DNA of 64,000 nucleotides from Bacteroidales bacterium. Lineage in GTDB: Bacteria; Bacteroidota; Bacteroidia; Bacteroidales; F082. Position 1 is the stretch's first letter, and each line of letters starts with the position of its first letter. The notes under the pieces are model-generated. The model did not search any database. It was given only the letters and a program-made list of their open reading frames with translations, and was not told the origin of the DNA. Where the stretch lies: contig JAFGXS010000039.1 of assembly GCA_016936505.1 (NCBI GenBank), positions 1 through 64,000 of the forward strand. Direction: 5' to 3'. Below, piece by piece: positions 1 through 64,000 of this stretch. A program made the position numbers and the translations under genes.

Positions 1-193
1 GCCAAAAATGAAGACAAAATCCGGAGCCAAGAAAAGATTTACGGTGACGGGATCCGGTAAAATTAAAAGGAAGCATGCTTATAAAAGCCACATTCTGACT
101 AAAAAGTCAACCAAACGTAAACGTAATCTAACTTACTTTACCACAGTTGACCATGCGGATGAAAAGAACATCCGTCGCATGATTCGCGGGTAA
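1..193 (+). CDS. rpmI: 50S ribosomal protein L35, 5' end just outside window
   Basis: Small basic protein of the large ribosomal subunit. The residues from the internal Met (position 8), including [20 protein letters not shown] and the [15 protein letters not shown] segment, are diagnostic of L35. The frame stays open upstream as Pro-Lys before that Met, and the G at position 1 would complete an ATG two bases outside the window. The family start MPKMK is therefore expected and the true length is about 64 aa. It is followed by rplT, the usual infC-rpmI-rplT order, with infC presumably just upstream of the window. Confidence 0.95.
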
Positions 194-214
194 TTAATTT
201 AATTTATCACTTTG

Positions 215-252
215 CTATAGCCCGATAAGTTTCCCTTTAGGGAACGCTATAG
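215..252 (+). promoter_or_regulatory. Nested hairpin in the rpmI-rplT intergenic leader
   Basis: In the 77-nt gap before rplT, CTATAG at 215-220 is repeated at 247-252. CTATAG is its own complement, so the two copies can pair. Between them, TTCCC (231-235) pairs with GGGAA (240-244) around a short loop. The result is an interrupted hairpin ending about 18 nt before the rplT start. Ribosomal protein L20 is known to control this operon in other bacteria by binding structured mRNA. That this hairpin is such a site is inference. Confidence 0.35.
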
Positions 253-270
253 TGGAAAAAACAAAAAACA

Positions 271-615
271 ATGCCAAGATCAGTTAACACTGTTGCGTCA
301 AGAACACGCAGAAAAAAGGTAATGAAAGAGGTCAAAGGACAATTTGGCCGTAGAAAAAATGTTTGGACGGTTGCTAAAAATGCATACGAAAAAGGCATGG
401 GTTATGCCTACCGTGACAGACGAACAAAAAAACGTAATTTCCGAGCACTGTGGATTCAGCGTATTAATGCTGGTGCCCGTTTGCACGGATTGTCTTACTC
501 CGAATTCATGGGTAAACTCCATGCAAAAGACATCAACCTGAGCCGTAAGGTTCTTGCAGACCTTGCCATGAACAATCCGGAAGCTTTTAAAGCTATCATT
601 GATGCTGTAAAATAG
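271..615 (+). CDS. rplT: 50S ribosomal protein L20
   Basis: A 114-aa basic protein of normal L20 length, starting [16 protein letters not shown] and containing [20 protein letters not shown], the family signature that binds 23S rRNA during large-subunit assembly. It is the last gene of the ribosomal operon and is followed after about 25 nt by a strong terminator. In several bacteria L20 is also the autoregulator of its own operon. A hairpin in the gap upstream (215-252) is a candidate control site. Confidence 0.97.
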
Positions 616-634
616 CAACAGGTTGTTGAAGAAA

Positions 635-671
635 TAAAAAAGCCTTTCGGAATTCCGAAAGGCTTTTTTAA
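635..671. terminator. Bidirectional intrinsic terminator
   Basis: A near-perfect palindrome: AGCCTTTCGGAA (641-652) pairs with TTCCGAAAGGCT (653-664), extended by an A-run on the left and a T-run on the right. It therefore gives a G/C stem with a U-tract on either strand. It lies between the convergent ends of rplT (+) and the response-regulator gene (-) and should serve both. Confidence 0.9.
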
Positions 672-692
672 TATAACATAATATGAAATAGC

Positions 693-2090
693 TTATTCCA
701 TTCCAAACTTTTTCATTCTCCTATCCAGCGATTGCCAGCTAATTCCCAACAGCATAGCGGCTTTAGCTTTATTACTTTCAGCTAACTCCATTGCCTTACT
801 TATCAGTTCCATTTCATTTTCTTCCAGATTTAATCCGTTTTCAGAAGTATTTTCTGAATGATTAGAGGGGAATACCGGACTTTGATCCATCTTTTTAGAC
901 CAAGAAAGCTGAATATGATCTGTAGTCAGCACATCACCATCACAATAGATTACAGCTCGCTCAATAATATTTCTTAACTCTCTGATGTTACCCGGAAAGC
1001 TATAGGATTTGAGCAGTTCAATTACTTTAGGATGAACCTTATTCACATTCTTTTCCATATTATTGGCCGTTCTTTTTAAGTAATACTCAACCAAAATAGG
1101 AATATCTTCTTTATGCTCTCTTAAAGGAGGAATCTTAATAATAAAAATACCCAAACGATGAAATAAGTCGGACCGAAACTTTTGTTCATCAACCATCAGT
1201 TCAAGATCCTTATTTGAAGCCGCAATTACACGAACATCAACATTATTTATTTGTCTGGATCCCAACTTACTCACCTTCTTTTCTTCCAGAACACGAAGTA
1301 ATTTTGCCTGTTGAATTAAAGGCAGATCACTGATCTCATCCAGAAATAGTGTTCCCTTATCAGCAATTTCGAACCAACCTTGTTTCTCCGAATCAGCACC
1401 GGTAAAGGCTCCTTTTTTATGTCCAAAAAATTCACTTTCAAACAACGTTTCAGGAATAGCTGAACAGTTCACTGAATAAAATTTATTAGTACTCCTTTTA
1501 CTTAAGTAATGAATACCATGGGCAACCAGCTCTTTTCCTGTTCCGCTCTCCCCCATAATAAGTACCGATGTTGAAGGAGTTTGGGCTACACGGCTCATCA
1601 TACCAATCAGGTCCTTTACAGCTGAACTGTTACCAATAAGCTGCACTCCAATATGATCAAGCAACATCTTTGAAAGCACATCTCTGTTCGTCTTAACCGT
1701 TTGCAATTCCTCAGTAAGATGAATAAAACGTTGGGTCCTGACAATAGCCTTATAAATCTCTGTTAAACGGAATGGCTTGGGGAAATAGTCAACTGCTCCC
1801 TGGCGCATAGCATCAATAACTGTTGACATATCTCCATGACCTGATATCATAATTACTTCAACAAGCGGCTGAATTTTTTTAAGTTTTTGAAGCAATTCTA
1901 TACCTGACATTCCGGGTAAACGGATATCCAAGATTGCAATATCCACGGTATTATTCTTCATAATCTCCAACGCCTGATCTGGATTATATGCTGTAAGTAC
2001 ATTAAACTTTTGCGCCTGAAGAAATTCTTCAATTTCATCTACCATTCTTGGCTCATCGTCCACTACAAGAATTGTCAACTGCTGGTTCAT
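693..2090 (-). CDS. Sigma54-dependent response regulator (NtrC/AtoC type)
   Basis: A 465-aa transcriptional activator. Residues 5-120 are a receiver with the DD pair at 11-12, phospho-acceptor Asp55 and Lys105. Residues about 150-375 are the AAA+ sigma54-interaction domain, with Walker A GESGTGKE (180-187), the GAFTGA loop that contacts sigma54 (227-232) and Walker B GTLFLDE (246-252). The C-terminus is a Fis-type helix-turn-helix with the pattern AKAAMLLGISWQSLDRRMKK. Its start overlaps the stop of the upstream kinase gene by 4 nt (ATGA), so the two are translationally coupled and almost surely cognate. The targets cannot be read from this window. Confidence 0.95.
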   Translation of the reverse strand: MNQQLTILVVDDEPRMVDEIEEFLQAQKFNVLTAYNPDQALEIMKNNTVDIAILDIRLPGMSGIELLQKLKKIQPLVEVIMISGHGDMSTVIDAMRQGAVDYFPKPFRLTEIYKAIVRTQRFIHLTEELQTVKTNRDVLSKMLLDHIGVQLIGNSSAVKDLIGMMSRVAQTPSTSVLIMGESGTGKELVAHGIHYLSKRSTNKFYSVNCSAIPETLFESEFFGHKKGAFTGADSEKQGWFEIADKGTLFLDEISDLPLIQQAKLLRVLEEKKVSKLGSRQINNVDVRVIAASNKDLELMVDEQKFRSDLFHRLGIFIIKIPPLREHKEDIPILVEYYLKRTANNMEKNVNKVHPKVIELLKSYSFPGNIRELRNIIERAVIYCDGDVLTTDHIQLSWSKKMDQSPVFPSNHSENTSENGLNLEENEMELISKAMELAESNKAKAAMLLGISWQSLDRRMKKFGME

Positions 2091-4369
2091 ATTTCATCTT
2101 TTAATAATGGTAAGTCAATTTTAAATCCGGTAAAATTTCCTTCTTCACTCTCAACCTCAATCTTTCCCTTCATTTCCTTAATAATTCCATAGGAAATAGA
2201 TAGCCCCAAGCCAGTACCTTTTTCTTCATCTTTGGTGGTAAAAAACGGGTCAAAGATGTTATTTATGTTTTCTTTAGATATACCTGTGCCGTTGTCCTTT
2301 ATCAGGATGATACAGTTTTTTGAAGAAACACATGCTATCTCAATCTGCTTATTGTAAGTACCTTTAGCAATCTGCTTTTCCTTTTCTTCCATGGCATAAC
2401 GAGCGTTTGAGATCAGGTTCAAAAGTACTTGTTCCAATCTGTAATGATTACCTGTTATATAAACCGGATTATCTGGAAGATCAATATTAACCTGAATATC
2501 ATGATTTTTCATCTGAACCTCAACCATTGAAAGAGCATCACGAATAACACCAACGACATCAACTTTTTCCATTATTGTATTTTGCTGGTCGCGTGAAAAG
2601 ATTCTGACATGTTGTATAATCTTATTGATACGCTCTACATCTCTAAACAACAATGAGAACTTATTTTTAATATAATCTGTATCAACCAATTCAGTCTCTG
2701 ACATTCTGAGCAGAATATTTTCCAATCCCATTGAAATACCGCTTAATGGCTGATTAATCTCGTGTGAAAGGCCAGCAGAAAGCTCTCCCATAGACTCAAG
2801 TTTTGATTTCTGGACCAATAATTGTTGCTGTTGTTTAACCTTCTGAATTTCTTCTGAAATACGGCTCTCCAGTGTTTTATTCAGCATCTTAATCTCCTGC
2901 TCAGCAGTTTTCCGGCCTGTAATATCAGAAATAAACAATAAATAGGCCTGTTGTTTATTCCAGCTAATCTCCGTCGATTTTATATCCAGCCATTTAACAC
3001 TCTTTTCTCCTGTAATAATCCTGATATCAACAGATGCTGGATCATTAGATTTCATAAAATCATGAAGATAATTATTTATTGTTCTTTTATCCTTTTTATG
3101 AACGAAATCAGATAACAGTTTACCAATAATAAACTTTGGCTTCATCCCAAAGATATTAACAGCCTCAGGGTTTACCATGATGATCTTTTCATCTATCATG
3201 AGGATAATACCGTTATTTGCGTTCTCATAAATCAGCCTGTACTTCTCTTCACTTTCTTTTAGCAGTTCCTGGGCTTCTTTTCTGGTTACAACTTCTTGTT
3301 CCAGCTCACGGGTCCTATCCTTAACACGTTGCTCCAGGCCAGCATTCAGATCTATCAACTGAGATTCGACCTGCTTTCTGTAAATAGCAGCCCCGAGATT
3401 TCCGGCCAGGGTTTCCATAGCCTTTATTTCAGATTCGGACCAGATTCGTTCATTCTCACAATCATCCAGCCCGATGAAACCCCACCAGGCGTTCTCTACA
3501 AAAATTGGCATGGCTAGAAGAGAAACAATATCCTGAGCTGCCAAAACTTCCTTTTCATCACCTTCAGGAATATCTCTGATTAAACCATGTATGTAACCAC
3601 GCGATGGCATTACTTCTAACCACCTTGTCAATACAGGCGAATCAAAATATATCCTGAAAAGTTCAGGATTATCAATTTCTGCTTTTACTGAACTCTTAAC
3701 CCACTCATAAATTTGTGAGGTATATGGTTTGCCTGATTCATCATTAAAATTTTGAAAAATATAAACTCTTGAAGAGCGAGTAGCCAGCCCAATCTCTCCC
3801 AGAACCTTATAAACCGAATCAGAATTAAAACCCTCCTTAAAAAACACACCCGTTGCATATGCCAGTACCTGAAGAATTGCCTCTCCCCTTTCTTTAGATT
3901 TTTCTGCCTGTCGTCTTTTTTCCTCTTCCTCAGATACTTTTTTGTCTAATAATATTTCATTGGCAAGCTCAACCATTAAGTTGAGTAAATCATTGGCCTG
4001 AACCGGTTTCAATAAATAACCTTTTACGCCATACGAAATAGCACTCAGAAAATAATGCGACTCAGAAAAAGCTGAAATAATGACAATACGAACATTTTTA
4101 TCTTCTTTTCTTATCTTTGAGATCATTTCCAGCCCACTAATGACCTCCATTCTGACATCTGTCAAAACAACATCAGGTTTAAAGCGGCGAAACATTTCCA
4201 ACCCTTCCAAGCCGTCAGATGCCACATACACATTCTTAACTGCTTTAACAAGAATTCGCTGGTATATATTTCTGGAAGACGGATCTCCCTCAACATATAA
4301 TACTGAAATATTATGTTTTAAATCGGTCTGAGATTCTTTTTCTATTTGAACCGTCTTTTTTTTCATCAT
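2087..4369 (-). CDS. Hybrid sensor histidine kinase with N-terminal receiver, GAF and PAS domains
   Basis: A 760-aa cytoplasmic kinase with no membrane segment. In order: receiver 21-138 (Asp71, Lys121); a charged linker 142-165; a GAF-like sensor about 165-333; a coiled coil 340-375; PAS about 375-490; HisKA with His536 in SAGLSHEINQPLSGI; and HATPase with N-box NLISNA (651-656), DNGTGI (692-697) and FFTTKDEEKGTGLGL (709-723). The receiver's acidic pocket reads E27-G28-D29, so one usual Asp is Gly. Signals appear to be sensed in the cytoplasm and passed to the sigma54 regulator encoded next, whose start overlaps this stop. The N-terminal receiver suggests that the kinase also takes input from another phosphorelay. 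Confidence 0.92.
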   Translation of the reverse strand: MMKKKTVQIEKESQTDLKHNISVLYVEGDPSSRNIYQRILVKAVKNVYVASDGLEGLEMFRRFKPDVVLTDVRMEVISGLEMISKIRKEDKNVRIVIISAFSESHYFLSAISYGVKGYLLKPVQANDLLNLMVELANEILLDKKVSEEEEKRRQAEKSKERGEAILQVLAYATGVFFKEGFNSDSVYKVLGEIGLATRSSRVYIFQNFNDESGKPYTSQIYEWVKSSVKAEIDNPELFRIYFDSPVLTRWLEVMPSRGYIHGLIRDIPEGDEKEVLAAQDIVSLLAMPIFVENAWWGFIGLDDCENERIWSESEIKAMETLAGNLGAAIYRKQVESQLIDLNAGLEQRVKDRTRELEQEVVTRKEAQELLKESEEKYRLIYENANNGIILMIDEKIIMVNPEAVNIFGMKPKFIIGKLLSDFVHKKDKRTINNYLHDFMKSNDPASVDIRIITGEKSVKWLDIKSTEISWNKQQAYLLFISDITGRKTAEQEIKMLNKTLESRISEEIQKVKQQQQLLVQKSKLESMGELSAGLSHEINQPLSGISMGLENILLRMSETELVDTDYIKNKFSLLFRDVERINKIIQHVRIFSRDQQNTIMEKVDVVGVIRDALSMVEVQMKNHDIQVNIDLPDNPVYITGNHYRLEQVLLNLISNARYAMEEKEKQIAKGTYNKQIEIACVSSKNCIILIKDNGTGISKENINNIFDPFFTTKDEEKGTGLGLSISYGIIKEMKGKIEVESEEGNFTGFKIDLPLLKDEI

Positions 4370-4409
4370 ACAAGATTGGCTCCAGGGTCAGCATTTAAAT
4401 TGATCTTTA

Positions 4410-4417
4410 CAAATTTA
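4410..4417 (-). promoter_or_regulatory. Candidate Bacteroidota -7 box upstream of the hybrid kinase
   Basis: On the minus strand the sequence reads TAAATTTG, an exact match to TAnnTTTG, about 40 nt before the kinase ATG. I see no clear TTTG -33 element at standard spacing, so the support is the -7 match and its position only. Confidence 0.35.
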
Positions 4418-4472
4418 CACTTTTATATTTCAGGAAAAAACAGACAAATCCTAAATAATCAAAACCTAAAAT

Positions 4473-5189
4473 TTAATGTTGAAGCTGATCCTGTTGAACA
4501 CCCTCAAGGAATTTCTTTTTATAAAACGTATAATCAGGATGAAAGAAAGCCCACACATAAATATATGCCATGAATTCATTACTAACATTCCTAAAGCCTT
4601 TACTTGTCCTCCACCAGTGTTGCTGATCAAATGTTTCATCGGGTTCAGAAATAATACCAATTTTATATCGATCTCCAAAAGCCCTTTCAAACATAAGATG
4701 TGATCTGCGGGCATGAACACCAACTGAATATACATTAAGTTGATTACCCCATTCCTTGTGCTTTTCAAGAAGCAATCTTGTAGCAATAGCAGTATTATAC
4801 GTTCTGTCAATTACGACTGAAGTGGGAATAACAGCCTGAAAAACAGTATCAGAGAAACCATCTTGCTTTAATTGTGCCACTCCTGCAGCTGCGGTATTCT
4901 TAAAATGAAGAAAATCCTTACGAAATGTTATAGGCAAGCCAGTAACAATTAAATGCTCATAATGGTTCTTTTTATAATATTCAACTGCGTGAGACAATGC
5001 CTCATCACCAATCCATCCTTCAACAACCAACACTTTTGCAGGAACAGGATCGTTTTGAGATAAATATGAAGCAACTGTTCCCATCCATAAACGAAATATC
5101 GCAACAAATAAGAAGATAAAAACCAACCAACCCAACAAAGTAGGTCTGTTACATTTCCTCTTTCTGAATAAAATCAATCTTTGAAACAT
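4473..5189 (-). CDS. DUF218 / YdcF-SanA-like membrane-anchored protein
   Basis: 238 aa. Residues about 17-40 form one N-terminal membrane segment (LLGWLVFIFLFVAIFRLW), preceded by a basic tail, which leaves the rest outside the cytoplasm. The body has the DUF218 layout: a beta strand and loop KVLVVEGWIGDEALSHAVEYY, then VTGLP, and the conserved RTYNTAIATRLLL segment. DUF218 proteins (ElyC, SanA, YdcF) are tied to envelope or peptidoglycan integrity, but their chemistry is poorly defined. It is transcribed toward the kinase operon after a roughly 100-nt gap, which holds the kinase's promoter-like box. Confidence 0.72.
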   Translation of the reverse strand: MFQRLILFRKRKCNRPTLLGWLVFIFLFVAIFRLWMGTVASYLSQNDPVPAKVLVVEGWIGDEALSHAVEYYKKNHYEHLIVTGLPITFRKDFLHFKNTAAAGVAQLKQDGFSDTVFQAVIPTSVVIDRTYNTAIATRLLLEKHKEWGNQLNVYSVGVHARRSHLMFERAFGDRYKIGIISEPDETFDQQHWWRTSKGFRNVSNEFMAYIYVWAFFHPDYTFYKKKFLEGVQQDQLQH

Positions 5190-5418
5190 AGTATAAAAAG
5201 TACTTTTTCTTCAATAATATGAATTACAAGCCGAAAGGAAACAAGATAGCTTCAAATTTAAGAAAATTGGAAATCAAGGGTTAATTTTTCTGAGCTCTGT
5301 GTAACAAATACTGAAATTTCATCATTTGTGAAAAAATAACTCTTTAAATGTTAAAAAAACTAAAAATATTTGTGTAACCTTGCTCTACACTTATTATTTA
5401 CTTAAAAATTTTTGTTTT

Positions 5419-6609
5419 ATGAAAAAAAGATTTTTACTCTTAATTCTTGCCGTTGCTGTAGGTTTCAGCGCGTGTCAGAAAAAATCAACAAGCACAGGAA
5501 CAAATGTTGATGACCAGTTAACAGCATCCCATGAACGAGTTATTCCGGGAAGCTATATTATTCTATATGATAATACCGATAGCGGATTTAAAGCTGCGGC
5601 TCTGGATAGTAAAGCAAGAAAGGCTCAGGTTATTGAAGTATCAAAGGCTGTTTTCACAGGTGCAGGACTTTCACTACCAGAGGCTACACAGGTCTATGGA
5701 ACAGCTCTTAAAGGTATGGCGGTTAGTCTTACTGAAGAACAGGCCAATCTGATCAGAAATCAAAAAGGAGTAAAAGGAGTTTATCCTGACAAAATGGTAA
5801 CCCTTGCTAAACCCGGATCGACAACCAGCACCCCTCCAGCCGAAGTTATTCCTTATGGGGTTATCAGAACCGGATATACAACCTATACAGGAACTCATAA
5901 AGCCTGGATAATTGATACAGGAATTGATCTGGACCATCCTGATCTGAATGTTGATGTTGCTGATGGTTACCTTGCTCCAGGAATCCGTTCACGGAATGGT
6001 TTTGACGATGACAATGGTCATGGAAGTCATTGTGCTGGTATTGTAGGTGCTATTGATAACGAAATTGGTGTTGTTGGCGTAGCTGCCGGAGTTCAGGTTG
6101 TTCCCGTAAAAGTATTGGACCGTCGTGGTTCAGGTGCTTACAGTTCTATCATTGCAGGAATCGACTATGTAGCAGCTAACGCAACTCCTGGCGACGCTGC
6201 AAATTTAAGCCTGGGTGGCGGTGCTTACGATCCAATTGACCAGGCAGTACAGGCTTTGGGCGAAGCCGGAATTTTCGTTGCTATGGCCGCAGGTAACGAA
6301 ACTGATGATGCCAACAATCACTCACCTGCCAGAGCAAATGGTATTAATTTATACACTGTTTCAGCAATGGACCAGAATGATGTGTTTGCTTATTTTTCAA
6401 ACTATGGTAACCCCCCGGTTGATTATTGCGCACCTGGTGTAAGCATCTATTCAACATATAAAGATGCCGGATATGCCACATTAAGCGGAACTTCTATGGC
6501 TTCTCCTCACGTTTGTGGATTATTGTTAATTACCAACGGTAATCTGAAAACTGACGGATATGTAGTAAATGACCCTGATGGGAACCCTGACCCGATAGCT
6601 CATAACTAG
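5419..6609 (+). CDS. Lipoprotein subtilisin-like serine protease (S8)
   Basis: 396 aa from the chosen ATG, which gives a lipoprotein signal peptide MKKRFLLLILAVAVGFSAC with lipid-acceptor Cys19. The reading frame runs 13 codons further upstream, but that would bury the signal. Residues about 41-130 resemble an I9-type inhibitor propeptide (SYIILYDN, GVKGVYPDK). The catalytic domain has Asp166 (IIDTGIDLDHPD), His201 (NGHGSHCAGIVGAI), oxyanion Asn293 (AAGNE) and Ser359 (SGTSMASPHVCG). It ends about 40 residues after the Ser, with no C-terminal sorting domain, so it is a compact membrane-tethered protease. A terminator follows directly, so the gene is probably monocistronic. Confidence 0.92.
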   Translation: MKKRFLLLILAVAVGFSACQKKSTSTGTNVDDQLTASHERVIPGSYIILYDNTDSGFKAAALDSKARKAQVIEVSKAVFTGAGLSLPEATQVYGTALKGMAVSLTEEQANLIRNQKGVKGVYPDKMVTLAKPGSTTSTPPAEVIPYGVIRTGYTTYTGTHKAWIIDTGIDLDHPDLNVDVADGYLAPGIRSRNGFDDDNGHGSHCAGIVGAIDNEIGVVGVAAGVQVVPVKVLDRRGSGAYSSIIAGIDYVAANATPGDAANLSLGGGAYDPIDQAVQALGEAGIFVAMAAGNETDDANNHSPARANGINLYTVSAMDQNDVFAYFSNYGNPPVDYCAPGVSIYSTYKDAGYATLSGTSMASPHVCGLLLITNGNLKTDGYVVNDPDGNPDPIAHN

Positions 6610-6630
6610 GGATAATTATATTTTTTTATC

Positions 6631-6661
6631 AAAAGCTCTTCAATTTTGAAGGGCTTTTTTA
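6631..6661 (+). terminator. Intrinsic terminator after the subtilase gene
   Basis: AAAAGCTCTTCAA pairs with TTGAAGGGCTTTT with one G-U pair and a short loop, and runs into a T-rich tract (6655-6662). It lies about 20 nt past the protease stop codon and separates it from pdxH. Confidence 0.75.
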
Positions 6662-6706
6662 TTTCAGAAAAAAGCAGACCTTTGCAGCGAACTTCAATCA
6701 GTAATA

Positions 6707-7336
6707 ATGAATCTATCAGACCTTAGAAGAGATTTTGGCCAACAAAATGAAAGGTTAATCTGGCCTGAAAATCCATTTCCATTATTTGAGAAATGGCTTA
6801 ATGATGCCATAGAAAAACCTGTTCAGGAAGCCAATGCATTGATATTGTCCACTGTAGGAAAAGATCTTAAACCCTCATCGAGGGTTGTTCTGCTCAAAGA
6901 GTTTAGTGAAGCAGAAGGATTTGTCTTTTACACAGATTATAACAGCCATAAAGGACAGGATCTTAAAAACAATCCGTATGCAGCAATTATTTTCTATTGG
7001 AATTTACTTGAAAGACAAATAAGAATTGAAGGAAAAGTGGGAAAAATCAGTCGTAAAAGGTCAAAAGCCTACTTCAACAGCCGTCCGCTTGAGAGTCGGT
7101 TAAGTGCCTATGTTTCACCCCAAAGTCAGCCTATTGAGAGTCTGGAGAATTTACAACAACTAAGAGAAGATTTAATAAATTCAGAACAAGAAATTACCTG
7201 CCCTGAACACTGGGGAGGCTATGCTTTGTTCCCATCAAAAATTGAGTTCTGGCAAGGAGGTGCAAACCGGTTACATCACAGAATGGAATATACACAAACA
7301 GGCGATAAATGGATGAAGCAGATGCTGGCACCCTAA
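6707..7336 (+). CDS. pdxH: Pyridoxine/pyridoxamine 5'-phosphate oxidase
   Basis: 209 aa, full family length. It uses FMN and O2 to oxidise pyridoxine or pyridoxamine 5'-phosphate to pyridoxal 5'-phosphate in the cytoplasm. Diagnostic segments are SSRVVLLKEF and FYTDYNSHKGQDL (FMN/PLP site), the middle motif FYWNLLERQIRIEGKV and the C-terminal signature FWQGGANRLHHR. A promoter-like GACCTTTG (6677-6684), one mismatch from TAnnTTTG, lies 23 nt before the ATG. Its stop overlaps the stop of the convergent DUF1858 gene by 3 bases. An O2-dependent PLP salvage enzyme suggests at least occasional oxygen exposure. Confidence 0.95.
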   Translation: MNLSDLRRDFGQQNERLIWPENPFPLFEKWLNDAIEKPVQEANALILSTVGKDLKPSSRVVLLKEFSEAEGFVFYTDYNSHKGQDLKNNPYAAIIFYWNLLERQIRIEGKVGKISRKRSKAYFNSRPLESRLSAYVSPQSQPIESLENLQQLREDLINSEQEITCPEHWGGYALFPSKIEFWQGGANRLHHRMEYTQTGDKWMKQMLAP

Positions 7337-7602
7337 AGATCCATTTCTTTTACATCCATTTTTGGATCTTCTTTTGAATCTCCATCGCCCTTATCAGCCA
7401 ATTGTATCATTTCTTCAACAACGTTCTTAATATCTTCGTCAGAAAAGTTCTTTTCCTGACAAGCTTCTTCCAGTGTTCCCCAGATAGGCTCACCACACAT
7501 AATACACCGAATGCCTTTTTCCATTAAAAAACGAACAGAAAACGGGTATTCGTTAACCAGCTCTTCGATGAGAATATTTTTATTTATTTCCGGTTTGGCC
7601 AT
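7333..7602 (-). CDS. DUF1858-domain small protein with Cys pair
   Basis: An 89-aa soluble protein. Residues 8-72 match DUF1858: a helix ending in YPFSVRFLMEKGIRCIMCGEP, then GTLEEACQEK and a second helical segment. The Cys-X2-Cys at residues 33-36 is typical and may bind metal or act as a redox pair. The family is often found with redox or hybrid-cluster proteins, but no specific function is established. The tail is acidic (DGDSKEDPKMD). An exact -7 box lies 15 nt upstream, so it probably has its own short transcript. Confidence 0.8.
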   Translation of the reverse strand: MAKPEINKNILIEELVNEYPFSVRFLMEKGIRCIMCGEPIWGTLEEACQEKNFSDEDIKNVVEEMIQLADKGDGDSKEDPKMDVKEMDL

Positions 7603-7616
7603 TTTTTATATTTATG

Positions 7617-7624
7617 CAAATTTA
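7617..7624 (-). promoter_or_regulatory. Candidate -7 box for the DUF1858 gene
   Basis: The minus strand reads TAAATTTG, an exact TAnnTTTG, 14 nt upstream of the start codon. This implies a very short leader. No convincing -33 TTTG was found. Confidence 0.4.
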
Positions 7625-7642
7625 CAGATTCTGTTTGTGATA

Positions 7643-9448
7643 TTAAAACAGTCCGCCGTTTTGATATATCTCCATTTGAACCTCTGAAAATGGCTCAATC
7701 TGTCCTGATTTATTTTTTGTTTCATTAAAGATTTCACCAGTTTTAAAATTGACCTTAATATAATCACCATCTTCAATACCTGCTGATTCAAGAGAATTAT
7801 AAGTTAGCACAGGCAAAGCAGCATTAATTGCATTGCGTTCATAAATTGCTCCAAAAGATTGAGCTAGAATTGCCTGAACACCCAGTGTTAAAAAACCGTC
7901 AACGGCCTGCTGTCTTGAACTTCCGGATCCAAAATTAGCTCCGGTAATAACTATATCTCCAGACTGAACTTTATTGGAAAAATCTTCAAAACCTTCCAGA
8001 TTATCAAAAATATACTGTCCCATTTGTTCCGAATCAGTTACCTGCAAATATCTATTATGAAAGATCATATCTGTATCGATACTGTCTTTGGGAACTATCC
8101 ATACTTTACCTGCAACTTCAACGGATTTTTCAGAGTTATTCTTTTTAGTAATTTTTTCATTCGTTTCTAAACCAATATTACCATCAGGTTCAAAAACCGC
8201 AGGTTCAACAGGAATATCATCTTCAGTTGTAATATAACCTGCAACAGCAGAGGCAGCTACAGTAGCCGGAGAAGCCAGATAAACTTTTCCTTTCCCCTGT
8301 TTCCCAGGGAAATTTCTATTACCTGTACTCACTGTAACTTCTCCCGGACCATTTTGGCCTACCTGACCTGCTGCACATCCGGCACAGCCTGCATTAGAGA
8401 TCATTGCACCTGCTTCTTTAAAAATATGGATCAGCCCTTCATTCAAACATTGATTCCAAATTTCATCTGTTGCAGGGACAATTTTCAGAACTACTCCCGG
8501 AGCAATTTTTTTATCCTTCAGAACCTTAGCCACTGCATGCATATCTTCCATACGCCCGTTGGTACAACTGCCAACAAAAGCAGAATCAATCTTAACTTTC
8601 TTTTCTTTAACAATATTAACAGTATCGTGTGGTTTTCCGGGACGGCTCACCATAGGAACAAATGCTGAAGCATCAATTTCATATTCTTCTGCATAAACGG
8701 CATTTACATCTGCTAAAACAGGTTCAATTTTTCTACCTGTTTTACTTTCCGCATAGTCCAGAACCTCTTTATTAGGTGGAAACAATAAAATAATCACTCC
8801 CATTTCGGTTCCCATCGACGCAATTGTAATGCGCTGATCCATAGTAAGCATATCAACAACAGGGCCATAAAACTCTACGGAATACCCCAACAAGCCATGA
8901 GCACCAAACTGATGTAAAAGATTTAAAACGATGTCTTTTGCTGTTACATTTTTTGGCAACTCCCCGGTTAAAATTATCTTAACAGATTGTGGAACTTTAA
9001 ACCAGACTTTCCCTTTATGAAATGCAGCTGCAATATCCTTATCGCCCATACCCTGCCCAAAAGCACCGATTGCTCCTAAAATATTGGCATGAGAATCGGT
9101 AGTTACAGCTGTTGAGCCAGGCCAGGCCAACCCTTCACTTATCAAAGTATGTGTTCCTATTCCGTTGTCAATATCAAAAATCTTAATACCATGTTTCCTT
9201 GCATAATTTCTGATTACTTGCTGGTTGGACGCGTATTTTTGATCGCTACCGGTAGGATTAGTATCAAAAGTGAAAAAAGTCTTTGAAATATCATCAATGG
9301 AAAGGTTATGTTTTTCCATGTGTTGAACAACATTAGGCCCTCCAAAATCCCGGGCCGCTCTTGCATCAATTTCTACATCCACAATTTCACCAGGTACTAC
9401 CCTGGCTTTTTGCGCATGTTGTGCAATAATTTTCTCGATAATTGTCAT
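7643..9448 (-). CDS. Fused large+small subunit aconitase/isopropylmalate-dehydratase family hydro-lyase
   Basis: 601 aa. Residues 1-420 are a LeuC-type catalytic domain. The [4Fe-4S] ligands are Cys295 (GSCTNGR), Cys355 and Cys358 (GCAGCA), and the substrate-binding loop is TTDSHANILGAIGAFGQGMG. After a polar linker (about 422-445), residues 446-601 are a LeuD-type swivelling domain with the RYLQVT loop (466-471) and GANFGSGSSRQQAVDGF. LeuC and LeuD are usually separate genes, and typical aconitases are longer. The substrate (citrate, homocitrate or isopropylmalate) cannot be fixed from sequence. No leu or TCA-cycle partner lies alongside, so a stand-alone aconitase role is plausible. Confidence 0.85.
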   Translation of the reverse strand: MTIIEKIIAQHAQKARVVPGEIVDVEIDARAARDFGGPNVVQHMEKHNLSIDDISKTFFTFDTNPTGSDQKYASNQQVIRNYARKHGIKIFDIDNGIGTHTLISEGLAWPGSTAVTTDSHANILGAIGAFGQGMGDKDIAAAFHKGKVWFKVPQSVKIILTGELPKNVTAKDIVLNLLHQFGAHGLLGYSVEFYGPVVDMLTMDQRITIASMGTEMGVIILLFPPNKEVLDYAESKTGRKIEPVLADVNAVYAEEYEIDASAFVPMVSRPGKPHDTVNIVKEKKVKIDSAFVGSCTNGRMEDMHAVAKVLKDKKIAPGVVLKIVPATDEIWNQCLNEGLIHIFKEAGAMISNAGCAGCAAGQVGQNGPGEVTVSTGNRNFPGKQGKGKVYLASPATVAASAVAGYITTEDDIPVEPAVFEPDGNIGLETNEKITKKNNSEKSVEVAGKVWIVPKDSIDTDMIFHNRYLQVTDSEQMGQYIFDNLEGFEDFSNKVQSGDIVITGANFGSGSSRQQAVDGFLTLGVQAILAQSFGAIYERNAINAALPVLTYNSLESAGIEDGDYIKVNFKTGEIFNETKNKSGQIEPFSEVQMEIYQNGGLF

Positions 9449-9484
9449 GATTGTATTGATTAAGCTGTAATTGTTTCGTAAAGA

Positions 9485-9967
9485 TCATTTATCAGGTTCT
9501 TTAAAAGCCTGAATTCCGGGGTAATTCAATCGCTCCTGAGCCACTTTCACTGAAAAAGTGAAATAAGTCATTTCAGCTTCAGCACATAAATTACCATCCG
9601 GACAAAAAAGTTCTGCTTTAATTTCCGCCAGATTTCTTTTGGTTCCCATTAACTTTGCCCTTATCCGAATAGCTCCCTTGTCCACGGGAACAGGTTTCAG
9701 ATATTTCGTAGAAAGTTTAGAAGTCATGCCAGCTGTTCTCAATTTTAACTGAACAACCCATGAACCAATTTCATCCATTAAAGTAGCCTGTATTCCACCA
9801 TGCAAAACATTAACATAGCCCTGCATAAAACCCCTGGGTTCCCAATCGCATATAACATATTCTCCGTCTTCCTTAAATTGCATCTGGAGTCCGTTTTCAT
9901 TATCAGGAGAACAGGCAAAACACTGATATCCTTCCATTCCCACATAAGGGTTTTTGATCTTGATCAT
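9485..9967 (-). CDS. PaaI-family hotdog thioesterase
   Basis: A 160-aa single hotdog-fold protein. The signature is NVLHGGIQATLMDEIGSW, where HGG and the following Asp/Glu form the acyl-CoA thioester hydrolysis site. The strand STKYLKPVPVDKGAIRIRAKL follows. The N-terminus has CFACSPDNENGLQMQF, a Cys-rich lead-in common in this subgroup. Such enzymes clear acyl-CoA intermediates, and the natural substrate is unknown here. It lies 36 nt upstream of the fused hydro-lyase on the same strand, and the two may be co-transcribed. Confidence 0.85.
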   Translation of the reverse strand: MIKIKNPYVGMEGYQCFACSPDNENGLQMQFKEDGEYVICDWEPRGFMQGYVNVLHGGIQATLMDEIGSWVVQLKLRTAGMTSKLSTKYLKPVPVDKGAIRIRAKLMGTKRNLAEIKAELFCPDGNLCAEAEMTYFTFSVKVAQERLNYPGIQAFKEPDK

Positions 9968-10037
9968 TGCTATTATTTTTTCTTATGAACCGATTGTAAA
10001 TTTACCCAATATCATGATAATACAATTGAATTTTATC

Positions 10038-10067
10038 ATAAAAAAGACCGGATATGAATCCGGTCTG
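10038..10067 (-). terminator. Intrinsic terminator downstream of rimO
   Basis: GACCGGAT (10046-10053) and ATCCGGTC (10058-10065) form a perfect 8-bp GC-rich stem with a 4-base loop. On the minus strand it is followed by a U-run (A-run at 10040-10045 on the plus strand). It lies about 190 nt past the rimO stop. The remainder of the 291-nt gap 9968-10258 is AT-rich, with no gene I can support. Confidence 0.82.
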
Positions 10068-10258
10068 AATCAATTCAAATCAAAAATTATTTGCATCACC
10101 ATTTTTGCAATGCGACAGAATTGCAATTCATATGCCACAATACTTTAATTACTGATAATTAAAAGCCTGGCAATTCAACAATATAAATCTTGGGACTAAT
10201 AACTAAAAGAGATGTCCTAATTCGAAGACATTCACAAAAAAATATACGAAAACGGATA

Positions 10259-11545
10259 CTACCCTATTACTTTTCCGTAAAGGTCATAAGCCTCAGAATA
10301 AATAATCTGAACCTGATAAAAGGCTCCGATATTCAAATCTTCAGCTTCGATTAACACTTCATTATCTACTTCAGGAGAATCAAATTCTGTTCTCCCCACA
10401 AAGTAATCGCCTTCATGTCTGTCAATCAAAACACGGAATGACTTTCCAACTTTTTTCTGGTTCAGGTCAAAAGAAATACGCTGCTGTAATTCCATCAGCC
10501 GGTCTTCTCTTTCCTGTTTCACATCCTGAGGTACATCATCATTCAGTTCGTAAGCTGAAGTGTCTTCTTCGGGAGAATAGTGAAAAACTCCAAGACGATC
10601 GAACTTAATTTCTTCAACAAAATCCAGAAGTTGCTGAAACTCTTCATCAGTTTCACCCGGATAGCCCACGATAAATGTAGAACGAAGTGCGATATCAGGC
10701 AATTTGGCCCTCATTTTCAAAACCAGTTCACGGGTTTTCTCCCCATCCAGGCCCCTTTTCATAGATTTTAATATTCTGCTGCTGATATGCTGCAATGGAA
10801 TATCAAGATAGTTGCAGACTTTCGGATTGTTTTTCATTACCTGAATCAAATCTTCCGGGAAACCGGCAGGATAAGCGTAGTGCAGCCTCACCCACTCAAT
10901 ACCTTGAACTGCGGCTACTTTCTCAACAAGTTCTGCAACCTTTCGTTCACCATAGATATCCAAACCATAATAAGTTAGATCCTGAGCAATGAGCAATACT
11001 TCTTTTACTCCTTTAGAAGCCAGAAATTCGGCTTCATTGACAACCTCTTCAATTGGTTTAGAAACATGCTTGCCACGAATCAACGGAATAGCACAAAAAG
11101 AACAGGAGCGATCACAGCCCTCAGAGATTTTTAAATAGGCATAATGCGATGGAGTAGTAACATGCCTTTCTCCCAACAACTCGTGTTTATAGTCAACAGC
11201 AAAACTTTGTAAAATTTCAGGCAAATCGTTTACACCATAAAAGCCGTCAACTTCAATAATTTCATCTTTTAATTCAGCGGCATATCGTTGAGACAAGCAT
11301 CCGGTAACAATAATTTTCTTCAGCAATCCATTTTTTTTTGCTTCAACAGCAGAAAGGATCATATCTATTGACTCCTCTTTAGCATCACCAATAAAACCAC
11401 AGGTATTGATAACCATTATGTCGGAAGCCTCGTTGGAATCATTAATAATCAAATAATTCTCTTCCAATTGTCGCATCAAAACTTCAGAATCCACCAGGTT
11501 TTTTGAACACCCCAGTGTCACCACATTTACAACAGGTTTTTTCAC
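10259..11545 (-). CDS. rimO: Ribosomal protein S12 methylthiotransferase RimO
   Basis: A 428-aa radical-SAM enzyme that methylthiolates a conserved Asp of ribosomal protein S12. The N-terminal domain binds an auxiliary [4Fe-4S] through Cys13 (TLGCSKN), Cys49 (NTCGF) and Cys83 (TGCLSQRY). The radical-SAM cluster ligands are Cys144, Cys148 and Cys151 in EGCDRSCSFCAIPLIRG. The C-terminal TRAM-like domain covers about 365-428. The LGCSKNLVDSE and CAIPLIRGKH forms separate it from MiaB. It sits 9 nt after ftsY, consistent with a shared transcript serving ribosome maturation and protein targeting. Confidence 0.96.
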   Translation of the reverse strand: MKKPVVNVVTLGCSKNLVDSEVLMRQLEENYLIINDSNEASDIMVINTCGFIGDAKEESIDMILSAVEAKKNGLLKKIIVTGCLSQRYAAELKDEIIEVDGFYGVNDLPEILQSFAVDYKHELLGERHVTTPSHYAYLKISEGCDRSCSFCAIPLIRGKHVSKPIEEVVNEAEFLASKGVKEVLLIAQDLTYYGLDIYGERKVAELVEKVAAVQGIEWVRLHYAYPAGFPEDLIQVMKNNPKVCNYLDIPLQHISSRILKSMKRGLDGEKTRELVLKMRAKLPDIALRSTFIVGYPGETDEEFQQLLDFVEEIKFDRLGVFHYSPEEDTSAYELNDDVPQDVKQEREDRLMELQQRISFDLNQKKVGKSFRVLIDRHEGDYFVGRTEFDSPEVDNEVLIEAEDLNIGAFYQVQIIYSEAYDLYGKVIG

Positions 11546-11554
11546 AAAAAAGGA

Positions 11555-12508
11555 TTAAGAAAATAAGGTTTCTACAAAGGCTTTCCGATCGAAGGGCTGA
11601 AGGTCCTCCATTTTTTCGCCCACACCAATATATTTAACCGGAATTTTAAATGTGTCAGAAATTCCAATCACAACTCCGCCTTTAGCTGTACCATCAAGTT
11701 TAGTTAAAGCCATGGCATTAACTTCGGTTGCAGCAATAAACTGCCTGGCCTGCTCAATGGCATTCTGTCCGGTAGAAGCATCCAGTACAAGAAGAATTTC
11801 ATGCGGCGCATCCGGTATCAGTTTTTGCATCACTTTTTTAATCTTGGTCAACTCATTCATCAGACCAATTTTGTTATGCAGTCGACCTGCAGTATCAATA
11901 ATAACCACGTCCGCATTTTGAGACATACCAGATTTCACAGCATCAAAGGTAACAGAGGCAGGGTCAGAACCCATTTGTTGTTTCACAATAGGAACGCCTA
12001 CCCTTTCAGACCAAATCGTCAGCTGATCCACTGCTGCAGCACGGAAAGTATCAGCAGCTCCCAGTACAACAGATTTTCCGGCTTTTTTGAAATTATAGGC
12101 AAGTTTTCCAATTGTTGTGGTTTTCCCCACTCCGTTCACACCCACAACTAAAATAACATAAGGCTTCTTATCAACGGGCAATTCAAAGCTAACACCATCT
12201 TCAGTATTATTTTCCTGCAATAAAGAAACTATTTCTTCTTTAAGCAACACATTAAGCTCATCAACACCAAAGTATTTATCTTTTGCAACCCGGGTCTCAA
12301 TTCTTTTAATAATTTTCAAAGTTGTATCCACCCCGACATCGGAAGTTACCAATATCTCTTCCAGATCATCCAATACATCATCATCAACTTTAGATTTACC
12401 GGCGACTGCACGGGTTATTTTTGAAAAAACACTTTGTTTTGTTTTTTCAAGTCCTTTATCTAAGTCCTCCTGCTGCTTTTTGGATGAAAAAAAAGAAAAA
12501 ACGCCCAT
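11555..12508 (-). CDS. ftsY: Signal recognition particle receptor FtsY
   Basis: A 317-aa SRP GTPase that docks the SRP-ribosome complex at the membrane. There is a short charged N-terminal region with no long acidic A domain, then the NG domain: P-loop GVNGVGKT (123-130), AADTFRAAAVDQL, DTAGRLHNK and TKLDGTAKGG. The partner gene ffh is at 37293-38630 in the same window. It is preceded by a terminator-like hairpin (12559-12592), so expression may depend on read-through from rpmG-DUF4295 or on a weak local promoter. Confidence 0.97.
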   Translation of the reverse strand: MGVFSFFSSKKQQEDLDKGLEKTKQSVFSKITRAVAGKSKVDDDVLDDLEEILVTSDVGVDTTLKIIKRIETRVAKDKYFGVDELNVLLKEEIVSLLQENNTEDGVSFELPVDKKPYVILVVGVNGVGKTTTIGKLAYNFKKAGKSVVLGAADTFRAAAVDQLTIWSERVGVPIVKQQMGSDPASVTFDAVKSGMSQNADVVIIDTAGRLHNKIGLMNELTKIKKVMQKLIPDAPHEILLVLDASTGQNAIEQARQFIAATEVNAMALTKLDGTAKGGVVIGISDTFKIPVKYIGVGEKMEDLQPFDRKAFVETLFS

Positions 12509-12551
12509 AATCCTGAACTTGTTTATTATTTATCCTTAAGTATTTAGTACA

Positions 12552-12592
12552 AAAATAAAAAAAGCTCTTTCCGGTTGATGGAAAAAGCTTTA
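12552..12592 (-). terminator. Terminator/attenuator between DUF4295 gene and ftsY
   Basis: AAGCTCTTTCC pairs with GGAAAAAGCTT around GGTTGAT with one mismatch. On the minus strand the stem is followed by a run of U (A-run 12552-12563 on the plus strand). It falls inside the rpmG-DUF4295-ftsY-rimO series and could lower the expression of ftsY-rimO relative to the ribosomal genes. Confidence 0.65.
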
Positions 12593-12616
12593 ATTATATT
12601 GATAGATCAAGAAAAA

Positions 12617-12769
12617 TTAATTCTTGTCTAGAGCTTCCTTTACCTGATCGGTAGGTACAATTTCTTCTTTAAATGTATAAGCACCGGTTTTAGGTGACTT
12701 AACCATTTTAATCACTTTAGCGTAATCTTTTCCCTGAGTTTGTAATGTTGCAACTGTTTTCTTAGCCAT
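12617..12769 (-). CDS. DUF4295 small protein, 50 aa
   Basis: Translated by hand from the minus strand: starts MAKKTVATLQTQGKDYAK, continues with KMVKSPKTGAYTFKEE and ends KEALDKN, 50 residues with a TAA stop. This is the DUF4295 family, a very small basic protein conserved across Bacteroidota next to ribosomal protein L33 and ftsY. Its function is unknown, and the context suggests a ribosome-associated role. It lies 8 nt downstream of rpmG, so the two are co-transcribed. Confidence 0.9.
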   Translation of the reverse strand: MAKKTVATLQTQGKDYAKVIKMVKSPKTGAYTFKEEIVPTDQVKEALDKN

Positions 12770-12777
12770 GACGAATA

Positions 12778-12966
12778 TTATTTAATTTCTCTGTGAATGG
12801 TCATTTTTTTCAAAATGGAGTTGTATTTTTTCAACTCCAAACGATCAGGAGTGTTTTTTTTGTTCTTGGTAGTAATGTACCGTGAAGTTCCGGGCATGCC
12901 GCTGTTCTTGTGTTCAGTACACTCCAGAATTACCTGTACCCTTGCATCCTTACTTTTCTTAGCCAT
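12778..12966 (-). CDS. rpmG: 50S ribosomal protein L33
   Basis: 62 aa starting [20 protein letters not shown], with the L33 core [24 protein letters not shown]. It keeps only one Cys (ECTE) and lacks the CxxC pairs of the zinc-ribbon form, so it is the zinc-independent type. In many Bacteroidota rpmB (L28) lies directly upstream. Here the 154 nt before marC hold no such gene, and an exact -7 box precedes rpmG. Confidence 0.95.
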
Positions 12967-12995
12967 TGTATATCGCTTTTAAAATTTTTGGACGG

Positions 12996-13003
12996 CAAAA
13001 TTA
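12996..13003 (-). promoter_or_regulatory. Candidate -7 box for rpmG-DUF4295
   Basis: The minus strand reads TAATTTTG, an exact TAnnTTTG, 29 nt before the rpmG start. This fits transcription starting here rather than reading through from a missing rpmB. No TTTG -33 was seen at standard spacing. Confidence 0.4.
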
Positions 13004-13120
13004 CAAACTCCGACCCTATTATCCTAATAATTTTACAAAATTTTTACCCCAGAATCATAAAAACAACAACTAACTGATTATTAGTATGTTTTAACGGAAA
13101 TTAATTAGATGCAAATTATT

Positions 13121-13759
13121 TTAATGAATCATTGCCCGTACATATGGAGTAATTCCTGAGAAAAAGAACTCCACAGCAATTATCATCACTATCAAACCCA
13201 TAAGTTTTGTAAAAATCTTCGTTCCCTGAGATCCGATGACTTTTATGATTCCGGTTGCACCCAAAAGTATGATAAAAGAAACAACAGAAACCAGAAATAT
13301 TGACAACAAAACAAGGCCTTTGTCGGCCATTGTGTTGGCATCGCCCATCAACACCATGGCATTGGTAATGGAGCCAGGGCCTGCAATCAACGGGACTCCC
13401 AATGGAGTCAATGCAACATCATCAGTATAAGTCTGTGCTTCCTCATTGGTAAGCTTCATCCGGCTAATTTTTGCATTCAACATATCATACCCCATTACAA
13501 AAAACAACACACCGCCCACTACCCTAAGTCCGTTGATGGAAATATGAAAGAAATCGAAGACATACTTGCCCATAATTGAAAACAAGGCCAATACCAGAAA
13601 TGCCGTCAACATGGTTTTCAATGCTGTATTTTTTCGTTGTTTCTGCGAAAGTCCATCAGTCATACTCAAAAATACCGGCATCGCTCCCAATGGATTCATC
13701 AGGGTGAAGAATGAAGTAAAATAAAGAAGTATGGTTGTTAATACAGTCATATCAGGCAA
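13121..13759 (-). CDS. MarC-family integral membrane protein
   Basis: A 212-aa hydrophobic protein with about six membrane helices. Family landmarks are the first helix ending in FTLMNPLGAMPVFLSM, the middle GYDMLNAK segment, and LTPLGVPLIAGPGSITNAMVLM, whose pattern recurs across the MarC/NAAT family. The function of the family is unsettled: an early link to multiple antibiotic resistance was later disputed, and some homologues transport amino acids. Transcription probably starts at the -7 box 15 nt upstream. Confidence 0.9.
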   Translation of the reverse strand: MPDMTVLTTILLYFTSFFTLMNPLGAMPVFLSMTDGLSQKQRKNTALKTMLTAFLVLALFSIMGKYVFDFFHISINGLRVVGGVLFFVMGYDMLNAKISRMKLTNEEAQTYTDDVALTPLGVPLIAGPGSITNAMVLMGDANTMADKGLVLLSIFLVSVVSFIILLGATGIIKVIGSQGTKIFTKLMGLIVMIIAVEFFFSGITPYVRAMIH

Positions 13760-13774
13760 AGTTTAAATCCGGTG

Positions 13775-13782
13775 CAAAAGTA
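13775..13782 (-). promoter_or_regulatory. Candidate promoter for marC-type gene
   Basis: The minus strand reads TACTTTTG, an exact TAnnTTTG, 15 nt upstream of the start. A TTTG lies 23 nt further upstream, inside the end of ftcD, at the long edge of accepted spacing. Confidence 0.45.
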
Positions 13783-13802
13783 TTCAATATCTACAAATAC
13801 TA

Positions 13803-15500
13803 TTACAAAGATTTGATCACTTCTTCTACTTTATTAATTATCTGATCCCGACTTTGTTTTGCCAGAAGGTGAATTTCTTCTCCCTTTTTCAGTTTATCAT
13901 TTGCAAAAGCTTTATCTTCAACACCACTGGCATTTATTTTCACATTAAGAAAAGCGCCTTCCACAGCTGCTAAAGCACACAAAGCACCAACACCCGCATC
14001 TGAAACAGAATTCGGATTTCCTTTTTCTACCATTTGTGCCATTATTTCCATTGACTGATAAGCTGTTTCCATTACACGGAATGGAATTTCCATTGCATAT
14101 TTCGAGGCATCTTCAATGGCTCGTTTACGGAAAGCCTTTTCTTCATCGGATTTTTTTGGCAACCCAAACGCATCCATAATTTTATTGAATGCCCGGGTAT
14201 CTTCATCCACAAGGTGCAACAACTGATCTTTTAGAACCTGTCCTTTTTCAGCTACATCGGAAAACTCTTCCCAACGCTCATCCCATCCGCGTTTATGTGA
14301 AGAAAGGTTAGCGACCATCGTTCCCAGCGAAATCCCCAAAGCTCCTACATAGGCAGCAATAGAACCTCCACCCGGAGCCGGAGATTCAGAAGCCGTTTCA
14401 TTAGCAAAAGCCATCAGGTTCATATCAATCAACTTATTTCCTTCCTCATCAAGCAAGTATTCAATTATCCTTTCCTTTGGATTGAATGGTTTTAAATCAT
14501 CCAGCCCCATTGATTTAATGGCAATCTTCAGTAATTCATCATTATCAACACCTGTAGATCGCTGTTGTTTTTTGAGGAAATAACGTCCGGCTTCCAGCAT
14601 TGCATTTAAAGGAATAAGCCCAACCAGTTCAGAACCTGTCACCCGAATACCACGTTCTGCGGCTTTTTTACAAACTTCATCAAAAGCCACATGTACAGGA
14701 GTAATGGAAATATTGGTCAGGTTCATAGAGATCTGAGCAATGCCATATTCTTCAATAAACCAACCAATAGCTTTCACCGATTTTAGTGTTCCCGGAATCA
14801 TTACCGGATTTCCCTTTTCATCTTTAACAATCTTTCCTGTGATAGGATTTCCTTCACGTTTGGTTCTACCGCGTTCACGCACATCAAAAGCTATAGAATT
14901 CGCACGACGGACGGAAGTGGTGTTCAGGTTCACATTAAATGCCACCAAAAAATCGCGGGCACCTACAGCAGTGGCTCCACTTTTCTGAACTTTTGAATTG
15001 AATTCGGCAGGCCCAAAATCAGGTTTCCATTTCGGATCGACCAGTTTTTCAGTCAGTCCTTCATATTCTCCTGAACGGCAATTCGCCAGATTTTTCCTTT
15101 CATCAGTAAAAGCAGCACTCTCATAACAGTAAATTGGAATCTGCAACTCCTCGCCTATTCTTTTCGCCAGTTTGCGTGCATATCTAACCGTCTCTTCCAT
15201 GGTAATATTGGAAACCGGTACCAACGGACATACATCGGTCGCCCCAAAGCGAGGATGTTCGCCTTTATGATAACGCATATCAATTACTTCACTTGCTTTT
15301 TTTACTGCCTGAAAAGCAGCTTCAATTACCTCATCAGGAGTCCCCACAAAAGTCACCACGGTACGGTTTGTTGCAGCACCGGGATCAACATCCAGCAGTT
15401 TAACTCCCTCTATTTTTTCAATTTCATTGGTAATTTCCTTAATTACGGCCATATCGCGGCCTTCACTAAAATTTGGAACACATTCAATCAGTTGTTTCAT
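13803..15500 (-). CDS. ftcD: Bifunctional glutamate formimidoyltransferase / formimidoyl-THF cyclodeaminase
   Basis: 565 aa. Residues 1-180 are the formiminotransferase N-domain (ECVPNFSEGRD, YHKGEHPRFGATDVCPLVP with the catalytic His) and about 181-330 the C-domain. Residues about 365-560 are the cyclodeaminase (FANETASESPAPGGGSIAAYVGALG). This domain order and length match the vertebrate-type bifunctional enzyme, which moves the formimino group of N-formimino-glutamate to tetrahydrofolate and then releases ammonia. It lies 12 nt downstream of hutI, whose product it uses after one hydrolysis step. The reaction feeds one-carbon folate pools, to which folD in this window also contributes. Confidence 0.95.
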   Translation of the reverse strand: MKQLIECVPNFSEGRDMAVIKEITNEIEKIEGVKLLDVDPGAATNRTVVTFVGTPDEVIEAAFQAVKKASEVIDMRYHKGEHPRFGATDVCPLVPVSNITMEETVRYARKLAKRIGEELQIPIYCYESAAFTDERKNLANCRSGEYEGLTEKLVDPKWKPDFGPAEFNSKVQKSGATAVGARDFLVAFNVNLNTTSVRRANSIAFDVRERGRTKREGNPITGKIVKDEKGNPVMIPGTLKSVKAIGWFIEEYGIAQISMNLTNISITPVHVAFDEVCKKAAERGIRVTGSELVGLIPLNAMLEAGRYFLKKQQRSTGVDNDELLKIAIKSMGLDDLKPFNPKERIIEYLLDEEGNKLIDMNLMAFANETASESPAPGGGSIAAYVGALGISLGTMVANLSSHKRGWDERWEEFSDVAEKGQVLKDQLLHLVDEDTRAFNKIMDAFGLPKKSDEEKAFRKRAIEDASKYAMEIPFRVMETAYQSMEIMAQMVEKGNPNSVSDAGVGALCALAAVEGAFLNVKINASGVEDKAFANDKLKKGEEIHLLAKQSRDQIINKVEEVIKSL

Positions 15501-15512
15501 CTGAATTAACTT

Positions 15513-16778
15513 TTATGTTTTTTGTGTTTGTATTTCTCCATTTAAAATTACGGTTTCCACTTTATTGCTGCCAAAAGCGTAAGGCATAAACGATAATCCT
15601 GAAATTTCTTTCGTTATATATAAATTGGCTTTTTTTCCACGGGCAATGGTTCCCAGTTCAGAACTTAGTCCCATGGCATAGGCACCATTCAATGTTGTAG
15701 CGTTCAAAGCTTCTTCAGGAAGAAGTTTAAACTGAATGGAAGCCATAGACATAATCAATTGCATATTGCCTGACGGAGACGAACCAGGATTAAAATCAGA
15801 GGCCATCGCTAATGGTAAACCCGCATCAATCATTTTACGGGCAGGAGCCAAAACCATACCCAAAAAGAAGGCAGCACCCGGCAACACAGTAGGCATGGTT
15901 TCTGAAGATAACAGCGCTTTAATTTCTTCGTCACCTGTGTATTCAAGATGATCGACAGAAAGAGCATTATATTTCACCCCGGCCTGAATTCCTCCTGAAT
16001 AATCCAATTCGTTAGCATGTATTTTGGCACGTAATCCATATTGTTGACCCGCCTCCAAAATGCGTTCTGTATCTTGCACAGTAAAAAATCCGCGATCACA
16101 AAAAACATCCACAAAATCAGCCAGTTTTTCTTCTGCCACCTGCGGTATCATTTCATTCACTACCAAATCAACATACTTTTCCTGCCTTCCTTTGTATTCC
16201 TGAGGTACTGCATGAGCACCCAAAAAAGACGATCTAATGGTTAACGGGGAAGCTTTTTTCAATTGCTGAATCACCCTCAACATCTTCCTTTCTGCCTCCC
16301 AATTCAAGCCATAACCACTTTTAATTTCAACTGCACCGGTTCCCAGAAAAAGAATCTCATTCAGCCTGTTCATTGCAGAAATAAACAACTCTTCTTCAGA
16401 GATTTCTTTCATTTTTCTGGCTGTATTTAAAATACCACCTCCACGATGAGCAATTTCTTCATAGGACAAACCACGAATTCGATCTACAAATTCACCTTCG
16501 CGGGAAACCGGATAAACCAAATGGGTGTGCGAATCCACAAATGAAGGGAAAACCATCTTATTGGTTGCATCCAGAAACTGAACATCAGATTTGCCTTGCA
16601 GTAACTCGTCTTTGTCAAGCAAATTCATAGTACCGAAATCCACAATCCGGTCGCCCTCAATCCAAAGCCAGGCATCATCAAGCACATTAACCAGGGCCAT
16701 TTCTTTGCCTTTTGCCCACTGAGCCTTCATTTCTTCAATATGAACCAGCTGTCTGATGTTTTCGATAAGTAAGCCCAT
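15513..16778 (-). CDS. hutI: Imidazolonepropionase
   Basis: 421 aa from the chosen ATG (MGLLIENIRQLVHIEE). The frame continues 11 codons upstream, but a -7 box at 16813-16820 would put the transcript start at or after that first ATG. This amidohydrolase opens imidazolone-propionate to N-formimino-glutamate in histidine degradation. Metal ligands are in the SHTHLVYPVSREGEF segment, with KIHANEL and the DHLEY and SDFNPGSSPSGNM motifs. It is first in a two-gene operon with ftcD. The earlier pathway genes hutH and hutU are not in this window. Confidence 0.96.
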   Translation of the reverse strand: MGLLIENIRQLVHIEEMKAQWAKGKEMALVNVLDDAWLWIEGDRIVDFGTMNLLDKDELLQGKSDVQFLDATNKMVFPSFVDSHTHLVYPVSREGEFVDRIRGLSYEEIAHRGGGILNTARKMKEISEEELFISAMNRLNEILFLGTGAVEIKSGYGLNWEAERKMLRVIQQLKKASPLTIRSSFLGAHAVPQEYKGRQEKYVDLVVNEMIPQVAEEKLADFVDVFCDRGFFTVQDTERILEAGQQYGLRAKIHANELDYSGGIQAGVKYNALSVDHLEYTGDEEIKALLSSETMPTVLPGAAFFLGMVLAPARKMIDAGLPLAMASDFNPGSSPSGNMQLIMSMASIQFKLLPEEALNATTLNGAYAMGLSSELGTIARGKKANLYITKEISGLSFMPYAFGSNKVETVILNGEIQTQKT

Positions 16779-16812
16779 AGTTGTACTTCCCTTTTTTTTG
16801 TAAAAAATCAAA

Positions 16813-16820
16813 CAAAAGTA
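16813..16820 (-). promoter_or_regulatory. Candidate -7 box for hutI-ftcD
   Basis: The minus strand reads TACTTTTG, an exact TAnnTTTG, 34 nt upstream of the preferred hutI start and only 1 nt before the upstream in-frame ATG. This argues for the internal start. No clean -33 TTTG was found. Confidence 0.45.
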
Positions 16821-16978
16821 ACTAAAGTAAAACGGAACACCACTTTCTAACCATTAGAAAATTGCTAAGTGAATCACTGGTTTTTATGATCTCAAAATAT
16901 TTTTACTTCATCTAACAGCCTTAAGTCAAAAAACTCCCGTAAAAATTTCACTAATTTTACGCCTTATAATATCGAATA

Positions 16979-19927
16979 ATGGAAAAGGAAAAAATATTGG
17001 CATTGGATGCACTTATAAACCTTCAAAAAGATTTTGAAGGTGAAATTGTATTCGATAATGCGATCAATCTTATGTATGCTACTGATGCTTCTGCTTACCG
17101 TGAGGTACCATTAGCTGTTACTTTTCCAAAAAACAAATCCGACCTTAAAAAACTTATTCAGCTGGCAACCAGACAGAAAGTAGCGCTTATTCCAAGAGCA
17201 GCCGGAACATCGCTGGCCGGACAGGTTGTAGGAAATGGAATCGTGGTAGATATTTCAAAACATATGACACGCATTCTGGAAGTCAACCAGAAAGAACGCT
17301 GGGTTCGGGTTGAACCGGGTGTAGTTCGTGATGAATTAAATAAGTATTTAGAAGATACTGAACTATTCTTTGCTCCTGAAACTTCAACATCCAACCGGGC
17401 TATGATCGGTGGAATGCTGGGAAACAATTCCTGTGGTGCTCACTCACTGGTTTATGGCAGTACACGCGATCATACACTTGAAGCTACAGTTTTATTGAGT
17501 GATGGTTCAGAAGTAGTTTTTGGTAATTTAAACAAAGCTGAGTTCCAACAAAAAACCGGACTGAGTACTCTGGAAGGAAAACTCTATAAACAAATCCAAA
17601 CCATTCTCGATAATCCTGAGAACCAAATAGAAATTAAAGAACAATACCCTGATTTATCGCTTGAACGAAGAAATACCGGTTACGCATTGGATCTGCTTTT
17701 AAATACTGAGTTCTGGACAAAAAACAATAAACCTTTTAACTTCTGCACATTACTAGCTGGTTCTGAAGGAACGCTGGCGTTCACAACTGAAATTAAGTTA
17801 AATCTGGAACCTCTGCCTTCCAAACACAAAGGACTTGTTTGTGTTCATCTCGAAACTATTCCGGATTCACTAAAAGCCAATTTATTTGCTTTAGAGTTCA
17901 GACCTCATTCTATTGAGCTTATGGATAAAACCATTATGGAACTCACTAAAGAAAATATTGAACAACGAAAAAACAGGTTCTTTGTTCAGGGAAATCCGGG
18001 AGCTGTTTTAATTGTTGAATTCATAGAAGAGTCAATGACTCATGTTAAAGACAAAGCAAAACAGATGGAAGAAAAGTTGCGTTCTGAGAACCTGGGATAT
18101 CATTTTCCTCTGGTTACAGGCAACGATATGAACAAAGTATGGAATTTGCGTAAAGCCGGATTGGGTATTCTGAACAATATGGTAGGTGATGCTAAACCGG
18201 TTGCTCTGATTGAAGATACTGCCGTACATCCCAGATTGCTTCCTGATTATATTAAGGAATTCGAAGAAATCCTTAAAAAATACAACAAAGACTGTGTTTA
18301 TTATGCCCACATAGCTACCGGAGAACTTCATCTTCGTCCTGTTATGAACCTGAAGGACCCGAAAGAAGTGGAACTTTTTTACCAAATCGGGCGTGATACT
18401 GCTTTGTTGGTAAAGAAATATAATGGTTCATTAAGTGGGGAACACGGCGACGGAAGATTACGCGGGGAATTTATTCCCCTAATGGTTGGTAAAAAAATCT
18501 ATCGGCTTTTCAAAGAAGTAAAACAAACATGGGATCCTAACCATATTTTCAATCCGGGAAAAATTACAGATACCCCGAAAATGAACACTTCTTTGCGGTA
18601 TGAACCCGGACAAAAAACACCGGAAATCAAAACTTATTTTGATTTCATCAAAGATCAGGGAATAGTAAGAGCTGCTGAGAAGTGTAACGGGACCGGTGAA
18701 TGCCGAAAAACTTCCATTATGGGCGGGACTATGTGTCCCAGCTATATGGCTACCCGTGATGAAGATAAAACTACCCGCGCCAGGGCAAATGTTTTAAGAG
18801 AGTTTCTTAGTCGTCCTAACCAGAAAAATCCGTTCGACCATAAAGAAGTTTATCAGGTGCTAGATATGTGCCTGATGTGTAAAGCCTGTAAGTCGGAATG
18901 CCCATCCAGTGTGGATATCACCAAACTCAAAGCTGAGTTTCTACAACACTATTATGATATTCATGGAATTCCACTCCGAACCAGATTGATTGCCAATATT
19001 TCAAAAATGAATCAACTGGGGAGTCTTTGGCCGGGACTTTATAACTTTATCCAAAGCAACACAATTATCAGCAGTCTTAACGCCAGAATACTGGGGTTTG
19101 CTGAACAAAGGCATTTTCCTTTACTTGGAAAAGAAAAGCTGGACAGTTGGTTTGTAAAATATCAGAAAAAGAATTCAAAGGAGTTTCCAAATGGTAAGGT
19201 TTACCTGTTCAACGATGAATTTACCCGATTCAATGATACAGATACAGGTATTAAAGCCATATTATTGCTTAATAAATTGGGATATGAAGTCATCATCCCC
19301 AAACACCTTGAAAGTGCCAGAACATACCTTTCAAAAGGATTGGTTAAAAAGGCTCAACAGATAGCAAGGACCAATGTATTATTATTAAAGGATAAAGTTT
19401 CTGAATCTACACCTTTGGTCGGAATAGAACCTTCAGCAATTCTAACATTTCGTGATGAGTATATCGACTTGCTGACTGGATTGGAGAAAAGGCAGGCTCA
19501 ACAACTGGCTCAAAATGCTTTGATGATTGATGAATTTCTGGCCCGGGAAATGAAAGCCGGGAAAATCAGAAAAGAGCAGTTCACTAATACATCACAACAC
19601 ATTAAACTACACGGACACTGCCATCAAAAATCGCTGGCATCAACTGAGCCTACAAAATTTACTTTGTCCTTTCCAGCAAATTATACCGTTGAAGAAATTC
19701 CTTCGGGATGTTGTGGTATGGCAGGTTCGTTCGGTTATGAAAAAGAACATTACGAACTCAGTATGAAAGTAGGCGAAATGGTACTATTTCCGGCGGTACG
19801 TAACAGCAATAAGGAAACAATTATTGCTGCACCGGGAACATCATGCCGTAATCAGATAAAAGATGGGACTCAGCGTAATGCGCTACACCCCATTGACATT
19901 CTTTTTGAGGCATTAATTAACTACTAA
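16979..19927 (+). CDS. FAD-linked oxidase with Fe-S and CCG domains (YdiJ-like 2-hydroxyacid dehydrogenase)
   Basis: 982 aa. Residues about 45-270 are a PCMH-type FAD domain (PRAAGTSLAGQVVGNGIVVD, GGMLGNNSCGAHS) and about 270-535 the FAD-oxidase C domain (GEHGDGRLRGEF). An Fe-S region follows with Cys569, 575 and 586 and then C631-x2-C634-x2-C637-x3-C641-P. The C-terminus has CCG-type segments (HGHCHQKSLAST, SGCCGMAGSFGYE). This matches YdiJ-type enzymes, which oxidise D-2-hydroxyacids such as D-2-hydroxyglutarate or D-lactate. The substrate and electron acceptor are inferred only. The 3' end overlaps the convergent kinase gene by 11 nt. Confidence 0.9.
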   Translation: MEKEKILALDALINLQKDFEGEIVFDNAINLMYATDASAYREVPLAVTFPKNKSDLKKLIQLATRQKVALIPRAAGTSLAGQVVGNGIVVDISKHMTRILEVNQKERWVRVEPGVVRDELNKYLEDTELFFAPETSTSNRAMIGGMLGNNSCGAHSLVYGSTRDHTLEATVLLSDGSEVVFGNLNKAEFQQKTGLSTLEGKLYKQIQTILDNPENQIEIKEQYPDLSLERRNTGYALDLLLNTEFWTKNNKPFNFCTLLAGSEGTLAFTTEIKLNLEPLPSKHKGLVCVHLETIPDSLKANLFALEFRPHSIELMDKTIMELTKENIEQRKNRFFVQGNPGAVLIVEFIEESMTHVKDKAKQMEEKLRSENLGYHFPLVTGNDMNKVWNLRKAGLGILNNMVGDAKPVALIEDTAVHPRLLPDYIKEFEEILKKYNKDCVYYAHIATGELHLRPVMNLKDPKEVELFYQIGRDTALLVKKYNGSLSGEHGDGRLRGEFIPLMVGKKIYRLFKEVKQTWDPNHIFNPGKITDTPKMNTSLRYEPGQKTPEIKTYFDFIKDQGIVRAAEKCNGTGECRKTSIMGGTMCPSYMATRDEDKTTRARANVLREFLSRPNQKNPFDHKEVYQVLDMCLMCKACKSECPSSVDITKLKAEFLQHYYDIHGIPLRTRLIANISKMNQLGSLWPGLYNFIQSNTIISSLNARILGFAEQRHFPLLGKEKLDSWFVKYQKKNSKEFPNGKVYLFNDEFTRFNDTDTGIKAILLLNKLGYEVIIPKHLESARTYLSKGLVKKAQQIARTNVLLLKDKVSESTPLVGIEPSAILTFRDEYIDLLTGLEKRQAQQLAQNALMIDEFLAREMKAGKIRKEQFTNTSQHIKLHGHCHQKSLASTEPTKFTLSFPANYTVEEIPSGCCGMAGSFGYEKEHYELSMKVGEMVLFPAVRNSNKETIIAAPGTSCRNQIKDGTQRNALHPIDILFEALINY

Positions 19928-21881
19928 GGGGGAGCATAAACCAGAATTCGGTGCCTTCACCTTCTACACTATTGATGTGCATTTCACTTCCATGCATCTC
20001 AATAAACTCTTTGCATACGATAAGTCCGAGGCCTGTTCCTTTTTCATTCTTTGTTCCGGCAGTACTTTCAATATCTGAATTATTCAAAATATCAATAATA
20101 CGGGGCATAGATATACCTACTCCATTATCCTTGACAGAAACTTTAGCCTGGTTGTTCTCTTTCTTAGCAGTTAAAACAACTTTACCTCCGACAGGAGTAA
20201 ACTTAATAGCATTGTTCAGTAAGTTGATTAAAACAATTTGAATAAGATTCTTATCTGCCATAACAATTAAATATTCAACAGTATCTGCAGTAACCTTAAT
20301 ATTTTTCATGGCAGCCTGATTTCTCAGGGTCAGGATCACATCCTCAATTACTTCTGCAAGCTCAAATTTTTCTATATGAAGATTGATCTTTTTTCTTTGT
20401 GTTCTTGCCCAATCTAACAGATTTGATATAAACCTGAAAGATTCCTCAGAGGTTCTCTGAATCAATAAACCTTTTTCCTTTGCATCTTCAACTTCATTCT
20501 TATTAAGGTCATCAACCAGCATCTCGCTTGTACCTAGCAACACATTAAAAGGACTGATCAGGTCATGCGAGATAATTGAAAAAATCTTATCCTTTGATTT
20601 ATTGGTAGCCATAAGCTCGGAACTGAGCCTGTTGATTGTTCTGTTTCTGTAGATCAAAATAATTGAAAACAAAATTAATAGCACTATAAGTAATACTCCA
20701 TAAATCTGAGTATGCTTATTGGCTTTCAAATCCTGACTCACTGTGGTTAGCTGCTCAGTAATTTTAAATCTGTCTTTAATTTGAGATAAGGTTTGAAATT
20801 GCAGAACAGAAAACAGGGAGTCATAAGCATGAATATATTTTTGATAATTTTCTGACGACCTTTTGTATTCTTTAAGATGGTGATAAAACTCTCCTTTTGC
20901 TTTGTAAACCTTTAAAATATTTGGAATTAATTTTGAACCAACAGCTATTTCCATAGCTTCATCTAAGACTGTCTCTCCTTTTTTACGTTCTCCTCGGTAA
21001 GCCAGCACTTTTGCAATACCTAACTGACTATCAATCTCTCCTGTGGGATTATGACGCTCTTTGCAAAGTTCAAGAGCCATGGTATAACATTTAAAGGCTA
21101 AATCGTATTCCTTATTCACCAAATAAACATCACCTATACCCTGCATGGAGTACGCCATATAATTTTTGTTACGAATCTGTTCATGCTTATGCAATGAGCG
21201 TTCATAATAATATTGTGCAGAATCAGTTTTTCCCATCAAAAACAAAGTCCTTGCCACTTCCAGTGTCGCCGAAGCCACGCCAATAGAATCTCCAATTTTT
21301 TTTCTAAGTTCAATGGCTTTCTCAAAATATTCAAGAGCAACTTTATACTGATTATTTATTCTGTTGGCCTCCCCCATATTTACATATCCATAAGCTATAC
21401 CCTGTTCATTATGGAGTCTTTGGAAAATGCTCAATGATTTTCTCCCATATTCAAAAGCCAAAGGAACATTGCCAATGGCATAAAAAGCATCTCCCAGGTT
21501 ATTGTAAACATATCCGATTTCAACAGAATCCTTTAATTCAAGGCTTAGAGGCAATCCCAGATCGTAATAATGCATTCCTTCCTGGACATTAAACATGTAA
21601 TGCTGATAAATAACCCCAACAAAATTATACAGTTCAGCCAGATCCTTTTCATAACCTTCAGCTTTGGCAATTTTAATTCCCTTTAAACCATAAGCTAAGG
21701 CCATTTTAGTATTTTTTTCCCTATTCTTCCAACATAAATCTGAAAGAACACGAACCTGTTCATGTTTGGGCAAACTATCAATATTTTTTATTTGATCAGT
21801 GCCTTGAGCATTAAGTGGAAATGAAACAATGAAGAACAAAAAGTACAAAACAACTTTGATTCTCTTTCCTTTCATAATCAT
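19917..21881 (-). CDS. TPR-containing sensor histidine kinase (orphan)
   Basis: 654 aa. A signal peptide (VVLYFLFFIVSFPLNAQG) leads into about seven periplasmic TPR-type repeats (40-350), for example AYGYVNMGEANRINNQYKVALEYFEKAIELRK. A coiled segment and one membrane helix (395-411) follow, then HisKA with His439 (SIISHDLISPFNVLLG) and HATPase (NAIKFTP, DNGVGI, GTGLGL). TPR sensors of this type are common in Bacteroidota, and their ligands are mostly unknown. No response regulator is adjacent, so it is an orphan. The MIMKGK start could equally begin at the third residue. Confidence 0.92.
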   Translation of the reverse strand: MIMKGKRIKVVLYFLFFIVSFPLNAQGTDQIKNIDSLPKHEQVRVLSDLCWKNREKNTKMALAYGLKGIKIAKAEGYEKDLAELYNFVGVIYQHYMFNVQEGMHYYDLGLPLSLELKDSVEIGYVYNNLGDAFYAIGNVPLAFEYGRKSLSIFQRLHNEQGIAYGYVNMGEANRINNQYKVALEYFEKAIELRKKIGDSIGVASATLEVARTLFLMGKTDSAQYYYERSLHKHEQIRNKNYMAYSMQGIGDVYLVNKEYDLAFKCYTMALELCKERHNPTGEIDSQLGIAKVLAYRGERKKGETVLDEAMEIAVGSKLIPNILKVYKAKGEFYHHLKEYKRSSENYQKYIHAYDSLFSVLQFQTLSQIKDRFKITEQLTTVSQDLKANKHTQIYGVLLIVLLILFSIILIYRNRTINRLSSELMATNKSKDKIFSIISHDLISPFNVLLGTSEMLVDDLNKNEVEDAKEKGLLIQRTSEESFRFISNLLDWARTQRKKINLHIEKFELAEVIEDVILTLRNQAAMKNIKVTADTVEYLIVMADKNLIQIVLINLLNNAIKFTPVGGKVVLTAKKENNQAKVSVKDNGVGISMPRIIDILNNSDIESTAGTKNEKGTGLGLIVCKEFIEMHGSEMHINSVEGEGTEFWFMLPLSS

Positions 21882-22025
21882 AGTTTAATAATGGATAAAG
21901 ATAAAAACAATTTACAACAAATTGATCGTCTATACTTTATTATGAACTCTTATGGTTTCTGCAAAATTATTCTCATATCTTTATGCTCTTATAACAAGTG
22001 TTCATAAAATACTTAAATCCGCATT

Positions 22026-22391
22026 ATGGAACTAATATCAAAAATACTGATTGCAATCGTAATTGTTGAACATTTATACTTTTTATATTTTGAAATGTTT
22101 GCCTGGGAAACCATTGGCAAAAAAACTTTCAAAACCATTCCGGAAAACATGTTTCAACAAACAAAAAACATGGCAGCAAATCAGGGACTTTATAATGGTT
22201 TTTTAGCAGCTGGGCTTATTTGGAGTTTATTTATTTCAAATCAAATATGGTCGGAAAATTTGGCTCTCTTCTTCCTTATTTGTATTGCAGTTGCAGGCAT
22301 ATACGGAGCTTTCACCGTAAGCAAAAAAATCTTATATGTTCAGGCTTTACCAGCTATTGCAACTATAACACTTATAATCTTGGCAAAATAA
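22026..22391 (+). CDS. DUF1304 membrane protein
   Basis: A 121-aa protein with four predicted helices. Family signature residues are HLYFLYFEMFAWETIGKKTF near the start and NQGLYNGFLAAGLIWSLF in the second helix. DUF1304 proteins are small inner-membrane proteins with no settled function. It is preceded by a 144-nt gap shared with the divergent TPR kinase and followed by a 93-nt gap before the cyclophilin. Confidence 0.85.
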   Translation: MELISKILIAIVIVEHLYFLYFEMFAWETIGKKTFKTIPENMFQQTKNMAANQGLYNGFLAAGLIWSLFISNQIWSENLALFFLICIAVAGIYGAFTVSKKILYVQALPAIATITLIILAK

Positions 22392-22484
22392 TCCTGCTAC
22401 TAAACATAACTCTTTGAGTTACTAATTCAAAAAAGCGGTTCGCATACTGCCGTTTATATTTCTATTTTAGCTAAAAACAAAAAG

Positions 22485-23072
22485 ATGAAACAATTTGTCC
22501 TTTTAAGTATTTTAGTTGTTGCCCTTTCAGGAAAGGGATTGATGGCAGAAAATAAGAACCCTCATGCCCTTATAGAAACCACACTGGGAACAATTGAGAT
22601 CGAGTTGTACATTGACAAAGCACCAGTTACCGTTAACAACTTCTTACGTTATATCAAAGAAAACAGATGGAAAGGTGCAACATTTTACCGAACAGTAACC
22701 ATGCAAAACCAGCCGCACAATAAAGTTAAAATTGAAGTAATTCAAGGGGGGTTGGGAGATGATACTACACAAATGTTAGCCCCAATTAAAATGGAAACCA
22801 CCAAAGAAACGGGTATTCATCACCTAAACGGAACTATTTCAATGGCCCGGGATAAACCCAACAGTGCCACCAGCGAATTTTTTATTTGTATTGGCAATCA
22901 ACCTTCACTCGACTATGGAGGCAAACGGAACCCTGATGGCCAGGGATTTGCAGCTTTTGGCCGCGTTATAAAAGGAATGAATGTGGTCAAAAAAATTCAA
23001 ATGCAACCTTTGAAAGGTCAAATGCTTACATCGCCAGTAAAGATTACCTCTATTAAACTAAAAAAGGAATAA
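22485..23072 (+). CDS. Exported cyclophilin-type peptidyl-prolyl isomerase
   Basis: 195 aa with a signal peptide (residues 1-21, ending GLMAEN), so it acts in the periplasm on proline bonds of exported proteins. Cyclophilin motifs are TTLGTIEIELYIDKAPVTVNNF, FYRTV, VIQGG, HHLNGTISMARDKPNSATSEFFI and FAAFGRVIKGM. The usual active-site Phe-His stretch reads FYRTV, as in many bacterial secreted forms. Its stop lies 1 nt from the stop of the convergent methyltransferase. Confidence 0.92.
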   Translation: MKQFVLLSILVVALSGKGLMAENKNPHALIETTLGTIEIELYIDKAPVTVNNFLRYIKENRWKGATFYRTVTMQNQPHNKVKIEVIQGGLGDDTTQMLAPIKMETTKETGIHHLNGTISMARDKPNSATSEFFICIGNQPSLDYGGKRNPDGQGFAAFGRVIKGMNVVKKIQMQPLKGQMLTSPVKITSIKLKKE

Positions 23073-23073
23073 T

Positions 23074-23772
23074 CTATTTTTGTGCTGAAACATACAACAT
23101 TCCGCCTTTTACTAGGCTATATCGAATTGTAAAATTGGAATCTTTGATTTTATTGAGTATCTGATCCGAAAACATTGGTTTCGCAACATGACCTTTTTTG
23201 TGCAGCAAATTCAGATAGCGCCCGCTGAATTTACGATCTTTACACAACACCGTCATATGCAAATCACCTCCTGGCAATAGCATTCTATAAAATTCAGTCA
23301 GCAATTGGTCAGATTCTTCAAAAATATGCAGTAATCCATAACTAAGAACGGTCTGTAATGAACCATCACTGAAGGGCATATCTAACGCATCAGTTCTTAA
23401 AAAGTGATAATTATACAAACTCCCATCCAGCTTTAGAAGTTTTTGTCTACCCAACTTCAGCATTTCATATGAAAAATCACAAAAATACACTTCTTGTTTT
23501 CTATATTGCGCATAAACTTCAGAGGTAAACCCTAATGTCCCACAGCCTATATCAGCAATTGTTCCGGGTTTGGATTTTTCCAAATTGACTCTATGAAAAT
23601 CAGCATAATCAGACGGCTTGTTCTTCCACATTATTCTATTGTACAAACCATTACTAATCAGCTTATCGTATTGAACAGCCTGTGCATCATAATTACCTGA
23701 AGGCAGATCTGTTACTTCCCAAATGCCGTTATTTGATTCCTGAATATCTTTTCTAAAAAGTGCTCTATTCAT
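23074..23772 (-). CDS. Class I SAM-dependent methyltransferase
   Basis: A 232-aa Methyltransf_11-type protein. Motif I is TIADIGCGTLGFTSEVYAQY (SAM glycine loop). An acidic end of strand 2 (FCDFSYEMLKLGRQKL) and RTDALDMPFSDGSLQTVLSYGLLHIFEE (motifs II-III) follow. The N-terminal 55 residues are unrelated to the core and may shape the substrate pocket. The substrate cannot be deduced. Its neighbours, cyclophilin (convergent) and a TlpA-like thioredoxin (31 nt upstream on the same strand), give no pathway. Confidence 0.85.
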   Translation of the reverse strand: MNRALFRKDIQESNNGIWEVTDLPSGNYDAQAVQYDKLISNGLYNRIMWKNKPSDYADFHRVNLEKSKPGTIADIGCGTLGFTSEVYAQYRKQEVYFCDFSYEMLKLGRQKLLKLDGSLYNYHFLRTDALDMPFSDGSLQTVLSYGLLHIFEESDQLLTEFYRMLLPGGDLHMTVLCKDRKFSGRYLNLLHKKGHVAKPMFSDQILNKIKDSNFTIRYSLVKGGMLYVSAQK

Positions 23773-23803
23773 TGCTAGATATTATTTTGACTAGCAAGCG
23801 CTA

Positions 23804-24391
23804 TTATTTACCGCTTCCTGCACTAAGGAGTTCGTGAATTTTAGCTACTAAATCGGACATGCTTTTCGGTGTGTACCCTACACTGAAGTATACAACATTA
23901 CCCTTTTGATCAATCAGAAAATTACGAGGAATAAAAGCTGTAGCATAATTCGAATAAATCTTTTTGTCAGGATCAAGTCCAACATTGAAGCTAATTCCTT
24001 GTTTCTTCAATTGTTCCATTTTTTCATCAACCACCTGCTGACTTTCACCACGTGAAATAGGTAGAAAAACAAAATTCTTATTTCCCGCAAAAGGTTCAAT
24101 AATATGGTTTGGAATTTCAGTAAACTCGCGCATACAGGGAGGGCACCAGGTTGCCCAAAAATTAACCAGAACTACCTTGCCACGTAATTCGGATAAAGTG
24201 TACTTTTTGCCATTCAGCATAGTGACTGTAAAATCCGGTGCTTTCTCGCCAATTTTTATTAAAGTCGAGGTCTGTATCTGCTGGTCAAGGTTCTCTTTTT
24301 GCTCCTTCGCCTGGCTTTTTTGTGACTGTCCCTGAACACTTAAAGTGACAAACAAAGACATTGTAAATATTAATCCAATTTTCAACTTCAT
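23804..24391 (-). CDS. TlpA/ResA-type exported thioredoxin
   Basis: 195 aa. The signal peptide is residues 1-21 (SLFVTLSVQGQ), followed by a Gln/Lys-rich linker to about residue 45, then an AhpC-TSA/Redoxin fold. The active site is WATWCPPC, Cys83 and Cys86, preceded by LRGKVVLVNFWATW, and the cis-Pro segment is AFIPRNFLID. Such proteins keep periplasmic Cys residues reduced, often for cytochrome c maturation, or act as peroxide-type reductases. No partner gene (CcdA, peroxidase) is adjacent. Confidence 0.9.
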   Translation of the reverse strand: MKLKIGLIFTMSLFVTLSVQGQSQKSQAKEQKENLDQQIQTSTLIKIGEKAPDFTVTMLNGKKYTLSELRGKVVLVNFWATWCPPCMREFTEIPNHIIEPFAGNKNFVFLPISRGESQQVVDEKMEQLKKQGISFNVGLDPDKKIYSNYATAFIPRNFLIDQKGNVVYFSVGYTPKSMSDLVAKIHELLSAGSGK

Positions 24392-24495
24392 GATTTCCTT
24401 ATTATGAGATATTAACCATAATTAAAAGTAAATATATATCTATTTGAATACATAACTGAAGCCAAAACTAATAAATTATAGTTTATGCTATAAGA

Positions 24496-25434
24496 TTAAC
24501 TTTTGCCAACAGAAGTGGAAATCATCTCAGAGATACTGTCAAGAAGTTGGTAACGTTTACTATACATGGAACGTTTTTTCGATTTAATCTCCTCCATGCT
24601 TTTTCTTTCAGGGATTAAGGGCAATTCAAACCAGTCATTACCAAGATCCAGTCCACCACACTCTTGCCAAAATTGACTGTAATCAAAGTTAATATCGTGT
24701 AAACCTGGAAGATGTATCGCATGTTTCTTACGAAAGGCTTGAATCTGACTTCCTACACAGTATATCTTTTCAGTCCCTAAGTTTCTGGCCAGCTCTTGAA
24801 GAGCAAATACAATGAAGGAATTAGGTCTGAGTCCGTGTAAAAGTTTTTGAACGACCTTAAAGTTATCCTGCATTTCACCATACATATATCCCTGAACGCA
24901 TCCAACTCTACAAGTCCAAACACCATCAGATGTTTCCTCTACAGAAAATGCAGTAGCAATCAGTTTTCCTCCAAGTTTCTGACTTTCCAATGATAGAACA
25001 AACTCACCTTCTTTTCGAAAACGATCATCATAACCAAACCTCAAAATTGCTTCAGTTGACTCATCCAGCATCAATTGAGCAACAATAATTCCTTCGTAGG
25101 ATTTTAGAACCTGCTCAAACCTTTTTCCCTTACTTTGAATAAAACGATAGGAATCAAGAATTACTTTTTGTTTCTGCTTTTTATTCCATCGAGTTGAAAT
25201 ATATACCCGGAAAGGTTTGATGTAAATTCTGGGGCGATAGGATAAAATATAACTGTAATCTTTTGAGGTTAATAATTTAAACCACCTACGAGCAAATAAT
25301 GGGCTCAATAAAGCATGGAAAGCAATCTTCTTTTGCTGATTTTTACGATAATTAGGTCTGTCATCTTTATAACCTTCTGCAGCCAGCTTCCAACCTTGAA
25401 CGACAGGAGATAACAAAGGAATCTTATTAGGCAT
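24496..25434 (-). CDS. DUF535 (VirK/YbjX-like) protein
   Basis: A 312-aa cytoplasmic protein. Features of DUF535 are the central EGEFVLSLESQKLGGKLIATAFSV-like strands, VGCVQGYMYGEMQDNFKVVQKL and the late ALQELARNLGTEKIYCVG. The N-terminal 50 residues are basic. VirK and YbjX homologues are connected with envelope stress, peptide resistance or virulence-protein expression in enterobacteria, but no activity is known. Its Bacteroidota role is unknown. It lies downstream of the rnf terminator and has its own -7 box at 25468-25475, so it is separately transcribed. Confidence 0.8.
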   Translation of the reverse strand: MPNKIPLLSPVVQGWKLAAEGYKDDRPNYRKNQQKKIAFHALLSPLFARRWFKLLTSKDYSYILSYRPRIYIKPFRVYISTRWNKKQKQKVILDSYRFIQSKGKRFEQVLKSYEGIIVAQLMLDESTEAILRFGYDDRFRKEGEFVLSLESQKLGGKLIATAFSVEETSDGVWTCRVGCVQGYMYGEMQDNFKVVQKLLHGLRPNSFIVFALQELARNLGTEKIYCVGSQIQAFRKKHAIHLPGLHDINFDYSQFWQECGGLDLGNDWFELPLIPERKSMEEIKSKKRSMYSKRYQLLDSISEMISTSVGKS

Positions 25435-25467
25435 TACTTTTTTGATCTTGTATCTTGATTTCTATGG

Positions 25468-25475
25468 CAAAAATA
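25468..25475 (-). promoter_or_regulatory. Candidate -7 box for the DUF535 gene
   Basis: The minus strand reads TATTTTTG, an exact TAnnTTTG, about 34 nt upstream of the start and just past the rnf terminator. No clear -33 TTTG. Confidence 0.4.
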
Positions 25476-25510
25476 TAGAAATAACCAGATATTTCACTCC
25501 ATCAGACAAA

Positions 25511-25542
25511 ACAAAAAAGCGATTCTTAAAGAAGGAACCGCT
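25511..25542 (-). terminator. Intrinsic terminator ending the rnf operon
   Basis: On the minus strand AGCGGTTCC and AAGAATCGCT form a stem with one mismatch and a small loop, then a run of six U (A-run 25513-25518 on the plus strand). It lies 22 nt past the rnfA stop. Confidence 0.78.
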
Positions 25543-25563
25543 GTATACTATTTTTAAAAACTC

Positions 25564-26136
25564 TTAAACCAACCCTGTAAACCCCATAAATGCCATAGCC
25601 AAAATACCTGCTACAACAAGAGCTATAGGAACACCACGCATTCCTTTTGGCACTTCCATCAAATCCAAATGCTCACGAATTCCGGCAAAGATTACCAGAG
25701 CCAATGTAAATCCTATTGCTGTTGAAATTGCATATACGGTTCCTTCTATAAGATTGAATTGCTTTTGAATAGTTAAGATAGCCACCCCCAAAACAGCACA
25801 GTTTGTTGTAATCAAAGGCAGGTAAACACCCAAAGCCTGGTACAAAGCCGGACTCACTTTTTTCAAGATAATTTCTACCATTTGAACCAATGCAGCAATT
25901 ACCAGGATGAATACAATAGTTTGCATAAAACCCAGACCGAACGGATTCAACAGATAATACTGAAACAGCCAGGTACTCATGGTAGCCAAAGTCATTACAA
26001 ACATTACAGCAGCTCCCATACCAATTGAGGTGGAGATATTTTTGGATACTCCAAGAAAAGGGCAAATTCCCAAAAACTGTGTCAATACAATATTGCTGAC
26101 AAATATGGCTGAGATAATAATTACAAAATATTCCAC
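25564..26136 (-). CDS. rnfA: Rnf electron-transport complex subunit A
   Basis: A 190-aa, six-helix inner-membrane subunit. It opens MEYFVIIISAIFVSNIVLTQ and carries the FLGICPFLGVSK motif, whose Cys pairs with that of RnfE to hold an Fe-S centre in the membrane, plus LPLITTNCAVLGVA. With RnfE it forms the pseudosymmetric core through which electrons pass between the cytoplasmic and outer sides during Na+ or H+ transport. It is the last gene of the operon, 11 nt after rnfE and just before a terminator. Confidence 0.95.
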   Translation of the reverse strand: MEYFVIIISAIFVSNIVLTQFLGICPFLGVSKNISTSIGMGAAVMFVMTLATMSTWLFQYYLLNPFGLGFMQTIVFILVIAALVQMVEIILKKVSPALYQALGVYLPLITTNCAVLGVAILTIQKQFNLIEGTVYAISTAIGFTLALVIFAGIREHLDLMEVPKGMRGVPIALVVAGILAMAFMGFTGLV

Positions 26137-26147
26137 GACTATAAGTT

Positions 26148-26732
26148 TTAAGCGTTTTTGTTAATTCTATTGATAACGGCAATTATATAACCCAAAGCGA
26201 TAAAAGCTCCCGGTGCCAGAACAAAAGCAAGCATTAGGTTTCCTTTTATCATATGGAATCCGAAAATAGCGCCGCTTCCCAACAGTTCCCTTACTGAACC
26301 CAGAATTGTCAGAGCAAAAGCAAATCCAAGTCCCATACCTAAACCGTCAATTACAGATGACCAGGGAGTATGACTTGATGCAAAAGCTTCTGCACGTCCC
26401 AATACTATACAGTTTACAACAATCAGTGGGATAAAGATGCCCAACTGTTCATATAAAGCAGGAACATAGGCCTGCATCACCAGTTCCACAATGGTAACAA
26501 ATGTGGCAATAATCACGATAAACGAAGGAATACGCACTTTATCGGGAATCTGGCTTTTCACCAGTGAAACTACCAGGTTCGACATGGTCAATACGAAAGC
26601 TGTGGCCAGTCCCATGCCTAAGCCGTTTATTGCTGAAGTCGTAGTTCCCAAAGTCGGGCACATTCCCAACAGCAGGACAAATACCGGATTTTCTTTGATA
26701 AACCCTTTTGTAAAATTCTTTACCTGACTCAT
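26148..26732 (-). CDS. rnfE: Rnf electron-transport complex subunit E
   Basis: A 194-aa membrane protein homologous to RnfA. It is distinguished by the N-terminal [20 protein letters not shown] (the Cys counterpart to RnfA) and by [19 protein letters not shown]. It works with RnfA as the membrane core of the ferredoxin:NAD+ oxidoreductase. Its position between rnfG and rnfA follows the common B-C-D-G-E-A order. Confidence 0.95.
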
Positions 26733-26770
26733 TATTCTCAGATTTATGTTTTCATTCGCCGTAAGGCGTA

Positions 26771-27352
26771 TTAAAATTTTCCTTTTTGTTTCTCAAAAGC
26801 ATCGTATGCTCTTTGCAAAGCATCGCAAAAAGCCCTGGAGCTTATAGTAGCTGCCGTAATAGCATCCACATCTCCCCCATCTTTCTTCACTTTTAACTTA
26901 TAAGTTGCAGGATTCTTCCCCTCAAACTGATTGGGGAAATCTGAATTTTTATGCTCCAGATTGGTTCCCAAACCTGGGGTTTCCTTCATCTGCAGAACTG
27001 CTGTATTGCAAATACTTCCATTGGGATAAAAACCTACCATAACATCAATTCTTCCACCAAAGCCTTTGTCAGTATATGTTTTGATAGCAACTCCCACGAG
27101 TTGACCATCTTTAGATGCCACATTGAACTGCAACGTATCTTTACCACTGGCATCTGGCAAATTCATCACTTTTAAAGTATCAAAATCAGGCAACACTTTT
27201 TTAATGGCATCTTCCTGTTTCTGCTTATTTGCCAGTTCAATCGGCTTTTTAGTTACCACATAAACAGCGCCCAGAGCCAAAGCAGCTATGGCTGTAACCA
27301 CAAAAAGAGTGAGCACCATATTGATAAAACTTGATTCTTTTTTCGAAGCCAT
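26771..27352 (-). CDS. rnfG: Rnf complex subunit G, covalent FMN protein
   Basis: 193 aa with one N-terminal membrane helix (residues 12-34) and an outward-facing FMN-binding domain. The flavin is expected on Thr169 in [10 protein letters not shown], a variant of the S/T-G-A-T-x-x-S/T flavinylation motif in which Ala replaces Gly. The upstream segment [13 protein letters not shown] is also conserved. It passes electrons on the outer side between RnfD and the core. The covalent FMN requires an ApbE flavin transferase, not in this window. Confidence 0.94.
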
Positions 27353-27381
27353 TTTCTTTCTTTTTAAAGTCTTTTTCCCAC

Positions 27382-28392
27382 TTATTTATTTGCAGCAACC
27401 ATTCCTGTTTTTTTTCCAAACCTTCGTGGTTTAAACCCTCTGTTGATGAGCGGAACAACAGCATTCATCAACAAAATAGCAAAGGAGACCCCTTCCGGAT
27501 ATGCTCCCCATATTCTGATTAGAATAGTAATCAGTCCAATACCAAAACCAAAAAGTAATTGTCCGCCACGAGTCATCGGCGAGGTAACCATATCTGTCGC
27601 CATAAAGAATGCACCCAGCATCAAACCTCCACTTAATAACTGGAATAAAGGATCAGCATATTGATTAGGATTAACGAGCCACATAATTCCTGAGAAAGCA
27701 GCTACAGTAACCAAAATTGAAACCGGGATTTCCCAGGTGATTATTTTCTTCCAAAGCAGATAAATACCACCCAAGATAATAGCCAGAGCCGAAACTTCTC
27801 CCATAGAACCTCCCATTTGCCCCAACAATTCCTGCATGTAAGAAGGCAAATGGGCCATCAGTTGAGGAACAGTTTGTCCGGTACCCAGTCCTTCTTTCAC
27901 AAAACCCAGTGGTGTAGGACCAGTAATCGTATCAGCCAGTGTCATCGGGAGTTTTCTGGCAAGCGGCCATGTAGTCATTTGAACCGGAAAAGATACCAGC
28001 AAAAACACACGAGCAACCAATGCCGGATTAAATACGTTTTTTCCCAGTCCGCCAAACGACATTTTTGCCATTCCAATGGCAACCAAAGAACCTATAATAA
28101 CCATCCAGGAAGGAAGATTGGAAGGTACGTTAAACGCCAGCAATATTGCAGTTACCAAAGCTGAACCATCAGTAATGGTGATCGGCCCTTTGATAAGATA
28201 TTTCTGGATTACCCATTCAAAAAATAAACTGGCTGCAATGGAAATAACTAAAACCCTGAAAGCATCCAGCCCAAAGAAATACAGGGAAACCAGTATTGCA
28301 GGTATCATGGCGTACACTACACCATACATTATCTTTTTTGTTGATTCATCCCCATGGACGTGGGGAGAGCCTGATACCGTTAACATATTCAT
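27382..28392 (-). CDS. rnfD: Rnf complex subunit D
   Basis: 336 aa from the preferred start, MNMLTVSGSPHVHGDEST, which matches the family start and leaves a 1-nt gap after rnfC. The frame extends to 28428, but that would overlap rnfC by 35 nt. There are about nine membrane helices. The covalent FMN is expected on Thr160 in ITGPTPLGF, equivalent to the NqrB Thr. The SFGGLGKNVFNPAL and ATDMVTSPMTRGGQLLFGFGIG segments are typical. RnfD is proposed to carry the ion channel of the complex. Confidence 0.94.
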   Translation of the reverse strand: MNMLTVSGSPHVHGDESTKKIMYGVVYAMIPAILVSLYFFGLDAFRVLVISIAASLFFEWVIQKYLIKGPITITDGSALVTAILLAFNVPSNLPSWMVIIGSLVAIGMAKMSFGGLGKNVFNPALVARVFLLVSFPVQMTTWPLARKLPMTLADTITGPTPLGFVKEGLGTGQTVPQLMAHLPSYMQELLGQMGGSMGEVSALAIILGGIYLLWKKIITWEIPVSILVTVAAFSGIMWLVNPNQYADPLFQLLSGGLMLGAFFMATDMVTSPMTRGGQLLFGFGIGLITILIRIWGAYPEGVSFAILLMNAVVPLINRGFKPRRFGKKTGMVAANK

Positions 28393-28393
28393 A

Positions 28394-29734
28394 TTAATTC
28401 TTGTTTCTGTTTCTGATATTTTCTCCAACTTTATTCTTTCCTAAACGCAGATAATCCAGCAATGGAATATTCGCCGGACAAGTATACTGACATGAACCAC
28501 ATTCAATACAGTCCATTACCTTTTCTTTTTCTGCTTTATCAAATTCTTTCACTTTCGCCAAACGTGAAAGCAAATAAGGTTCCAATCCCATAGGACATAC
28601 ATTGGTACATTTGGAACAACGGATACAGGGACTTTCCACTTTTCTTGAAGATTCCTCACTTTTCATGATTAAAATCCCTGAAGAACCTTTTACTACAGGT
28701 ACATCAGTGTTGAGCAGAGCTTTACCCATCATGGGGCCGCCACCGATAATCTTTCCTGTATTTTCAGGAATACCACCGGCAGCCTCTATTAATTGGTTGA
28801 TGGAAGTTCCGATACGAACCTTGAAATTCGATGGTTTTTGCACTCCCTTTCCCGTTACGGTAACAATGCGTTCAACTACAGGTTTATTCTTTTGAACCGC
28901 TTCATAAACGGAGAAAATAGTTCCAACGTTTTGTACTACACAACCCACTTCAACAGGTAACTTTCCTGAAGGAACCTCACGATTGGTCAATGCTTTGATT
29001 AATTGCTTCTCCCCACCCTGAGGATATTTTACTTTTAAAGCATGAACCGAAATTCCTTCATATTTTTTTGCCAACTCTGTCATATGCTGGATAGCATCCG
29101 GTTTGTTGTTTTCAATTCCTATTAAAGCTTTATTCACTTTCAAAGCTTTCATCAGTAACCGGATTCCCACCATAATTTCTTCACCTTTTTCCAACATCAA
29201 CCTGTGGTCAGAAGTCAGATAAGGTTCACATTCTACTCCGTTTATAATAAGGAATTCAGCGGTTTTTCCCGGAGGAACCATGAGTTTGACGTGAGTAGGA
29301 AATGTAGCACCACCCATACCCACAATTCCGGCCTTTTTTACCTTGTCTATAATTTCCTGCGGTTCATAATCTTCCTTAGTTATGAGCTCATTGGAAAGAT
29401 CAATTCCTTCTTCCCATTCGTTTTCTTCCACCTTTATAAACGCAGCAGGGCGACGATATCCGGTTGAATCCAGAATATTGTCAATCTTTGTAATCGTTCC
29501 TGAAACAGGCGCATGAACATTAGATGAAATAAAAGATGAAGCTTCACCAATCAACTGACCCACCTTAACTTTATCACCTCTTTGTACCAAGGGTTTTGAA
29601 GGAGCTCCAAGGTTTTGTCCGAAAGGGACAACAACTTCAGCAGGCACAGGTAATTCCTGAATGGGAACATTCGCCGACAATTTATTTTCCGGCGGATGAA
29701 CGCCTCCCAACACAAATGTTTTTAAAATCCCCAT
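28394..29734 (-). CDS. rnfC: Rnf complex subunit C
   Basis: A 446-aa peripheral subunit on the cytoplasmic side. The N-terminal half is a flavin/NADH-binding Complex1_51K-like domain (GGATFPTHVKL, INGVECEPYLTSDHRLM). A SLBB-type segment follows around 300-345 (IGTSINQLIEAAGGIPENTG). The C-terminal part has two [4Fe-4S] motifs, CIRCSKCTNVCP and CIECGSCQYTCP. It is the NAD+/NADH interaction module. The gene begins 2 nt after rnfB ends. Confidence 0.96.
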   Translation of the reverse strand: MGILKTFVLGGVHPPENKLSANVPIQELPVPAEVVVPFGQNLGAPSKPLVQRGDKVKVGQLIGEASSFISSNVHAPVSGTITKIDNILDSTGYRRPAAFIKVEENEWEEGIDLSNELITKEDYEPQEIIDKVKKAGIVGMGGATFPTHVKLMVPPGKTAEFLIINGVECEPYLTSDHRLMLEKGEEIMVGIRLLMKALKVNKALIGIENNKPDAIQHMTELAKKYEGISVHALKVKYPQGGEKQLIKALTNREVPSGKLPVEVGCVVQNVGTIFSVYEAVQKNKPVVERIVTVTGKGVQKPSNFKVRIGTSINQLIEAAGGIPENTGKIIGGGPMMGKALLNTDVPVVKGSSGILIMKSEESSRKVESPCIRCSKCTNVCPMGLEPYLLSRLAKVKEFDKAEKEKVMDCIECGSCQYTCPANIPLLDYLRLGKNKVGENIRNRNKN

Positions 29735-29736
29735 TT

Positions 29737-30684
29737 TTATTCGGATGTTTTATTATTCGTATTTTCTTGATTATCTTCTGAAGAATTTGCCGGTTTTTCA
29801 GCAGTAGCAATAACTGGTTCACTTGCCATATCCACAGCTACAATCTTAGGTTTTCGGGGCTTGAAATTTACTTCCCAGATAGCATCTGTTGGACATTCTT
29901 CTACGCATTTACGGCACAAGGTACATTTTTCAAAATCGATGTAAGCCAGGAAGTTGTTCAGTGTTATTGCATCAAATTTACAAGCTTTCACACATTTAGC
30001 ACATCCGATACAAGCTACCTCACAATTCTTCTTAGCTGGTGCTCCTTTTTCCTGATTCACACAGGAAACAAAGATTCTTCGGTCTTTGGGACCCTTTTTA
30101 CGTAACTCGATAATACTACGTGGGCAGGCATCCACACAAGCGCCGCAGGCTGTACACTTATCGTTGACCACCGGTAATCCGGTTTCAGGATCCATATGAA
30201 TGGCATCAAAATCGCAAGCTGCAACACAATCGCCTTCACCCAAACAGCCATACATACATCCTCCTTCACCCACATACAAAGTATGAGCAAAGGCACAGGA
30301 AGAAACTCCCTCAAATTTGACTTTAGCAGGTGTATGAGCAGACGTCCCATTACAACGCACCACGGCAATCAAAGGTGCCTGGGCCTCAACTTGAAGTCCA
30401 ACAATTGAACCAACAGTTTGCATAACCTCGTTGCCACCAACAGGACAGAAAAGCCCGTCAATGGTTTTATTTTCTTTGGCCGATTTAACCGTGGCTTCAG
30501 CAAAAGCACGACAGCCCGGAAAACCACAGCCTCCGCAATTGGCTGAAGGCAGCGCTTCTTCCACCTCATCAATTTTAGGATCTTCGTACACTTTAAACTT
30601 ACTGGCAACAAAATACAGCACGATAGCAGCAATCAGTCCCAAACCAGCCAGTGTCGATACGGCAATGATTAAAATATTATCCAC
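29737..30684 (-). CDS. rnfB: Rnf complex subunit B
   Basis: 315 aa. An N-terminal membrane helix (4-27) is followed by a [4Fe-4S] domain with Cys50, 53, 58 and 80 (ANCGGCGFPGCRAFAEA). A long set of ferredoxin-type clusters comes next (CTACGACVDACP, CIGCAKCVKACK, CTLCRKCVEECP). It is the entry point for electrons from ferredoxin. The last 40 residues are a polar, Asn/Glu-rich tail with no cofactor motif, seemingly a flexible extension. It is the first rnf gene, 42 nt downstream of the dihydroorotate-dehydrogenase-like gene. Confidence 0.95.
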   Translation of the reverse strand: MDNILIIAVSTLAGLGLIAAIVLYFVASKFKVYEDPKIDEVEEALPSANCGGCGFPGCRAFAEATVKSAKENKTIDGLFCPVGGNEVMQTVGSIVGLQVEAQAPLIAVVRCNGTSAHTPAKVKFEGVSSCAFAHTLYVGEGGCMYGCLGEGDCVAACDFDAIHMDPETGLPVVNDKCTACGACVDACPRSIIELRKKGPKDRRIFVSCVNQEKGAPAKKNCEVACIGCAKCVKACKFDAITLNNFLAYIDFEKCTLCRKCVEECPTDAIWEVNFKPRKPKIVAVDMASEPVIATAEKPANSSEDNQENTNNKTSE

Positions 30685-30726
30685 AACAAATATATTTTCG
30701 GTAAAACTTGGTAGTAAAAGTCATTT

Positions 30727-31713
30727 CTATTCGATTCCTGAAAAATGTCTCATGAACTGAACCCGCTCATAGGCAGCAGGATTCTCAGCCTCGTCAATAC
30801 TCATCTTTCCAACAAATTCATCAAGGGTAGAAAAATTCTTCCTTTCCATCCATCCGGCTAAAGTATCCAGAATACTTTCGATTTCCTGAAATCCTTTTTT
30901 ATACAATACTGAGGCAACCTGAACCGCTTTGGCTCCTGCCAGAAGTTGTTTGATCAAGGCATTGCCATCATGCACTCCGGTGGAAGCTGCCAAATCGCAA
31001 TGAACACGACTGGACAACATAGCTACCCAACGCAGCGAAGTAGCAATATCAGAAGGATTACTGAATACATTGGAAGATTTTATTTCCAGATGCTCTATAT
31101 CAATATCAGGACTATAAAAGCGATTGAACAACACAATCCCTTTTATTCCTGTCCAGGAAAGTTTCATCACCATTTGTGATAAAGAAGAAAAGTAGTGGCT
31201 GATTTTCAAGGCCACCGGAATTTTTACCACCTGGGTGATGCGTTCAGCAATTTCAAAATAAACCGCTTCGTTTTTTGAAGCATCAGAACCCGGGTTTGAG
31301 GGTAACACAAAAACATTCAATTCCAATGCATCAGCTCCGGCCTTTTCAATCAGTTTCGCAAAATTAACCCACTCGCTGTTTGAAATACAGTTTACCGAAG
31401 CGATAATCGGAATATCTACAGCCTGTTTACTTTTTTCAATCAAATCAAGGTATTGGGCCACATCGTTTTCCCGGGTATAATTTCTGATATAATCTTCTGC
31501 TTCTGGATAGGAATTAGCCTCCAGATGCTGAGAAAGAGTAAGACTTGCAGCATTATTAATCTGTTCCTCAAACAAAGATTTTAACACCACAGCACCGGCG
31601 CCATAGCGGGCAATTTCTTTAATGTTTTCCACAGAATTAGTCAGTCCTGAACTCCCCACGATCAATGGATTTTTCAGCGTTAACCCCATGTAAGTTGTTT
31701 CCAGATTTACCAT
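30727..31713 (-). CDS. Dihydroorotate-dehydrogenase-like flavoprotein at the head of the rnf operon
   Basis: A 328-aa TIM-barrel flavoprotein of the PyrD superfamily. Seen: start METTYMGL-like LETTYMGLTLKNPLIVGSSGLT, GAVVLKSLFEEQI, IIASVNCIS, VALKISHYFSS, and ASTGVHDGNALIKQLLAGAKAVQVASVL for phosphate/FMN binding. It differs from classical PyrD in the substrate loops, and no pyrimidine gene lies nearby, so it may use another substrate. Its placement directly before rnfB suggests a link to ferredoxin or NADH redox balance. That link is inference. Confidence 0.85.
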   Translation of the reverse strand: MVNLETTYMGLTLKNPLIVGSSGLTNSVENIKEIARYGAGAVVLKSLFEEQINNAASLTLSQHLEANSYPEAEDYIRNYTRENDVAQYLDLIEKSKQAVDIPIIASVNCISNSEWVNFAKLIEKAGADALELNVFVLPSNPGSDASKNEAVYFEIAERITQVVKIPVALKISHYFSSLSQMVMKLSWTGIKGIVLFNRFYSPDIDIEHLEIKSSNVFSNPSDIATSLRWVAMLSSRVHCDLAASTGVHDGNALIKQLLAGAKAVQVASVLYKKGFQEIESILDTLAGWMERKNFSTLDEFVGKMSIDEAENPAAYERVQFMRHFSGIE

Positions 31714-31743
31714 TTGCTTTGATTTTAATGTTCGTAAAAGTAC

Positions 31744-31819
31744 AAACTAAATATTTAGATATTTTTAACTGTCGCTATCTAAAATAATTTTAAATAGTAA
31801 TATTTAAATATTTTAGTTT
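31744..31819. repeat. Nested inverted repeats in the rnf/rseC divergent promoter region
   Basis: The 277-nt gap 31714-31990 is very AT-rich. TTTAGATA (31754-31761) and TATCTAAA (31776-31783) form an 8-bp inverted repeat with a 14-nt spacer. Around it, AAACTAAATATTTA (31744-31757) is mirrored by TAAATATTTTAGTTT (31805-31819) with one extra T. The position just upstream of the minus-strand operon fits an operator for a dimeric regulator. AT-richness raises the chance of accidental symmetry. Confidence 0.35.
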
Positions 31820-31919
31820 ATTAGCAAAACATATATTGAGCAACTGATTTTAAGCAACTTAAATACACCATAGAAAATACACCTCAATTTTCAATTGTTT
31901 TTGTGATTGATACAAGTTT

Positions 31920-31927
31920 TACCTTTG
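31920..31927 (+). promoter_or_regulatory. Candidate promoter for rseC
   Basis: TACCTTTG is an exact TAnnTTTG -7 box. Possible -33 elements are TTG at 31895-31897 (22-nt spacer) or TTTG at 31900-31903 (16 nt). The leader would be about 60 nt and includes two overlapping palindromes (31955-31970). Confidence 0.5.
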
Positions 31928-31954
31928 CATATGGAAATTTGAGTTATTTAAATC

Positions 31955-31970
31955 CGATTTAAATCGATTT
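31955..31970 (+). promoter_or_regulatory. Overlapping palindromes in the rseC leader
   Basis: CGATTTAAATCG (31955-31966) and AAATCGATTT (31961-31970) are both perfect palindromes and share six bases, 21 nt upstream of the GTG start. They could be an operator site or a weak hairpin. No regulator is known. Confidence 0.3.
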
Positions 31971-31990
31971 GACTGTAAAAGAGCAAAAAA

Positions 31991-32404
31991 GTGAAAGAAA
32001 ATAAGGTAACACACAGCGGCATTGTTCAGGAAGTTAAAGACGGAAAAGCTTCCATTTCTGTCATCACAAAATCAGCTTGCGCTTCTTGTCAAATCAAAGG
32101 TTCATGCACATTAAGCGATGTTAAAGAAAAGATTATTGAAGTAGATCTGATGAACGGGCAGAGTTTTAAAACAGGAGGTCAGGTAACCGTTGAAATGAAA
32201 GAGACTACCGGTATCTGGGCAGTTTTGCTGGGTTATTTCTTTCCTTTTCTCGTGGTACTTTTCACTTTAATTCTGCTTACTGCGTTGGGTATAAATCAAG
32301 GTATAGCTGGACTAATATCGCTTGCTGTTTTAGCACCTTATTACCTTTTGCTGTATCTGTCCAGGACTTATATTCGCAAGAAATTTACTTTCAACGTACA
32401 TTAA
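31991..32404 (+). CDS. rseC: RseC/MucC-family protein (SoxR-reducing-type accessory)
   Basis: 137 aa from a GTG start. A soluble N-terminal domain contains Cys30, Cys33 and Cys39 (SACASCQIKGSC), and two membrane helices follow (about 73-95 and 100-122). This is the RseC/MucC layout. In proteobacteria RseC works with an Rnf-type complex to reduce SoxR. Here it is divergent from the rnf operon, which supports a functional tie to Rnf assembly or electron output. Its 3' end overlaps the convergent OmpA-family gene by 14 nt. Confidence 0.85.
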   Translation: MKENKVTHSGIVQEVKDGKASISVITKSACASCQIKGSCTLSDVKEKIIEVDLMNGQSFKTGGQVTVEMKETTGIWAVLLGYFFPFLVVLFTLILLTALGINQGIAGLISLAVLAPYYLLLYLSRTYIRKKFTFNVH

Positions 32405-34325
32405 CAATCAGTAATTCTGTTCTGCGATTGGCAGCTTTTCCTTTCTCCGTTGCATTATCGGCAACAGGTCGGGTATTTCCATACCCTTTATATGAAAGCT
32501 TTTTTGAATCAATACCATGATCTATAAGATATTGATAAACCGAGCGGGCTCTTTCGTTCGACAATTTTAAATTATAGGCCTCACTACCGGTATTATCCGT
32601 GAACCCTTCAATTTCTATCTTCAAACCCGGATTTTGTTTCAGAAACAAGATCACCTGCTCCAATTCGGGATAAGCTGCAGGTTTCAACGTTGCCTTATCC
32701 ACATCAAAATAGATGTTATTGAGTTTGATTTTATTGCCTTTTTCAACAGGTTCAAGCAAAATGGTGACCTTACTGATACTGTCAGAATTGTTAACCATCA
32801 AATGTTTTGAAGCAAAGAGATAACCTTGTTTGAAAACATGCAACGACAAATCACTTCCCTGGGGAACCGACAACAGAAACCTACCGTTTTCCTGATCCGA
32901 ATATAATGAATCAACCACTGCTCCTCCCGGCAATCGGGTTACCAATATTTTTGCTTGTAATGGCAACCGACTCCTACTGTCCAAAACTGTTCCACTAATA
33001 AGCGTTACACGTTCGGGGCGCAACAAACTGTCGGGAACAAAGGTATACAGGTTGTAATTCCCTTTTTGATCACGGTCGGAGGTAATCCAGGCACGACTAC
33101 CGTCAGAAGCAACAATCAGATTTAGCTCATTGTATTTTGTATTGATTGGATAACCTGCAGCCCTGGCTTTGGACCAATGACCGTTTTTATCCTTACGGGA
33201 AAAATACAAATCAAAGCCTCCCATTCCCGGCCTTCCGTTGGATGAAAAATACAACGTCTGATTATCAGGATGCAGGAAAGGAGCCATTTCATCGCCCGGC
33301 GTATTGATGCTGTCACCCATATCTACAGGCTTTCCCCACTGCCCGTTCTTTTGTCGCAATGACATCCATAAGTCCGAACCGCCTTTTCCACCCGGACGAC
33401 GTGAAGCAAAAATCAGCATCCTGTTATCTGTAGAAACTACAGGCTGTGATTCCCAATGTGATGTATTGACAGAAAACACAGGTCTCGGTAACTGCCACTT
33501 CCCTTCTGACTTCTTACTATAATATAAATCGCAACTCCCTCTTCCACCCGGCCACTGGCAACCGGTAAAATACATTGTATTTCCATCCTGAGAGAAACTA
33601 ATCCCACCCATATTTAAATTCTGTGGCCAAGGGAATAACATTCTTTCTGGATCTGACCAGATTCCATTTAATTTATGTGAAATAAACACTTCATCACGAT
33701 ATACTTTTCTTTTACGACTATCCTTTCCCAGGGAAACTTTTCGGGTAAATATGAGCAGTGTCTTTTCGGGGTTCACAAAATTGACATACTCATTATCTGA
33801 AGTATTTAAACTTTTGGGCAGGGTAACAACAGAATTAACAACAGGATGTTTGATGGCATTTCCAGCAAATTCAGCCGAATGGATCACAAAATCAGCTTTT
33901 GTTTTCAACTCCATCGAAGCTCTGGATGAACGAACAAAAGATTTCATAGATTGCAGAGCATCATGATAGTCACCCTGCTGATAATATAAATTCCCCAGTA
34001 AATAAAATACGCGGGCATAACGCACCGAATCCAATTGAAGCACCTTGTTATAAGAATCAATAGCCTGTGGAATTTGGCCTTGCTCAAAGGCAATTGTAGC
34101 GCGTAATAAATAAGCCGGAGTATACGATTTATCGCGCTTAAGAACCTTTTCAACCCATTGAAGAGCATCTGAATAATTTTGTTCCTGAAACGCAGCTTCT
34201 GCTTTCTGAAAATCTTTCAACGTTTTATTGGACTGGGCCAGTAAAACCTGCGGCAATATTAACATTGCCGACAATAAAATTAAATATTTAATCCTGATTG
34301 CTTTCAGTGTCTTTGTTTTGAACAC
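32391..34325 (-). CDS. TPR-PD40-OmpA family outer-membrane protein
   Basis: 644 aa from a proposed GTG start (34323-34325), which gives a clean signal peptide (KAIRIKYLILLSAMLILPQVLLAQ). The frame is open to an ATG at 34415, but those 30 extra residues are encoded by a repeat-like sequence. Domains: TPR repeats (about 35-140), WD40/PD40-type beta-propeller blades (about 200-420, for example SQDGNTMYFTG, PFLHPDNQTLYFSSNGRPGMGGFDLYFS), a carboxypeptidase-regulatory-like insert (450-520) and OmpA (530-640, IEIEGFTDNTG, LSNERARSVYQYL), which binds peptidoglycan. Homologues in Bacteroidota include type IX secretion component PorE. That assignment is possible but not proven here. Confidence 0.85.
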   Translation of the reverse strand: MFKTKTLKAIRIKYLILLSAMLILPQVLLAQSNKTLKDFQKAEAAFQEQNYSDALQWVEKVLKRDKSYTPAYLLRATIAFEQGQIPQAIDSYNKVLQLDSVRYARVFYLLGNLYYQQGDYHDALQSMKSFVRSSRASMELKTKADFVIHSAEFAGNAIKHPVVNSVVTLPKSLNTSDNEYVNFVNPEKTLLIFTRKVSLGKDSRKRKVYRDEVFISHKLNGIWSDPERMLFPWPQNLNMGGISFSQDGNTMYFTGCQWPGGRGSCDLYYSKKSEGKWQLPRPVFSVNTSHWESQPVVSTDNRMLIFASRRPGGKGGSDLWMSLRQKNGQWGKPVDMGDSINTPGDEMAPFLHPDNQTLYFSSNGRPGMGGFDLYFSRKDKNGHWSKARAAGYPINTKYNELNLIVASDGSRAWITSDRDQKGNYNLYTFVPDSLLRPERVTLISGTVLDSRSRLPLQAKILVTRLPGGAVVDSLYSDQENGRFLLSVPQGSDLSLHVFKQGYLFASKHLMVNNSDSISKVTILLEPVEKGNKIKLNNIYFDVDKATLKPAAYPELEQVILFLKQNPGLKIEIEGFTDNTGSEAYNLKLSNERARSVYQYLIDHGIDSKKLSYKGYGNTRPVADNATEKGKAANRRTELLIVNVR

Positions 34326-34330
34326 AAAGC

Positions 34331-34422
34331 TAAGAAATTGCTTTGTCTTTCTGAATGAAGTGAAATGAAAAAACTCTTTCCACACAGAGGTCTTTCTCCG
34401 TCTCTGGCGGATCAAGATGACA
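34331..34422. repeat. Probable dispersed intergenic repeat
   Basis: This stretch has an unusual composition: on the minus strand a GTCATCTTGATCCGCC start, an interrupted CCG...CGG palindrome (34399-34410), then TTTCACTTCATTCAGAAAGAC. It resembles short repeats scattered between genes in many Bacteroidota genomes. If translated it gives an Arg/Lys/Phe-rich tract (RQRRRKTSVW...) unlike any signal peptide. Only one copy is in the window, so its repetitive nature is recalled rather than shown. Confidence 0.45.
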
Positions 34423-34471
34423 AAAAAAACTTTGAACTTTTACCTTTAAACTTTTTACTTTAAACTTAAGC

Positions 34472-35104
34472 TTACGGTATCCGCATATACTTATGCGCCT
34501 GCAATGAAATACGCCACTGTGGATGTTCCATTACATATTCGGTGAGCGTTTCCATCATTTGGTCAGCAACACTCCATTCGGGCTGCAGGAAAAGGTGACA
34601 ATCGGGTGAAACAAGAGCAGCATTGCGTTCAGCCCATTTCAAATCTCCCTTGTTTTGAATAATCACTTTCAATTCGTTAGCAAGAGGATAATTTTCCTTA
34701 CGCGGAGGGATGTTCTTTTTCGGAGAAAGACAAACCCAGTCCCATGTTCCGGTTAACGGATAGGCCCCTGAGGTTTCCACCATAATGGTTATCTCTTTTT
34801 CTCTCAGTGCTTTGGTAAAAATATCCATAGGATAAGAAGAAGGTTCACCACCGGTAACCACCACAGTTTTAGCTTGCGTAGCTGCAGCTCTATCCACCAC
34901 TTCAGTAACCGGTACAGGCGGAAACAGTTTGGCATTCCAGCTCTCTTTACTGTCGCACCAGGCACAACCCACATCGCAGCCGCCTACCCTGACAAAATAA
35001 GCCGCTTTACCCATGTTATATCCTTCGCCCTGAAGCGTGTAGAACTCTTCCATCACAGGCAACAAACGGCCTCCATCCAACAATTTTGTCTCTGCGTAAT
35101 TCAT
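34472..35104 (-). CDS. queE: 7-carboxy-7-deazaguanine synthase QueE
   Basis: A 210-aa radical-SAM enzyme that contracts 6-carboxy-tetrahydropterin to 7-carboxy-7-deazaguanine in queuosine biosynthesis. Features: EEFYTLQGEGYNMGKAAYF at the N-terminus; cluster ligands Cys43, Cys47 and Cys50 in GGCDVGCAWCD (canonical CX3CX2C); VVVTGGEPSSYP; and the C-terminal FLQPEW segment. The ligand loop is short, as in small QueE forms. No other que gene is near. Its start overlaps the upstream gene's stop by 4 nt, implying translational coupling. Confidence 0.95.
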   Translation of the reverse strand: MNYAETKLLDGGRLLPVMEEFYTLQGEGYNMGKAAYFVRVGGCDVGCAWCDSKESWNAKLFPPVPVTEVVDRAAATQAKTVVVTGGEPSSYPMDIFTKALREKEITIMVETSGAYPLTGTWDWVCLSPKKNIPPRKENYPLANELKVIIQNKGDLKWAERNAALVSPDCHLFLQPEWSVADQMMETLTEYVMEHPQWRISLQAHKYMRIP

Positions 35105-36336
35105 TCTTTTCCTTTCACATTCAGCGGTAAATCCTGCTGAACTCCATTCATTTTCACTTGTAAAATATATTCCCCCGATTTCAGGTTCTGCAATAATAAC
35201 AGAATTTTTATCTGCTTCCTATCCCGAATCACTTGAGTTGTATAACCTTTGACTGGCTTGCCGTTTGAACCGACGATCGTTAAATGAACATCATTGACAG
35301 GCAAAACATCAGACATACTGAGTTCCCAAACATTATCTTTATCCTTAACCTGATGAATCTCTAACTTCAACTTACGGTTGAGTACTTTTTGGTCTCTTTT
35401 CAGGTTTCTCTGATAAATCGGCTGCAGATCAATTCGATCCAGGCTTTGATAAAACAATTTATTACCCTCTGAACTGATATATCCATTCAAACCATGCGTA
35501 AAAGTAATCGCTTCAGTTTGTGTGGCAATAATCTGTGGCATATCAATCCTTATCCTTTTGCCTGCAAAAAATTCATGTCCCCGAAAATCATAAAACAACC
35601 ATATAAAAGGAATCCAGTCGCCTTTGGTGTAGCCCAGCAATACCAGCATATTGTCTTTCTTTTCAAAAGTTGCAGCTGTTATCAATCCGTTCGAATTAAA
35701 ATCAAACAGGTGCTGCGCAGTATAAGTTCCGGGGGTTTTGGGCAAACGGTAACAACGTGTATGTTGATTGCCCCAGTCTTTTGAAAACAAATACAATGAA
35801 TCGTCAATAGATACAAGCGATTCGCAGTCGAAATCATTCTGCAAGCGTTTAACTTTTTCAGGTCTTTTATCGGGATATGTAAAATGAATTTCTCTCGCAG
35901 GAAGTGCAACATCTCCCTGATGGGGAATAAGGGATTTCTTTAAAATATAAATTGTCAGCGACTTTCGTTTCCCGAAATTATCACCTACATCTCCAATATA
36001 AATATGATCTTTATCCTGAGTCAGTGCTTCCCAGTCATGATTTACAGCGCCTTTAATCTGAATACGTTGAATCACTTTCCCAGTTATACTGTCTAACCTG
36101 TACAACACAGGCTTGTTTCCACTGTCGTTCAGTGTCCACAAACTGTTGTCCCAGAAAATCAGTCCCGAGGTTTCATCAACTTCTTTGGGTAAAATGGCCT
36201 GAACTTTAGGTTTGTAGAAAATCATAGTATGTACACCGGTATCATTTCCGACAGGAATACTGTCAGATACGGGAATAGACAACAGCGACTTAAATCCTAA
36301 GAAAAGTCCCCAGAAGATCAGAAAACCATATTTCAT
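35101..36336 (-). CDS. Secreted beta-propeller-like protein of unknown function
   Basis: 411 aa with a signal peptide (FLIFWGLFLGFKSLLSIPVSD). The body has propeller-like blades: ETSGLIFWDNSLWTLNDSGNKP, HDWEALTQDKDHIYIGDVGDNFGKRKSLTIY, DDSLYLFSKDWGN and TEAITFTHGLNGYISSEGNK. The last 90 residues look like a beta-sandwich tail (LPVNDVHLTIVGSNGKPVKGY, LKSGEYILQVKMNGVQ). This resembles the secretion-tail architecture of Bacteroidota surface proteins, but no clear sorting motif is visible. I do not recognise an enzyme active site. It sits between folD (7 nt) and queE (4-nt overlap), likely in one transcript, with no clear functional link. Confidence 0.75.
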   Translation of the reverse strand: MKYGFLIFWGLFLGFKSLLSIPVSDSIPVGNDTGVHTMIFYKPKVQAILPKEVDETSGLIFWDNSLWTLNDSGNKPVLYRLDSITGKVIQRIQIKGAVNHDWEALTQDKDHIYIGDVGDNFGKRKSLTIYILKKSLIPHQGDVALPAREIHFTYPDKRPEKVKRLQNDFDCESLVSIDDSLYLFSKDWGNQHTRCYRLPKTPGTYTAQHLFDFNSNGLITAATFEKKDNMLVLLGYTKGDWIPFIWLFYDFRGHEFFAGKRIRIDMPQIIATQTEAITFTHGLNGYISSEGNKLFYQSLDRIDLQPIYQRNLKRDQKVLNRKLKLEIHQVKDKDNVWELSMSDVLPVNDVHLTIVGSNGKPVKGYTTQVIRDRKQIKILLLLQNLKSGEYILQVKMNGVQQDLPLNVKGKE

Positions 36337-36343
36337 TTTCTAA

Positions 36344-37240
36344 CTATTCAAATTCTTTGTTGTGTGCCATCAGGGTGTTTTTCAACAGCATGGCAATGGT
36401 CATTGGGCCTACACCACCGGGAACCGGTGTGATATAAGAAGCTTTTTTGTACACTTCATCAAAATCCACATCACCCACCAGGCGATAACCCCTTTCCTTG
36501 GTTGCATCAGGTAAACGGTGCATCCCAACATCAATTACTACAACTCCATCTTTTACCATAGAAGCTTTCACAAACTGCGGCTGGCCAATAGCACAAATCA
36601 ACACATCAGCCTGACGGGTAATTTCTTCCATGTTCTCAGTACGGCTGTGACATAAAGTTACGGTAGCATTGGCATGTTCATTTTTCTGCGAAAGCAAAAT
36701 ACTCATGGGGCGACCAACAATGTTCGAACGGCCCAAAACCACGCAGTGCTTTCCTGCCAAATCAATATGATAGGCTTTAAGTAATTCCATAATACCTGCA
36801 GGAGTTGCAGAAACAAAGCCCGGCTTTCCCAATACCATATTGCCCAAACTGACCGGTGTAAATCCATCCACATCCTTTTTAGGGTCAATGGCATTAATAA
36901 CTTTATCCTCATTAATATGCGCGGGTAGTGGCAACTGAACAATAAAGCCGTCAATCTCTTCATCATTATTCAGAAAGTCAACCACCTTCAACAACTCTTC
37001 TTCAGAAGTTTCTGCGGGATAACGGTATACAGAAGACATCATTCCCACCTGATGGGCTTGTTTTTCTTTACTGGCTACATAAGTTTCACTTGCGGGGTCA
37101 GTTCCAACCAAAACAGCTGCCAGGTGAGGCGATTTATCATGATTATCAATAAGGTCAGCTACCTCTTTTTTGATGCTTTCTTTTACTATGGACGCTACCT
37201 TGCGGCCGTCGATTAATTCGGGTCCTTTTTTCTTAGCCAT
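36344..37240 (-). CDS. folD: Bifunctional methylene-THF dehydrogenase / methenyl-THF cyclohydrolase
   Basis: 298 aa, normal FolD length. It interconverts 5,10-methylene-, 5,10-methenyl- and 10-formyl-tetrahydrofolate using NADP+. Motifs: AVLVGTDPASETYVASKEKQ (substrate Tyr and Lys), VQLPLPAHI, DVDGFTPVSLGNM, VVLGRSNIVGRPMS (NADP binding) and the C-terminal PVPGGVGPMTIAML. It lies 52 nt downstream of ffh. Its products join the one-carbon pool also fed by ftcD in this window. Confidence 0.97.
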   Translation of the reverse strand: MAKKKGPELIDGRKVASIVKESIKKEVADLIDNHDKSPHLAAVLVGTDPASETYVASKEKQAHQVGMMSSVYRYPAETSEEELLKVVDFLNNDEEIDGFIVQLPLPAHINEDKVINAIDPKKDVDGFTPVSLGNMVLGKPGFVSATPAGIMELLKAYHIDLAGKHCVVLGRSNIVGRPMSILLSQKNEHANATVTLCHSRTENMEEITRQADVLICAIGQPQFVKASMVKDGVVVIDVGMHRLPDATKERGYRLVGDVDFDEVYKKASYITPVPGGVGPMTIAMLLKNTLMAHNKEFE

Positions 37241-37292
37241 ATTTCAATCAACTTTTAAATTTCAAAATTTACCACAAAGCATCCGGCAATTT

Positions 37293-38630
37293 TTATCGGC
37301 GCATTCCGCCTCCGCCCATCATATTCATCATGGCTTTGCCTTTACCAGTGGTCATCATCTTCATCATTTTACTGGTTTCTCCAAACTGTTTAATAAGGCG
37401 GTTTACTTCCTGAATAGTGGTTCCGCTACCATCGGCAATGCGTTTTCTTCTTGAACCGTTAAGAAGTTTAGGATTTGTACGTTCTTCAGGAGTCATGGAA
37501 TGAATAATAGCTTCGATTCCTTTGAAAGCATCATCATCAATATCCAGATCCTTCACAGCTTTACCCATTCCGGGAATCATGCCCATCAAATCTTTGATGT
37601 TCCCCATCTTCTTAATCTGCTGAATTTGCTTCAGAAAATCATCGAAACCAAACTGGTCTTTGGCCAGTTTTTTTTGCATTTTGCGGGCTTCTTCCTCATC
37701 AAATTGTTCCTGGGCTTTTTCAACAAGGGTAACAATGTCACCCATACCCAGAATACGATCGGCCATACGAGAAGGATGGAACAAATCCAACGCATCCATT
37801 TTTTCGCCAATCCCCACAAATTTGATAGGTTTCTCAACAACAGAACGAATGGTTAATGCAGCACCACCACGGGTATCACCATCAAGTTTGGTCAAAACCA
37901 CACCATCAAAATCCAGTCGATCGTTAAAGGACTTAGCTGTATTTACAGCATCCTGACCGGTCATAGAATCCACAACAAACAGGGTTTCCTGAGGATTAAC
38001 TGCATTTTTGACTGCAGAGATTTCTTTCATCATCTCTTCATCCACAGCCAAACGACCTGCAGTATCCACAATTACTATGTTCTTGCCATTATTTTTGGCA
38101 TACTTTATGGCATTCTGAGCAATGTCAACAGGGTTCTTATTGCCTTCTTCGGTATAAACTTCACAACCTACCTGTTCTCCCAATACTTTCAACTGTTCGA
38201 TAGCAGCCGGACGATACACGTCACCGGCTACCAACAATACCTGACGGCCTTTCTTCGATTTAAGATAATTGGCCAGTTTAGCAGAAAAAGTTGTTTTACC
38301 CGAACCTTGCAAACCGGCAATCAAGATAACTGCAGGACTGCCCTTTATATTGATATCAACCTGTTCACCTCCCATGAGTTTTGCCAACTCATCGTGAACG
38401 ATTTTCACCATCAACTCTCCCGGTTTCACTGATGTAAGGACGTCAGAACCCAGAGCTTTTTCTTTTACTTCATTGGTAAATTCCTTAGCAATCTTATAGC
38501 TAACGTCAGCTTCAATTAATGCTTTACGAATTTCTTTAATAGATTCGGCCACATTAATTTCTGAAATCCTGCCCTGACCTTTTAAAATCTTAAACGACCG
38601 ATCTAACCGATCACTCAATCCCTCGAACAT
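37293..38630 (-). CDS. ffh: Signal recognition particle protein Ffh
   Basis: 445 aa, full length. The NG GTPase domain has GLQGSGKTTFSAKLA, VAGDVYRPAAIEQL, DTAGRLAVDEEM and TKLDGDTRGGAAL, and is followed by the Met-rich M domain (about 300-445) that binds signal sequences and the 4.5S RNA (MTPEERTNPKLLNGSRRKRIADGSG). The tail is rich in Met and Gly (MMKMMTTGKGKAMMNMMGGGGM). Its receptor gene ftsY is at 11555-12508. Transcription is expected from the well-formed promoter at 38653-38683. Confidence 0.97.
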   Translation of the reverse strand: MFEGLSDRLDRSFKILKGQGRISEINVAESIKEIRKALIEADVSYKIAKEFTNEVKEKALGSDVLTSVKPGELMVKIVHDELAKLMGGEQVDINIKGSPAVILIAGLQGSGKTTFSAKLANYLKSKKGRQVLLVAGDVYRPAAIEQLKVLGEQVGCEVYTEEGNKNPVDIAQNAIKYAKNNGKNIVIVDTAGRLAVDEEMMKEISAVKNAVNPQETLFVVDSMTGQDAVNTAKSFNDRLDFDGVVLTKLDGDTRGGAALTIRSVVEKPIKFVGIGEKMDALDLFHPSRMADRILGMGDIVTLVEKAQEQFDEEEARKMQKKLAKDQFGFDDFLKQIQQIKKMGNIKDLMGMIPGMGKAVKDLDIDDDAFKGIEAIIHSMTPEERTNPKLLNGSRRKRIADGSGTTIQEVNRLIKQFGETSKMMKMMTTGKGKAMMNMMGGGGMRR

Positions 38631-38652
38631 AGTATTATGATTTTTTGTGGTG

Positions 38653-38683
38653 CAAAAATAATAAAAAGAACACTCCCTTCAAA
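38653..38683 (-). promoter_or_regulatory. Bacteroidota-type promoter for ffh-folD
   Basis: On the minus strand TTTG (38680-38683) is followed by a 19-nt spacer and TATTTTTG (38653-38660), an excellent match to the TTTG / TAnnTTTG consensus at standard spacing. It lies 23 nt upstream of the ffh ATG. The -33 element falls inside the terminator hairpin of the upstream gene. Confidence 0.7.
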
Positions 38684-38696
38684 CCTGAAAAGAGTG
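38661..38696 (-). terminator. Terminator of the TPP-controlled TonB receptor gene
   Basis: On the minus strand CACTCTTTTC (38687-38696) and GAAGGGAGTG (38671-38680) form a 10-bp stem with two G-U pairs and a 6-base loop, followed by a U-rich tract (38661-38670). It lies about 100 nt past the receptor's stop and overlaps the ffh promoter. Confidence 0.65.
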
Positions 38697-38797
38697 CCTT
38701 GAGTGAACTTGAGTACAATAGATTGCCAAATAAAGTAAAACTGATTCCAGTACTTTAGGCACTTTATGAACCCTACAAACTTTATAAACCGTTTTTA

Positions 38798-41224
38798 TTA
38801 TAATTTCAAATTAATCCCGGCCATAAAATTAAATCCTGCCTGAGGGAAATAACCATTCATTTCATATTCTACATTGTCATAGTAGTAATTGTAAACCCAG
38901 GCATTGGTTTCGTACATCGCATTGAAAATATTGTTCAGGCTCAGCACAAAAGTCATGGATTTAAAAAGTTTATTATGAACCGTGTAATCCATCCTCAGAT
39001 TGTTGACCCAGTATGGGTTCAGACTTCTTTCCTTTGTTGAAGTATTGTCAATATACTGACGTCCCACATATTTGGATGACCAGCTTATATTTCCATTGGC
39101 AATGGGATGTAGCGTTAACACACTTCCTGCAATCACATCAGGAGAAAAAGAAATATCAGTGGTTCCCAGATACTTGCTGTATTGATAAGGCTGATTAGCC
39201 GGATCATCCCAGTAATTCCAGTTATCAACATATTCTGTAAATCCCAGAATCTTGTTTTGACTGAATGTTGTTTGGACATTCCAGTCTAAAAAAGCATTAG
39301 CCCTCCATGTAGCAGAAAGTTCAATTCCCGCACGGTAACTTTTTGGAACATTCGTCATGATGGCAGTTCCCACATTATTAATCTTTCCTGTCAGTACAAA
39401 CTGGTCTTTATAATCCATATAGTACAAAGTAGTATGCAGTGAAAAATCAGGACTATGAAATTCATAACCCAATTCATAATCCAACAGTTTTTCCTGTTTG
39501 ATTATCTGCCCCGGATCTGCATCACGATAAACGGAGCGATTGGGTTCACGATGAGAAACCGCAAAGGAAAAATACAAACTGTTTTTTTGATTCAAGGCAT
39601 AATAAATACCGGCTTTGGGATTTAAGAAACTAAACTGATGCGACTGAGAAATATCCCTCAAATCATCATGCGTTCCCTTGATTTGATAATTAATGCCACG
39701 GTATTGCAAATCAGCCATCAGGTTAATTTGATCGGTCAGTTTATAATTCCATTTCGCAAAAACATTATAATCGGTTTTTAAACCGGTATTGAAATACCAG
39801 TTGCGATCATATTCTCCCAGCAAAGCTACCTGTGCCCAAATCACCTTTCCATAATGATCACCATCGTAATGGTTCCATCCGCCACCAAACGACCATTTGG
39901 AACGGCCACCAACATAGTTACCAAACAGGTTGAAACCATAGAAATAATTGTCCAGCCATTTCTGTTCTATCAGATTTGTTGATGAAACCGTCGTGCTTCC
40001 TATCAACGTATCGTTCATTCCGTAATCAGCAAATGACTTATCATTCTTATATGACTCATAATAACCGTAACCCCGCGTAAGAAATGCAGCTGCTGCCAAA
40101 TTAAATTTTTTGGTAAACTGATGGGCATAATGCAGCTGGTAATAATCCTGTGTGTAATTGTCTGTTTGATTGGGATAATAACCCAAAAGGTCACCATTTT
40201 CATTATAAATAGCACCGGCAGGATTATACGTACGATTGATTGACAAACTGTCTTTGGGAACCCCATACCAGGCCTGATAAGTTTTTTCATGTCCCAGTAT
40301 CACAATAGCCTTAAAGATGTCTTTCTTTCCAAAATAACCTGCCGAAAGATATCCAGATTTCAGATGTGAAAAAGCCCTGTCGATATAACCCTGTGAATTA
40401 ATGTTCGAAAAATTACCGGTCATAATCCAGTGCTTATGTAACAATCCGGTACTGAATTTCACATTGTTTTTAAAGGTCTGGAATGAACCGGCACTGTTGT
40501 CAATTTCCGTATATGCATCAGGTTGAAAAGCTTCGGTCTGCATATTGATACTGGCGCCAAAAGCTGCCGAACCGTTGGAGGAAGTTCCCACACCTCGCTG
40601 GATTTGTAAATTGCTTACCGAAGAAGCCAGGTTCGGCAAATCCACAAAATACACATCTTGTGATTCTCCATCGTTTACCGGAACACCGTTTAATGTTACG
40701 TTAATTCCATTGAGGCCAACACCGCGAATGCGCAAGCCCGTGTAGCCCACTCCTGCTCCCGCATCTGAGGTTACAACAACTGAAGGACTCATTTGCAACA
40801 AAAATGGTAAATCTTTTCCCTGGTTGTTTCGGTTCAGCTTCTTCCCGCTGATATCTTCATAAGTGTTGGGGGAAGCTTTTTGTGCCGTTGTGGCAGAAAT
40901 TATTACCTCATCACTCATAAACGAAGTAGACTTTAACGGAATATTCAGTTTCTTGTTTTCAGTAAGCTCTATCTCAACTTTTTTTGTCTGGAACCCCATA
41001 AAACGGACTTCCATTTCATAATTCCCGGGGTTCACATTTTTGAACGTAAACTGGCCGTTAGCATCTGTAATTGTTGCCAGCAAAGAGTGTGAAACTACAA
41101 CTGTAGCACCAGGCAACGGTTCCTTGTTTTGTGCATCAACAACCTTTCCCGACAAGGTAAACTGTGCTTGCACCAGCCAGGGAATTAAGGCAAATAAAAT
41201 AAAAAATGTACTTTTTTTCAGCAT
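38798..41224 (-). CDS. TonB-dependent receptor, predicted thiamine or thiamine-precursor uptake
   Basis: 808 aa. Signal peptide 1-20; CarboxypepD_reg-like domain about 22-110 (FTLSGKVVDAQNKEPLPGATVVV, GQFTFKNVNPGNYEMEVRFMGFQ); plug about 115-240 (TGLRIRGVGLNGINVTLNGVPVND, AFGASINMQ); then a 22-strand-type barrel ending GFNFMAGINLKL. It imports a ligand across the outer membrane using TonB energy. The 5' leader carries a TPP riboswitch, so the ligand is most likely thiamine or a thiamine phosphate or precursor. No inner-membrane transporter or TnrK/PnuT-type gene is adjacent, unlike many thiamine loci in this phylum. Confidence 0.9.
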   Translation of the reverse strand: MLKKSTFFILFALIPWLVQAQFTLSGKVVDAQNKEPLPGATVVVSHSLLATITDANGQFTFKNVNPGNYEMEVRFMGFQTKKVEIELTENKKLNIPLKSTSFMSDEVIISATTAQKASPNTYEDISGKKLNRNNQGKDLPFLLQMSPSVVVTSDAGAGVGYTGLRIRGVGLNGINVTLNGVPVNDGESQDVYFVDLPNLASSVSNLQIQRGVGTSSNGSAAFGASINMQTEAFQPDAYTEIDNSAGSFQTFKNNVKFSTGLLHKHWIMTGNFSNINSQGYIDRAFSHLKSGYLSAGYFGKKDIFKAIVILGHEKTYQAWYGVPKDSLSINRTYNPAGAIYNENGDLLGYYPNQTDNYTQDYYQLHYAHQFTKKFNLAAAAFLTRGYGYYESYKNDKSFADYGMNDTLIGSTTVSSTNLIEQKWLDNYFYGFNLFGNYVGGRSKWSFGGGWNHYDGDHYGKVIWAQVALLGEYDRNWYFNTGLKTDYNVFAKWNYKLTDQINLMADLQYRGINYQIKGTHDDLRDISQSHQFSFLNPKAGIYYALNQKNSLYFSFAVSHREPNRSVYRDADPGQIIKQEKLLDYELGYEFHSPDFSLHTTLYYMDYKDQFVLTGKINNVGTAIMTNVPKSYRAGIELSATWRANAFLDWNVQTTFSQNKILGFTEYVDNWNYWDDPANQPYQYSKYLGTTDISFSPDVIAGSVLTLHPIANGNISWSSKYVGRQYIDNTSTKERSLNPYWVNNLRMDYTVHNKLFKSMTFVLSLNNIFNAMYETNAWVYNYYYDNVEYEMNGYFPQAGFNFMAGINLKL

Positions 41225-41231
41225 GACTCAA

Positions 41232-41260
41232 TTGATTTAAAATTATACTTGTTAAATCAA
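41232..41260 (-). promoter_or_regulatory. Hairpin just upstream of the TonB receptor start (possible expression platform)
   Basis: TTGATTTAA (41232-41240) and TTAAATCAA (41252-41260) form a perfect 9-bp stem with an 11-nt loop. On the minus strand it ends 7 nt before the ATG and has no following U-tract. It therefore cannot be a terminator and would hinder ribosome access. Confidence 0.5.
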
Positions 41261-41290
41261 CAGAGGAAAGCCTAATGGGTGTGGTAACTC

Positions 41291-41368
41291 TTTTCCCTAC
41301 GACGGCATTACCCGTACAGGTTCAGAGGGTTTGATCTCAGCCCGTAATTTTAAGGCACCCCTATTGGT
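41291..41368 (-). promoter_or_regulatory. TPP riboswitch (THI element)
   Basis: Reading the minus strand from 41363: GGGGTGCC, then GGGCTGAGATC, AAACCCTCTGAACCTG, ACGGGTAATGCCGTCGTAGGGAA. The conserved elements GGGGTGC, CTGAGA, the ACCC..GAACCTG segment, TAATGCC and GTAGGGAA occur in the canonical TPP-aptamer order and spacing. TPP binding normally represses the downstream gene, here the TonB receptor. An exact -7 box lies just upstream, so the aptamer starts almost at the transcript 5' end. Confidence 0.95.
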
Positions 41369-41378
41369 AAATATAAAG

Positions 41379-41386
41379 CAAAAGTA
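41379..41386 (-). promoter_or_regulatory. Candidate -7 box for the TPP-controlled receptor
   Basis: The minus strand reads TACTTTTG, an exact TAnnTTTG, about 11 nt before the riboswitch aptamer begins. The rest of the 287-nt gap, 41387-41511, shows nothing I can name. Confidence 0.5.
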
Positions 41387-41511
41387 TAAAAAATATGAAA
41401 CGAATGTTCAGCAGCTTTACTTTAGATTGAACTGTAATTTAGATGAACCGAAAACCCGGGAAATTCCAATTGTTACTACTAATTAAAAAATCACACACAA
41501 TGTATAAATCC

Positions 41512-43623
41512 TCAAAATTTCCACTGCACTTGTGCTTTCAATGTTGATTTATGGTTTCCCTCCACAGCATCTGCCCCGGTGCCCAGTTCAGTTTTCCCAT
41601 AAAATATCGTGGTTGCTGCTCTGAACCAGAATTTCAGGTTTTTCAACGGTTCCCATGACAGCAAAAAGTAGGTTCTGAACCCGTGATCATAAAGAGCAGG
41701 AATACTAAAAGCATACAAAACATCATTTTCGTAAGTATAGATTCTGCTGTTCCAACCGCCCGTATTGAACATTGCCAAACGCAAACCTGCACTCAATGGA
41801 ATTTTTGCCGGTTTATAAAACACATCCTGATAAAACAAAAAGCCAAGTTGCTGATCTTCAACAAAACCATAATGAACATATTCCAGCCGGTTCTTTAAAA
41901 TAAAGTTCTGAAATAACGTGTAGGAAATCTGGTAGCTTAATTCGTAACGATTTTCATTTTTTAGTTGTGCGAAATACGAATCATTGGCAGTGTAATTAAT
42001 TTGTTTCTGGGTGAACCTGAATTGCAGATACATACCCAGGTTTTGTTTGGGTTCAAAATTAAGTTGCAGCAAATAACTTTTACCCGAAGAAGGCGCGTTG
42101 GACTGATACCGAAGCCAGGGAAAAGTGTAAAGATCAACGTAAGCATTCAACGTCATACTTTTGGCCAGAAGGGCTTCCAATCCCAGATAGATACCCTTTT
42201 CATTTCCCACATGTCCGGAAACTCTAAAAGGGTTGGCAAATAAGGTCTGGTACTTTTTTGAATAATTCCGATAAAGCAAAGTGAGTGAAAGTCGATCAGA
42301 GAAAAACGTGTTTAAACCTGCAATGCCAGCCAAACCACCATTTGATGAATAACCCAATTCGCTGAAAAAAGAGAATTTAGAAAAGCCAACATTCAAATCG
42401 AGGCCTGCATTTTGCAAAGCTTTCCCATAAAAGTTATAAAGCGCATAAGGATCGATATTTCTTTGCAGAGGAATATTTAACTGACTCTTGTACCAGGTTC
42501 CGCCCACACGAATTTGTTTGTATTCATAATTTAAATGTGCCCCAAACAAACTAACAGCCAAAGCATTTTTATCGTTCAATTCATTTATTGTACGATGATA
42601 ACCTGTTTCCTGCAAACTGGTAGCAAGCTCAAGTTCTGTACTATCATCTTTCTCCAGATTAGCATCATACTTTTTATTTGAATAAAAAGTCGTTAGCTTT
42701 AAATTTTTATATCCAAACTCAGCAGCAACTCCCCTGAAAAACAAATTCTCATTCACCGATGTATTGGGACGAATACCGTCGGCATAATACTTAACCTGCG
42801 TAGCCTGAGACGATTTTCCAAAAGCCAGTCCGGACCAAAGTGTCAATCCTTGCCCAAACTCAAGATGGTAATCACCGATAACCGCTTTTTTCAGAACACC
42901 AAAATCGGAAACCAAAGCATAAGCCGAGATAAAGTCAGGGAAACCTGGAGTTTTGCTCAATAATTGCTGGACACTGTCGTTAAGTTTAGAGCCCATAAAA
43001 ACTTCGCCTGCATCTTTTTCAGCAGTAATTCCGGCTTTAATACGTTGATCAGCCTGAAAAGCATAACGAAAATATAATTTTTGAGGTGTGCCCAGATACG
43101 CAGAACCGGGTTTAAGAAAGGCAGAATCAGCCGGAATTTTATACCCCTCAGCGTGTTCCATTTGTTGTTCGTACCGAAACAAAACACGACTTTTACCGGT
43201 ACTTAAGATTTTCCTTAATGAAGCCTTCTTTTTTTCATGCAGCGGTGCTGTAAAAGTTACAAAATGCTGTATACGACTTAAAAACTCCTTACTAAGTCCA
43301 GGAACATAATTCAATTCATTGGCACTAAGTATAAACCCATTTTGACGAATATAGGTTTCAATAGTAAATAATTGCGCCTGGTTAATAACCCGAATTTCCA
43401 TGAGTTTATTAAGTCCTGAACCGTTAATACTCACAGGATGCTCAACAAAATATCTGTATTTCTCCAACAAATCCGAATAATCTGCCACAGCATCTGAAGA
43501 ACGTGCCAGATCTTCCAATGCATTATCAATAGAAGGCTGCAATGTATCCGATGATTGTCCCCGAATATTCTGTAACATCAGCAGAAATAAAAGAATTAAT
43601 AATGTTTTGAGTAGAGTTTTCAT
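41512..43623 (-). CDS. Outer-membrane barrel protein with ComEA-like helix-hairpin-helix domain
   Basis: 703 aa. Signal peptide 1-22 (LLILLFLLMLQNIRGQ). Residues about 60-125 hold tandem helix-hairpin-helix elements (INGSGLNKLMEIRVINQAQ, FILSANELNYVPGLSKEFLSRI), as in the DNA-binding tail of ComEA. The remaining roughly 560 residues are alternating amphipathic strands (for example RYAFQADQRIKAGITAEKD, LKLTTFYSNKKYD) ending in VQWKF; a terminal Phe is typical of BAM-inserted barrels. The family is widespread and uncharacterised in Bacteroidota. An exported HHH joined to a barrel suggests contact with nucleic acid or with another protein at the outer membrane. Its start overlaps the upstream gene's stop by 4 nt. 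Confidence 0.75.
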   Translation of the reverse strand: MKTLLKTLLILLFLLMLQNIRGQSSDTLQPSIDNALEDLARSSDAVADYSDLLEKYRYFVEHPVSINGSGLNKLMEIRVINQAQLFTIETYIRQNGFILSANELNYVPGLSKEFLSRIQHFVTFTAPLHEKKKASLRKILSTGKSRVLFRYEQQMEHAEGYKIPADSAFLKPGSAYLGTPQKLYFRYAFQADQRIKAGITAEKDAGEVFMGSKLNDSVQQLLSKTPGFPDFISAYALVSDFGVLKKAVIGDYHLEFGQGLTLWSGLAFGKSSQATQVKYYADGIRPNTSVNENLFFRGVAAEFGYKNLKLTTFYSNKKYDANLEKDDSTELELATSLQETGYHRTINELNDKNALAVSLFGAHLNYEYKQIRVGGTWYKSQLNIPLQRNIDPYALYNFYGKALQNAGLDLNVGFSKFSFFSELGYSSNGGLAGIAGLNTFFSDRLSLTLLYRNYSKKYQTLFANPFRVSGHVGNEKGIYLGLEALLAKSMTLNAYVDLYTFPWLRYQSNAPSSGKSYLLQLNFEPKQNLGMYLQFRFTQKQINYTANDSYFAQLKNENRYELSYQISYTLFQNFILKNRLEYVHYGFVEDQQLGFLFYQDVFYKPAKIPLSAGLRLAMFNTGGWNSRIYTYENDVLYAFSIPALYDHGFRTYFLLSWEPLKNLKFWFRAATTIFYGKTELGTGADAVEGNHKSTLKAQVQWKF

Positions 43624-44450
43624 TGTTGGAAGGTATAAATGACGGAGAACTGGGATGACAAGCCTAATTGTTGGTGAAAAGTTGATCCAATATCAAAATT
43701 GAAATTTCTCCATTTATAGCCTGCACCAAAAGAAAAAGTTTCCTGATACAGACCAACACCGGTCCGAAAAGCAAAATGATTATCAGGCTTGTATTCGAAC
43801 CCTGCACGTAGATTCCAATAAGACAGAAAAATATTACGCTCTGTTTCCAAAGAAGCAAGCACTTGATCTGAAAAATTATATGCCAGACCGGCACGAAAGA
43901 GAAATGGAATGTCGAGTGATTGCAAAGTATCGTAACGAATGTCAAGCGGGTTGTACACGTAAACTCCCAGAGTAAGATCCTTTAGCACCACATATTGAAC
44001 ACCGATTCCAAAAGTAACACGACCATTTTTTCCATACCCTTCACCAAAGGCCACATTCAGATAATCAAGTTGGATTCCGGCAGTAAAATTACTCCATAGC
44101 TTTCTGGCATAAACAAGTTCTGCCTTGGTTTCGTGATATAACGAATTACCAAAATAATTCACATTGGCCGCTAACACACCCCATTGTACAGGCCAAAGAA
44201 TAGCCAGACTTTTAGTGCTCATCTCTTTCATAGAAAATCTGTTGCTATAGTTTAATCCTAAACCTGGTTTCTCCAAATAGGCAATTCCGGCCGGATTTGA
44301 ATTAATATTCCAGAAGTCCTGAATAGCAACAGAAGTATAATTCATTCCTGATAATCGGGCACCCTGCACATCAACCCATGCCTGGCCACTAGCAGAAATT
44401 GTTGTAAAGAAACATAACTCTACAAGTAATAAATAATTGAAATATTTCAT
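43620..44450 (-). CDS. Predicted outer-membrane barrel protein (PorV/PorQ-like)
   Basis: 276 aa with a signal peptide (YLLLVELCFFTTISASGQA). The next segment, GARLSGMNYTSVAIQDFWNINSNPAGIAYLEKPGLGLNYSNRF, has the loop-strand pattern of PorV/PorQ and FadL-type proteins (SNPAGIA motif). Beta strands then run to the end (SSQFSVIYTFQQ). It is translationally coupled to the HHH barrel gene. PorV- and PorQ-like proteins take part in type IX secretion or surface-protein attachment, but that role is only a family resemblance here. Confidence 0.65.
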   Translation of the reverse strand: MKYFNYLLLVELCFFTTISASGQAWVDVQGARLSGMNYTSVAIQDFWNINSNPAGIAYLEKPGLGLNYSNRFSMKEMSTKSLAILWPVQWGVLAANVNYFGNSLYHETKAELVYARKLWSNFTAGIQLDYLNVAFGEGYGKNGRVTFGIGVQYVVLKDLTLGVYVYNPLDIRYDTLQSLDIPFLFRAGLAYNFSDQVLASLETERNIFLSYWNLRAGFEYKPDNHFAFRTGVGLYQETFSFGAGYKWRNFNFDIGSTFHQQLGLSSQFSVIYTFQQ

Positions 44451-44492
44451 TGGTATTGGTTTTCATGACTTCGGTTTTCAATGCTAAAGATA

Positions 44493-44533
44493 TAAAAAAA
44501 TGGATAATCTAAAATAAGACTACCCATTTTTCA
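44493..44533 (-). terminator. Intrinsic terminator downstream of the OYE-type gene
   Basis: On the minus strand ATGGGTAGTC and GATTATCCAT form a 10-bp stem (two G-U) with an 8-nt loop, flanked by an A-run before and a T-run after. It lies about 20 nt past the oxidoreductase stop and upstream of the barrel gene at 43620-44450. Confidence 0.75.
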
Positions 44534-44554
44534 AATAAATCAAAAAAAAAAGAA

Positions 44555-46408
44555 TCACAAAGTCATTGCAAGTTCATATGCTCCTCTTATGGCTTCCTGA
44601 GCTTTCCCCACTTTCCAGGCATCACCAATCCTAAATATTTTAATTTGGTCTATATCAAAAGGCACATAGGATTTCATTCCTGTTGCCACAACAACTTTAT
44701 CAATTCCTTCCAGCACACGTTGCCCTTGCTCCCCATTAATTACAGCCCGACTCCCGTCAATCTCAGTAACGGTATGCTTAAGAAACATCTCTGCACCTTT
44801 TTCCTTTAGTTTCTTCAGAGTTAATGTTTTCTCAATCATTTCCATACCGCGAGCCATTTCTTCCATCATTTCCACTACAATAACATGGTTCTGTTTTTCA
44901 ACTAGTTTACTGGCCACTTCCAAACCAATCAACCCACCTCCAATGAGCAATACAGTTTTTCCCTCTGGTAATTGCTCATCTTCAAGAAATTCAGTCCAAT
45001 AAAATTCAGTAAGTCCTTTAATAGGAGGAACAGCAGGTAAAGCTCCCGTAGCCATGATTACTCCGTCATGAGCTTCCTGAACCAGCTTATCTTTATCAGC
45101 TTCTTCATATCGAACCTCGATATTCAAAGCAGCCAACTCATTCACAAAGTAGTCCACCAATTCTTTCAAAGTTTCCTTATGAGGGGGCAACCATGCTAAG
45201 TTATATTGTCCACCAAGTTTATTTTTTTCATACAACACCACTTTATGCCCTCTTTTTGTAAGCGTAATAGCTGCTTCCATTCCTGCCAAACCACCTCCAA
45301 CAATAGCATATCGTTTCTGTACGGCAGCTGGCTCAAAATGTTTTAAACCGGTTCCTACCAGAGGGTTCACAACACATCCCAATCCTATACCGCTTTTTAC
45401 TCCGCCCAGACAACCTTCTGAACAGGATAAGCAGGGCCGAATCAATCCCTTTTCCTGATCCAGGTATTTTCCGGCAAAATCAGGATCAGCAACCAGGGCC
45501 CGTCCCAAGGCAATGTATTCTGCCCCATATTTTTCTTTTAGCAATTGTATATCTTTCGCAGAAGTTATCCTTCCCACAAAAATCACAGGAATATTAAGCT
45601 CACTTTTAATCTGAGCCGCAAATTCCCAAGTTTTTCCTTTCGGGATGAACATGTGTTGAAAAAACCAGGGTGGGGTGCTACAGGCAGAACCCGCCGTTAT
45701 ATGCAACGCTGAAGCCCCTTCTTTTTCAAGTATTGATGCCAATTGCTTCATTTCATCAGAATGAAAACCATTGGGAATCATTTCATCAGCACTCAACCTA
45801 ACGATAACTGGAATAGAAATAGCCTTCTTCACAGAATGAAAAACCTCAAGAGGAAAACGCCTCCGGTTCACAAAACCACCACCATATTCATCTTCCCGGT
45901 TATTTACAGCCGGCGAAAGGAACTGAGCCAACAAATAACCATGACCCATTTGTAGTTCTACCAAATCAAACCCTGCTTTCTCTGCTCTTTGAGCCGCTTC
46001 AACATGTATTTTAACGACTTTATCCATCATCGAACGATCCATCTTTAATGGTTGGGCACCGCCGTTCTCACAAGCACTATCGGTTGATGACCAATAATAA
46101 TTTCCCGGAAGTTTGGGATTAGCCATTCGACCCGGATGATTGATGTGGGCAATGGCTTTGGCACCATTTCCATGAATCACCGATAGTAATTGAGTAAAGC
46201 CCGGAATTTTATTATCATCATCAATTCCCAATTGTGTTGGCAGTTCCCTTAGTCCCGGATCCATATAGAGAGGTTCCAAAGCCACAGCTCCCACATGTTT
46301 ACTTCTTTCACCATAAAAGTCCAGATGCTTCTGAGTTACAACACCGGTTCTGTCACTGTAACCCAGCTTTACCGGAGCCATAATAAATTCATTACGAAGA
46401 GATAACAT
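44555..46408 (-). CDS. Old-yellow-enzyme/2,4-dienoyl-CoA reductase-type oxidoreductase
   Basis: 617 aa. Residues 1-315 are an FMN TIM barrel (AHINHPGRMA, GHGYLLAQFLSPAVNNREDEYGG, LGRALVADP). Cys326, 329, 333 and 345 (CLSCSEGC...GLGC) bind a [4Fe-4S] cluster. Residues about 365-617 are an FAD/NAD(P) domain (YAIVGGGLAGMEAAITLTKRGHKVVLYE, LLIGGGLIGLEVASKLVE). This is the FadH/TMADH arrangement, which reduces alkene bonds of enoyl substrates using NAD(P)H. The substrate is unknown. It has its own promoter-like box and terminator, so it is a single-gene unit. Confidence 0.9.
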   Translation of the reverse strand: MLSLRNEFIMAPVKLGYSDRTGVVTQKHLDFYGERSKHVGAVALEPLYMDPGLRELPTQLGIDDDNKIPGFTQLLSVIHGNGAKAIAHINHPGRMANPKLPGNYYWSSTDSACENGGAQPLKMDRSMMDKVVKIHVEAAQRAEKAGFDLVELQMGHGYLLAQFLSPAVNNREDEYGGGFVNRRRFPLEVFHSVKKAISIPVIVRLSADEMIPNGFHSDEMKQLASILEKEGASALHITAGSACSTPPWFFQHMFIPKGKTWEFAAQIKSELNIPVIFVGRITSAKDIQLLKEKYGAEYIALGRALVADPDFAGKYLDQEKGLIRPCLSCSEGCLGGVKSGIGLGCVVNPLVGTGLKHFEPAAVQKRYAIVGGGLAGMEAAITLTKRGHKVVLYEKNKLGGQYNLAWLPPHKETLKELVDYFVNELAALNIEVRYEEADKDKLVQEAHDGVIMATGALPAVPPIKGLTEFYWTEFLEDEQLPEGKTVLLIGGGLIGLEVASKLVEKQNHVIVVEMMEEMARGMEMIEKTLTLKKLKEKGAEMFLKHTVTEIDGSRAVINGEQGQRVLEGIDKVVVATGMKSYVPFDIDQIKIFRIGDAWKVGKAQEAIRGAYELAMTL

Positions 46409-46451
46409 TATATTTTGTTTTTACATAAAACATATTGACATGCATTACATA

Positions 46452-46459
46452 CAAAAGTA
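46452..46459 (-). promoter_or_regulatory. Candidate -7 box for the OYE-type gene
   Basis: The minus strand reads TACTTTTG, an exact TAnnTTTG, about 44 nt upstream of the start codon. No clear -33 TTTG. Confidence 0.4.
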
Positions 46460-46546
46460 TTAAAAACTTTATTGCATATAAATAAAGCTAATTAAATTTA
46501 AGAATTCATAATCCCTTGAAGAGCCATATAATTCAAATACTTGACT

Positions 46547-46554
46547 TATTTTTG
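46547..46554 (+). promoter_or_regulatory. Candidate -7 box for the EamA transporter gene
   Basis: TATTTTTG is an exact TAnnTTTG, 26 nt before the ATG at 46581. Its last G is the first base of an upstream in-frame GTG, so that GTG cannot be in the transcript. Confidence 0.5.
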
Positions 46555-46580
46555 TGTCCTTTAAGCGGATTCTATTTCTA

Positions 46581-47468
46581 ATGAAACATCAGCACACCAA
46601 GGCAAATCTGGTACTCTTATTAACAGCTCTGATATGGGGACTGGCTTTTGTGGCACAACGTGCCGGAATGAAAAGTATGGGACCGTTTGCTTTTAACGGT
46701 ATCCGGTTCGCATTGGGAGCACTATCGCTTTTACCTTTATTGTGGATACAGAGATTTAAGAAAAGTACGAGTTCCAGAAAAACTTTATATACCGGAGGAA
46801 TTATTACGGGATTATTTCTTTTCGCAGGCTCATCTTTCCAACAAATCGGAATGGTTTATACAACCGCAGGAAATGGTGGTTTTATAACCAGTCTATATGT
46901 AGTCCTGGTTCCGGTTCTGGGCTTATTTTGGAAACAAAAAGTAAAAATTCAAACCTGGTCAGGAGCATTAATAGCACTAATCGGCCTGTACTTTTTAACT
47001 GTTCACGAGCACCTTTCTTTAGCGTTTGGAGATCTTTTGGTTTTGGTTAGTGCCTTTTTCTTTGCCGCACACGTATTAGTTATCGGTCATTTTGCACCGA
47101 AAACTAATATACTCAAACTTTCGGTTATACAATTTACTATTTCAGCTGCACTCAGCTTAATAATCTCAGCTTTTACAGAAAATACCAGTTGGGAAAGTGT
47201 TCAAATCACAGCCATTCCACTTTTATACGGAGGCATTCTGTCAGTTGGAGTTGCTTACACACTACAGGTTTTCGGGCAACGCAACACACCCCCTGCGCAC
47301 GCTGCAATTATACTTAGTTTTGAATCGCTGTTTGCAGCTATTGGAGGTATTATTTTACTGAACGAACCTATTTCTGTTCAGATTGCGATTGGTGGATTAC
47401 TAATGTTGACGGGGGCTATACTATCTCAGATCGAGAAATTGCCCTTTTCTTTCAGGAACCAATCTTAA
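46581..47468 (+). CDS. EamA/DMT-family transporter
   Basis: 295 aa from the ATG at 46581. An in-frame GTG at 46554 is discarded because it lies within the -7 box. There are ten predicted membrane helices in two EamA repeats (LTALIWGLAFVAQRAGMKSM; later GDLLVLVSAFFFAAHVLVIG), with the late motif ILSFESLFAAIGGIILLNEPIS. The family exports amino acids, purines or other small metabolites, and the substrate is not predictable. Its 3' end overlaps the convergent LEA-like lipoprotein gene by 17 nt. Confidence 0.9.
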   Translation: MKHQHTKANLVLLLTALIWGLAFVAQRAGMKSMGPFAFNGIRFALGALSLLPLLWIQRFKKSTSSRKTLYTGGIITGLFLFAGSSFQQIGMVYTTAGNGGFITSLYVVLVPVLGLFWKQKVKIQTWSGALIALIGLYFLTVHEHLSLAFGDLLVLVSAFFFAAHVLVIGHFAPKTNILKLSVIQFTISAALSLIISAFTENTSWESVQITAIPLLYGGILSVGVAYTLQVFGQRNTPPAHAAIILSFESLFAAIGGIILLNEPISVQIAIGGLLMLTGAILSQIEKLPFSFRNQS

Positions 47469-48039
47469 TGTTGATGTATCCCGGAAACCTTTGAATTGTT
47501 CCTCCCATGCTATACCAAGGTTTTACACGAATGGAAAGCCCAAGTTTTTGTATAGTGTTAATATCTGGTTTCCTTGAAACCAGTTGAATAATCTGATCCA
47601 GAGAATTCAGCTTCAGAATTTCCACAACATTCACTTCTGCATTAATATCAAAATTCGCATAACCTTTGGCTTCAACTTTTACAGGTTCATTAAGCTGTCC
47701 TGTAGCGATCACCTGTCCTTTCTGAAGTATTTCCCACTGTAAACCACTAACTGAAGCTTCTTCATTGTACGGATTCGTAACATTAAGTTTAAGAACCAGT
47801 GTTCCTTTAAGAGAATGATTCAATAGCTGATTCGCAATCTGAAGTGCTGCCGTAAAATTCAAATGGTTTAGCTGATCAGGTGCAATCCCTCCAATATTCT
47901 GAATGGTTACCTTTTCAACCTTGAATTTACCATTCACAAAACGGTTAAATGATTGTACCTGATTTAGAACACTACAGCCTGACAGAGTCAGAAGACCGAG
48001 CATAATAAAATAAAGGCCTATTTTTCTGGCAACCTTCAT
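47452..48039 (-). CDS. LEA type 2/WHy-domain lipoprotein
   Basis: 195 aa. Lipoprotein signal with lipobox LSGC (Cys22). One LEA14/WHy-like beta domain covers about 65-170 (ALQIANQLLNHSLKGTLVLKLNVTNPYNEEASVSGLQWEI, where the NPY/N-x-T pattern is typical). Such domains are found in desiccation- and stress-related proteins and in some envelope proteins. No function is established in Bacteroidota. It is 3 nt downstream of typA and probably co-transcribed with it. Confidence 0.7.
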   Translation of the reverse strand: MKVARKIGLYFIMLGLLTLSGCSVLNQVQSFNRFVNGKFKVEKVTIQNIGGIAPDQLNHLNFTAALQIANQLLNHSLKGTLVLKLNVTNPYNEEASVSGLQWEILQKGQVIATGQLNEPVKVEAKGYANFDINAEVNVVEILKLNSLDQIIQLVSRKPDINTIQKLGLSIRVKPWYSMGGTIQRFPGYINIKIGS

Positions 48040-48042
48040 TGT

Positions 48043-49845
48043 TTAAACTTTTCCGGCACGTTTTCTATCGTTCTCGTTAAGCAGGATTTTTCGCAAGCGC
48101 AAGCTTCTTGGGGTTACTTCCAGATATTCGTCTTCACGAATAATTTCCATATATTCTTCAAGTGAAAAACGAATAGCAGGCGATATTAATACCTTCTCAT
48201 CTGAACCGGAAGCTCGCATGTTAGTTAATTTTTTTCCTTTATTCAGGTTCACAACAAGATCACTGTCGCGGTTATGTTCGCCCACCACCTGACCGGCATA
48301 TACATCCGAATTAGGATCGATATAAAAACGCCCTCTGTCCTGAAGTTTCCAAATGGCATAAGGAATAGCTACCCCGGTTTCCATTGAAATCAAAGCCCCA
48401 TTGTTTCTGGTTTGGAAAGTTCCTTTCCAGGGTTCAAACTCTTTAAACCGGTGAGCAATAATTGCTTCACCTTCAGTCGAAGTCAGAATAGTGTTCCTTA
48501 AACCGATAATACCTCTTGACGGAATAGTAAATTCCAATAACATGCGATCATTTTTGGGTTCCATATTCATGAAACTTCCTTTACGCAGCGTTACAATATC
48601 GATCACACGACCCGAGTAATCTTCAGGAACCAAAACAGTTAAACTTTCTACAGGCTCATGTTTTACCCCATCAATTTCCTTAATAATTACCTGAGGCTGA
48701 CCCAATTGGAATTCATAACCTTCACGTCGCATGGTTTCTACCAAAATGGATAAATGAAGGATTCCCCTGCCGTAAACATTGTAAGCATCAGCTGAATTTG
48801 TTTCTTCAACTTTTAAAGCCAGATTTTTTTCGGTTTCATGAAACAAACGATCTCTCAGGTGGCGCGAAGTCACATATTTTCCTTCCTTACCAAAAAAAGG
48901 CGAGTTATTAATTGTGAACAACATACTCATTGTGGGTTCATCAATTTTAATTGGAGGCAAACCTTCAGGATTCTCAAAATCTGCTACCGTGTCGCCAATA
49001 TCAAAATCTTCCAATCCCATTAAGGCTATTATATCTCCTGCCTGAACTTCTCCTTTATATTTCTCTTTTCCCAATCCTTCAAATCGATACAATTCTTTAA
49101 TTTTTGATTTTTGGATCGAACCATCACGCTTTACCAGAGAAACGTTCATGCCTTGTTGCATTTTACCACGAACCAATCTTCCCACCGCAATTCGTCCAAC
49201 ATATGAAGAGTAATCAAGAGATGTGATCTGCATCTGGGGAGTTCCATCCACAAATTTGGCACTGGGAATGTGTTCCAGGATCATATCCAGCAAATAGGAA
49301 ACATCACTAGTTTCTGTCTTCCAGTCGGGCCCCATCCAGCCATTTTTGGAGGAGCCGTAAACCGTAGCAAAGTCAAGCTGATATTCATTTGCTCCCAGAT
49401 TAAACATCAAATCAAAAACAGATTCCTGCACTTCTTCAGGACGGCAATTCGGTTTATCAACTTTGTTGATAACAACAATGGGCATCAGTTTTAAATCAAT
49501 TGCTTTTTGCAATACAAAACGGGTTTGCGGCATGGGACCTTCAAAGGCATCCACCAACAACAAAACCCCGTCAGCCATATTCAAAACACGCTCCACTTCT
49601 CCACCAAAATCGGAGTGGCCAGGAGTATCAATAATATTGATCTTAATCCCTTTATATCGAACTGAAACATTTTTAGATAAAATAGTAATTCCGCGCTCAC
49701 GCTCCAGATCGTTACTGTCCAGAATCAACTCCCCTACTTCTTCATTCTCACGAAAAAGTTTAACCTGATGTAGAATACGGTCAACCAGTGTAGTTTTGCC
49801 GTGGTCAACGTGTGCAATTATAGCTATGTTTTTGATTTCTTCCAT
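48043..49845 (-). CDS. typA: Translational GTPase TypA/BipA
   Basis: 600 aa from MEEIKNIAIIAHVDHGKTTL. The frame reaches 49908, but an exact -7 box at 49875-49882 lies between, so that start is not used. G1 is AHVDHGKTTL, the switch region includes RERGITI, G3 DTPGHSDFGGEVERVL and G4 NKVDKP. The EF-G-like domains III and V and the BipA-specific C-terminal domain follow, ending in the basic RLRKILLNENDRKRAGKV. It is a ribosome-associated GTPase that aids 50S assembly and growth under stress or low temperature. Confidence 0.96.
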   Translation of the reverse strand: MEEIKNIAIIAHVDHGKTTLVDRILHQVKLFRENEEVGELILDSNDLERERGITILSKNVSVRYKGIKINIIDTPGHSDFGGEVERVLNMADGVLLLVDAFEGPMPQTRFVLQKAIDLKLMPIVVINKVDKPNCRPEEVQESVFDLMFNLGANEYQLDFATVYGSSKNGWMGPDWKTETSDVSYLLDMILEHIPSAKFVDGTPQMQITSLDYSSYVGRIAVGRLVRGKMQQGMNVSLVKRDGSIQKSKIKELYRFEGLGKEKYKGEVQAGDIIALMGLEDFDIGDTVADFENPEGLPPIKIDEPTMSMLFTINNSPFFGKEGKYVTSRHLRDRLFHETEKNLALKVEETNSADAYNVYGRGILHLSILVETMRREGYEFQLGQPQVIIKEIDGVKHEPVESLTVLVPEDYSGRVIDIVTLRKGSFMNMEPKNDRMLLEFTIPSRGIIGLRNTILTSTEGEAIIAHRFKEFEPWKGTFQTRNNGALISMETGVAIPYAIWKLQDRGRFYIDPNSDVYAGQVVGEHNRDSDLVVNLNKGKKLTNMRASGSDEKVLISPAIRFSLEEYMEIIREDEYLEVTPRSLRLRKILLNENDRKRAGKV

Positions 49846-49874
49846 GAATAAAATTGTATCAATTTTTGAGGGGG

Positions 49875-49882
49875 CAAAGATA
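49875..49882 (-). promoter_or_regulatory. Candidate -7 box for typA
   Basis: The minus strand reads TATCTTTG, an exact TAnnTTTG, 29 nt before the chosen typA ATG and inside the longer reading frame. It is the main reason for preferring the internal start. No -33 TTTG at standard spacing. Confidence 0.5.
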
Positions 49883-50002
49883 CAGCTAATTCTGCTTTGA
49901 AAATCCATTCTCTCAAACTGTTTAAAATTAAATAATATAAACCGGCTCAGGAGCTAAAAAACAGTATAACAACAAGATGAAATTCAGTAGATGAAAAAGA
50001 CT

Positions 50003-50010
50003 TAATTTTG
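50003..50010 (+). promoter_or_regulatory. Candidate -7 box for lplA
   Basis: TAATTTTG is an exact TAnnTTTG, 18 nt before the ATG. This places the start of transcription a few bases upstream of the start codon. Confidence 0.45.
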
Positions 50011-50028
50011 CAGCGCTAAAGATTTGAG

Positions 50029-51000
50029 ATGATACTAATTGAACGCAGTCAAACCGATCCGTATTTCAACATTGCAGCTGAGGAGTATATTTTAAAAAAT
50101 ACTTCCGGCGATATTCTGATGTTTTGGAAAAACGCACCTTCGGTGGTGGTCGGCAAACACCAAAATACGCTGAAAGAAGTCAATATTGATTACGTAAACA
50201 AAAACCAAATTCCGGTAATTCGAAGAATTTCGGGTGGAGGAACCGTATACCATGATGAGGGGAATATCAATTACACATTGATTCTTGAGTCGGAACACAG
50301 GGAAACGCTGATTAATTTTAAAGAATTTACCAAACCTACAATTGAATTTTTAAGCACACTGGGCATTGAAGCACGATTTGAAGGGAAAAACAATCTTACC
50401 ATAAACGGAAAGAAATTTTCAGGAAACTCAGCCCATTTATTTAAAAATCGTGTAATTCATCATGGAACGTTATTATTTGATTCCAATCTGGATATTCTTG
50501 AAAACATCATCAATCATCAAACTGAAGGCATCAGCGATAAAGCTATAGATTCCATAAGAGCCACTGTAACAAACGTAAGTCAGCGCCTGAAAAAAAAGAT
50601 TTCGATTGATGAATTCGGCAGCCTGATGAAAAGCTTTTTTATTGATTATTTCCAAATCAAGAACAAACGCCGACTTTCTGTTAATGAGATAAATGAAATC
50701 ACTCAGCTTGCTGAAGAAAAATACAAAACATGGAAATGGAATTACGGATATTCTCCCAAATACAGTTTTAAGCGAGAGTTACTCATTCCTCAAGGACTTC
50801 TTTGCATTGAAGTTCAGATCAAAAACGGGATAATTGAAACAGCAATAATAAGTATTGATGAAGTAAAGAGATCCGACATTGAAACTCTGATAACCGGAAA
50901 AGTGCACGATAAAAAAGAGCTGGAGAAGATTTTAAATGAGGAAATCCCGGTCGGGGCTTTCTTTCCGGTTTCAGCCCCAGACCAGGATTCTCTGGATTAA
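50029..51000 (+). CDS. lplA: Lipoate-protein ligase A
   Basis: 323 aa. It activates lipoate as lipoyl-AMP and attaches it to the lipoyl domains of 2-oxoacid dehydrogenases and GcvH. The lipoate-binding loop is RRISGGGTVYHDEGNINYT and the catalytic Lys is in NLTINGKKFSGNS, with KNRVIHHGTLLFDSNL after it. The C-terminal adenylate-closing domain (about 230-320) is also present. It is a single gene. The convergent TonB gene begins 24 nt away, with no visible terminator between them. Confidence 0.94.
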   Translation: MILIERSQTDPYFNIAAEEYILKNTSGDILMFWKNAPSVVVGKHQNTLKEVNIDYVNKNQIPVIRRISGGGTVYHDEGNINYTLILESEHRETLINFKEFTKPTIEFLSTLGIEARFEGKNNLTINGKKFSGNSAHLFKNRVIHHGTLLFDSNLDILENIINHQTEGISDKAIDSIRATVTNVSQRLKKKISIDEFGSLMKSFFIDYFQIKNKRRLSVNEINEITQLAEEKYKTWKWNYGYSPKYSFKRELLIPQGLLCIEVQIKNGIIETAIISIDEVKRSDIETLITGKVHDKKELEKILNEEIPVGAFFPVSAPDQDSLD

Positions 51001-51024
51001 AAATTATCACCTTTTCAAAACTTA

Positions 51025-53499
51025 CTAGAAGCCCATATCCTCTGAGTTTTCCTGATTACTATCGTTTTGCTGTTTTTGTCGTTTTTGCTTATAATTATTT
51101 ATGATATAATTAACATTCAGCGAAATGATAGGCCATTGCCTTTGCATCACAGTATGCGTATAAAAACCTGTGCCAGTAGAAATAAAATCAAATTTAGCGG
51201 TTCCGAAAATATCGCGTGCTGACAATGTCACATTCAGCTTATTATCAATAAAGTCCTTGCGCAATGCAAGACTATTGAAGAAGAAACCTTTGCGACTTCC
51301 CTGAACTGTGGCCGTAGGACTATTATACATCCCCTGCCACTGAATTTTAAAGGTTTTGCTCAGGTTCGCCGAAATAGTTCCGCGTAAAGACCAGTTAGTC
51401 GACTGGGAAGTCACACTATCGCCAGACACACTGCCCTGAAGACTATAGTGATACACGTTACCTGTCAAATTCAGATTAAGCCATTTATTCATCTTCGAGT
51501 TCACCATCAGCTCAACTCCCATTGAACGATCACTGTCCAAATTTGTACTGGTTCTGTAAAGAATTCCATCAGGTCCTAACTCAACAATTCTGGTAATATT
51601 ATTCCGTCCTTTACGATAATAACCTTCCATTGAAACAAATGCTTTTGAGAACACCTTCTGAACTCCCAACTCATAAGAATCAATATATTCGGGTTCCAGC
51701 TCAGGATTTCCAACACGAACATTATACTGGTCAATTACCCTCGGAAAAGGATTTAAATCCCATCCTCTCGGTCGCTGAATTCTTTTACTGTAACTGGCAT
51801 ATACCTGATAATTGTATTTAAACTGATAGGATAAATATAAACTTGGAAATAAATCAAATCTGTTGATAGTAAATGTACTGGTTCCGGTTGAATCATTAAC
51901 TGAGCGATAAGTATATTCGCCACGAAAACCCAGTTCATAGCCAAACTTTCCAAGCATATTCTTATAACTCACATAACCGGCATAGATATTACGGTCAAAA
52001 CTGATTATACTGCTTCTGTTCTGATTGTAAACCCACTGACTTGTGGCAGTATCAAAGTTTTGAAGGTCATAATTTCCGGCATCTCTGTTAATTCTGCTTT
52101 GCAAACCAGCTTCAAGATTTCCCTTTTCGCCAATGGGTAATGTATAATCCAACTGTACTCTGAACTCTGTTGTGGTATCTAATGTTGATGATTGAATCCT
52201 GTCTGAAACGCCTCCTGTTTGAACCCAGTCTGCATTGGTTGGATAATCTGTCTGCCCCTCTTTATCATCACTTGTCCTTTTTGAATAAAACACAAGAGCT
52301 TCAATTTTTTGTCCCAGATCGTTGAATTTATGCTGAAAATCTCCTTGTAAAGAATAAAAGTTTCCCCAGCGATCGGAGTTACTGGTTGAGTTGAAATAAC
52401 TGTCAACCGTAGCAGGGTAAGTAAAATTATGTTGACGACTCATATTATCTGAGTTGAAGCCATAATTTCCTATTCGCCCCTGTAAAGACAATGTTGAATT
52501 ATCATTGATATAATAATCAATTCCGCCTTTAACTCCATATCCTTTACGAATCCGATGGCCATCAATTGTGCTGTATCTGAAATTTGTAGTATCTGCTCCC
52601 AGTGTGTTATACTGAGTGTTGACATTCATACCAAAATCACGGTTCATACCATCAACTGACAGGTTATAATTCAACTTACCCTTTCTGTATGCCAAAAGTA
52701 TATTTCCCTGGTATGTGTTAGGATTTGCCAACGAACCACTGGCAACTCCGTTTAAACCATTTCTTTTTTCCTTTTTCAGGATAATATTAATGATTCCGCC
52801 AACGCCTTCAGGGCTGTATTTGGCAGAAGGATTGGTAATGATTTCCACTTTTTGAATTGATGAAGCAGGAATTTGTTGCAAGGCATCATTTCCATCCAAA
52901 ATACTTGGACGTCCGTCAATCAATACCGTAAAGTTAGTTGAACCTCTGATAGAAACGTTTCCTTCAAGATCGACGCTAACCGAAGGCACATTTTGTAGCA
53001 CATCAATTGCATTACCTGCTGATGCCATCATATCCTGGGTTACATCAATTACCTTTTTGTCCATCTGATAGCTTACCATCGACTGCTGAGCTTTAATATC
53101 AACAGCTTTTAAAGTATTTGAATTAGGTTGCAGATAAACTATTGGCAACTTAACATCTGATTTACCAGACTCAATAACAATATCTTTTACCTTATGAACA
53201 TCAAACCCCATAAAAGTAACAAGCATATAATATTTTCCGTTTTTGAGCCCGGTAAATTTATAATGACCTTCTTTGTCGGTAATGCTTCCTGTAACCATTG
53301 TTGAGTCGGGCAAGCGGTAAAGTGCAATACTTGCATACTCCATAGGAACCTTTTGGCTCTTAGAAAAAACCCGCCCTGAAATGGTTCCACCAGCTGATGT
53401 TGAAGGAGCATTCTCTGCCAGTGGCTGTGCCGAAAGCGATACAGTAAAAAACAGCCCTGCAATGAAAAAGGCTAACTTTTTATAAAACTTTATACTCAT
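51025..53499 (-). CDS. TonB-type outer-membrane beta-barrel protein
   Basis: 824 aa. Signal peptide 1-24; CarboxypepD_reg-like domain about 35-125 (GTISGRVFSKSQKVPMEYASIALY, GHYKFTGLKNGKYYMLVTFMGF); plug about 130-245 (NVPSVSVDLEGNVSIRGSTNFTVLIDGRPSIL, KYSPEGVGGIINIIL); then a long barrel. The missing TonB-box-type start and the plug style place it in the OMP_b-brl_3 subgroup of unknown substrate. It lies 11 nt after the Met/Gly-rich secreted protein, so the pair is co-expressed. A LytS/LytTR pair lies just upstream. Confidence 0.85.
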   Translation of the reverse strand: MSIKFYKKLAFFIAGLFFTVSLSAQPLAENAPSTSAGGTISGRVFSKSQKVPMEYASIALYRLPDSTMVTGSITDKEGHYKFTGLKNGKYYMLVTFMGFDVHKVKDIVIESGKSDVKLPIVYLQPNSNTLKAVDIKAQQSMVSYQMDKKVIDVTQDMMASAGNAIDVLQNVPSVSVDLEGNVSIRGSTNFTVLIDGRPSILDGNDALQQIPASSIQKVEIITNPSAKYSPEGVGGIINIILKKEKRNGLNGVASGSLANPNTYQGNILLAYRKGKLNYNLSVDGMNRDFGMNVNTQYNTLGADTTNFRYSTIDGHRIRKGYGVKGGIDYYINDNSTLSLQGRIGNYGFNSDNMSRQHNFTYPATVDSYFNSTSNSDRWGNFYSLQGDFQHKFNDLGQKIEALVFYSKRTSDDKEGQTDYPTNADWVQTGGVSDRIQSSTLDTTTEFRVQLDYTLPIGEKGNLEAGLQSRINRDAGNYDLQNFDTATSQWVYNQNRSSIISFDRNIYAGYVSYKNMLGKFGYELGFRGEYTYRSVNDSTGTSTFTINRFDLFPSLYLSYQFKYNYQVYASYSKRIQRPRGWDLNPFPRVIDQYNVRVGNPELEPEYIDSYELGVQKVFSKAFVSMEGYYRKGRNNITRIVELGPDGILYRTSTNLDSDRSMGVELMVNSKMNKWLNLNLTGNVYHYSLQGSVSGDSVTSQSTNWSLRGTISANLSKTFKIQWQGMYNSPTATVQGSRKGFFFNSLALRKDFIDNKLNVTLSARDIFGTAKFDFISTGTGFYTHTVMQRQWPIISLNVNYIINNYKQKRQKQQNDSNQENSEDMGF

Positions 53500-53510
53500 T
53501 TATTTGTTGA

Positions 53511-54374
53511 TTATTTATTATTTAATTCTACTCTTTTCAATTTTATTTTAGTTGCATTCATCATCCCTTGAAGGTAAACTCCACCTCCCATAGAACCACG
53601 CATTCCCATTCTTGAACCACGTCCCCCGGGCATACCACCATTCATATTTCCCCGGTTCATATTAGACATATCTTGCTCAAAATAACCTGTTTCAAGAGTA
53701 AGGCTGAATAGTTCATGTTGTTTCAAAAATTTATCGGGATTCTTAAAGATACTTTTCAATGGAATTACAGCTTCATAAATCATATCACCTTTATCGTCAA
53801 GTTGTGCCAAAGCTTCAATATCTCCCTGTCCGAAAAAGGCATCCTGAATTCCATATTTATCAAAACCTTTTAATGAACCTGTAATTTGACCTTCCTTAAG
53901 GTTCTTATTCGTGCGCTCAATACGTTCATGAATCATTTCCTGCCTCGTTTCAGGTTTACCGTCAGGGTTTAACCTATCCTGACGATGCTCATTATTTTGC
54001 ATTTCACCCTTCTCTCTCTCTTGTTTGTTCTTTTCCATCATCTTTTTAAATCCACCTTCAGGGTAAATAATTCCTAATACATTCTTTCCTTTTGCATCAG
54101 GGTCAATCCAAACAGTAAATCCAAAGGCAATAATTTTTCTTACAGTAGATTTATTGTTGAGTTTCATCTGCACATATAAATTGTTATTATCATTGCTAAT
54201 AAGATAATAAACGTCTTCTTTTTCATCAAAAATCCAATCCTGATCAGGTTGATCAAGCTTTCCATCAATATTTAAAGGGGCTGCCTGCTTTTTGCTTTTA
54301 AAAACTTCTTTTTTTCCGGCATATGAGGTTGAAACCCCCATAAATAAAACAATTAACAGTATCCAGTTTTTCAT
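53511..54374 (-). CDS. Secreted protein with Met/Gly/Arg-rich segment
   Basis: 287 aa with a signal peptide (NWILLIVLFMGVSTSYAGK). Residues about 25-110 form a CBM9/DOMON-like beta fold (LNIDGKLDQPDQDWIFDEKEDVYYLISNDNNNLYVQMKLNNK, GFTVWIDPDAKGKNVLGIIYPEGG). A charged helical insert follows (115-170), then AVIPLKSIF. Near the C-terminus is a Met/Gly/Arg-rich run (about 236-268: MNRGNMNGGMPGGRG, RMGMRGSMGGG). No enzyme motif is seen. A carbohydrate- or metal-binding role is possible but unproven. The gene is 11 nt upstream of the TonB-type barrel and likely supplies its periplasmic or surface partner. Confidence 0.7.
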   Translation of the reverse strand: MKNWILLIVLFMGVSTSYAGKKEVFKSKKQAAPLNIDGKLDQPDQDWIFDEKEDVYYLISNDNNNLYVQMKLNNKSTVRKIIAFGFTVWIDPDAKGKNVLGIIYPEGGFKKMMEKNKQEREKGEMQNNEHRQDRLNPDGKPETRQEMIHERIERTNKNLKEGQITGSLKGFDKYGIQDAFFGQGDIEALAQLDDKGDMIYEAVIPLKSIFKNPDKFLKQHELFSLTLETGYFEQDMSNMNRGNMNGGMPGGRGSRMGMRGSMGGGVYLQGMMNATKIKLKRVELNNK

Positions 54375-54482
54375 ATTAAAATTATTTTACGTTACAAAAA
54401 TCTTACAATTCTTTCTATAGAGAAATTTAATTATACAGGACTTCAAAAATTTCAGATAAACAATACTTTTTAACCGATAAAC

Positions 54483-55178
54483 TCAACCGATTCTTCCAAG
54501 CATTTCATACAAAGTTTCTTTGTATGAATTTCCAACCGGTAACCATTTGCTATCAATAACAACGCGGTTCTTTTCAACTTTATCAATCTTGGACAAAGAA
54601 ACAATATAGGAACGGTGAATTCTTACAAAGCTATGAACAGGCAATTTATCGGCCATTTGTTGCATTGATATCAATGTCAGTAAATGTTTATTCTTCATCA
54701 CAATTTTAACGTAATCTTTCATTCCTTCCAGATACAGAATTTCATCGTAATTTACTTTGACAAGTTTGGTACCGTCTTTCACAAACATAAAGTCCTGATG
54801 AAATGATTTATATTTATCAGGTTGTTTAACATTTGCAGCCAAAGCTTTATTCACCGACTTTAAAAAGCGCTCAAAAGAAAAAGGTTTTACCAGATAGTCC
54901 AAAGCATCCAGTTCAAATCCAGTAACGGCATAATTGCTGTAAGCGGTAGTAAAAATTACGAGTGGCTTTTTAGATAACGAGCTATACAGCTGAATTCCTG
55001 AAAGATCAGGCATCTGAATATCTAAAAAAATCAAATCCACAGATTCGGTTTGCAATACCTGCAGTGCTTCAAACCCATTTTGGCAGGAAGCTACTACTTT
55101 GAGCTGAGGAACTTTTACTGCAAATGTTTCCAGAATTTCTCTGGCAAGAGGCTCGTCATCAACAATTAAGCAGTTCAT
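54483..55178 (-). CDS. LytTR-family response regulator
   Basis: 231 aa. Receiver 1-120 with Asp7, Asp8, phospho-acceptor Asp53 (FLDIQMPDLSG) and Lys98 (KPFSFERFL). The LytTR DNA-binding domain is about 130-231 (VNYDEILYLEGMKDYVKI, FVRIHRSYIVSLSKID). It is paired with the LytS-type kinase immediately upstream (4-nt overlap). The targets could include the Met/Gly-rich gene and barrel that follow on the same strand after a 108-nt gap. Confidence 0.94.
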   Translation of the reverse strand: MNCLIVDDEPLAREILETFAVKVPQLKVVASCQNGFEALQVLQTESVDLIFLDIQMPDLSGIQLYSSLSKKPLVIFTTAYSNYAVTGFELDALDYLVKPFSFERFLKSVNKALAANVKQPDKYKSFHQDFMFVKDGTKLVKVNYDEILYLEGMKDYVKIVMKNKHLLTLISMQQMADKLPVHSFVRIHRSYIVSLSKIDKVEKNRVVIDSKWLPVGNSYKETLYEMLGRIG

Positions 55179-56245
55179 GCCATTTTTAAATTAAGTTTTA
55201 AATCCACGCGAAAATAACCTTTTTCTGCTCCGTAATTCAAGGAATACCTTCCTCCATAATGGAGATCCAGCCTTTTCTTAACATTAGACAAGCCAATTCC
55301 TGAAGCTTTATCCTTACTTTTTGCTTCCGAAACACGGTTCAGTACAGAAAAATGAAGCTGATTATCTGCTACCACAAGGTTGATTTTAATTTCAGAACCA
55401 TGAGCATCGACTCCGTGTTTGAAGGCGTTTTCAACAAAGGGAATGAAAAGAAGCGGTTCAATTTCAAAATCACTTGTTAAATTAGTAGTTTCAAATGTAA
55501 TATCTGCATTTGCCGGTAAACGCAACTTTTGAAGCTGGATATAATTCTTTAAATAATCTACTTCTTTGCTCAAAAGCACCTTATCTTCATCTGCATCATA
55601 AAGCATATGGCGCAATAAATCTGATAACTGTAATACAGCATCAGGCGTTTTATCAGACTTCTTTATGGCTAAAGCATAGATTCCATTCAAACTATTGAAC
55701 AAAAAATGAGGATTAACCTGTGACTTCAAAAAAGATAGTTCAGATACCAGTTTTTGTTTTTCAATCTCTTTCCTGACTTTTTCCTGCTGGTACCATTCTT
55801 TGGTTTCGTACAATACGGTACTGATTAAAAAACCGAGCAACACGAACACTGCCGTGCCAGTATTTTCGGCATTCCGCCTTCTTTCCCAACGATGAAGACG
55901 AATATTCGGGGTTTTAAGTGTTGTTTTTTGATCAGTTACAAGTGGTTTAACAGGTGTATATATATCATGAACATAAGCCATTGCTGAATCATTTACATAA
56001 TAGGTGAGTACTACACTTAAAACAAGAACCGTAGCAAACAGCAACTGTCTTTTTCTAAGCAACAAAAATGGAACAAATAAAAAATAATTCAGGTAGAAAA
56101 AAAAGAAAACCAGTATGAAATGGAGGTTTCGTTTTATCAGGTCTATTTCTCCACTTGGTGCATCAAATAATAAATCAGGTAAAAAATAAAAGGCGACCCA
56201 AGCCAGGATATGTAGTGCAATTACAAATATTCTTCGAATTTTCAT
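55175..56245 (-). CDS. LytS/YpdA-type sensor histidine kinase
   Basis: 356 aa. Four membrane segments lie in the first 150 residues (LHILAWVAFYFLPDLLF, FILVFFFFYLNYFLFVPFLL, TVLVLSVVLTYYV, AVFVLLGFLISTVLY). A coiled linker and the His_kinase domain follow, with His180 in SQVNPHFLFNSLNGIYALA. The ATP domain has FVENAFKHG and GIGLSNVKKRLDLHYG. This arrangement is the standard Bacteroidota partner of LytTR regulators. The outer loop of about 25 residues between helices 3 and 4 is probably too short for ligand capture, so sensing may occur in the membrane. Confidence 0.93.
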   Translation of the reverse strand: MKIRRIFVIALHILAWVAFYFLPDLLFDAPSGEIDLIKRNLHFILVFFFFYLNYFLFVPFLLLRKRQLLFATVLVLSVVLTYYVNDSAMAYVHDIYTPVKPLVTDQKTTLKTPNIRLHRWERRRNAENTGTAVFVLLGFLISTVLYETKEWYQQEKVRKEIEKQKLVSELSFLKSQVNPHFLFNSLNGIYALAIKKSDKTPDAVLQLSDLLRHMLYDADEDKVLLSKEVDYLKNYIQLQKLRLPANADITFETTNLTSDFEIEPLLFIPFVENAFKHGVDAHGSEIKINLVVADNQLHFSVLNRVSEAKSKDKASGIGLSNVKKRLDLHYGGRYSLNYGAEKGYFRVDLKLNLKMA

Positions 56246-56388
56246 AGATCCAGATATATTCCGCTAAAATACAGCACATTTCAATTTTATTTTTCTGAAA
56301 TCGACAAAAGTGTCATTTTTTAAGCTAAATCATAGTATATTAACGACAAATTATTATTAACCTTATTCAAAAAATCAGCAACTTTGAC

Positions 56389-58503
56389 ATGAGATATATC
56401 TTATTTTGTATTATATTGATTTTCAGCATATCATCCTGTAATTCAATAAGCACAAAAACTGAGTCTATGAAGAATAAAAATCCATTAATTGGAAAGTTTG
56501 ATACCCCCTTTGAGGTCCCTCCATTTGATAAAATAACTTCAAATGATTACTATCAGGCTTTTGAAACCGGAATTAATGAACAAAACAATGAAATTTCAGC
56601 CATTATAAACGGTAAAGAAGAACCTGACTTTGTCAATACCATCGAAGCTCTTGAAAAAAGCGGGAGCCTCATAAAAAGAACAAATACGATCTTTCAAAAT
56701 TTGCTTTCTGCAAATACAAATATAGAACTCCAAAAACTGGCAACAAAAATTGCCCCCAGGTTGTCGTCACATTATGACAACATTCTCATGAATGAGCATC
56801 TGTTCAAAAAAATACAAAAAGTATACAATGACAGAAACCAGCTAACGCTCGATACAGAACAAAAGATGCTTTTAAAAAAAACTTATCAGAAATTTGTAAG
56901 AGGCGGAGCTGAATTAAATGAAAATGATAAAGAACAATTAAAAGAAATCAACAGTCAACTTAGTATCCTTTCATTGCATTTTGGCGATCACGTTTTAGAT
57001 GATAATAATAATTTTCGTCTGCATATTAATGAAGAAAAAGACCTTTCCGGATTGCCAGAATCCATTATCGAAGCAGCAAAAGAAACGGCTAAGGGTTCTC
57101 AAAAAAGTGACAGTTGGGGTTTTACTTTAGACAAGCCCAGCCTGATTCCCTTTTTGCAATTCTCAAATAACAGAGAGTTAAGAAAAAGAATGTTTCAGGG
57201 TTATATTATGCGTGGTGATAATAACAACCAAAACGACAACAAAGAAATTGTTGAAAAGATGGTAAATCTTCGGCTGCAAAAAGCCAAGCTATTAGGATAT
57301 GACTCATACGCAGACTACGTATTGGAACAAAGCATGGCCAAAACACCCGAACAGGTTTTTAAACTTTTAGGACAAATAACGCCCCAGGCCATGCAACTTG
57401 CTGAAGAAGAAGCATCAGAATTACAAAAAATGGCAACGAAAGACGGAATCAAACGAATACAACCCTGGGACTGGTGGTATTACACTGAAAAACTTCGTCA
57501 AAAAAAATACAATCTTAACGAAGAAGAACTTCGTCCTTATTTCTCATTAGATGACGCAAAAAAAGGACTCTTTGATGTTTTAAAAAGCCTTTACGGAATT
57601 CAATTCATCCCGAATAATCAGATCCCCGTTTATCAAAAAGATGTTGAGGCGTATGAGGTAAAAGAAGCCAATGGGAAATTAATTGGTATTTTATATATGG
57701 ATTTTTTCCCAAGACCCAGCAAGCAAGGAGGTGCCTGGATGACTTCCTACAGAAAACAACGATACGAAAACGAGAAAAATATTATACCTGTTATTTCTGT
57801 TAACTTCAATTTCACCAAACCCACTGCCACTCAGCCAGCCTTATTGAGCTTTGATGAAGTTGAAACCCTATTTCACGAATGTGGCCATGCCATGCACGGA
57901 CTTTTCAGCGATTGTCAATACGAAAGTCTTTCCGGTACAGCCGTGCCCCGCGATTTCGTTGAGATGCCCTCACAAATTATGGAAAACTGGGCCTCAGAAC
58001 CCGAAGTATTAAAAAGTTATGCCAAAAACTATAAAACAGGAGAGACAATTCCTGACAGTCTAATCAAAAAGATGCAAGAAAGTGGCAGGTTTAATCTTGG
58101 CTTTACACTTACAGAGTATCTGGCAGCTTCGTATTTAGATATGGACTGGCACACACTTTCAGAACCTTTCGAACAAAATGTCAACACGTTTGAAAGTGAA
58201 GCCATGAAAAAAATTCATCTGATTTCAGAAATTGAACCCCGTTATAGAAGTACATATTTTAATCATATTTTTTCTGGAGGATATGCTGCAGGATATTACA
58301 GCTATGTTTGGGCTGAGGTTCTGGATGCTGATGCATTCCAATCTTTTTTGAACACTTCTTTATTTGATAAGGAAACTGCCGAACGGTTCAGAAATGAGGT
58401 ATTATCAAAAGGTGGAACTGACGAACCGGAAAACTTGTTCAGAAAATTCAAAGGCAGAGATCCAGACCCAAAGGCTTACATGCAAAAAAAGGGGTTACAA
58501 TAA
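56389..58503 (+). CDS. dcp: M3-family peptidyl-dipeptidase (Dcp-like) lipoprotein
   Basis: 704 aa. Lipoprotein signal MRYILFCIILIFSISSC with Cys17. The rest is an M3A thermolysin-like metallopeptidase: HECGH zinc motif at 496-500 (TLFHECGHAMHGLF), with the third zinc ligand Glu expected in the following EMPSQIMENWA, and the FSGGYAAGYYSYVWAEVLDADAF substrate segment. The length and motifs match Dcp (peptidyl-dipeptidase), which trims C-terminal dipeptides in the periplasm. It is lipid-anchored. A CAACTTTG, one mismatch from the -7 consensus, overlaps the region right before the ATG. Confidence 0.93.
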   Translation: MRYILFCIILIFSISSCNSISTKTESMKNKNPLIGKFDTPFEVPPFDKITSNDYYQAFETGINEQNNEISAIINGKEEPDFVNTIEALEKSGSLIKRTNTIFQNLLSANTNIELQKLATKIAPRLSSHYDNILMNEHLFKKIQKVYNDRNQLTLDTEQKMLLKKTYQKFVRGGAELNENDKEQLKEINSQLSILSLHFGDHVLDDNNNFRLHINEEKDLSGLPESIIEAAKETAKGSQKSDSWGFTLDKPSLIPFLQFSNNRELRKRMFQGYIMRGDNNNQNDNKEIVEKMVNLRLQKAKLLGYDSYADYVLEQSMAKTPEQVFKLLGQITPQAMQLAEEEASELQKMATKDGIKRIQPWDWWYYTEKLRQKKYNLNEEELRPYFSLDDAKKGLFDVLKSLYGIQFIPNNQIPVYQKDVEAYEVKEANGKLIGILYMDFFPRPSKQGGAWMTSYRKQRYENEKNIIPVISVNFNFTKPTATQPALLSFDEVETLFHECGHAMHGLFSDCQYESLSGTAVPRDFVEMPSQIMENWASEPEVLKSYAKNYKTGETIPDSLIKKMQESGRFNLGFTLTEYLAASYLDMDWHTLSEPFEQNVNTFESEAMKKIHLISEIEPRYRSTYFNHIFSGGYAAGYYSYVWAEVLDADAFQSFLNTSLFDKETAERFRNEVLSKGGTDEPENLFRKFKGRDPDPKAYMQKKGLQ

Positions 58504-58543
58504 AAGTAACAAGCTTTATATATCAATGAATTAAATCATTTTT

Positions 58544-59242
58544 ATGAAAAAAACATACTCAATTTTAGCTTTCATTGTCATTTTGTTGCAAATTCCCACC
58601 CAGGGAAAATCACAAGACAGGTCATTATCAAAAGATCTCTATGGACTGAACCCTCTGCTTTACAATGGTGAATATTATACGTACAGTCCGCCGGCCAATA
58701 CAAAAGGAAATCAATTTTTGAAGAATAACCATTTCTTTTTGGGATCAGTAGAAATCAAGGGCACCGTTTACGATTCCCTGAAACTAAACTACGATGTTTT
58801 CAATCAGAAATTGATTATGGAATTTCATACAGTTCAGAACAACAGACTACTGATAAGCCTTTCAAGTGCATGGCTTGACTCATTCACAATTAACAACATG
58901 CATTTTAGATCATTAAAGGTAGATGGGCACCAAAAAGAATTCTTTCAAGCTTTTGGGGATGGATATTTTAAGATTTTATATTTCTGGCACAAGAATATGA
59001 ATTTTGTCAGTAGCACAGGTTCTTCGTATTATGTGTTTTCCAGACTCTATAAAACATCCATGCTTTTGGAAGGTAACAACACCCGAATTTTTAAATCCAA
59101 CACTCAGTTTATTCGTTTATTCAGTAAAAACAAAAGACAACTGATAGGAAAATTCATCAGGCAACACAAAATAAACCTGCGAAAAGCTAGCGATAATCAG
59201 GTACAGGAATTAATTAACTATTGCAATACTCTTCCCCGATGA
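58544..59242 (+). CDS. Secreted protein of unknown function, first in the receptor/DUF4249 operon
   Basis: 232 aa with a signal peptide (YSILAFIVILLQIPTQGKSQ). The mature part is mixed, with beta segments (EYYTYSPPA, FFLGSVEIKGTVYDSLKLNYDVFNQKLIMEF) and a basic C-terminal helical region (RLFSKNKRQLIGKFIRQHKINLRKA). I recognise no family. Its ATGA stop/start overlaps the TonB receptor start at 59239, which indicates coupled translation and a shared role, perhaps as a periplasmic accessory to that receptor. Confidence 0.7.
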   Translation: MKKTYSILAFIVILLQIPTQGKSQDRSLSKDLYGLNPLLYNGEYYTYSPPANTKGNQFLKNNHFFLGSVEIKGTVYDSLKLNYDVFNQKLIMEFHTVQNNRLLISLSSAWLDSFTINNMHFRSLKVDGHQKEFFQAFGDGYFKILYFWHKNMNFVSSTGSSYYVFSRLYKTSMLLEGNNTRIFKSNTQFIRLFSKNKRQLIGKFIRQHKINLRKASDNQVQELINYCNTLPR

Positions 59243-62007
59243 AAAGATATAATATATTAGCCATTATTCTGCTATTCAGTTTAACCTCTTTTGCGCAAAA
59301 CAAAGAGAAAAAATATAACTGGCATATCAATCACCTGACGTTTAAAGAATTTACAAAACTCGTTCTTGATAAATCTAACATAAAGATTTATTACCAGCAA
59401 GAATGGGTAAAGAATGTTAATATTACTTTAAATAATGACAGCCTAACCGTTTTGCAGGCTGTAAGACAAGCTCTTGACGAAACTATTATCACTGCTTCAT
59501 ACTGGAACAACGACATTGTATTAATTCCACAGGGAGAGTTAGTTAACAAACTTCCTAGTTTCGATAACAAAGTTACTGTTGTTGAGGAGACTCCGAAAAA
59601 GAAATCATATACGGCCAGTGAAGACAGATACCTTAAAGGCCGAAGACCTGATGTTATAAAAACAATTCAGATTGGGGTTCAGGGAGGAACAATAGAAAGA
59701 GGAAAAGCCAAGGTTCTTGGTAGGGTTCTTGATGAAGAAACAGGTGAACCTATAAGCTATGCAACAGTTTATATTGAAGAAACAAAATCAGGTGCCGTTA
59801 CCGGGAACAATGGTTTCTTTGTTTTGATGCTTAAACCCGGAAAATATACCGCCGTATTCAACATTCTCGGATTTCAGCAAAAGAAGTTTTTGTTGAATGT
59901 ATTATCAAATGGAAACTTTACTGTTCAGTTGGCCAAAAAAATGATCAATATCAAAGAAGTGGTAGTTCATGGTGACAGGCAAATGAATGTTAATAAAAAA
60001 GATCCCGGCATTGAAAAAATTCCTGTAAAAAGTATCAAAGAGCTTCCAATGATGATGGGAGAAAGAGATATTATTAAAGTTTCGGCAACCTTACCGGGGA
60101 TTATTGACTCTGAAGGAAGTTCCGGCCTTAATGTTCGAGGTGGTGGTGCTGATCAGAATGCATTCTATATTGATGAGATACCTATTTACAATACAGCTCA
60201 CCTGTTCGGATTTTTTCCGGCATTTAATTCTGACATCATCAAAGATTTCTCAATCTATAAAGGCTATATTCCGGCACAATACGGAGGCCGGTTATCTTCA
60301 GTATTTAATATCGTAACCCGGCAGGGAAATATGAAGCATTTTACTGCTCATGGTGGAGTTAGTCCAATAGCAGGAAATCTGGTAGTAGAAGGCCCCATTG
60401 TAAAAAATTCTCTTTCGTACATTTTTAGTGGACGTTCTACTTATTCAGATTGGATATTGAAAAAAATAAAAGACGTAACCATTAATCAGAGTCAGGCTAA
60501 TTTTTACGACTTCTCAGGCGGTCTAAATTTTGACTCACAAAAGACTCAGGTTTCACTTTTCATGTATCGCAGCAATGACCATTTCAGATTGTCTGACATT
60601 AATGATTATAGTTATGGGAACACCGGTGCCTCGATGATAATCAGTCACAATTTTAGTAATTCATTAAGAGGAACCTTCTCTTTCATCGGTTCTCAATATG
60701 GCTTTGAAACCATAGACAAACAAGAAATTACAACAGCTTACTCACATAGCTATAAATTAGAACATTATGAATTTAAAGCAGGGTTTAAGCAGGTTCTCAC
60801 TAATAAACATACGTTAGCCTATGGATTGGATGCCATTTTATATAAGCTCGACAGGGGAATGGTAGAACCCTATGGCAGATCATCATTAAGAAAAGAAGTG
60901 GATCTAGGAAATGAGAAAGGCATTGCTCCTTCCCTTTACATTTCAGATAATTTTGAGGTAAACCCACGACTTACACTCATGGCAGGAGCTAGGTTAACTC
61001 TCTTTGTTCCTTTAGGTCCTCAAAATGTATATTTATATGACTCCGGCCTGCCTATGGATCTAAGATATGTCAGTGATTCAATTGCTTTTGGTCAGAATCA
61101 GGCCATCACGAAGTATTTTGAACCCGATTTAAGGCTTGCTGTTAATTATAAATTAGATGAGAACACTTCTGTTAAGTTTGCATTTAACCAAATGCATCAG
61201 AACTTGTTTATGTTAAACAACACCATTTCTGTTGCTCCAAATGCCCAATGGAAACTGGCTGATTATCACATAAAACCTTCACACAGCAATCAGATTTCTT
61301 TAGGTCTCTTTCACTTCTTTAACAAAAGTGACATTGAAGCCTCAGTGGAAATGTACTATAAAGAGGAATACAATTATCCCGAATTCAAAGACGGGGCCTC
61401 ATTCCTGAGCACGTCCCACACCGAAACTGCCGTTTTACAAGGTAATGTTAAAGCATACGGAATCGAGTTCTTAATAAAACGAAGCAACCGTAAACTCGAC
61501 GGGTGGCTAAGTTACACCTACTCCAGATCTTTAGTAAAAGTTGATGGAGGAGAAGTTTGGAACAGCATTAACTATGGTCTTACTTATCCTTCAAACTACG
61601 ACATTCCGCATGTTGCCAATCTTGTAATGAATTACCACCTTAGCAGAAGAATTTCTTTCTCAACTATTGTTACTTACCAAAGTGGGAAGCCTGTAACCTA
61701 CCCAATTTCTGTTTATTACAACGATGGCTATCCATACCTTGAATATTCAAAACGCAATGCATACAGAATTCCTGATTATTTCAGAATGGACCTTTCCATG
61801 TCAATTGAAGGAAATTTAAGAAGAAAGAAATTCTTACATAACTCATTATTATTAAGCGTTTATAATGTTACAGGAAGAAAAAATGCATATTCTGTATTCT
61901 TTAAAACAGATAATGGAAGAATTGAAAGTTATAAATATTCAGTAATAGGAGTCCCCATTTTTACGGTAACATGGGTATTTAAATTGGGAAATTATGCCGC
62001 GGATTAA
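59239..62007 (+). CDS. TonB-dependent receptor with STN-like N-terminal domain
   Basis: 922 aa from the ATG at 59239, which overlaps the previous stop (the frame extends six codons upstream). Signal peptide; STN-like domain about 22-100 (INHLTFKEFTKLVLDKSNIKIYYQQEWV, LNNDSLTVLQAVRQAL); CarboxypepD_reg-like about 155-235 (KVLGRVLDEETGEPISYATVY); plug about 245-370 (LPGIIDSEGSSGLNVRGGGADQNAFYIDEIPIYN); then a barrel. STN domains commonly touch FecR-type anti-sigma factors, but no FecI/FecR pair lies nearby. It partners with the DUF4249 lipoproteins downstream. The substrate is unknown. Confidence 0.9.
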   Translation: MKRYNILAIILLFSLTSFAQNKEKKYNWHINHLTFKEFTKLVLDKSNIKIYYQQEWVKNVNITLNNDSLTVLQAVRQALDETIITASYWNNDIVLIPQGELVNKLPSFDNKVTVVEETPKKKSYTASEDRYLKGRRPDVIKTIQIGVQGGTIERGKAKVLGRVLDEETGEPISYATVYIEETKSGAVTGNNGFFVLMLKPGKYTAVFNILGFQQKKFLLNVLSNGNFTVQLAKKMINIKEVVVHGDRQMNVNKKDPGIEKIPVKSIKELPMMMGERDIIKVSATLPGIIDSEGSSGLNVRGGGADQNAFYIDEIPIYNTAHLFGFFPAFNSDIIKDFSIYKGYIPAQYGGRLSSVFNIVTRQGNMKHFTAHGGVSPIAGNLVVEGPIVKNSLSYIFSGRSTYSDWILKKIKDVTINQSQANFYDFSGGLNFDSQKTQVSLFMYRSNDHFRLSDINDYSYGNTGASMIISHNFSNSLRGTFSFIGSQYGFETIDKQEITTAYSHSYKLEHYEFKAGFKQVLTNKHTLAYGLDAILYKLDRGMVEPYGRSSLRKEVDLGNEKGIAPSLYISDNFEVNPRLTLMAGARLTLFVPLGPQNVYLYDSGLPMDLRYVSDSIAFGQNQAITKYFEPDLRLAVNYKLDENTSVKFAFNQMHQNLFMLNNTISVAPNAQWKLADYHIKPSHSNQISLGLFHFFNKSDIEASVEMYYKEEYNYPEFKDGASFLSTSHTETAVLQGNVKAYGIEFLIKRSNRKLDGWLSYTYSRSLVKVDGGEVWNSINYGLTYPSNYDIPHVANLVMNYHLSRRISFSTIVTYQSGKPVTYPISVYYNDGYPYLEYSKRNAYRIPDYFRMDLSMSIEGNLRRKKFLHNSLLLSVYNVTGRKNAYSVFFKTDNGRIESYKYSVIGVPIFTVTWVFKLGNYAAD

Positions 62008-63160
62008 AATAATAATCTTCATATTAATACTTTTATTTCTGATCACCTCTTGTATTGATCCATATACTCCTCAAATACGGTCATCAGACATTAATAAGTA
62101 TGTTGTTATGGGAGAAGTAAATAGTAGCGATTCTTTACAAACCGTGAATGTATCTCTTACTTCCCAAATCGGGGATCCGGAGTATGTTGGCGTTACAGGT
62201 TGCAATGTTACAATTGTGGACAATAGTGGCCATACATTTTCATTAAGTGATCAGGGAAACGGAAGCTATTTGGGACGGATTGATCCACAATATATTGTCA
62301 GTGGGACATCTTTTAAAGTAAACATCAGAACTTCTGATGGTGAAACACTTGAATCTGATTATGATACTGTTTCAAGTTGTCCTCCAATTGATACAGTCTA
62401 TTTTAAGATCACCAGCAAGTATTCAAATAACCAAATTAATAATGCAACAAGAGGAATTCAACTATATGTAGATTTGAATGCAAACGCATCAGAAAGTCAT
62501 TATTATAAATGGAAACTTACAGAAACATGGGAGTACCGAAGTAAATGGCCCATTGAATGGTATTACGATGGAACAGTACACCATGTTTTCCCACCAGATT
62601 ACTCAAAAATGGTCTGCTGGAAAACAGATATTATTCCCGATGTTTTAATCCTGAATACCTCAAATCTTACTCAAAATTCGTACAAAGAATTCCCCCTAAA
62701 CTTTGTGGGAAATTCATCAAGCCGGCTTGAATACGGATATAGTCTTCTTATAGTACAGCAAGCGTTAAGTAAATCAGCCTATGAATTCTGGGATAGGATG
62801 AAGTTGAACAATAATTCTGATGGAGGTTTGTATGAAAAACAACCCCTAACGGTTAAGGGAAATATTCACAATCTGAACAGCACTGGAAAAGAAGTACTTG
62901 GCTACTTTGGAGCATCAAGATCCTATTCCAAAAGAATCTTTATTAGTAATGTTGACAGTCTTGAATTGAATATTACAGGATATTGTAATATCAGAATATT
63001 AAAATACGGGATTCGTGAGATTTTACCTTTTGAATACCCCGTTTATCTTGTTGGAGATGCTGAAAAATATTATAATCTCGCATATACAAGTGAGTGTGTG
63101 AATTGCCTGCTATTGGGCGGCACTAATATTAAACCAAGTTTTTGGCCTAATAAAAAATAG
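61994..63160 (+). CDS. DUF4249 lipoprotein (first copy)
   Basis: 388 aa. Lipobox LITSC with Cys20, then the conserved CIDPYTPQIRSSDINKYVVMGEV. DUF4249 is a Bacteroidota family repeatedly found next to TonB receptors; it is thought to be a surface or periplasmic partner, but its biochemistry is unknown. It starts 14 nt inside the end of the receptor gene, so translation is coupled. The protein is mostly beta strands with Trp-rich patches (KWKLTETWEYRSKWPIEWYYDG). A second copy follows after 27 nt. Confidence 0.88.
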   Translation: MPRIKIIIFILILLFLITSCIDPYTPQIRSSDINKYVVMGEVNSSDSLQTVNVSLTSQIGDPEYVGVTGCNVTIVDNSGHTFSLSDQGNGSYLGRIDPQYIVSGTSFKVNIRTSDGETLESDYDTVSSCPPIDTVYFKITSKYSNNQINNATRGIQLYVDLNANASESHYYKWKLTETWEYRSKWPIEWYYDGTVHHVFPPDYSKMVCWKTDIIPDVLILNTSNLTQNSYKEFPLNFVGNSSSRLEYGYSLLIVQQALSKSAYEFWDRMKLNNNSDGGLYEKQPLTVKGNIHNLNSTGKEVLGYFGASRSYSKRIFISNVDSLELNITGYCNIRILKYGIREILPFEYPVYLVGDAEKYYNLAYTSECVNCLLLGGTNIKPSFWPNKK

Positions 63161-63187
63161 TAGAAATAATATTGTTAATATTTGCTA

Positions 63188-64000
63188 ATGAATCAATTAT
63201 ACAAAATAGGAGTTATCTTCTTGCTGATTTTTTTTACAACATCGTGTATTGACTCTTTTACCCCCCAGATACGGTCATCTGATACCAATAAGTATGTTGT
63301 TATGGGAAATGTAAATAACAGCGATTCAATACAAACTGTAAATATTTCGGTAACATCATCTGTTAGCAAACCTGAATACATAGGAGTTACAGGATGCACA
63401 GTGAATATTATTGATCGCCATGGCAATACCTTTCCATTAAGTGATTGGGGTAACGGAAAATATTCAGGACATGTCAATTCACAAGATATTGTTAGTGGGA
63501 ATTCTTTTAAACTATTCATTAAAACACCAAGTGGAGAAACTATTGAATCTGATTATGATACAGCTTATAGTTGCCCCCCGGTTGACTCAGTTTACTATAA
63601 AATAACCACTGAATACTCAAACAATCAAATTACTGATGGAACAAAAGGCATTCAAATTTACATTGATTTAAATGCTAACGAATCGGAAAGCCATTATTAC
63701 AAATGGAACCTTATCGAAACATGGGAATATCACAGCAAGTGGCCCATTGTTTGGTACTATGATGGAACAATACATAAAGCTTCCCCTCCCGACTATTCAA
63801 AAATGATTTGCTGGGAAACACTTCCCGTCCCGAATATCTATATTTTGAACACAACAAATCTTACACAAAATAAATACAAACAATTCCCTTTGGTTTTTGT
63901 AGGCAACAATACTACAAGACTCGAATATGGCTACAGTTTACTCATCAAACAAGATGCATTAAGCAAACAAGCCTATAATTTCTGGTATAGAATGAGATTA
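63188..64000 (+). CDS. DUF4249 lipoprotein (second, tandem copy), truncated by window end
   Basis: Start ATG at 63188. The frame stays open for 271 codons to the last base, so the stop lies outside. Lipobox TTSC (Cys20), then SFTPQIRSSDTNKYVVMGNV, closely matching the copy upstream over its whole visible length with almost no gaps (shared SHYYKW, TWEY, SKWPI, PPDYSKM, LEYGYSLLI). The pattern indicates tandem duplication followed by divergence. The two may form a hetero-pair or bind different ligands. Confidence 0.9.
   Translation, partial: MNQLYKIGVIFLLIFFTTSCIDSFTPQIRSSDTNKYVVMGNVNNSDSIQTVNISVTSSVSKPEYIGVTGCTVNIIDRHGNTFPLSDWGNGKYSGHVNSQDIVSGNSFKLFIKTPSGETIESDYDTAYSCPPVDSVYYKITTEYSNNQITDGTKGIQIYIDLNANESESHYYKWNLIETWEYHSKWPIVWYYDGTIHKASPPDYSKMICWETLPVPNIYILNTTNLTQNKYKQFPLVFVGNNTTRLEYGYSLLIKQDALSKQAYNFWYRMRL

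Follow-up and report, generated by a model that had tools for sequence, protein, structure and literature searches.

We describe a gene module of Bacteroidota in which a TonB-dependent receptor is encoded together with a protein of an unnamed family (g1), an exported protein with MG2 and CarboxypepD_reg-like domains (the MG2 protein) and long (approximately 385 amino acid) DUF4249 lipoproteins, which, by analogy with the surface lipoproteins of known transporters, we call lids. It is shown or strongly supported that g1, one receptor, at least one long lid and the MG2 protein form a conserved Bacteroidota unit, and likewise that only the lid has been copied again and again, both into tandem arrays and to solitary sites unlinked to the operon, where a genome usually has one receptor of the class. 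The best explanation as a whole, to which we give roughly an even chance, is that the module is an outer membrane uptake cassette whose paralogous lids share one receptor.

The operon and its surroundings

The window, that is the whole stretch of DNA analysed, comprises positions 1–64000 of contig C76 of a draft genome (3.04 Mb, 93 contigs; labelled G000 here), and coordinates above 64000 are contig coordinates that continue its numbering. A single forward operon (locus L005) runs in the order g1, receptor, d1, d2, d3, d4 and MG2 protein. The g1 gene (58544–59242) encodes a 232 amino acid exported, non-lipidated protein; the gene of the 922 amino acid receptor (59239–62007) has its ATG at 59239 and a 4-nt overlap with the g1 stop; d1 (61994–63160; 388 amino acids) overlaps the end of the receptor gene by 14 nt; and a gap of 27 nt separates d1 from d2 (63188–64363). 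The earlier note on this DNA had given these genes, overlaps and gap correctly. It had, however, counted two DUF4249 copies where there are really four in tandem, as the window edge at 64000 cuts d2 and hid d3 (64402–65610) and d4 (65613–66755). Extension of the contig past that edge, which the note had put forward as a check, recovered the rest of d2, d3, d4 and, one base after d4, the gene for the exported 571 amino acid MG2/CarboxypepD_reg protein (66757–68472). The lids d1 to d4 score 102.0–122.2 bits against the whole DUF4249 profile (PF14054; curated cut-off 28.5) and are the sole DUF4249 matches genome-wide (E ≤ 0.001); the lid tree described below places d1 and d2 in class I, and d3 and d4 in class II. 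Scans for promoters and terminators were uninformative (44 against 43.1 expected and 5 against 5.8 expected, respectively).

The gene of a Dcp-like M3 peptidase with a lipobox-type signal (56389–58503) ends 40 nt upstream of g1, and upstream of it lies a divergent pair encoding a LytTR response regulator and a histidine kinase (54483–56245), which is kept beside the peptidase in several congeners. Downstream of the operon, outside the window, is the gene of an M56 (BlaR1-like) peptidase with a TonB C-terminal domain (68926–70203; L005:12927-14204); it has an in-frame TGA at about 69274 in the draft and uninterrupted copies in congeners, and is either a broken gene or an assembly error. Long lids occur in three of 12 genomes of the genus, and in all three (G000, G007 and G001) the module stands directly after the Dcp-like M3 peptidase gene, which is present without the module in G005, G011, G006 and G002. 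In module-free G005 and G011, BlaI and M56-TonB genes follow the peptidase after 2.3 kb and 1.1 kb, respectively; in G006 and G002 the M56-TonB gene follows it and BlaI is unlisted by the ORF call. After the module itself come BlaI and M56 in G000 and G001 and another gene in G007. The M3 peptidase, BlaI and M56-TonB genes occur without the cassette in congeners, and are thus neighbours and not members of the module. In a tree of the peptidase the three bearers group together (support 95/99) and the four module-free congeners group separately, so a single gain or a single loss suffices to explain the distribution.

Proteins of the module

The receptor has a signal peptide followed by STN-like, CarboxypepD_reg-like, plug and barrel domains. 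The plug is recognised by Pfam (E 2.8e-7), and the Pfam barrel model, without a match in the window receptor, is matched in 12 of 40 relatives; together plug and barrel span approximately 670 residues, as in ordinary TonB-dependent transporters rather than as in SusC. Among receptors of solved structure, XusA is closest in sequence (PDB 9gbc; residues 156–405, E 3.7e-11). The earlier description of the receptor as STN-containing holds for some relatives, with the domain found in one of 11 (E 0.0015) and in 16 of 40 (E ≤ 0.01, best 1.6e-7), but Pfam does not list it in the window receptor at E ≤ 0.1; set against one another, these results indicate a domain that is STN-like but divergent here. 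At this locus, no FecR/sigma-factor pair, the expected companion of a FecA-like STN-type signalling receptor, was present among the Pfam-scanned neighbours or in the neighbouring ORF lists.

For g1, structure prediction gives a 12-stranded beta meander with C-terminal helices (pLDDT 91.8). Foldseek returned no match for this model at E ≤ 0.001 (best 0.13), comparison with sequences of solved structures gave a best E of 0.79, and no Pfam family was found in more than two of 71 members, the best E value among those being 0.01. Kinship of g1 with the receptor or the lid was also considered, and dropped as the profile matches were only at chance level. In the MG2 protein the MG2 domain has an E value of 6.3e-7, just below the Pfam cut-off, and the CarboxypepD_reg-like domain is weak; its second half weakly resembles the regulatory domain and plug of the receptor (hhalign probability 56%, E 1.1e-4, in a single comparison). 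Matches of the MG2 profile to beta-arrestin (E 0.024 and worse) were taken as chance. Both g1 and the MG2 protein are nearly always single-copy in the module.

The lids d1 and d2 carry a lipobox-type signal, SC|ID, and a crude pattern finds a lipobox in 99 of 115 lids, 12 of 85 g1 proteins, 12 of 79 MG2 proteins and 13 of 90 receptors; by this sequence pattern only the lids look like lipoproteins within the module. The N-termini agree with the earlier claim that all products are exported, but lipoprotein-like signals are seen on the lids only. The classical acid-rich surface-export signal is C-I-D-[PS]-[YF]-[TK]-P, and d1 to d4 are without a match to this consensus, so that the surface exposure of the lids is putative. 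Across 19 aligned lids five cysteines do not vary, among them the lipidated one and those of a C-terminal CxxC. The predicted structure of d1 (pLDDT 93.1) is beta-rich and consists of two Ig/FnIII-like sandwiches, and Foldseek gives 29 matches at E ≤ 0.001, mostly of Ig, FnIII or cytokine-receptor type; as the query TM is at most approximately 0.20, these suggest a fold class only. Against sequences of solved structures the best E value for the lid was 0.091. No member of the SusD family, whose lids are alpha-helical and of TPR type, is found among the lids, to which Pfam assigns DUF4249 only, consistent with the beta-rich, Ig-like predicted model.

Conservation of the module

Profiles of the four families were used to annotate L005, 11 loci of relatives and 80 further loci, the latter being the best receptor matches of at least 589 and not a random sample. 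With the receptor cut set at 900 bits, which dropped L041 (456 bits), 93 receptors remained. Directly upstream of 87 of these 93 lies g1, and three of the other six loci start at a contig edge; an MG2 gene lies downstream in 82 of the 93, with ten of the other 11 running into a contig end and L043 having its MG2 gene two genes later. Of the 82 operons extending as far as MG2, 80 have at least one lid. The hosts, as judged by record titles, include Bacteroidales, Cytophagales, Flavobacteriia, Chitinophagaceae and Mucilaginibacter. Since the arrangement recurs with 93 receptors of many lineages, it is beyond chance; the earlier note had named its loss in neighbouring homologues as a refutation, and these counts show that it is retained.

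A similar association is seen in genome samples. Among 60 genomes of the window's family, MG2 was found in 31 and a long lid in 32, both being present in 31 and neither in 28. Among 295 genomes of the order, a long lid was found in 53 (E ≤ 1e-40) and g1 in 99 (E ≤ 1e-10); this lid scan scored six candidates per genome in most genomes, so that array sizes there are lower bounds. Of the best 67 g1 matches in the 295 genomes, 56 have a long lid no more than 12 kb away, and such a g1 accompanies 56 of the 72 lid clusters. Three loci (L150, L153 and L186) have equal content in the alternative order receptor, lid, MG2 and g1.

Weaker relatives of g1 stand alone, and g1 therefore belongs to a wider family. 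One such relative is found elsewhere in the window's genome (L147:7785-8492; G000:C40), without a lid or MG2 and convergent with a gene for an 839 amino acid TonB-dependent receptor; at another locus (L149:7816-9294; G038:C5) there are tandem g1-like genes, of which one is split over two frames, and the other three module families are missing. The genus also has a shorter class (L051, L054 and others), with receptors of approximately 800 amino acids and DUF4249 proteins of approximately 290 amino acids, without MG2 or g1, which is probably nearer to ordinary DUF4249 pairs.

Age and repeated multiplication of the lids

The earlier note took the DUF4249 copies for a recent duplication. The lids d1 to d4, all full-length frames, are only 47–64% identical in pairwise protein comparison, and 17–33 of the 66–89 fourfold-degenerate sites compared per pair (26–42%) are identical. 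With protein identity this low and silent sites near saturation the duplication is old, and this divergence together with the lid trees rules out a recent origin. A tree of 20 long lids places d1 and d2 together with lids 1–3 of the congener G007 (support 100/99) and joins d3 and d4 to lids 4–5 of that genome (97/93), in agreement with operon order; this grouping and order indicate that both lid classes already existed before the two species separated. Of the five lids of the congener, two pairs are more recent, at 80% and 86% identity. In comparisons across the two species, identity is 81% for the receptor, 66% for g1, 61% for the MG2 protein and 55–58% for the best lid pairs.

Among the 82 operons reaching MG2, 63 have a single lid, 17 have two to five and two have none detected; L108, which the script scored as two lids, is a single gene split between two frames, and multi-lid operons thus number 16 of 82. 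With L108 counted as multiple, the single or multiple state changes at least 15 times on the receptor tree, which leaves out partial receptors of less than 850 amino acids. In a tree of 120 lids, built by a short search and midpoint rooted, 12 of 18 arrays form their own clades, four others fall into joint clades two by two (L005 with L035, and L122 with L131) and two arrays are mixed with single lids of other loci; identity within arrays ranges from 42% to 86%. L122 belongs to Allomuricauda ochracea JGD-17 and has five lids, and L131 to Muricauda myxillae 2012CJ39-3 with three. These trees suggest approximately 14 separate lid expansions, with the reservation that gene conversion could imitate this pattern: by acting within arrays, it would give old, shared duplicates the look of independent ones. 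L063 and L065, whose receptors are sisters in the tree, are a possible example.

Array lids of seven array groups were compared region by region with their eight nearest single lids, and no consistently diversifying segment was found (permutation p 0.55). A candidate diversifying loop at approximately residues 260–295, where conservation at first looked weaker in the two arrays of the genus, was not consistent over the seven groups. Ligand specialisation of the lids is thus not shown by this comparison, and a higher gene dosage would look alike.

Solitary lids and the number of receptors

Long lids also occur apart from the module. In the sample of the window's family, ten lids in six genomes lie away from receptor, g1 and MG2, six of them flanked by unrelated genes on both sides and four with a contig end on one side. 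Further solitary lids of intact length were found in the order, three in G306 and one each in G294, G302 and G148 (six in four genomes), and 12 of the 16 solitary lids of intact length have unrelated genes on both sides. Out of 16 lid clusters without a strong g1 nearby, ten were examined, of which six were solitary, including one broken fragment (in G195), and four were operons or pieces of operons. Two solitary lids are kept as orthologues in species pairs (G355/G346 and G318/G330; loci L162/L168 and L171/L172).

Exactly one receptor of the long class was found in nine of nine genomes and, in a second set that shares G306 with the first, in 14 of 18. The exceptions are G148 and G154, with three each, G240, with three of which two score approximately 800 bits, and G353, where a contig end truncates the receptor and none is counted. 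G306, assembled in ten contigs and 98% complete, encodes a single receptor and eight lids, of which five lie in the operon and three are solitary. These gene counts lead us to infer that several lids share one receptor here. Against this, solitary lids could serve other transporters.

Comparison with known transporters

DUF4249 is no longer quite without a function, as the earlier note had it: the DUF4249 protein BT2173 is proposed to work with the TonB-dependent transporter BT2172, encoded in a conserved operon, and disruption of either gene is reported to have similar consequences (Price et al. preprint, via PMC11003636). The likeness to the window module lies in a receptor encoded beside a DUF4249 protein with which it is proposed to act jointly; the difference is that one receptor and one DUF4249 gene are described in that text, whereas the module has fixed g1 and MG2 proteins and multiplied lids.

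In the siderophore system XusAB and the vitamin B12 system BtuBG, both of Bacteroides, the ligand is captured by a lipoprotein at the cell surface, which then shuts the transporter like a lid (PMC13142918 and PMC10404256). XusA (PMC13142918; 9gbc) resembles the module's receptor in having a carboxypeptidase-like domain, a plug and a 22-strand barrel under a surface lipoprotein lid; unlike the two predicted Ig-like domains of the DUF4249 lid, however, XusB is a DUF4374 seven-bladed propeller, and the portion of that paper available mentions the carboxypeptidase-like domain of XusA with no sign of STN, g1 or MG2. BtuBG (PMC10404256) is similar in placing a lid on an ordinary-sized transporter with which further lipoproteins loosely associate, and its authors ask whether such lipoproteins act between loci. 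BtuG and BtuH are, in contrast, different proteins, and three loci there each have their own BtuB, where the module has one receptor and several paralogous lids. SusCD and RagAB likewise combine a TonB-dependent receptor, with an N-terminal CarboxypepD_reg domain, and a lipoprotein lid, but the module's lids are not of the SusD family and its plug and barrel are of ordinary size. The earlier suggestion of an uptake system distinct from SusCD therefore fits the Ig/FnIII-like predicted lid fold and the plug and barrel of approximately 670 residues.

Proposed mechanism and alternatives

We propose that each DUF4249 lipoprotein would sit on the receptor as a hinged lid that captures ligand, in the manner of XusB on XusA and BtuG on BtuB, and that paralogous lids might alternate on the one receptor, so that one energised pore would serve several related small ligands or variants of a ligand. 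That DUF4249 proteins are lids is supported by this analogy and by the genetics of BT2172/BT2173, and contact between lid and receptor is likewise proposed by analogy; the conserved pairing of receptor and lid genes (80 of 82) and the lipobox on lids are consistent with a transporter–lid complex. PMC10404256 gives 75 kDa for ordinary transporters and 120 kDa for SusC, and a plug and barrel of approximately 670 residues, near the former, points to a small ligand; candidates would be siderophore-, cofactor- or small-peptide-like. In this scheme the receptor would always work with g1 and the MG2 protein, and its STN-like domain may couple it to a periplasmic partner. The fuller form of the proposal is a hub with exchangeable lids, in which tandem and solitary paralogues each have their own ligand and share one receptor, and diet is widened by way of lids and not pores; this we hold tentatively, at somewhat below an even chance.

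It may instead be that tandem lids are functionally equivalent and raise the amount of one lid, with birth and death of copies and with divergence as drift under a common constraint. The absence of region-specific divergence among array lids, the young lid pairs of G007 (80% and 86% identical) and the broken solitary fragment in G195 would all be expected of such a dosage effect; yet d1 to d4 have kept full-length frames at 47–64% identity and near-saturated silent sites, two lid classes stand in equal order in two species, and orthologous solitary lids persist in two pairs of species; we consider this reading unlikely. The same multiplication could serve evasion rather than ligand range, if the lids mask or vary the exposed face of the receptor against phages, bacteriocins or predators. 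Expansion that is repeated and restricted to the surface lipoprotein is compatible with this, as is the patchy presence of the long lids (in three of 12 genomes of the genus and, at E ≤ 1e-40, in 53 of the 295 from the order), but seven array groups revealed no hypervariable lid segment and all lids of the window locus lie in one forward operon. We consider this reading improbable.

A further alternative, in our view improbable, gives up uptake altogether: the genes would encode a complex for assembly or sensing at the surface, with signalling by the STN-like domain and protein handling by the MG2 protein, whose C-terminal half is receptor-like. The STN-like domain in 16 of 40 receptors, the MG2 and CarboxypepD_reg domains of the last gene and the weak profile similarity between the second half of its product and the regulatory domain and plug of the receptor lend themselves to this idea. 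Against it, the receptor keeps its plug and barrel, no FecR/sigma pair is annotated beside the operon, and BT2172/BT2173 are reported to behave as a transporter pair (PMC11003636).

Implications

Partnership of DUF4249 with a TonB-dependent transporter has already been proposed for BT2172/BT2173 (PMC11003636). A literature search, with bioRxiv and most subscription papers outside its reach, found no report of several DUF4249 lids per receptor, which is weak evidence of absence. In the systems compared here (SusCD, BtuBG and XusAB), every transporter has a lid of its own in the published descriptions. If our preferred reading, in which paralogous lids share one receptor, is true, substrate range could evolve by the copying of a small lipoprotein, and solitary lids now annotated as hypothetical could be predicted to belong to a transporter encoded at another locus. 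Two unnamed families, g1 and the MG2 protein, gain a testable partner, and the question of DUF4249 function would become one of which lid binds what, and whether lids compete for the receptor.
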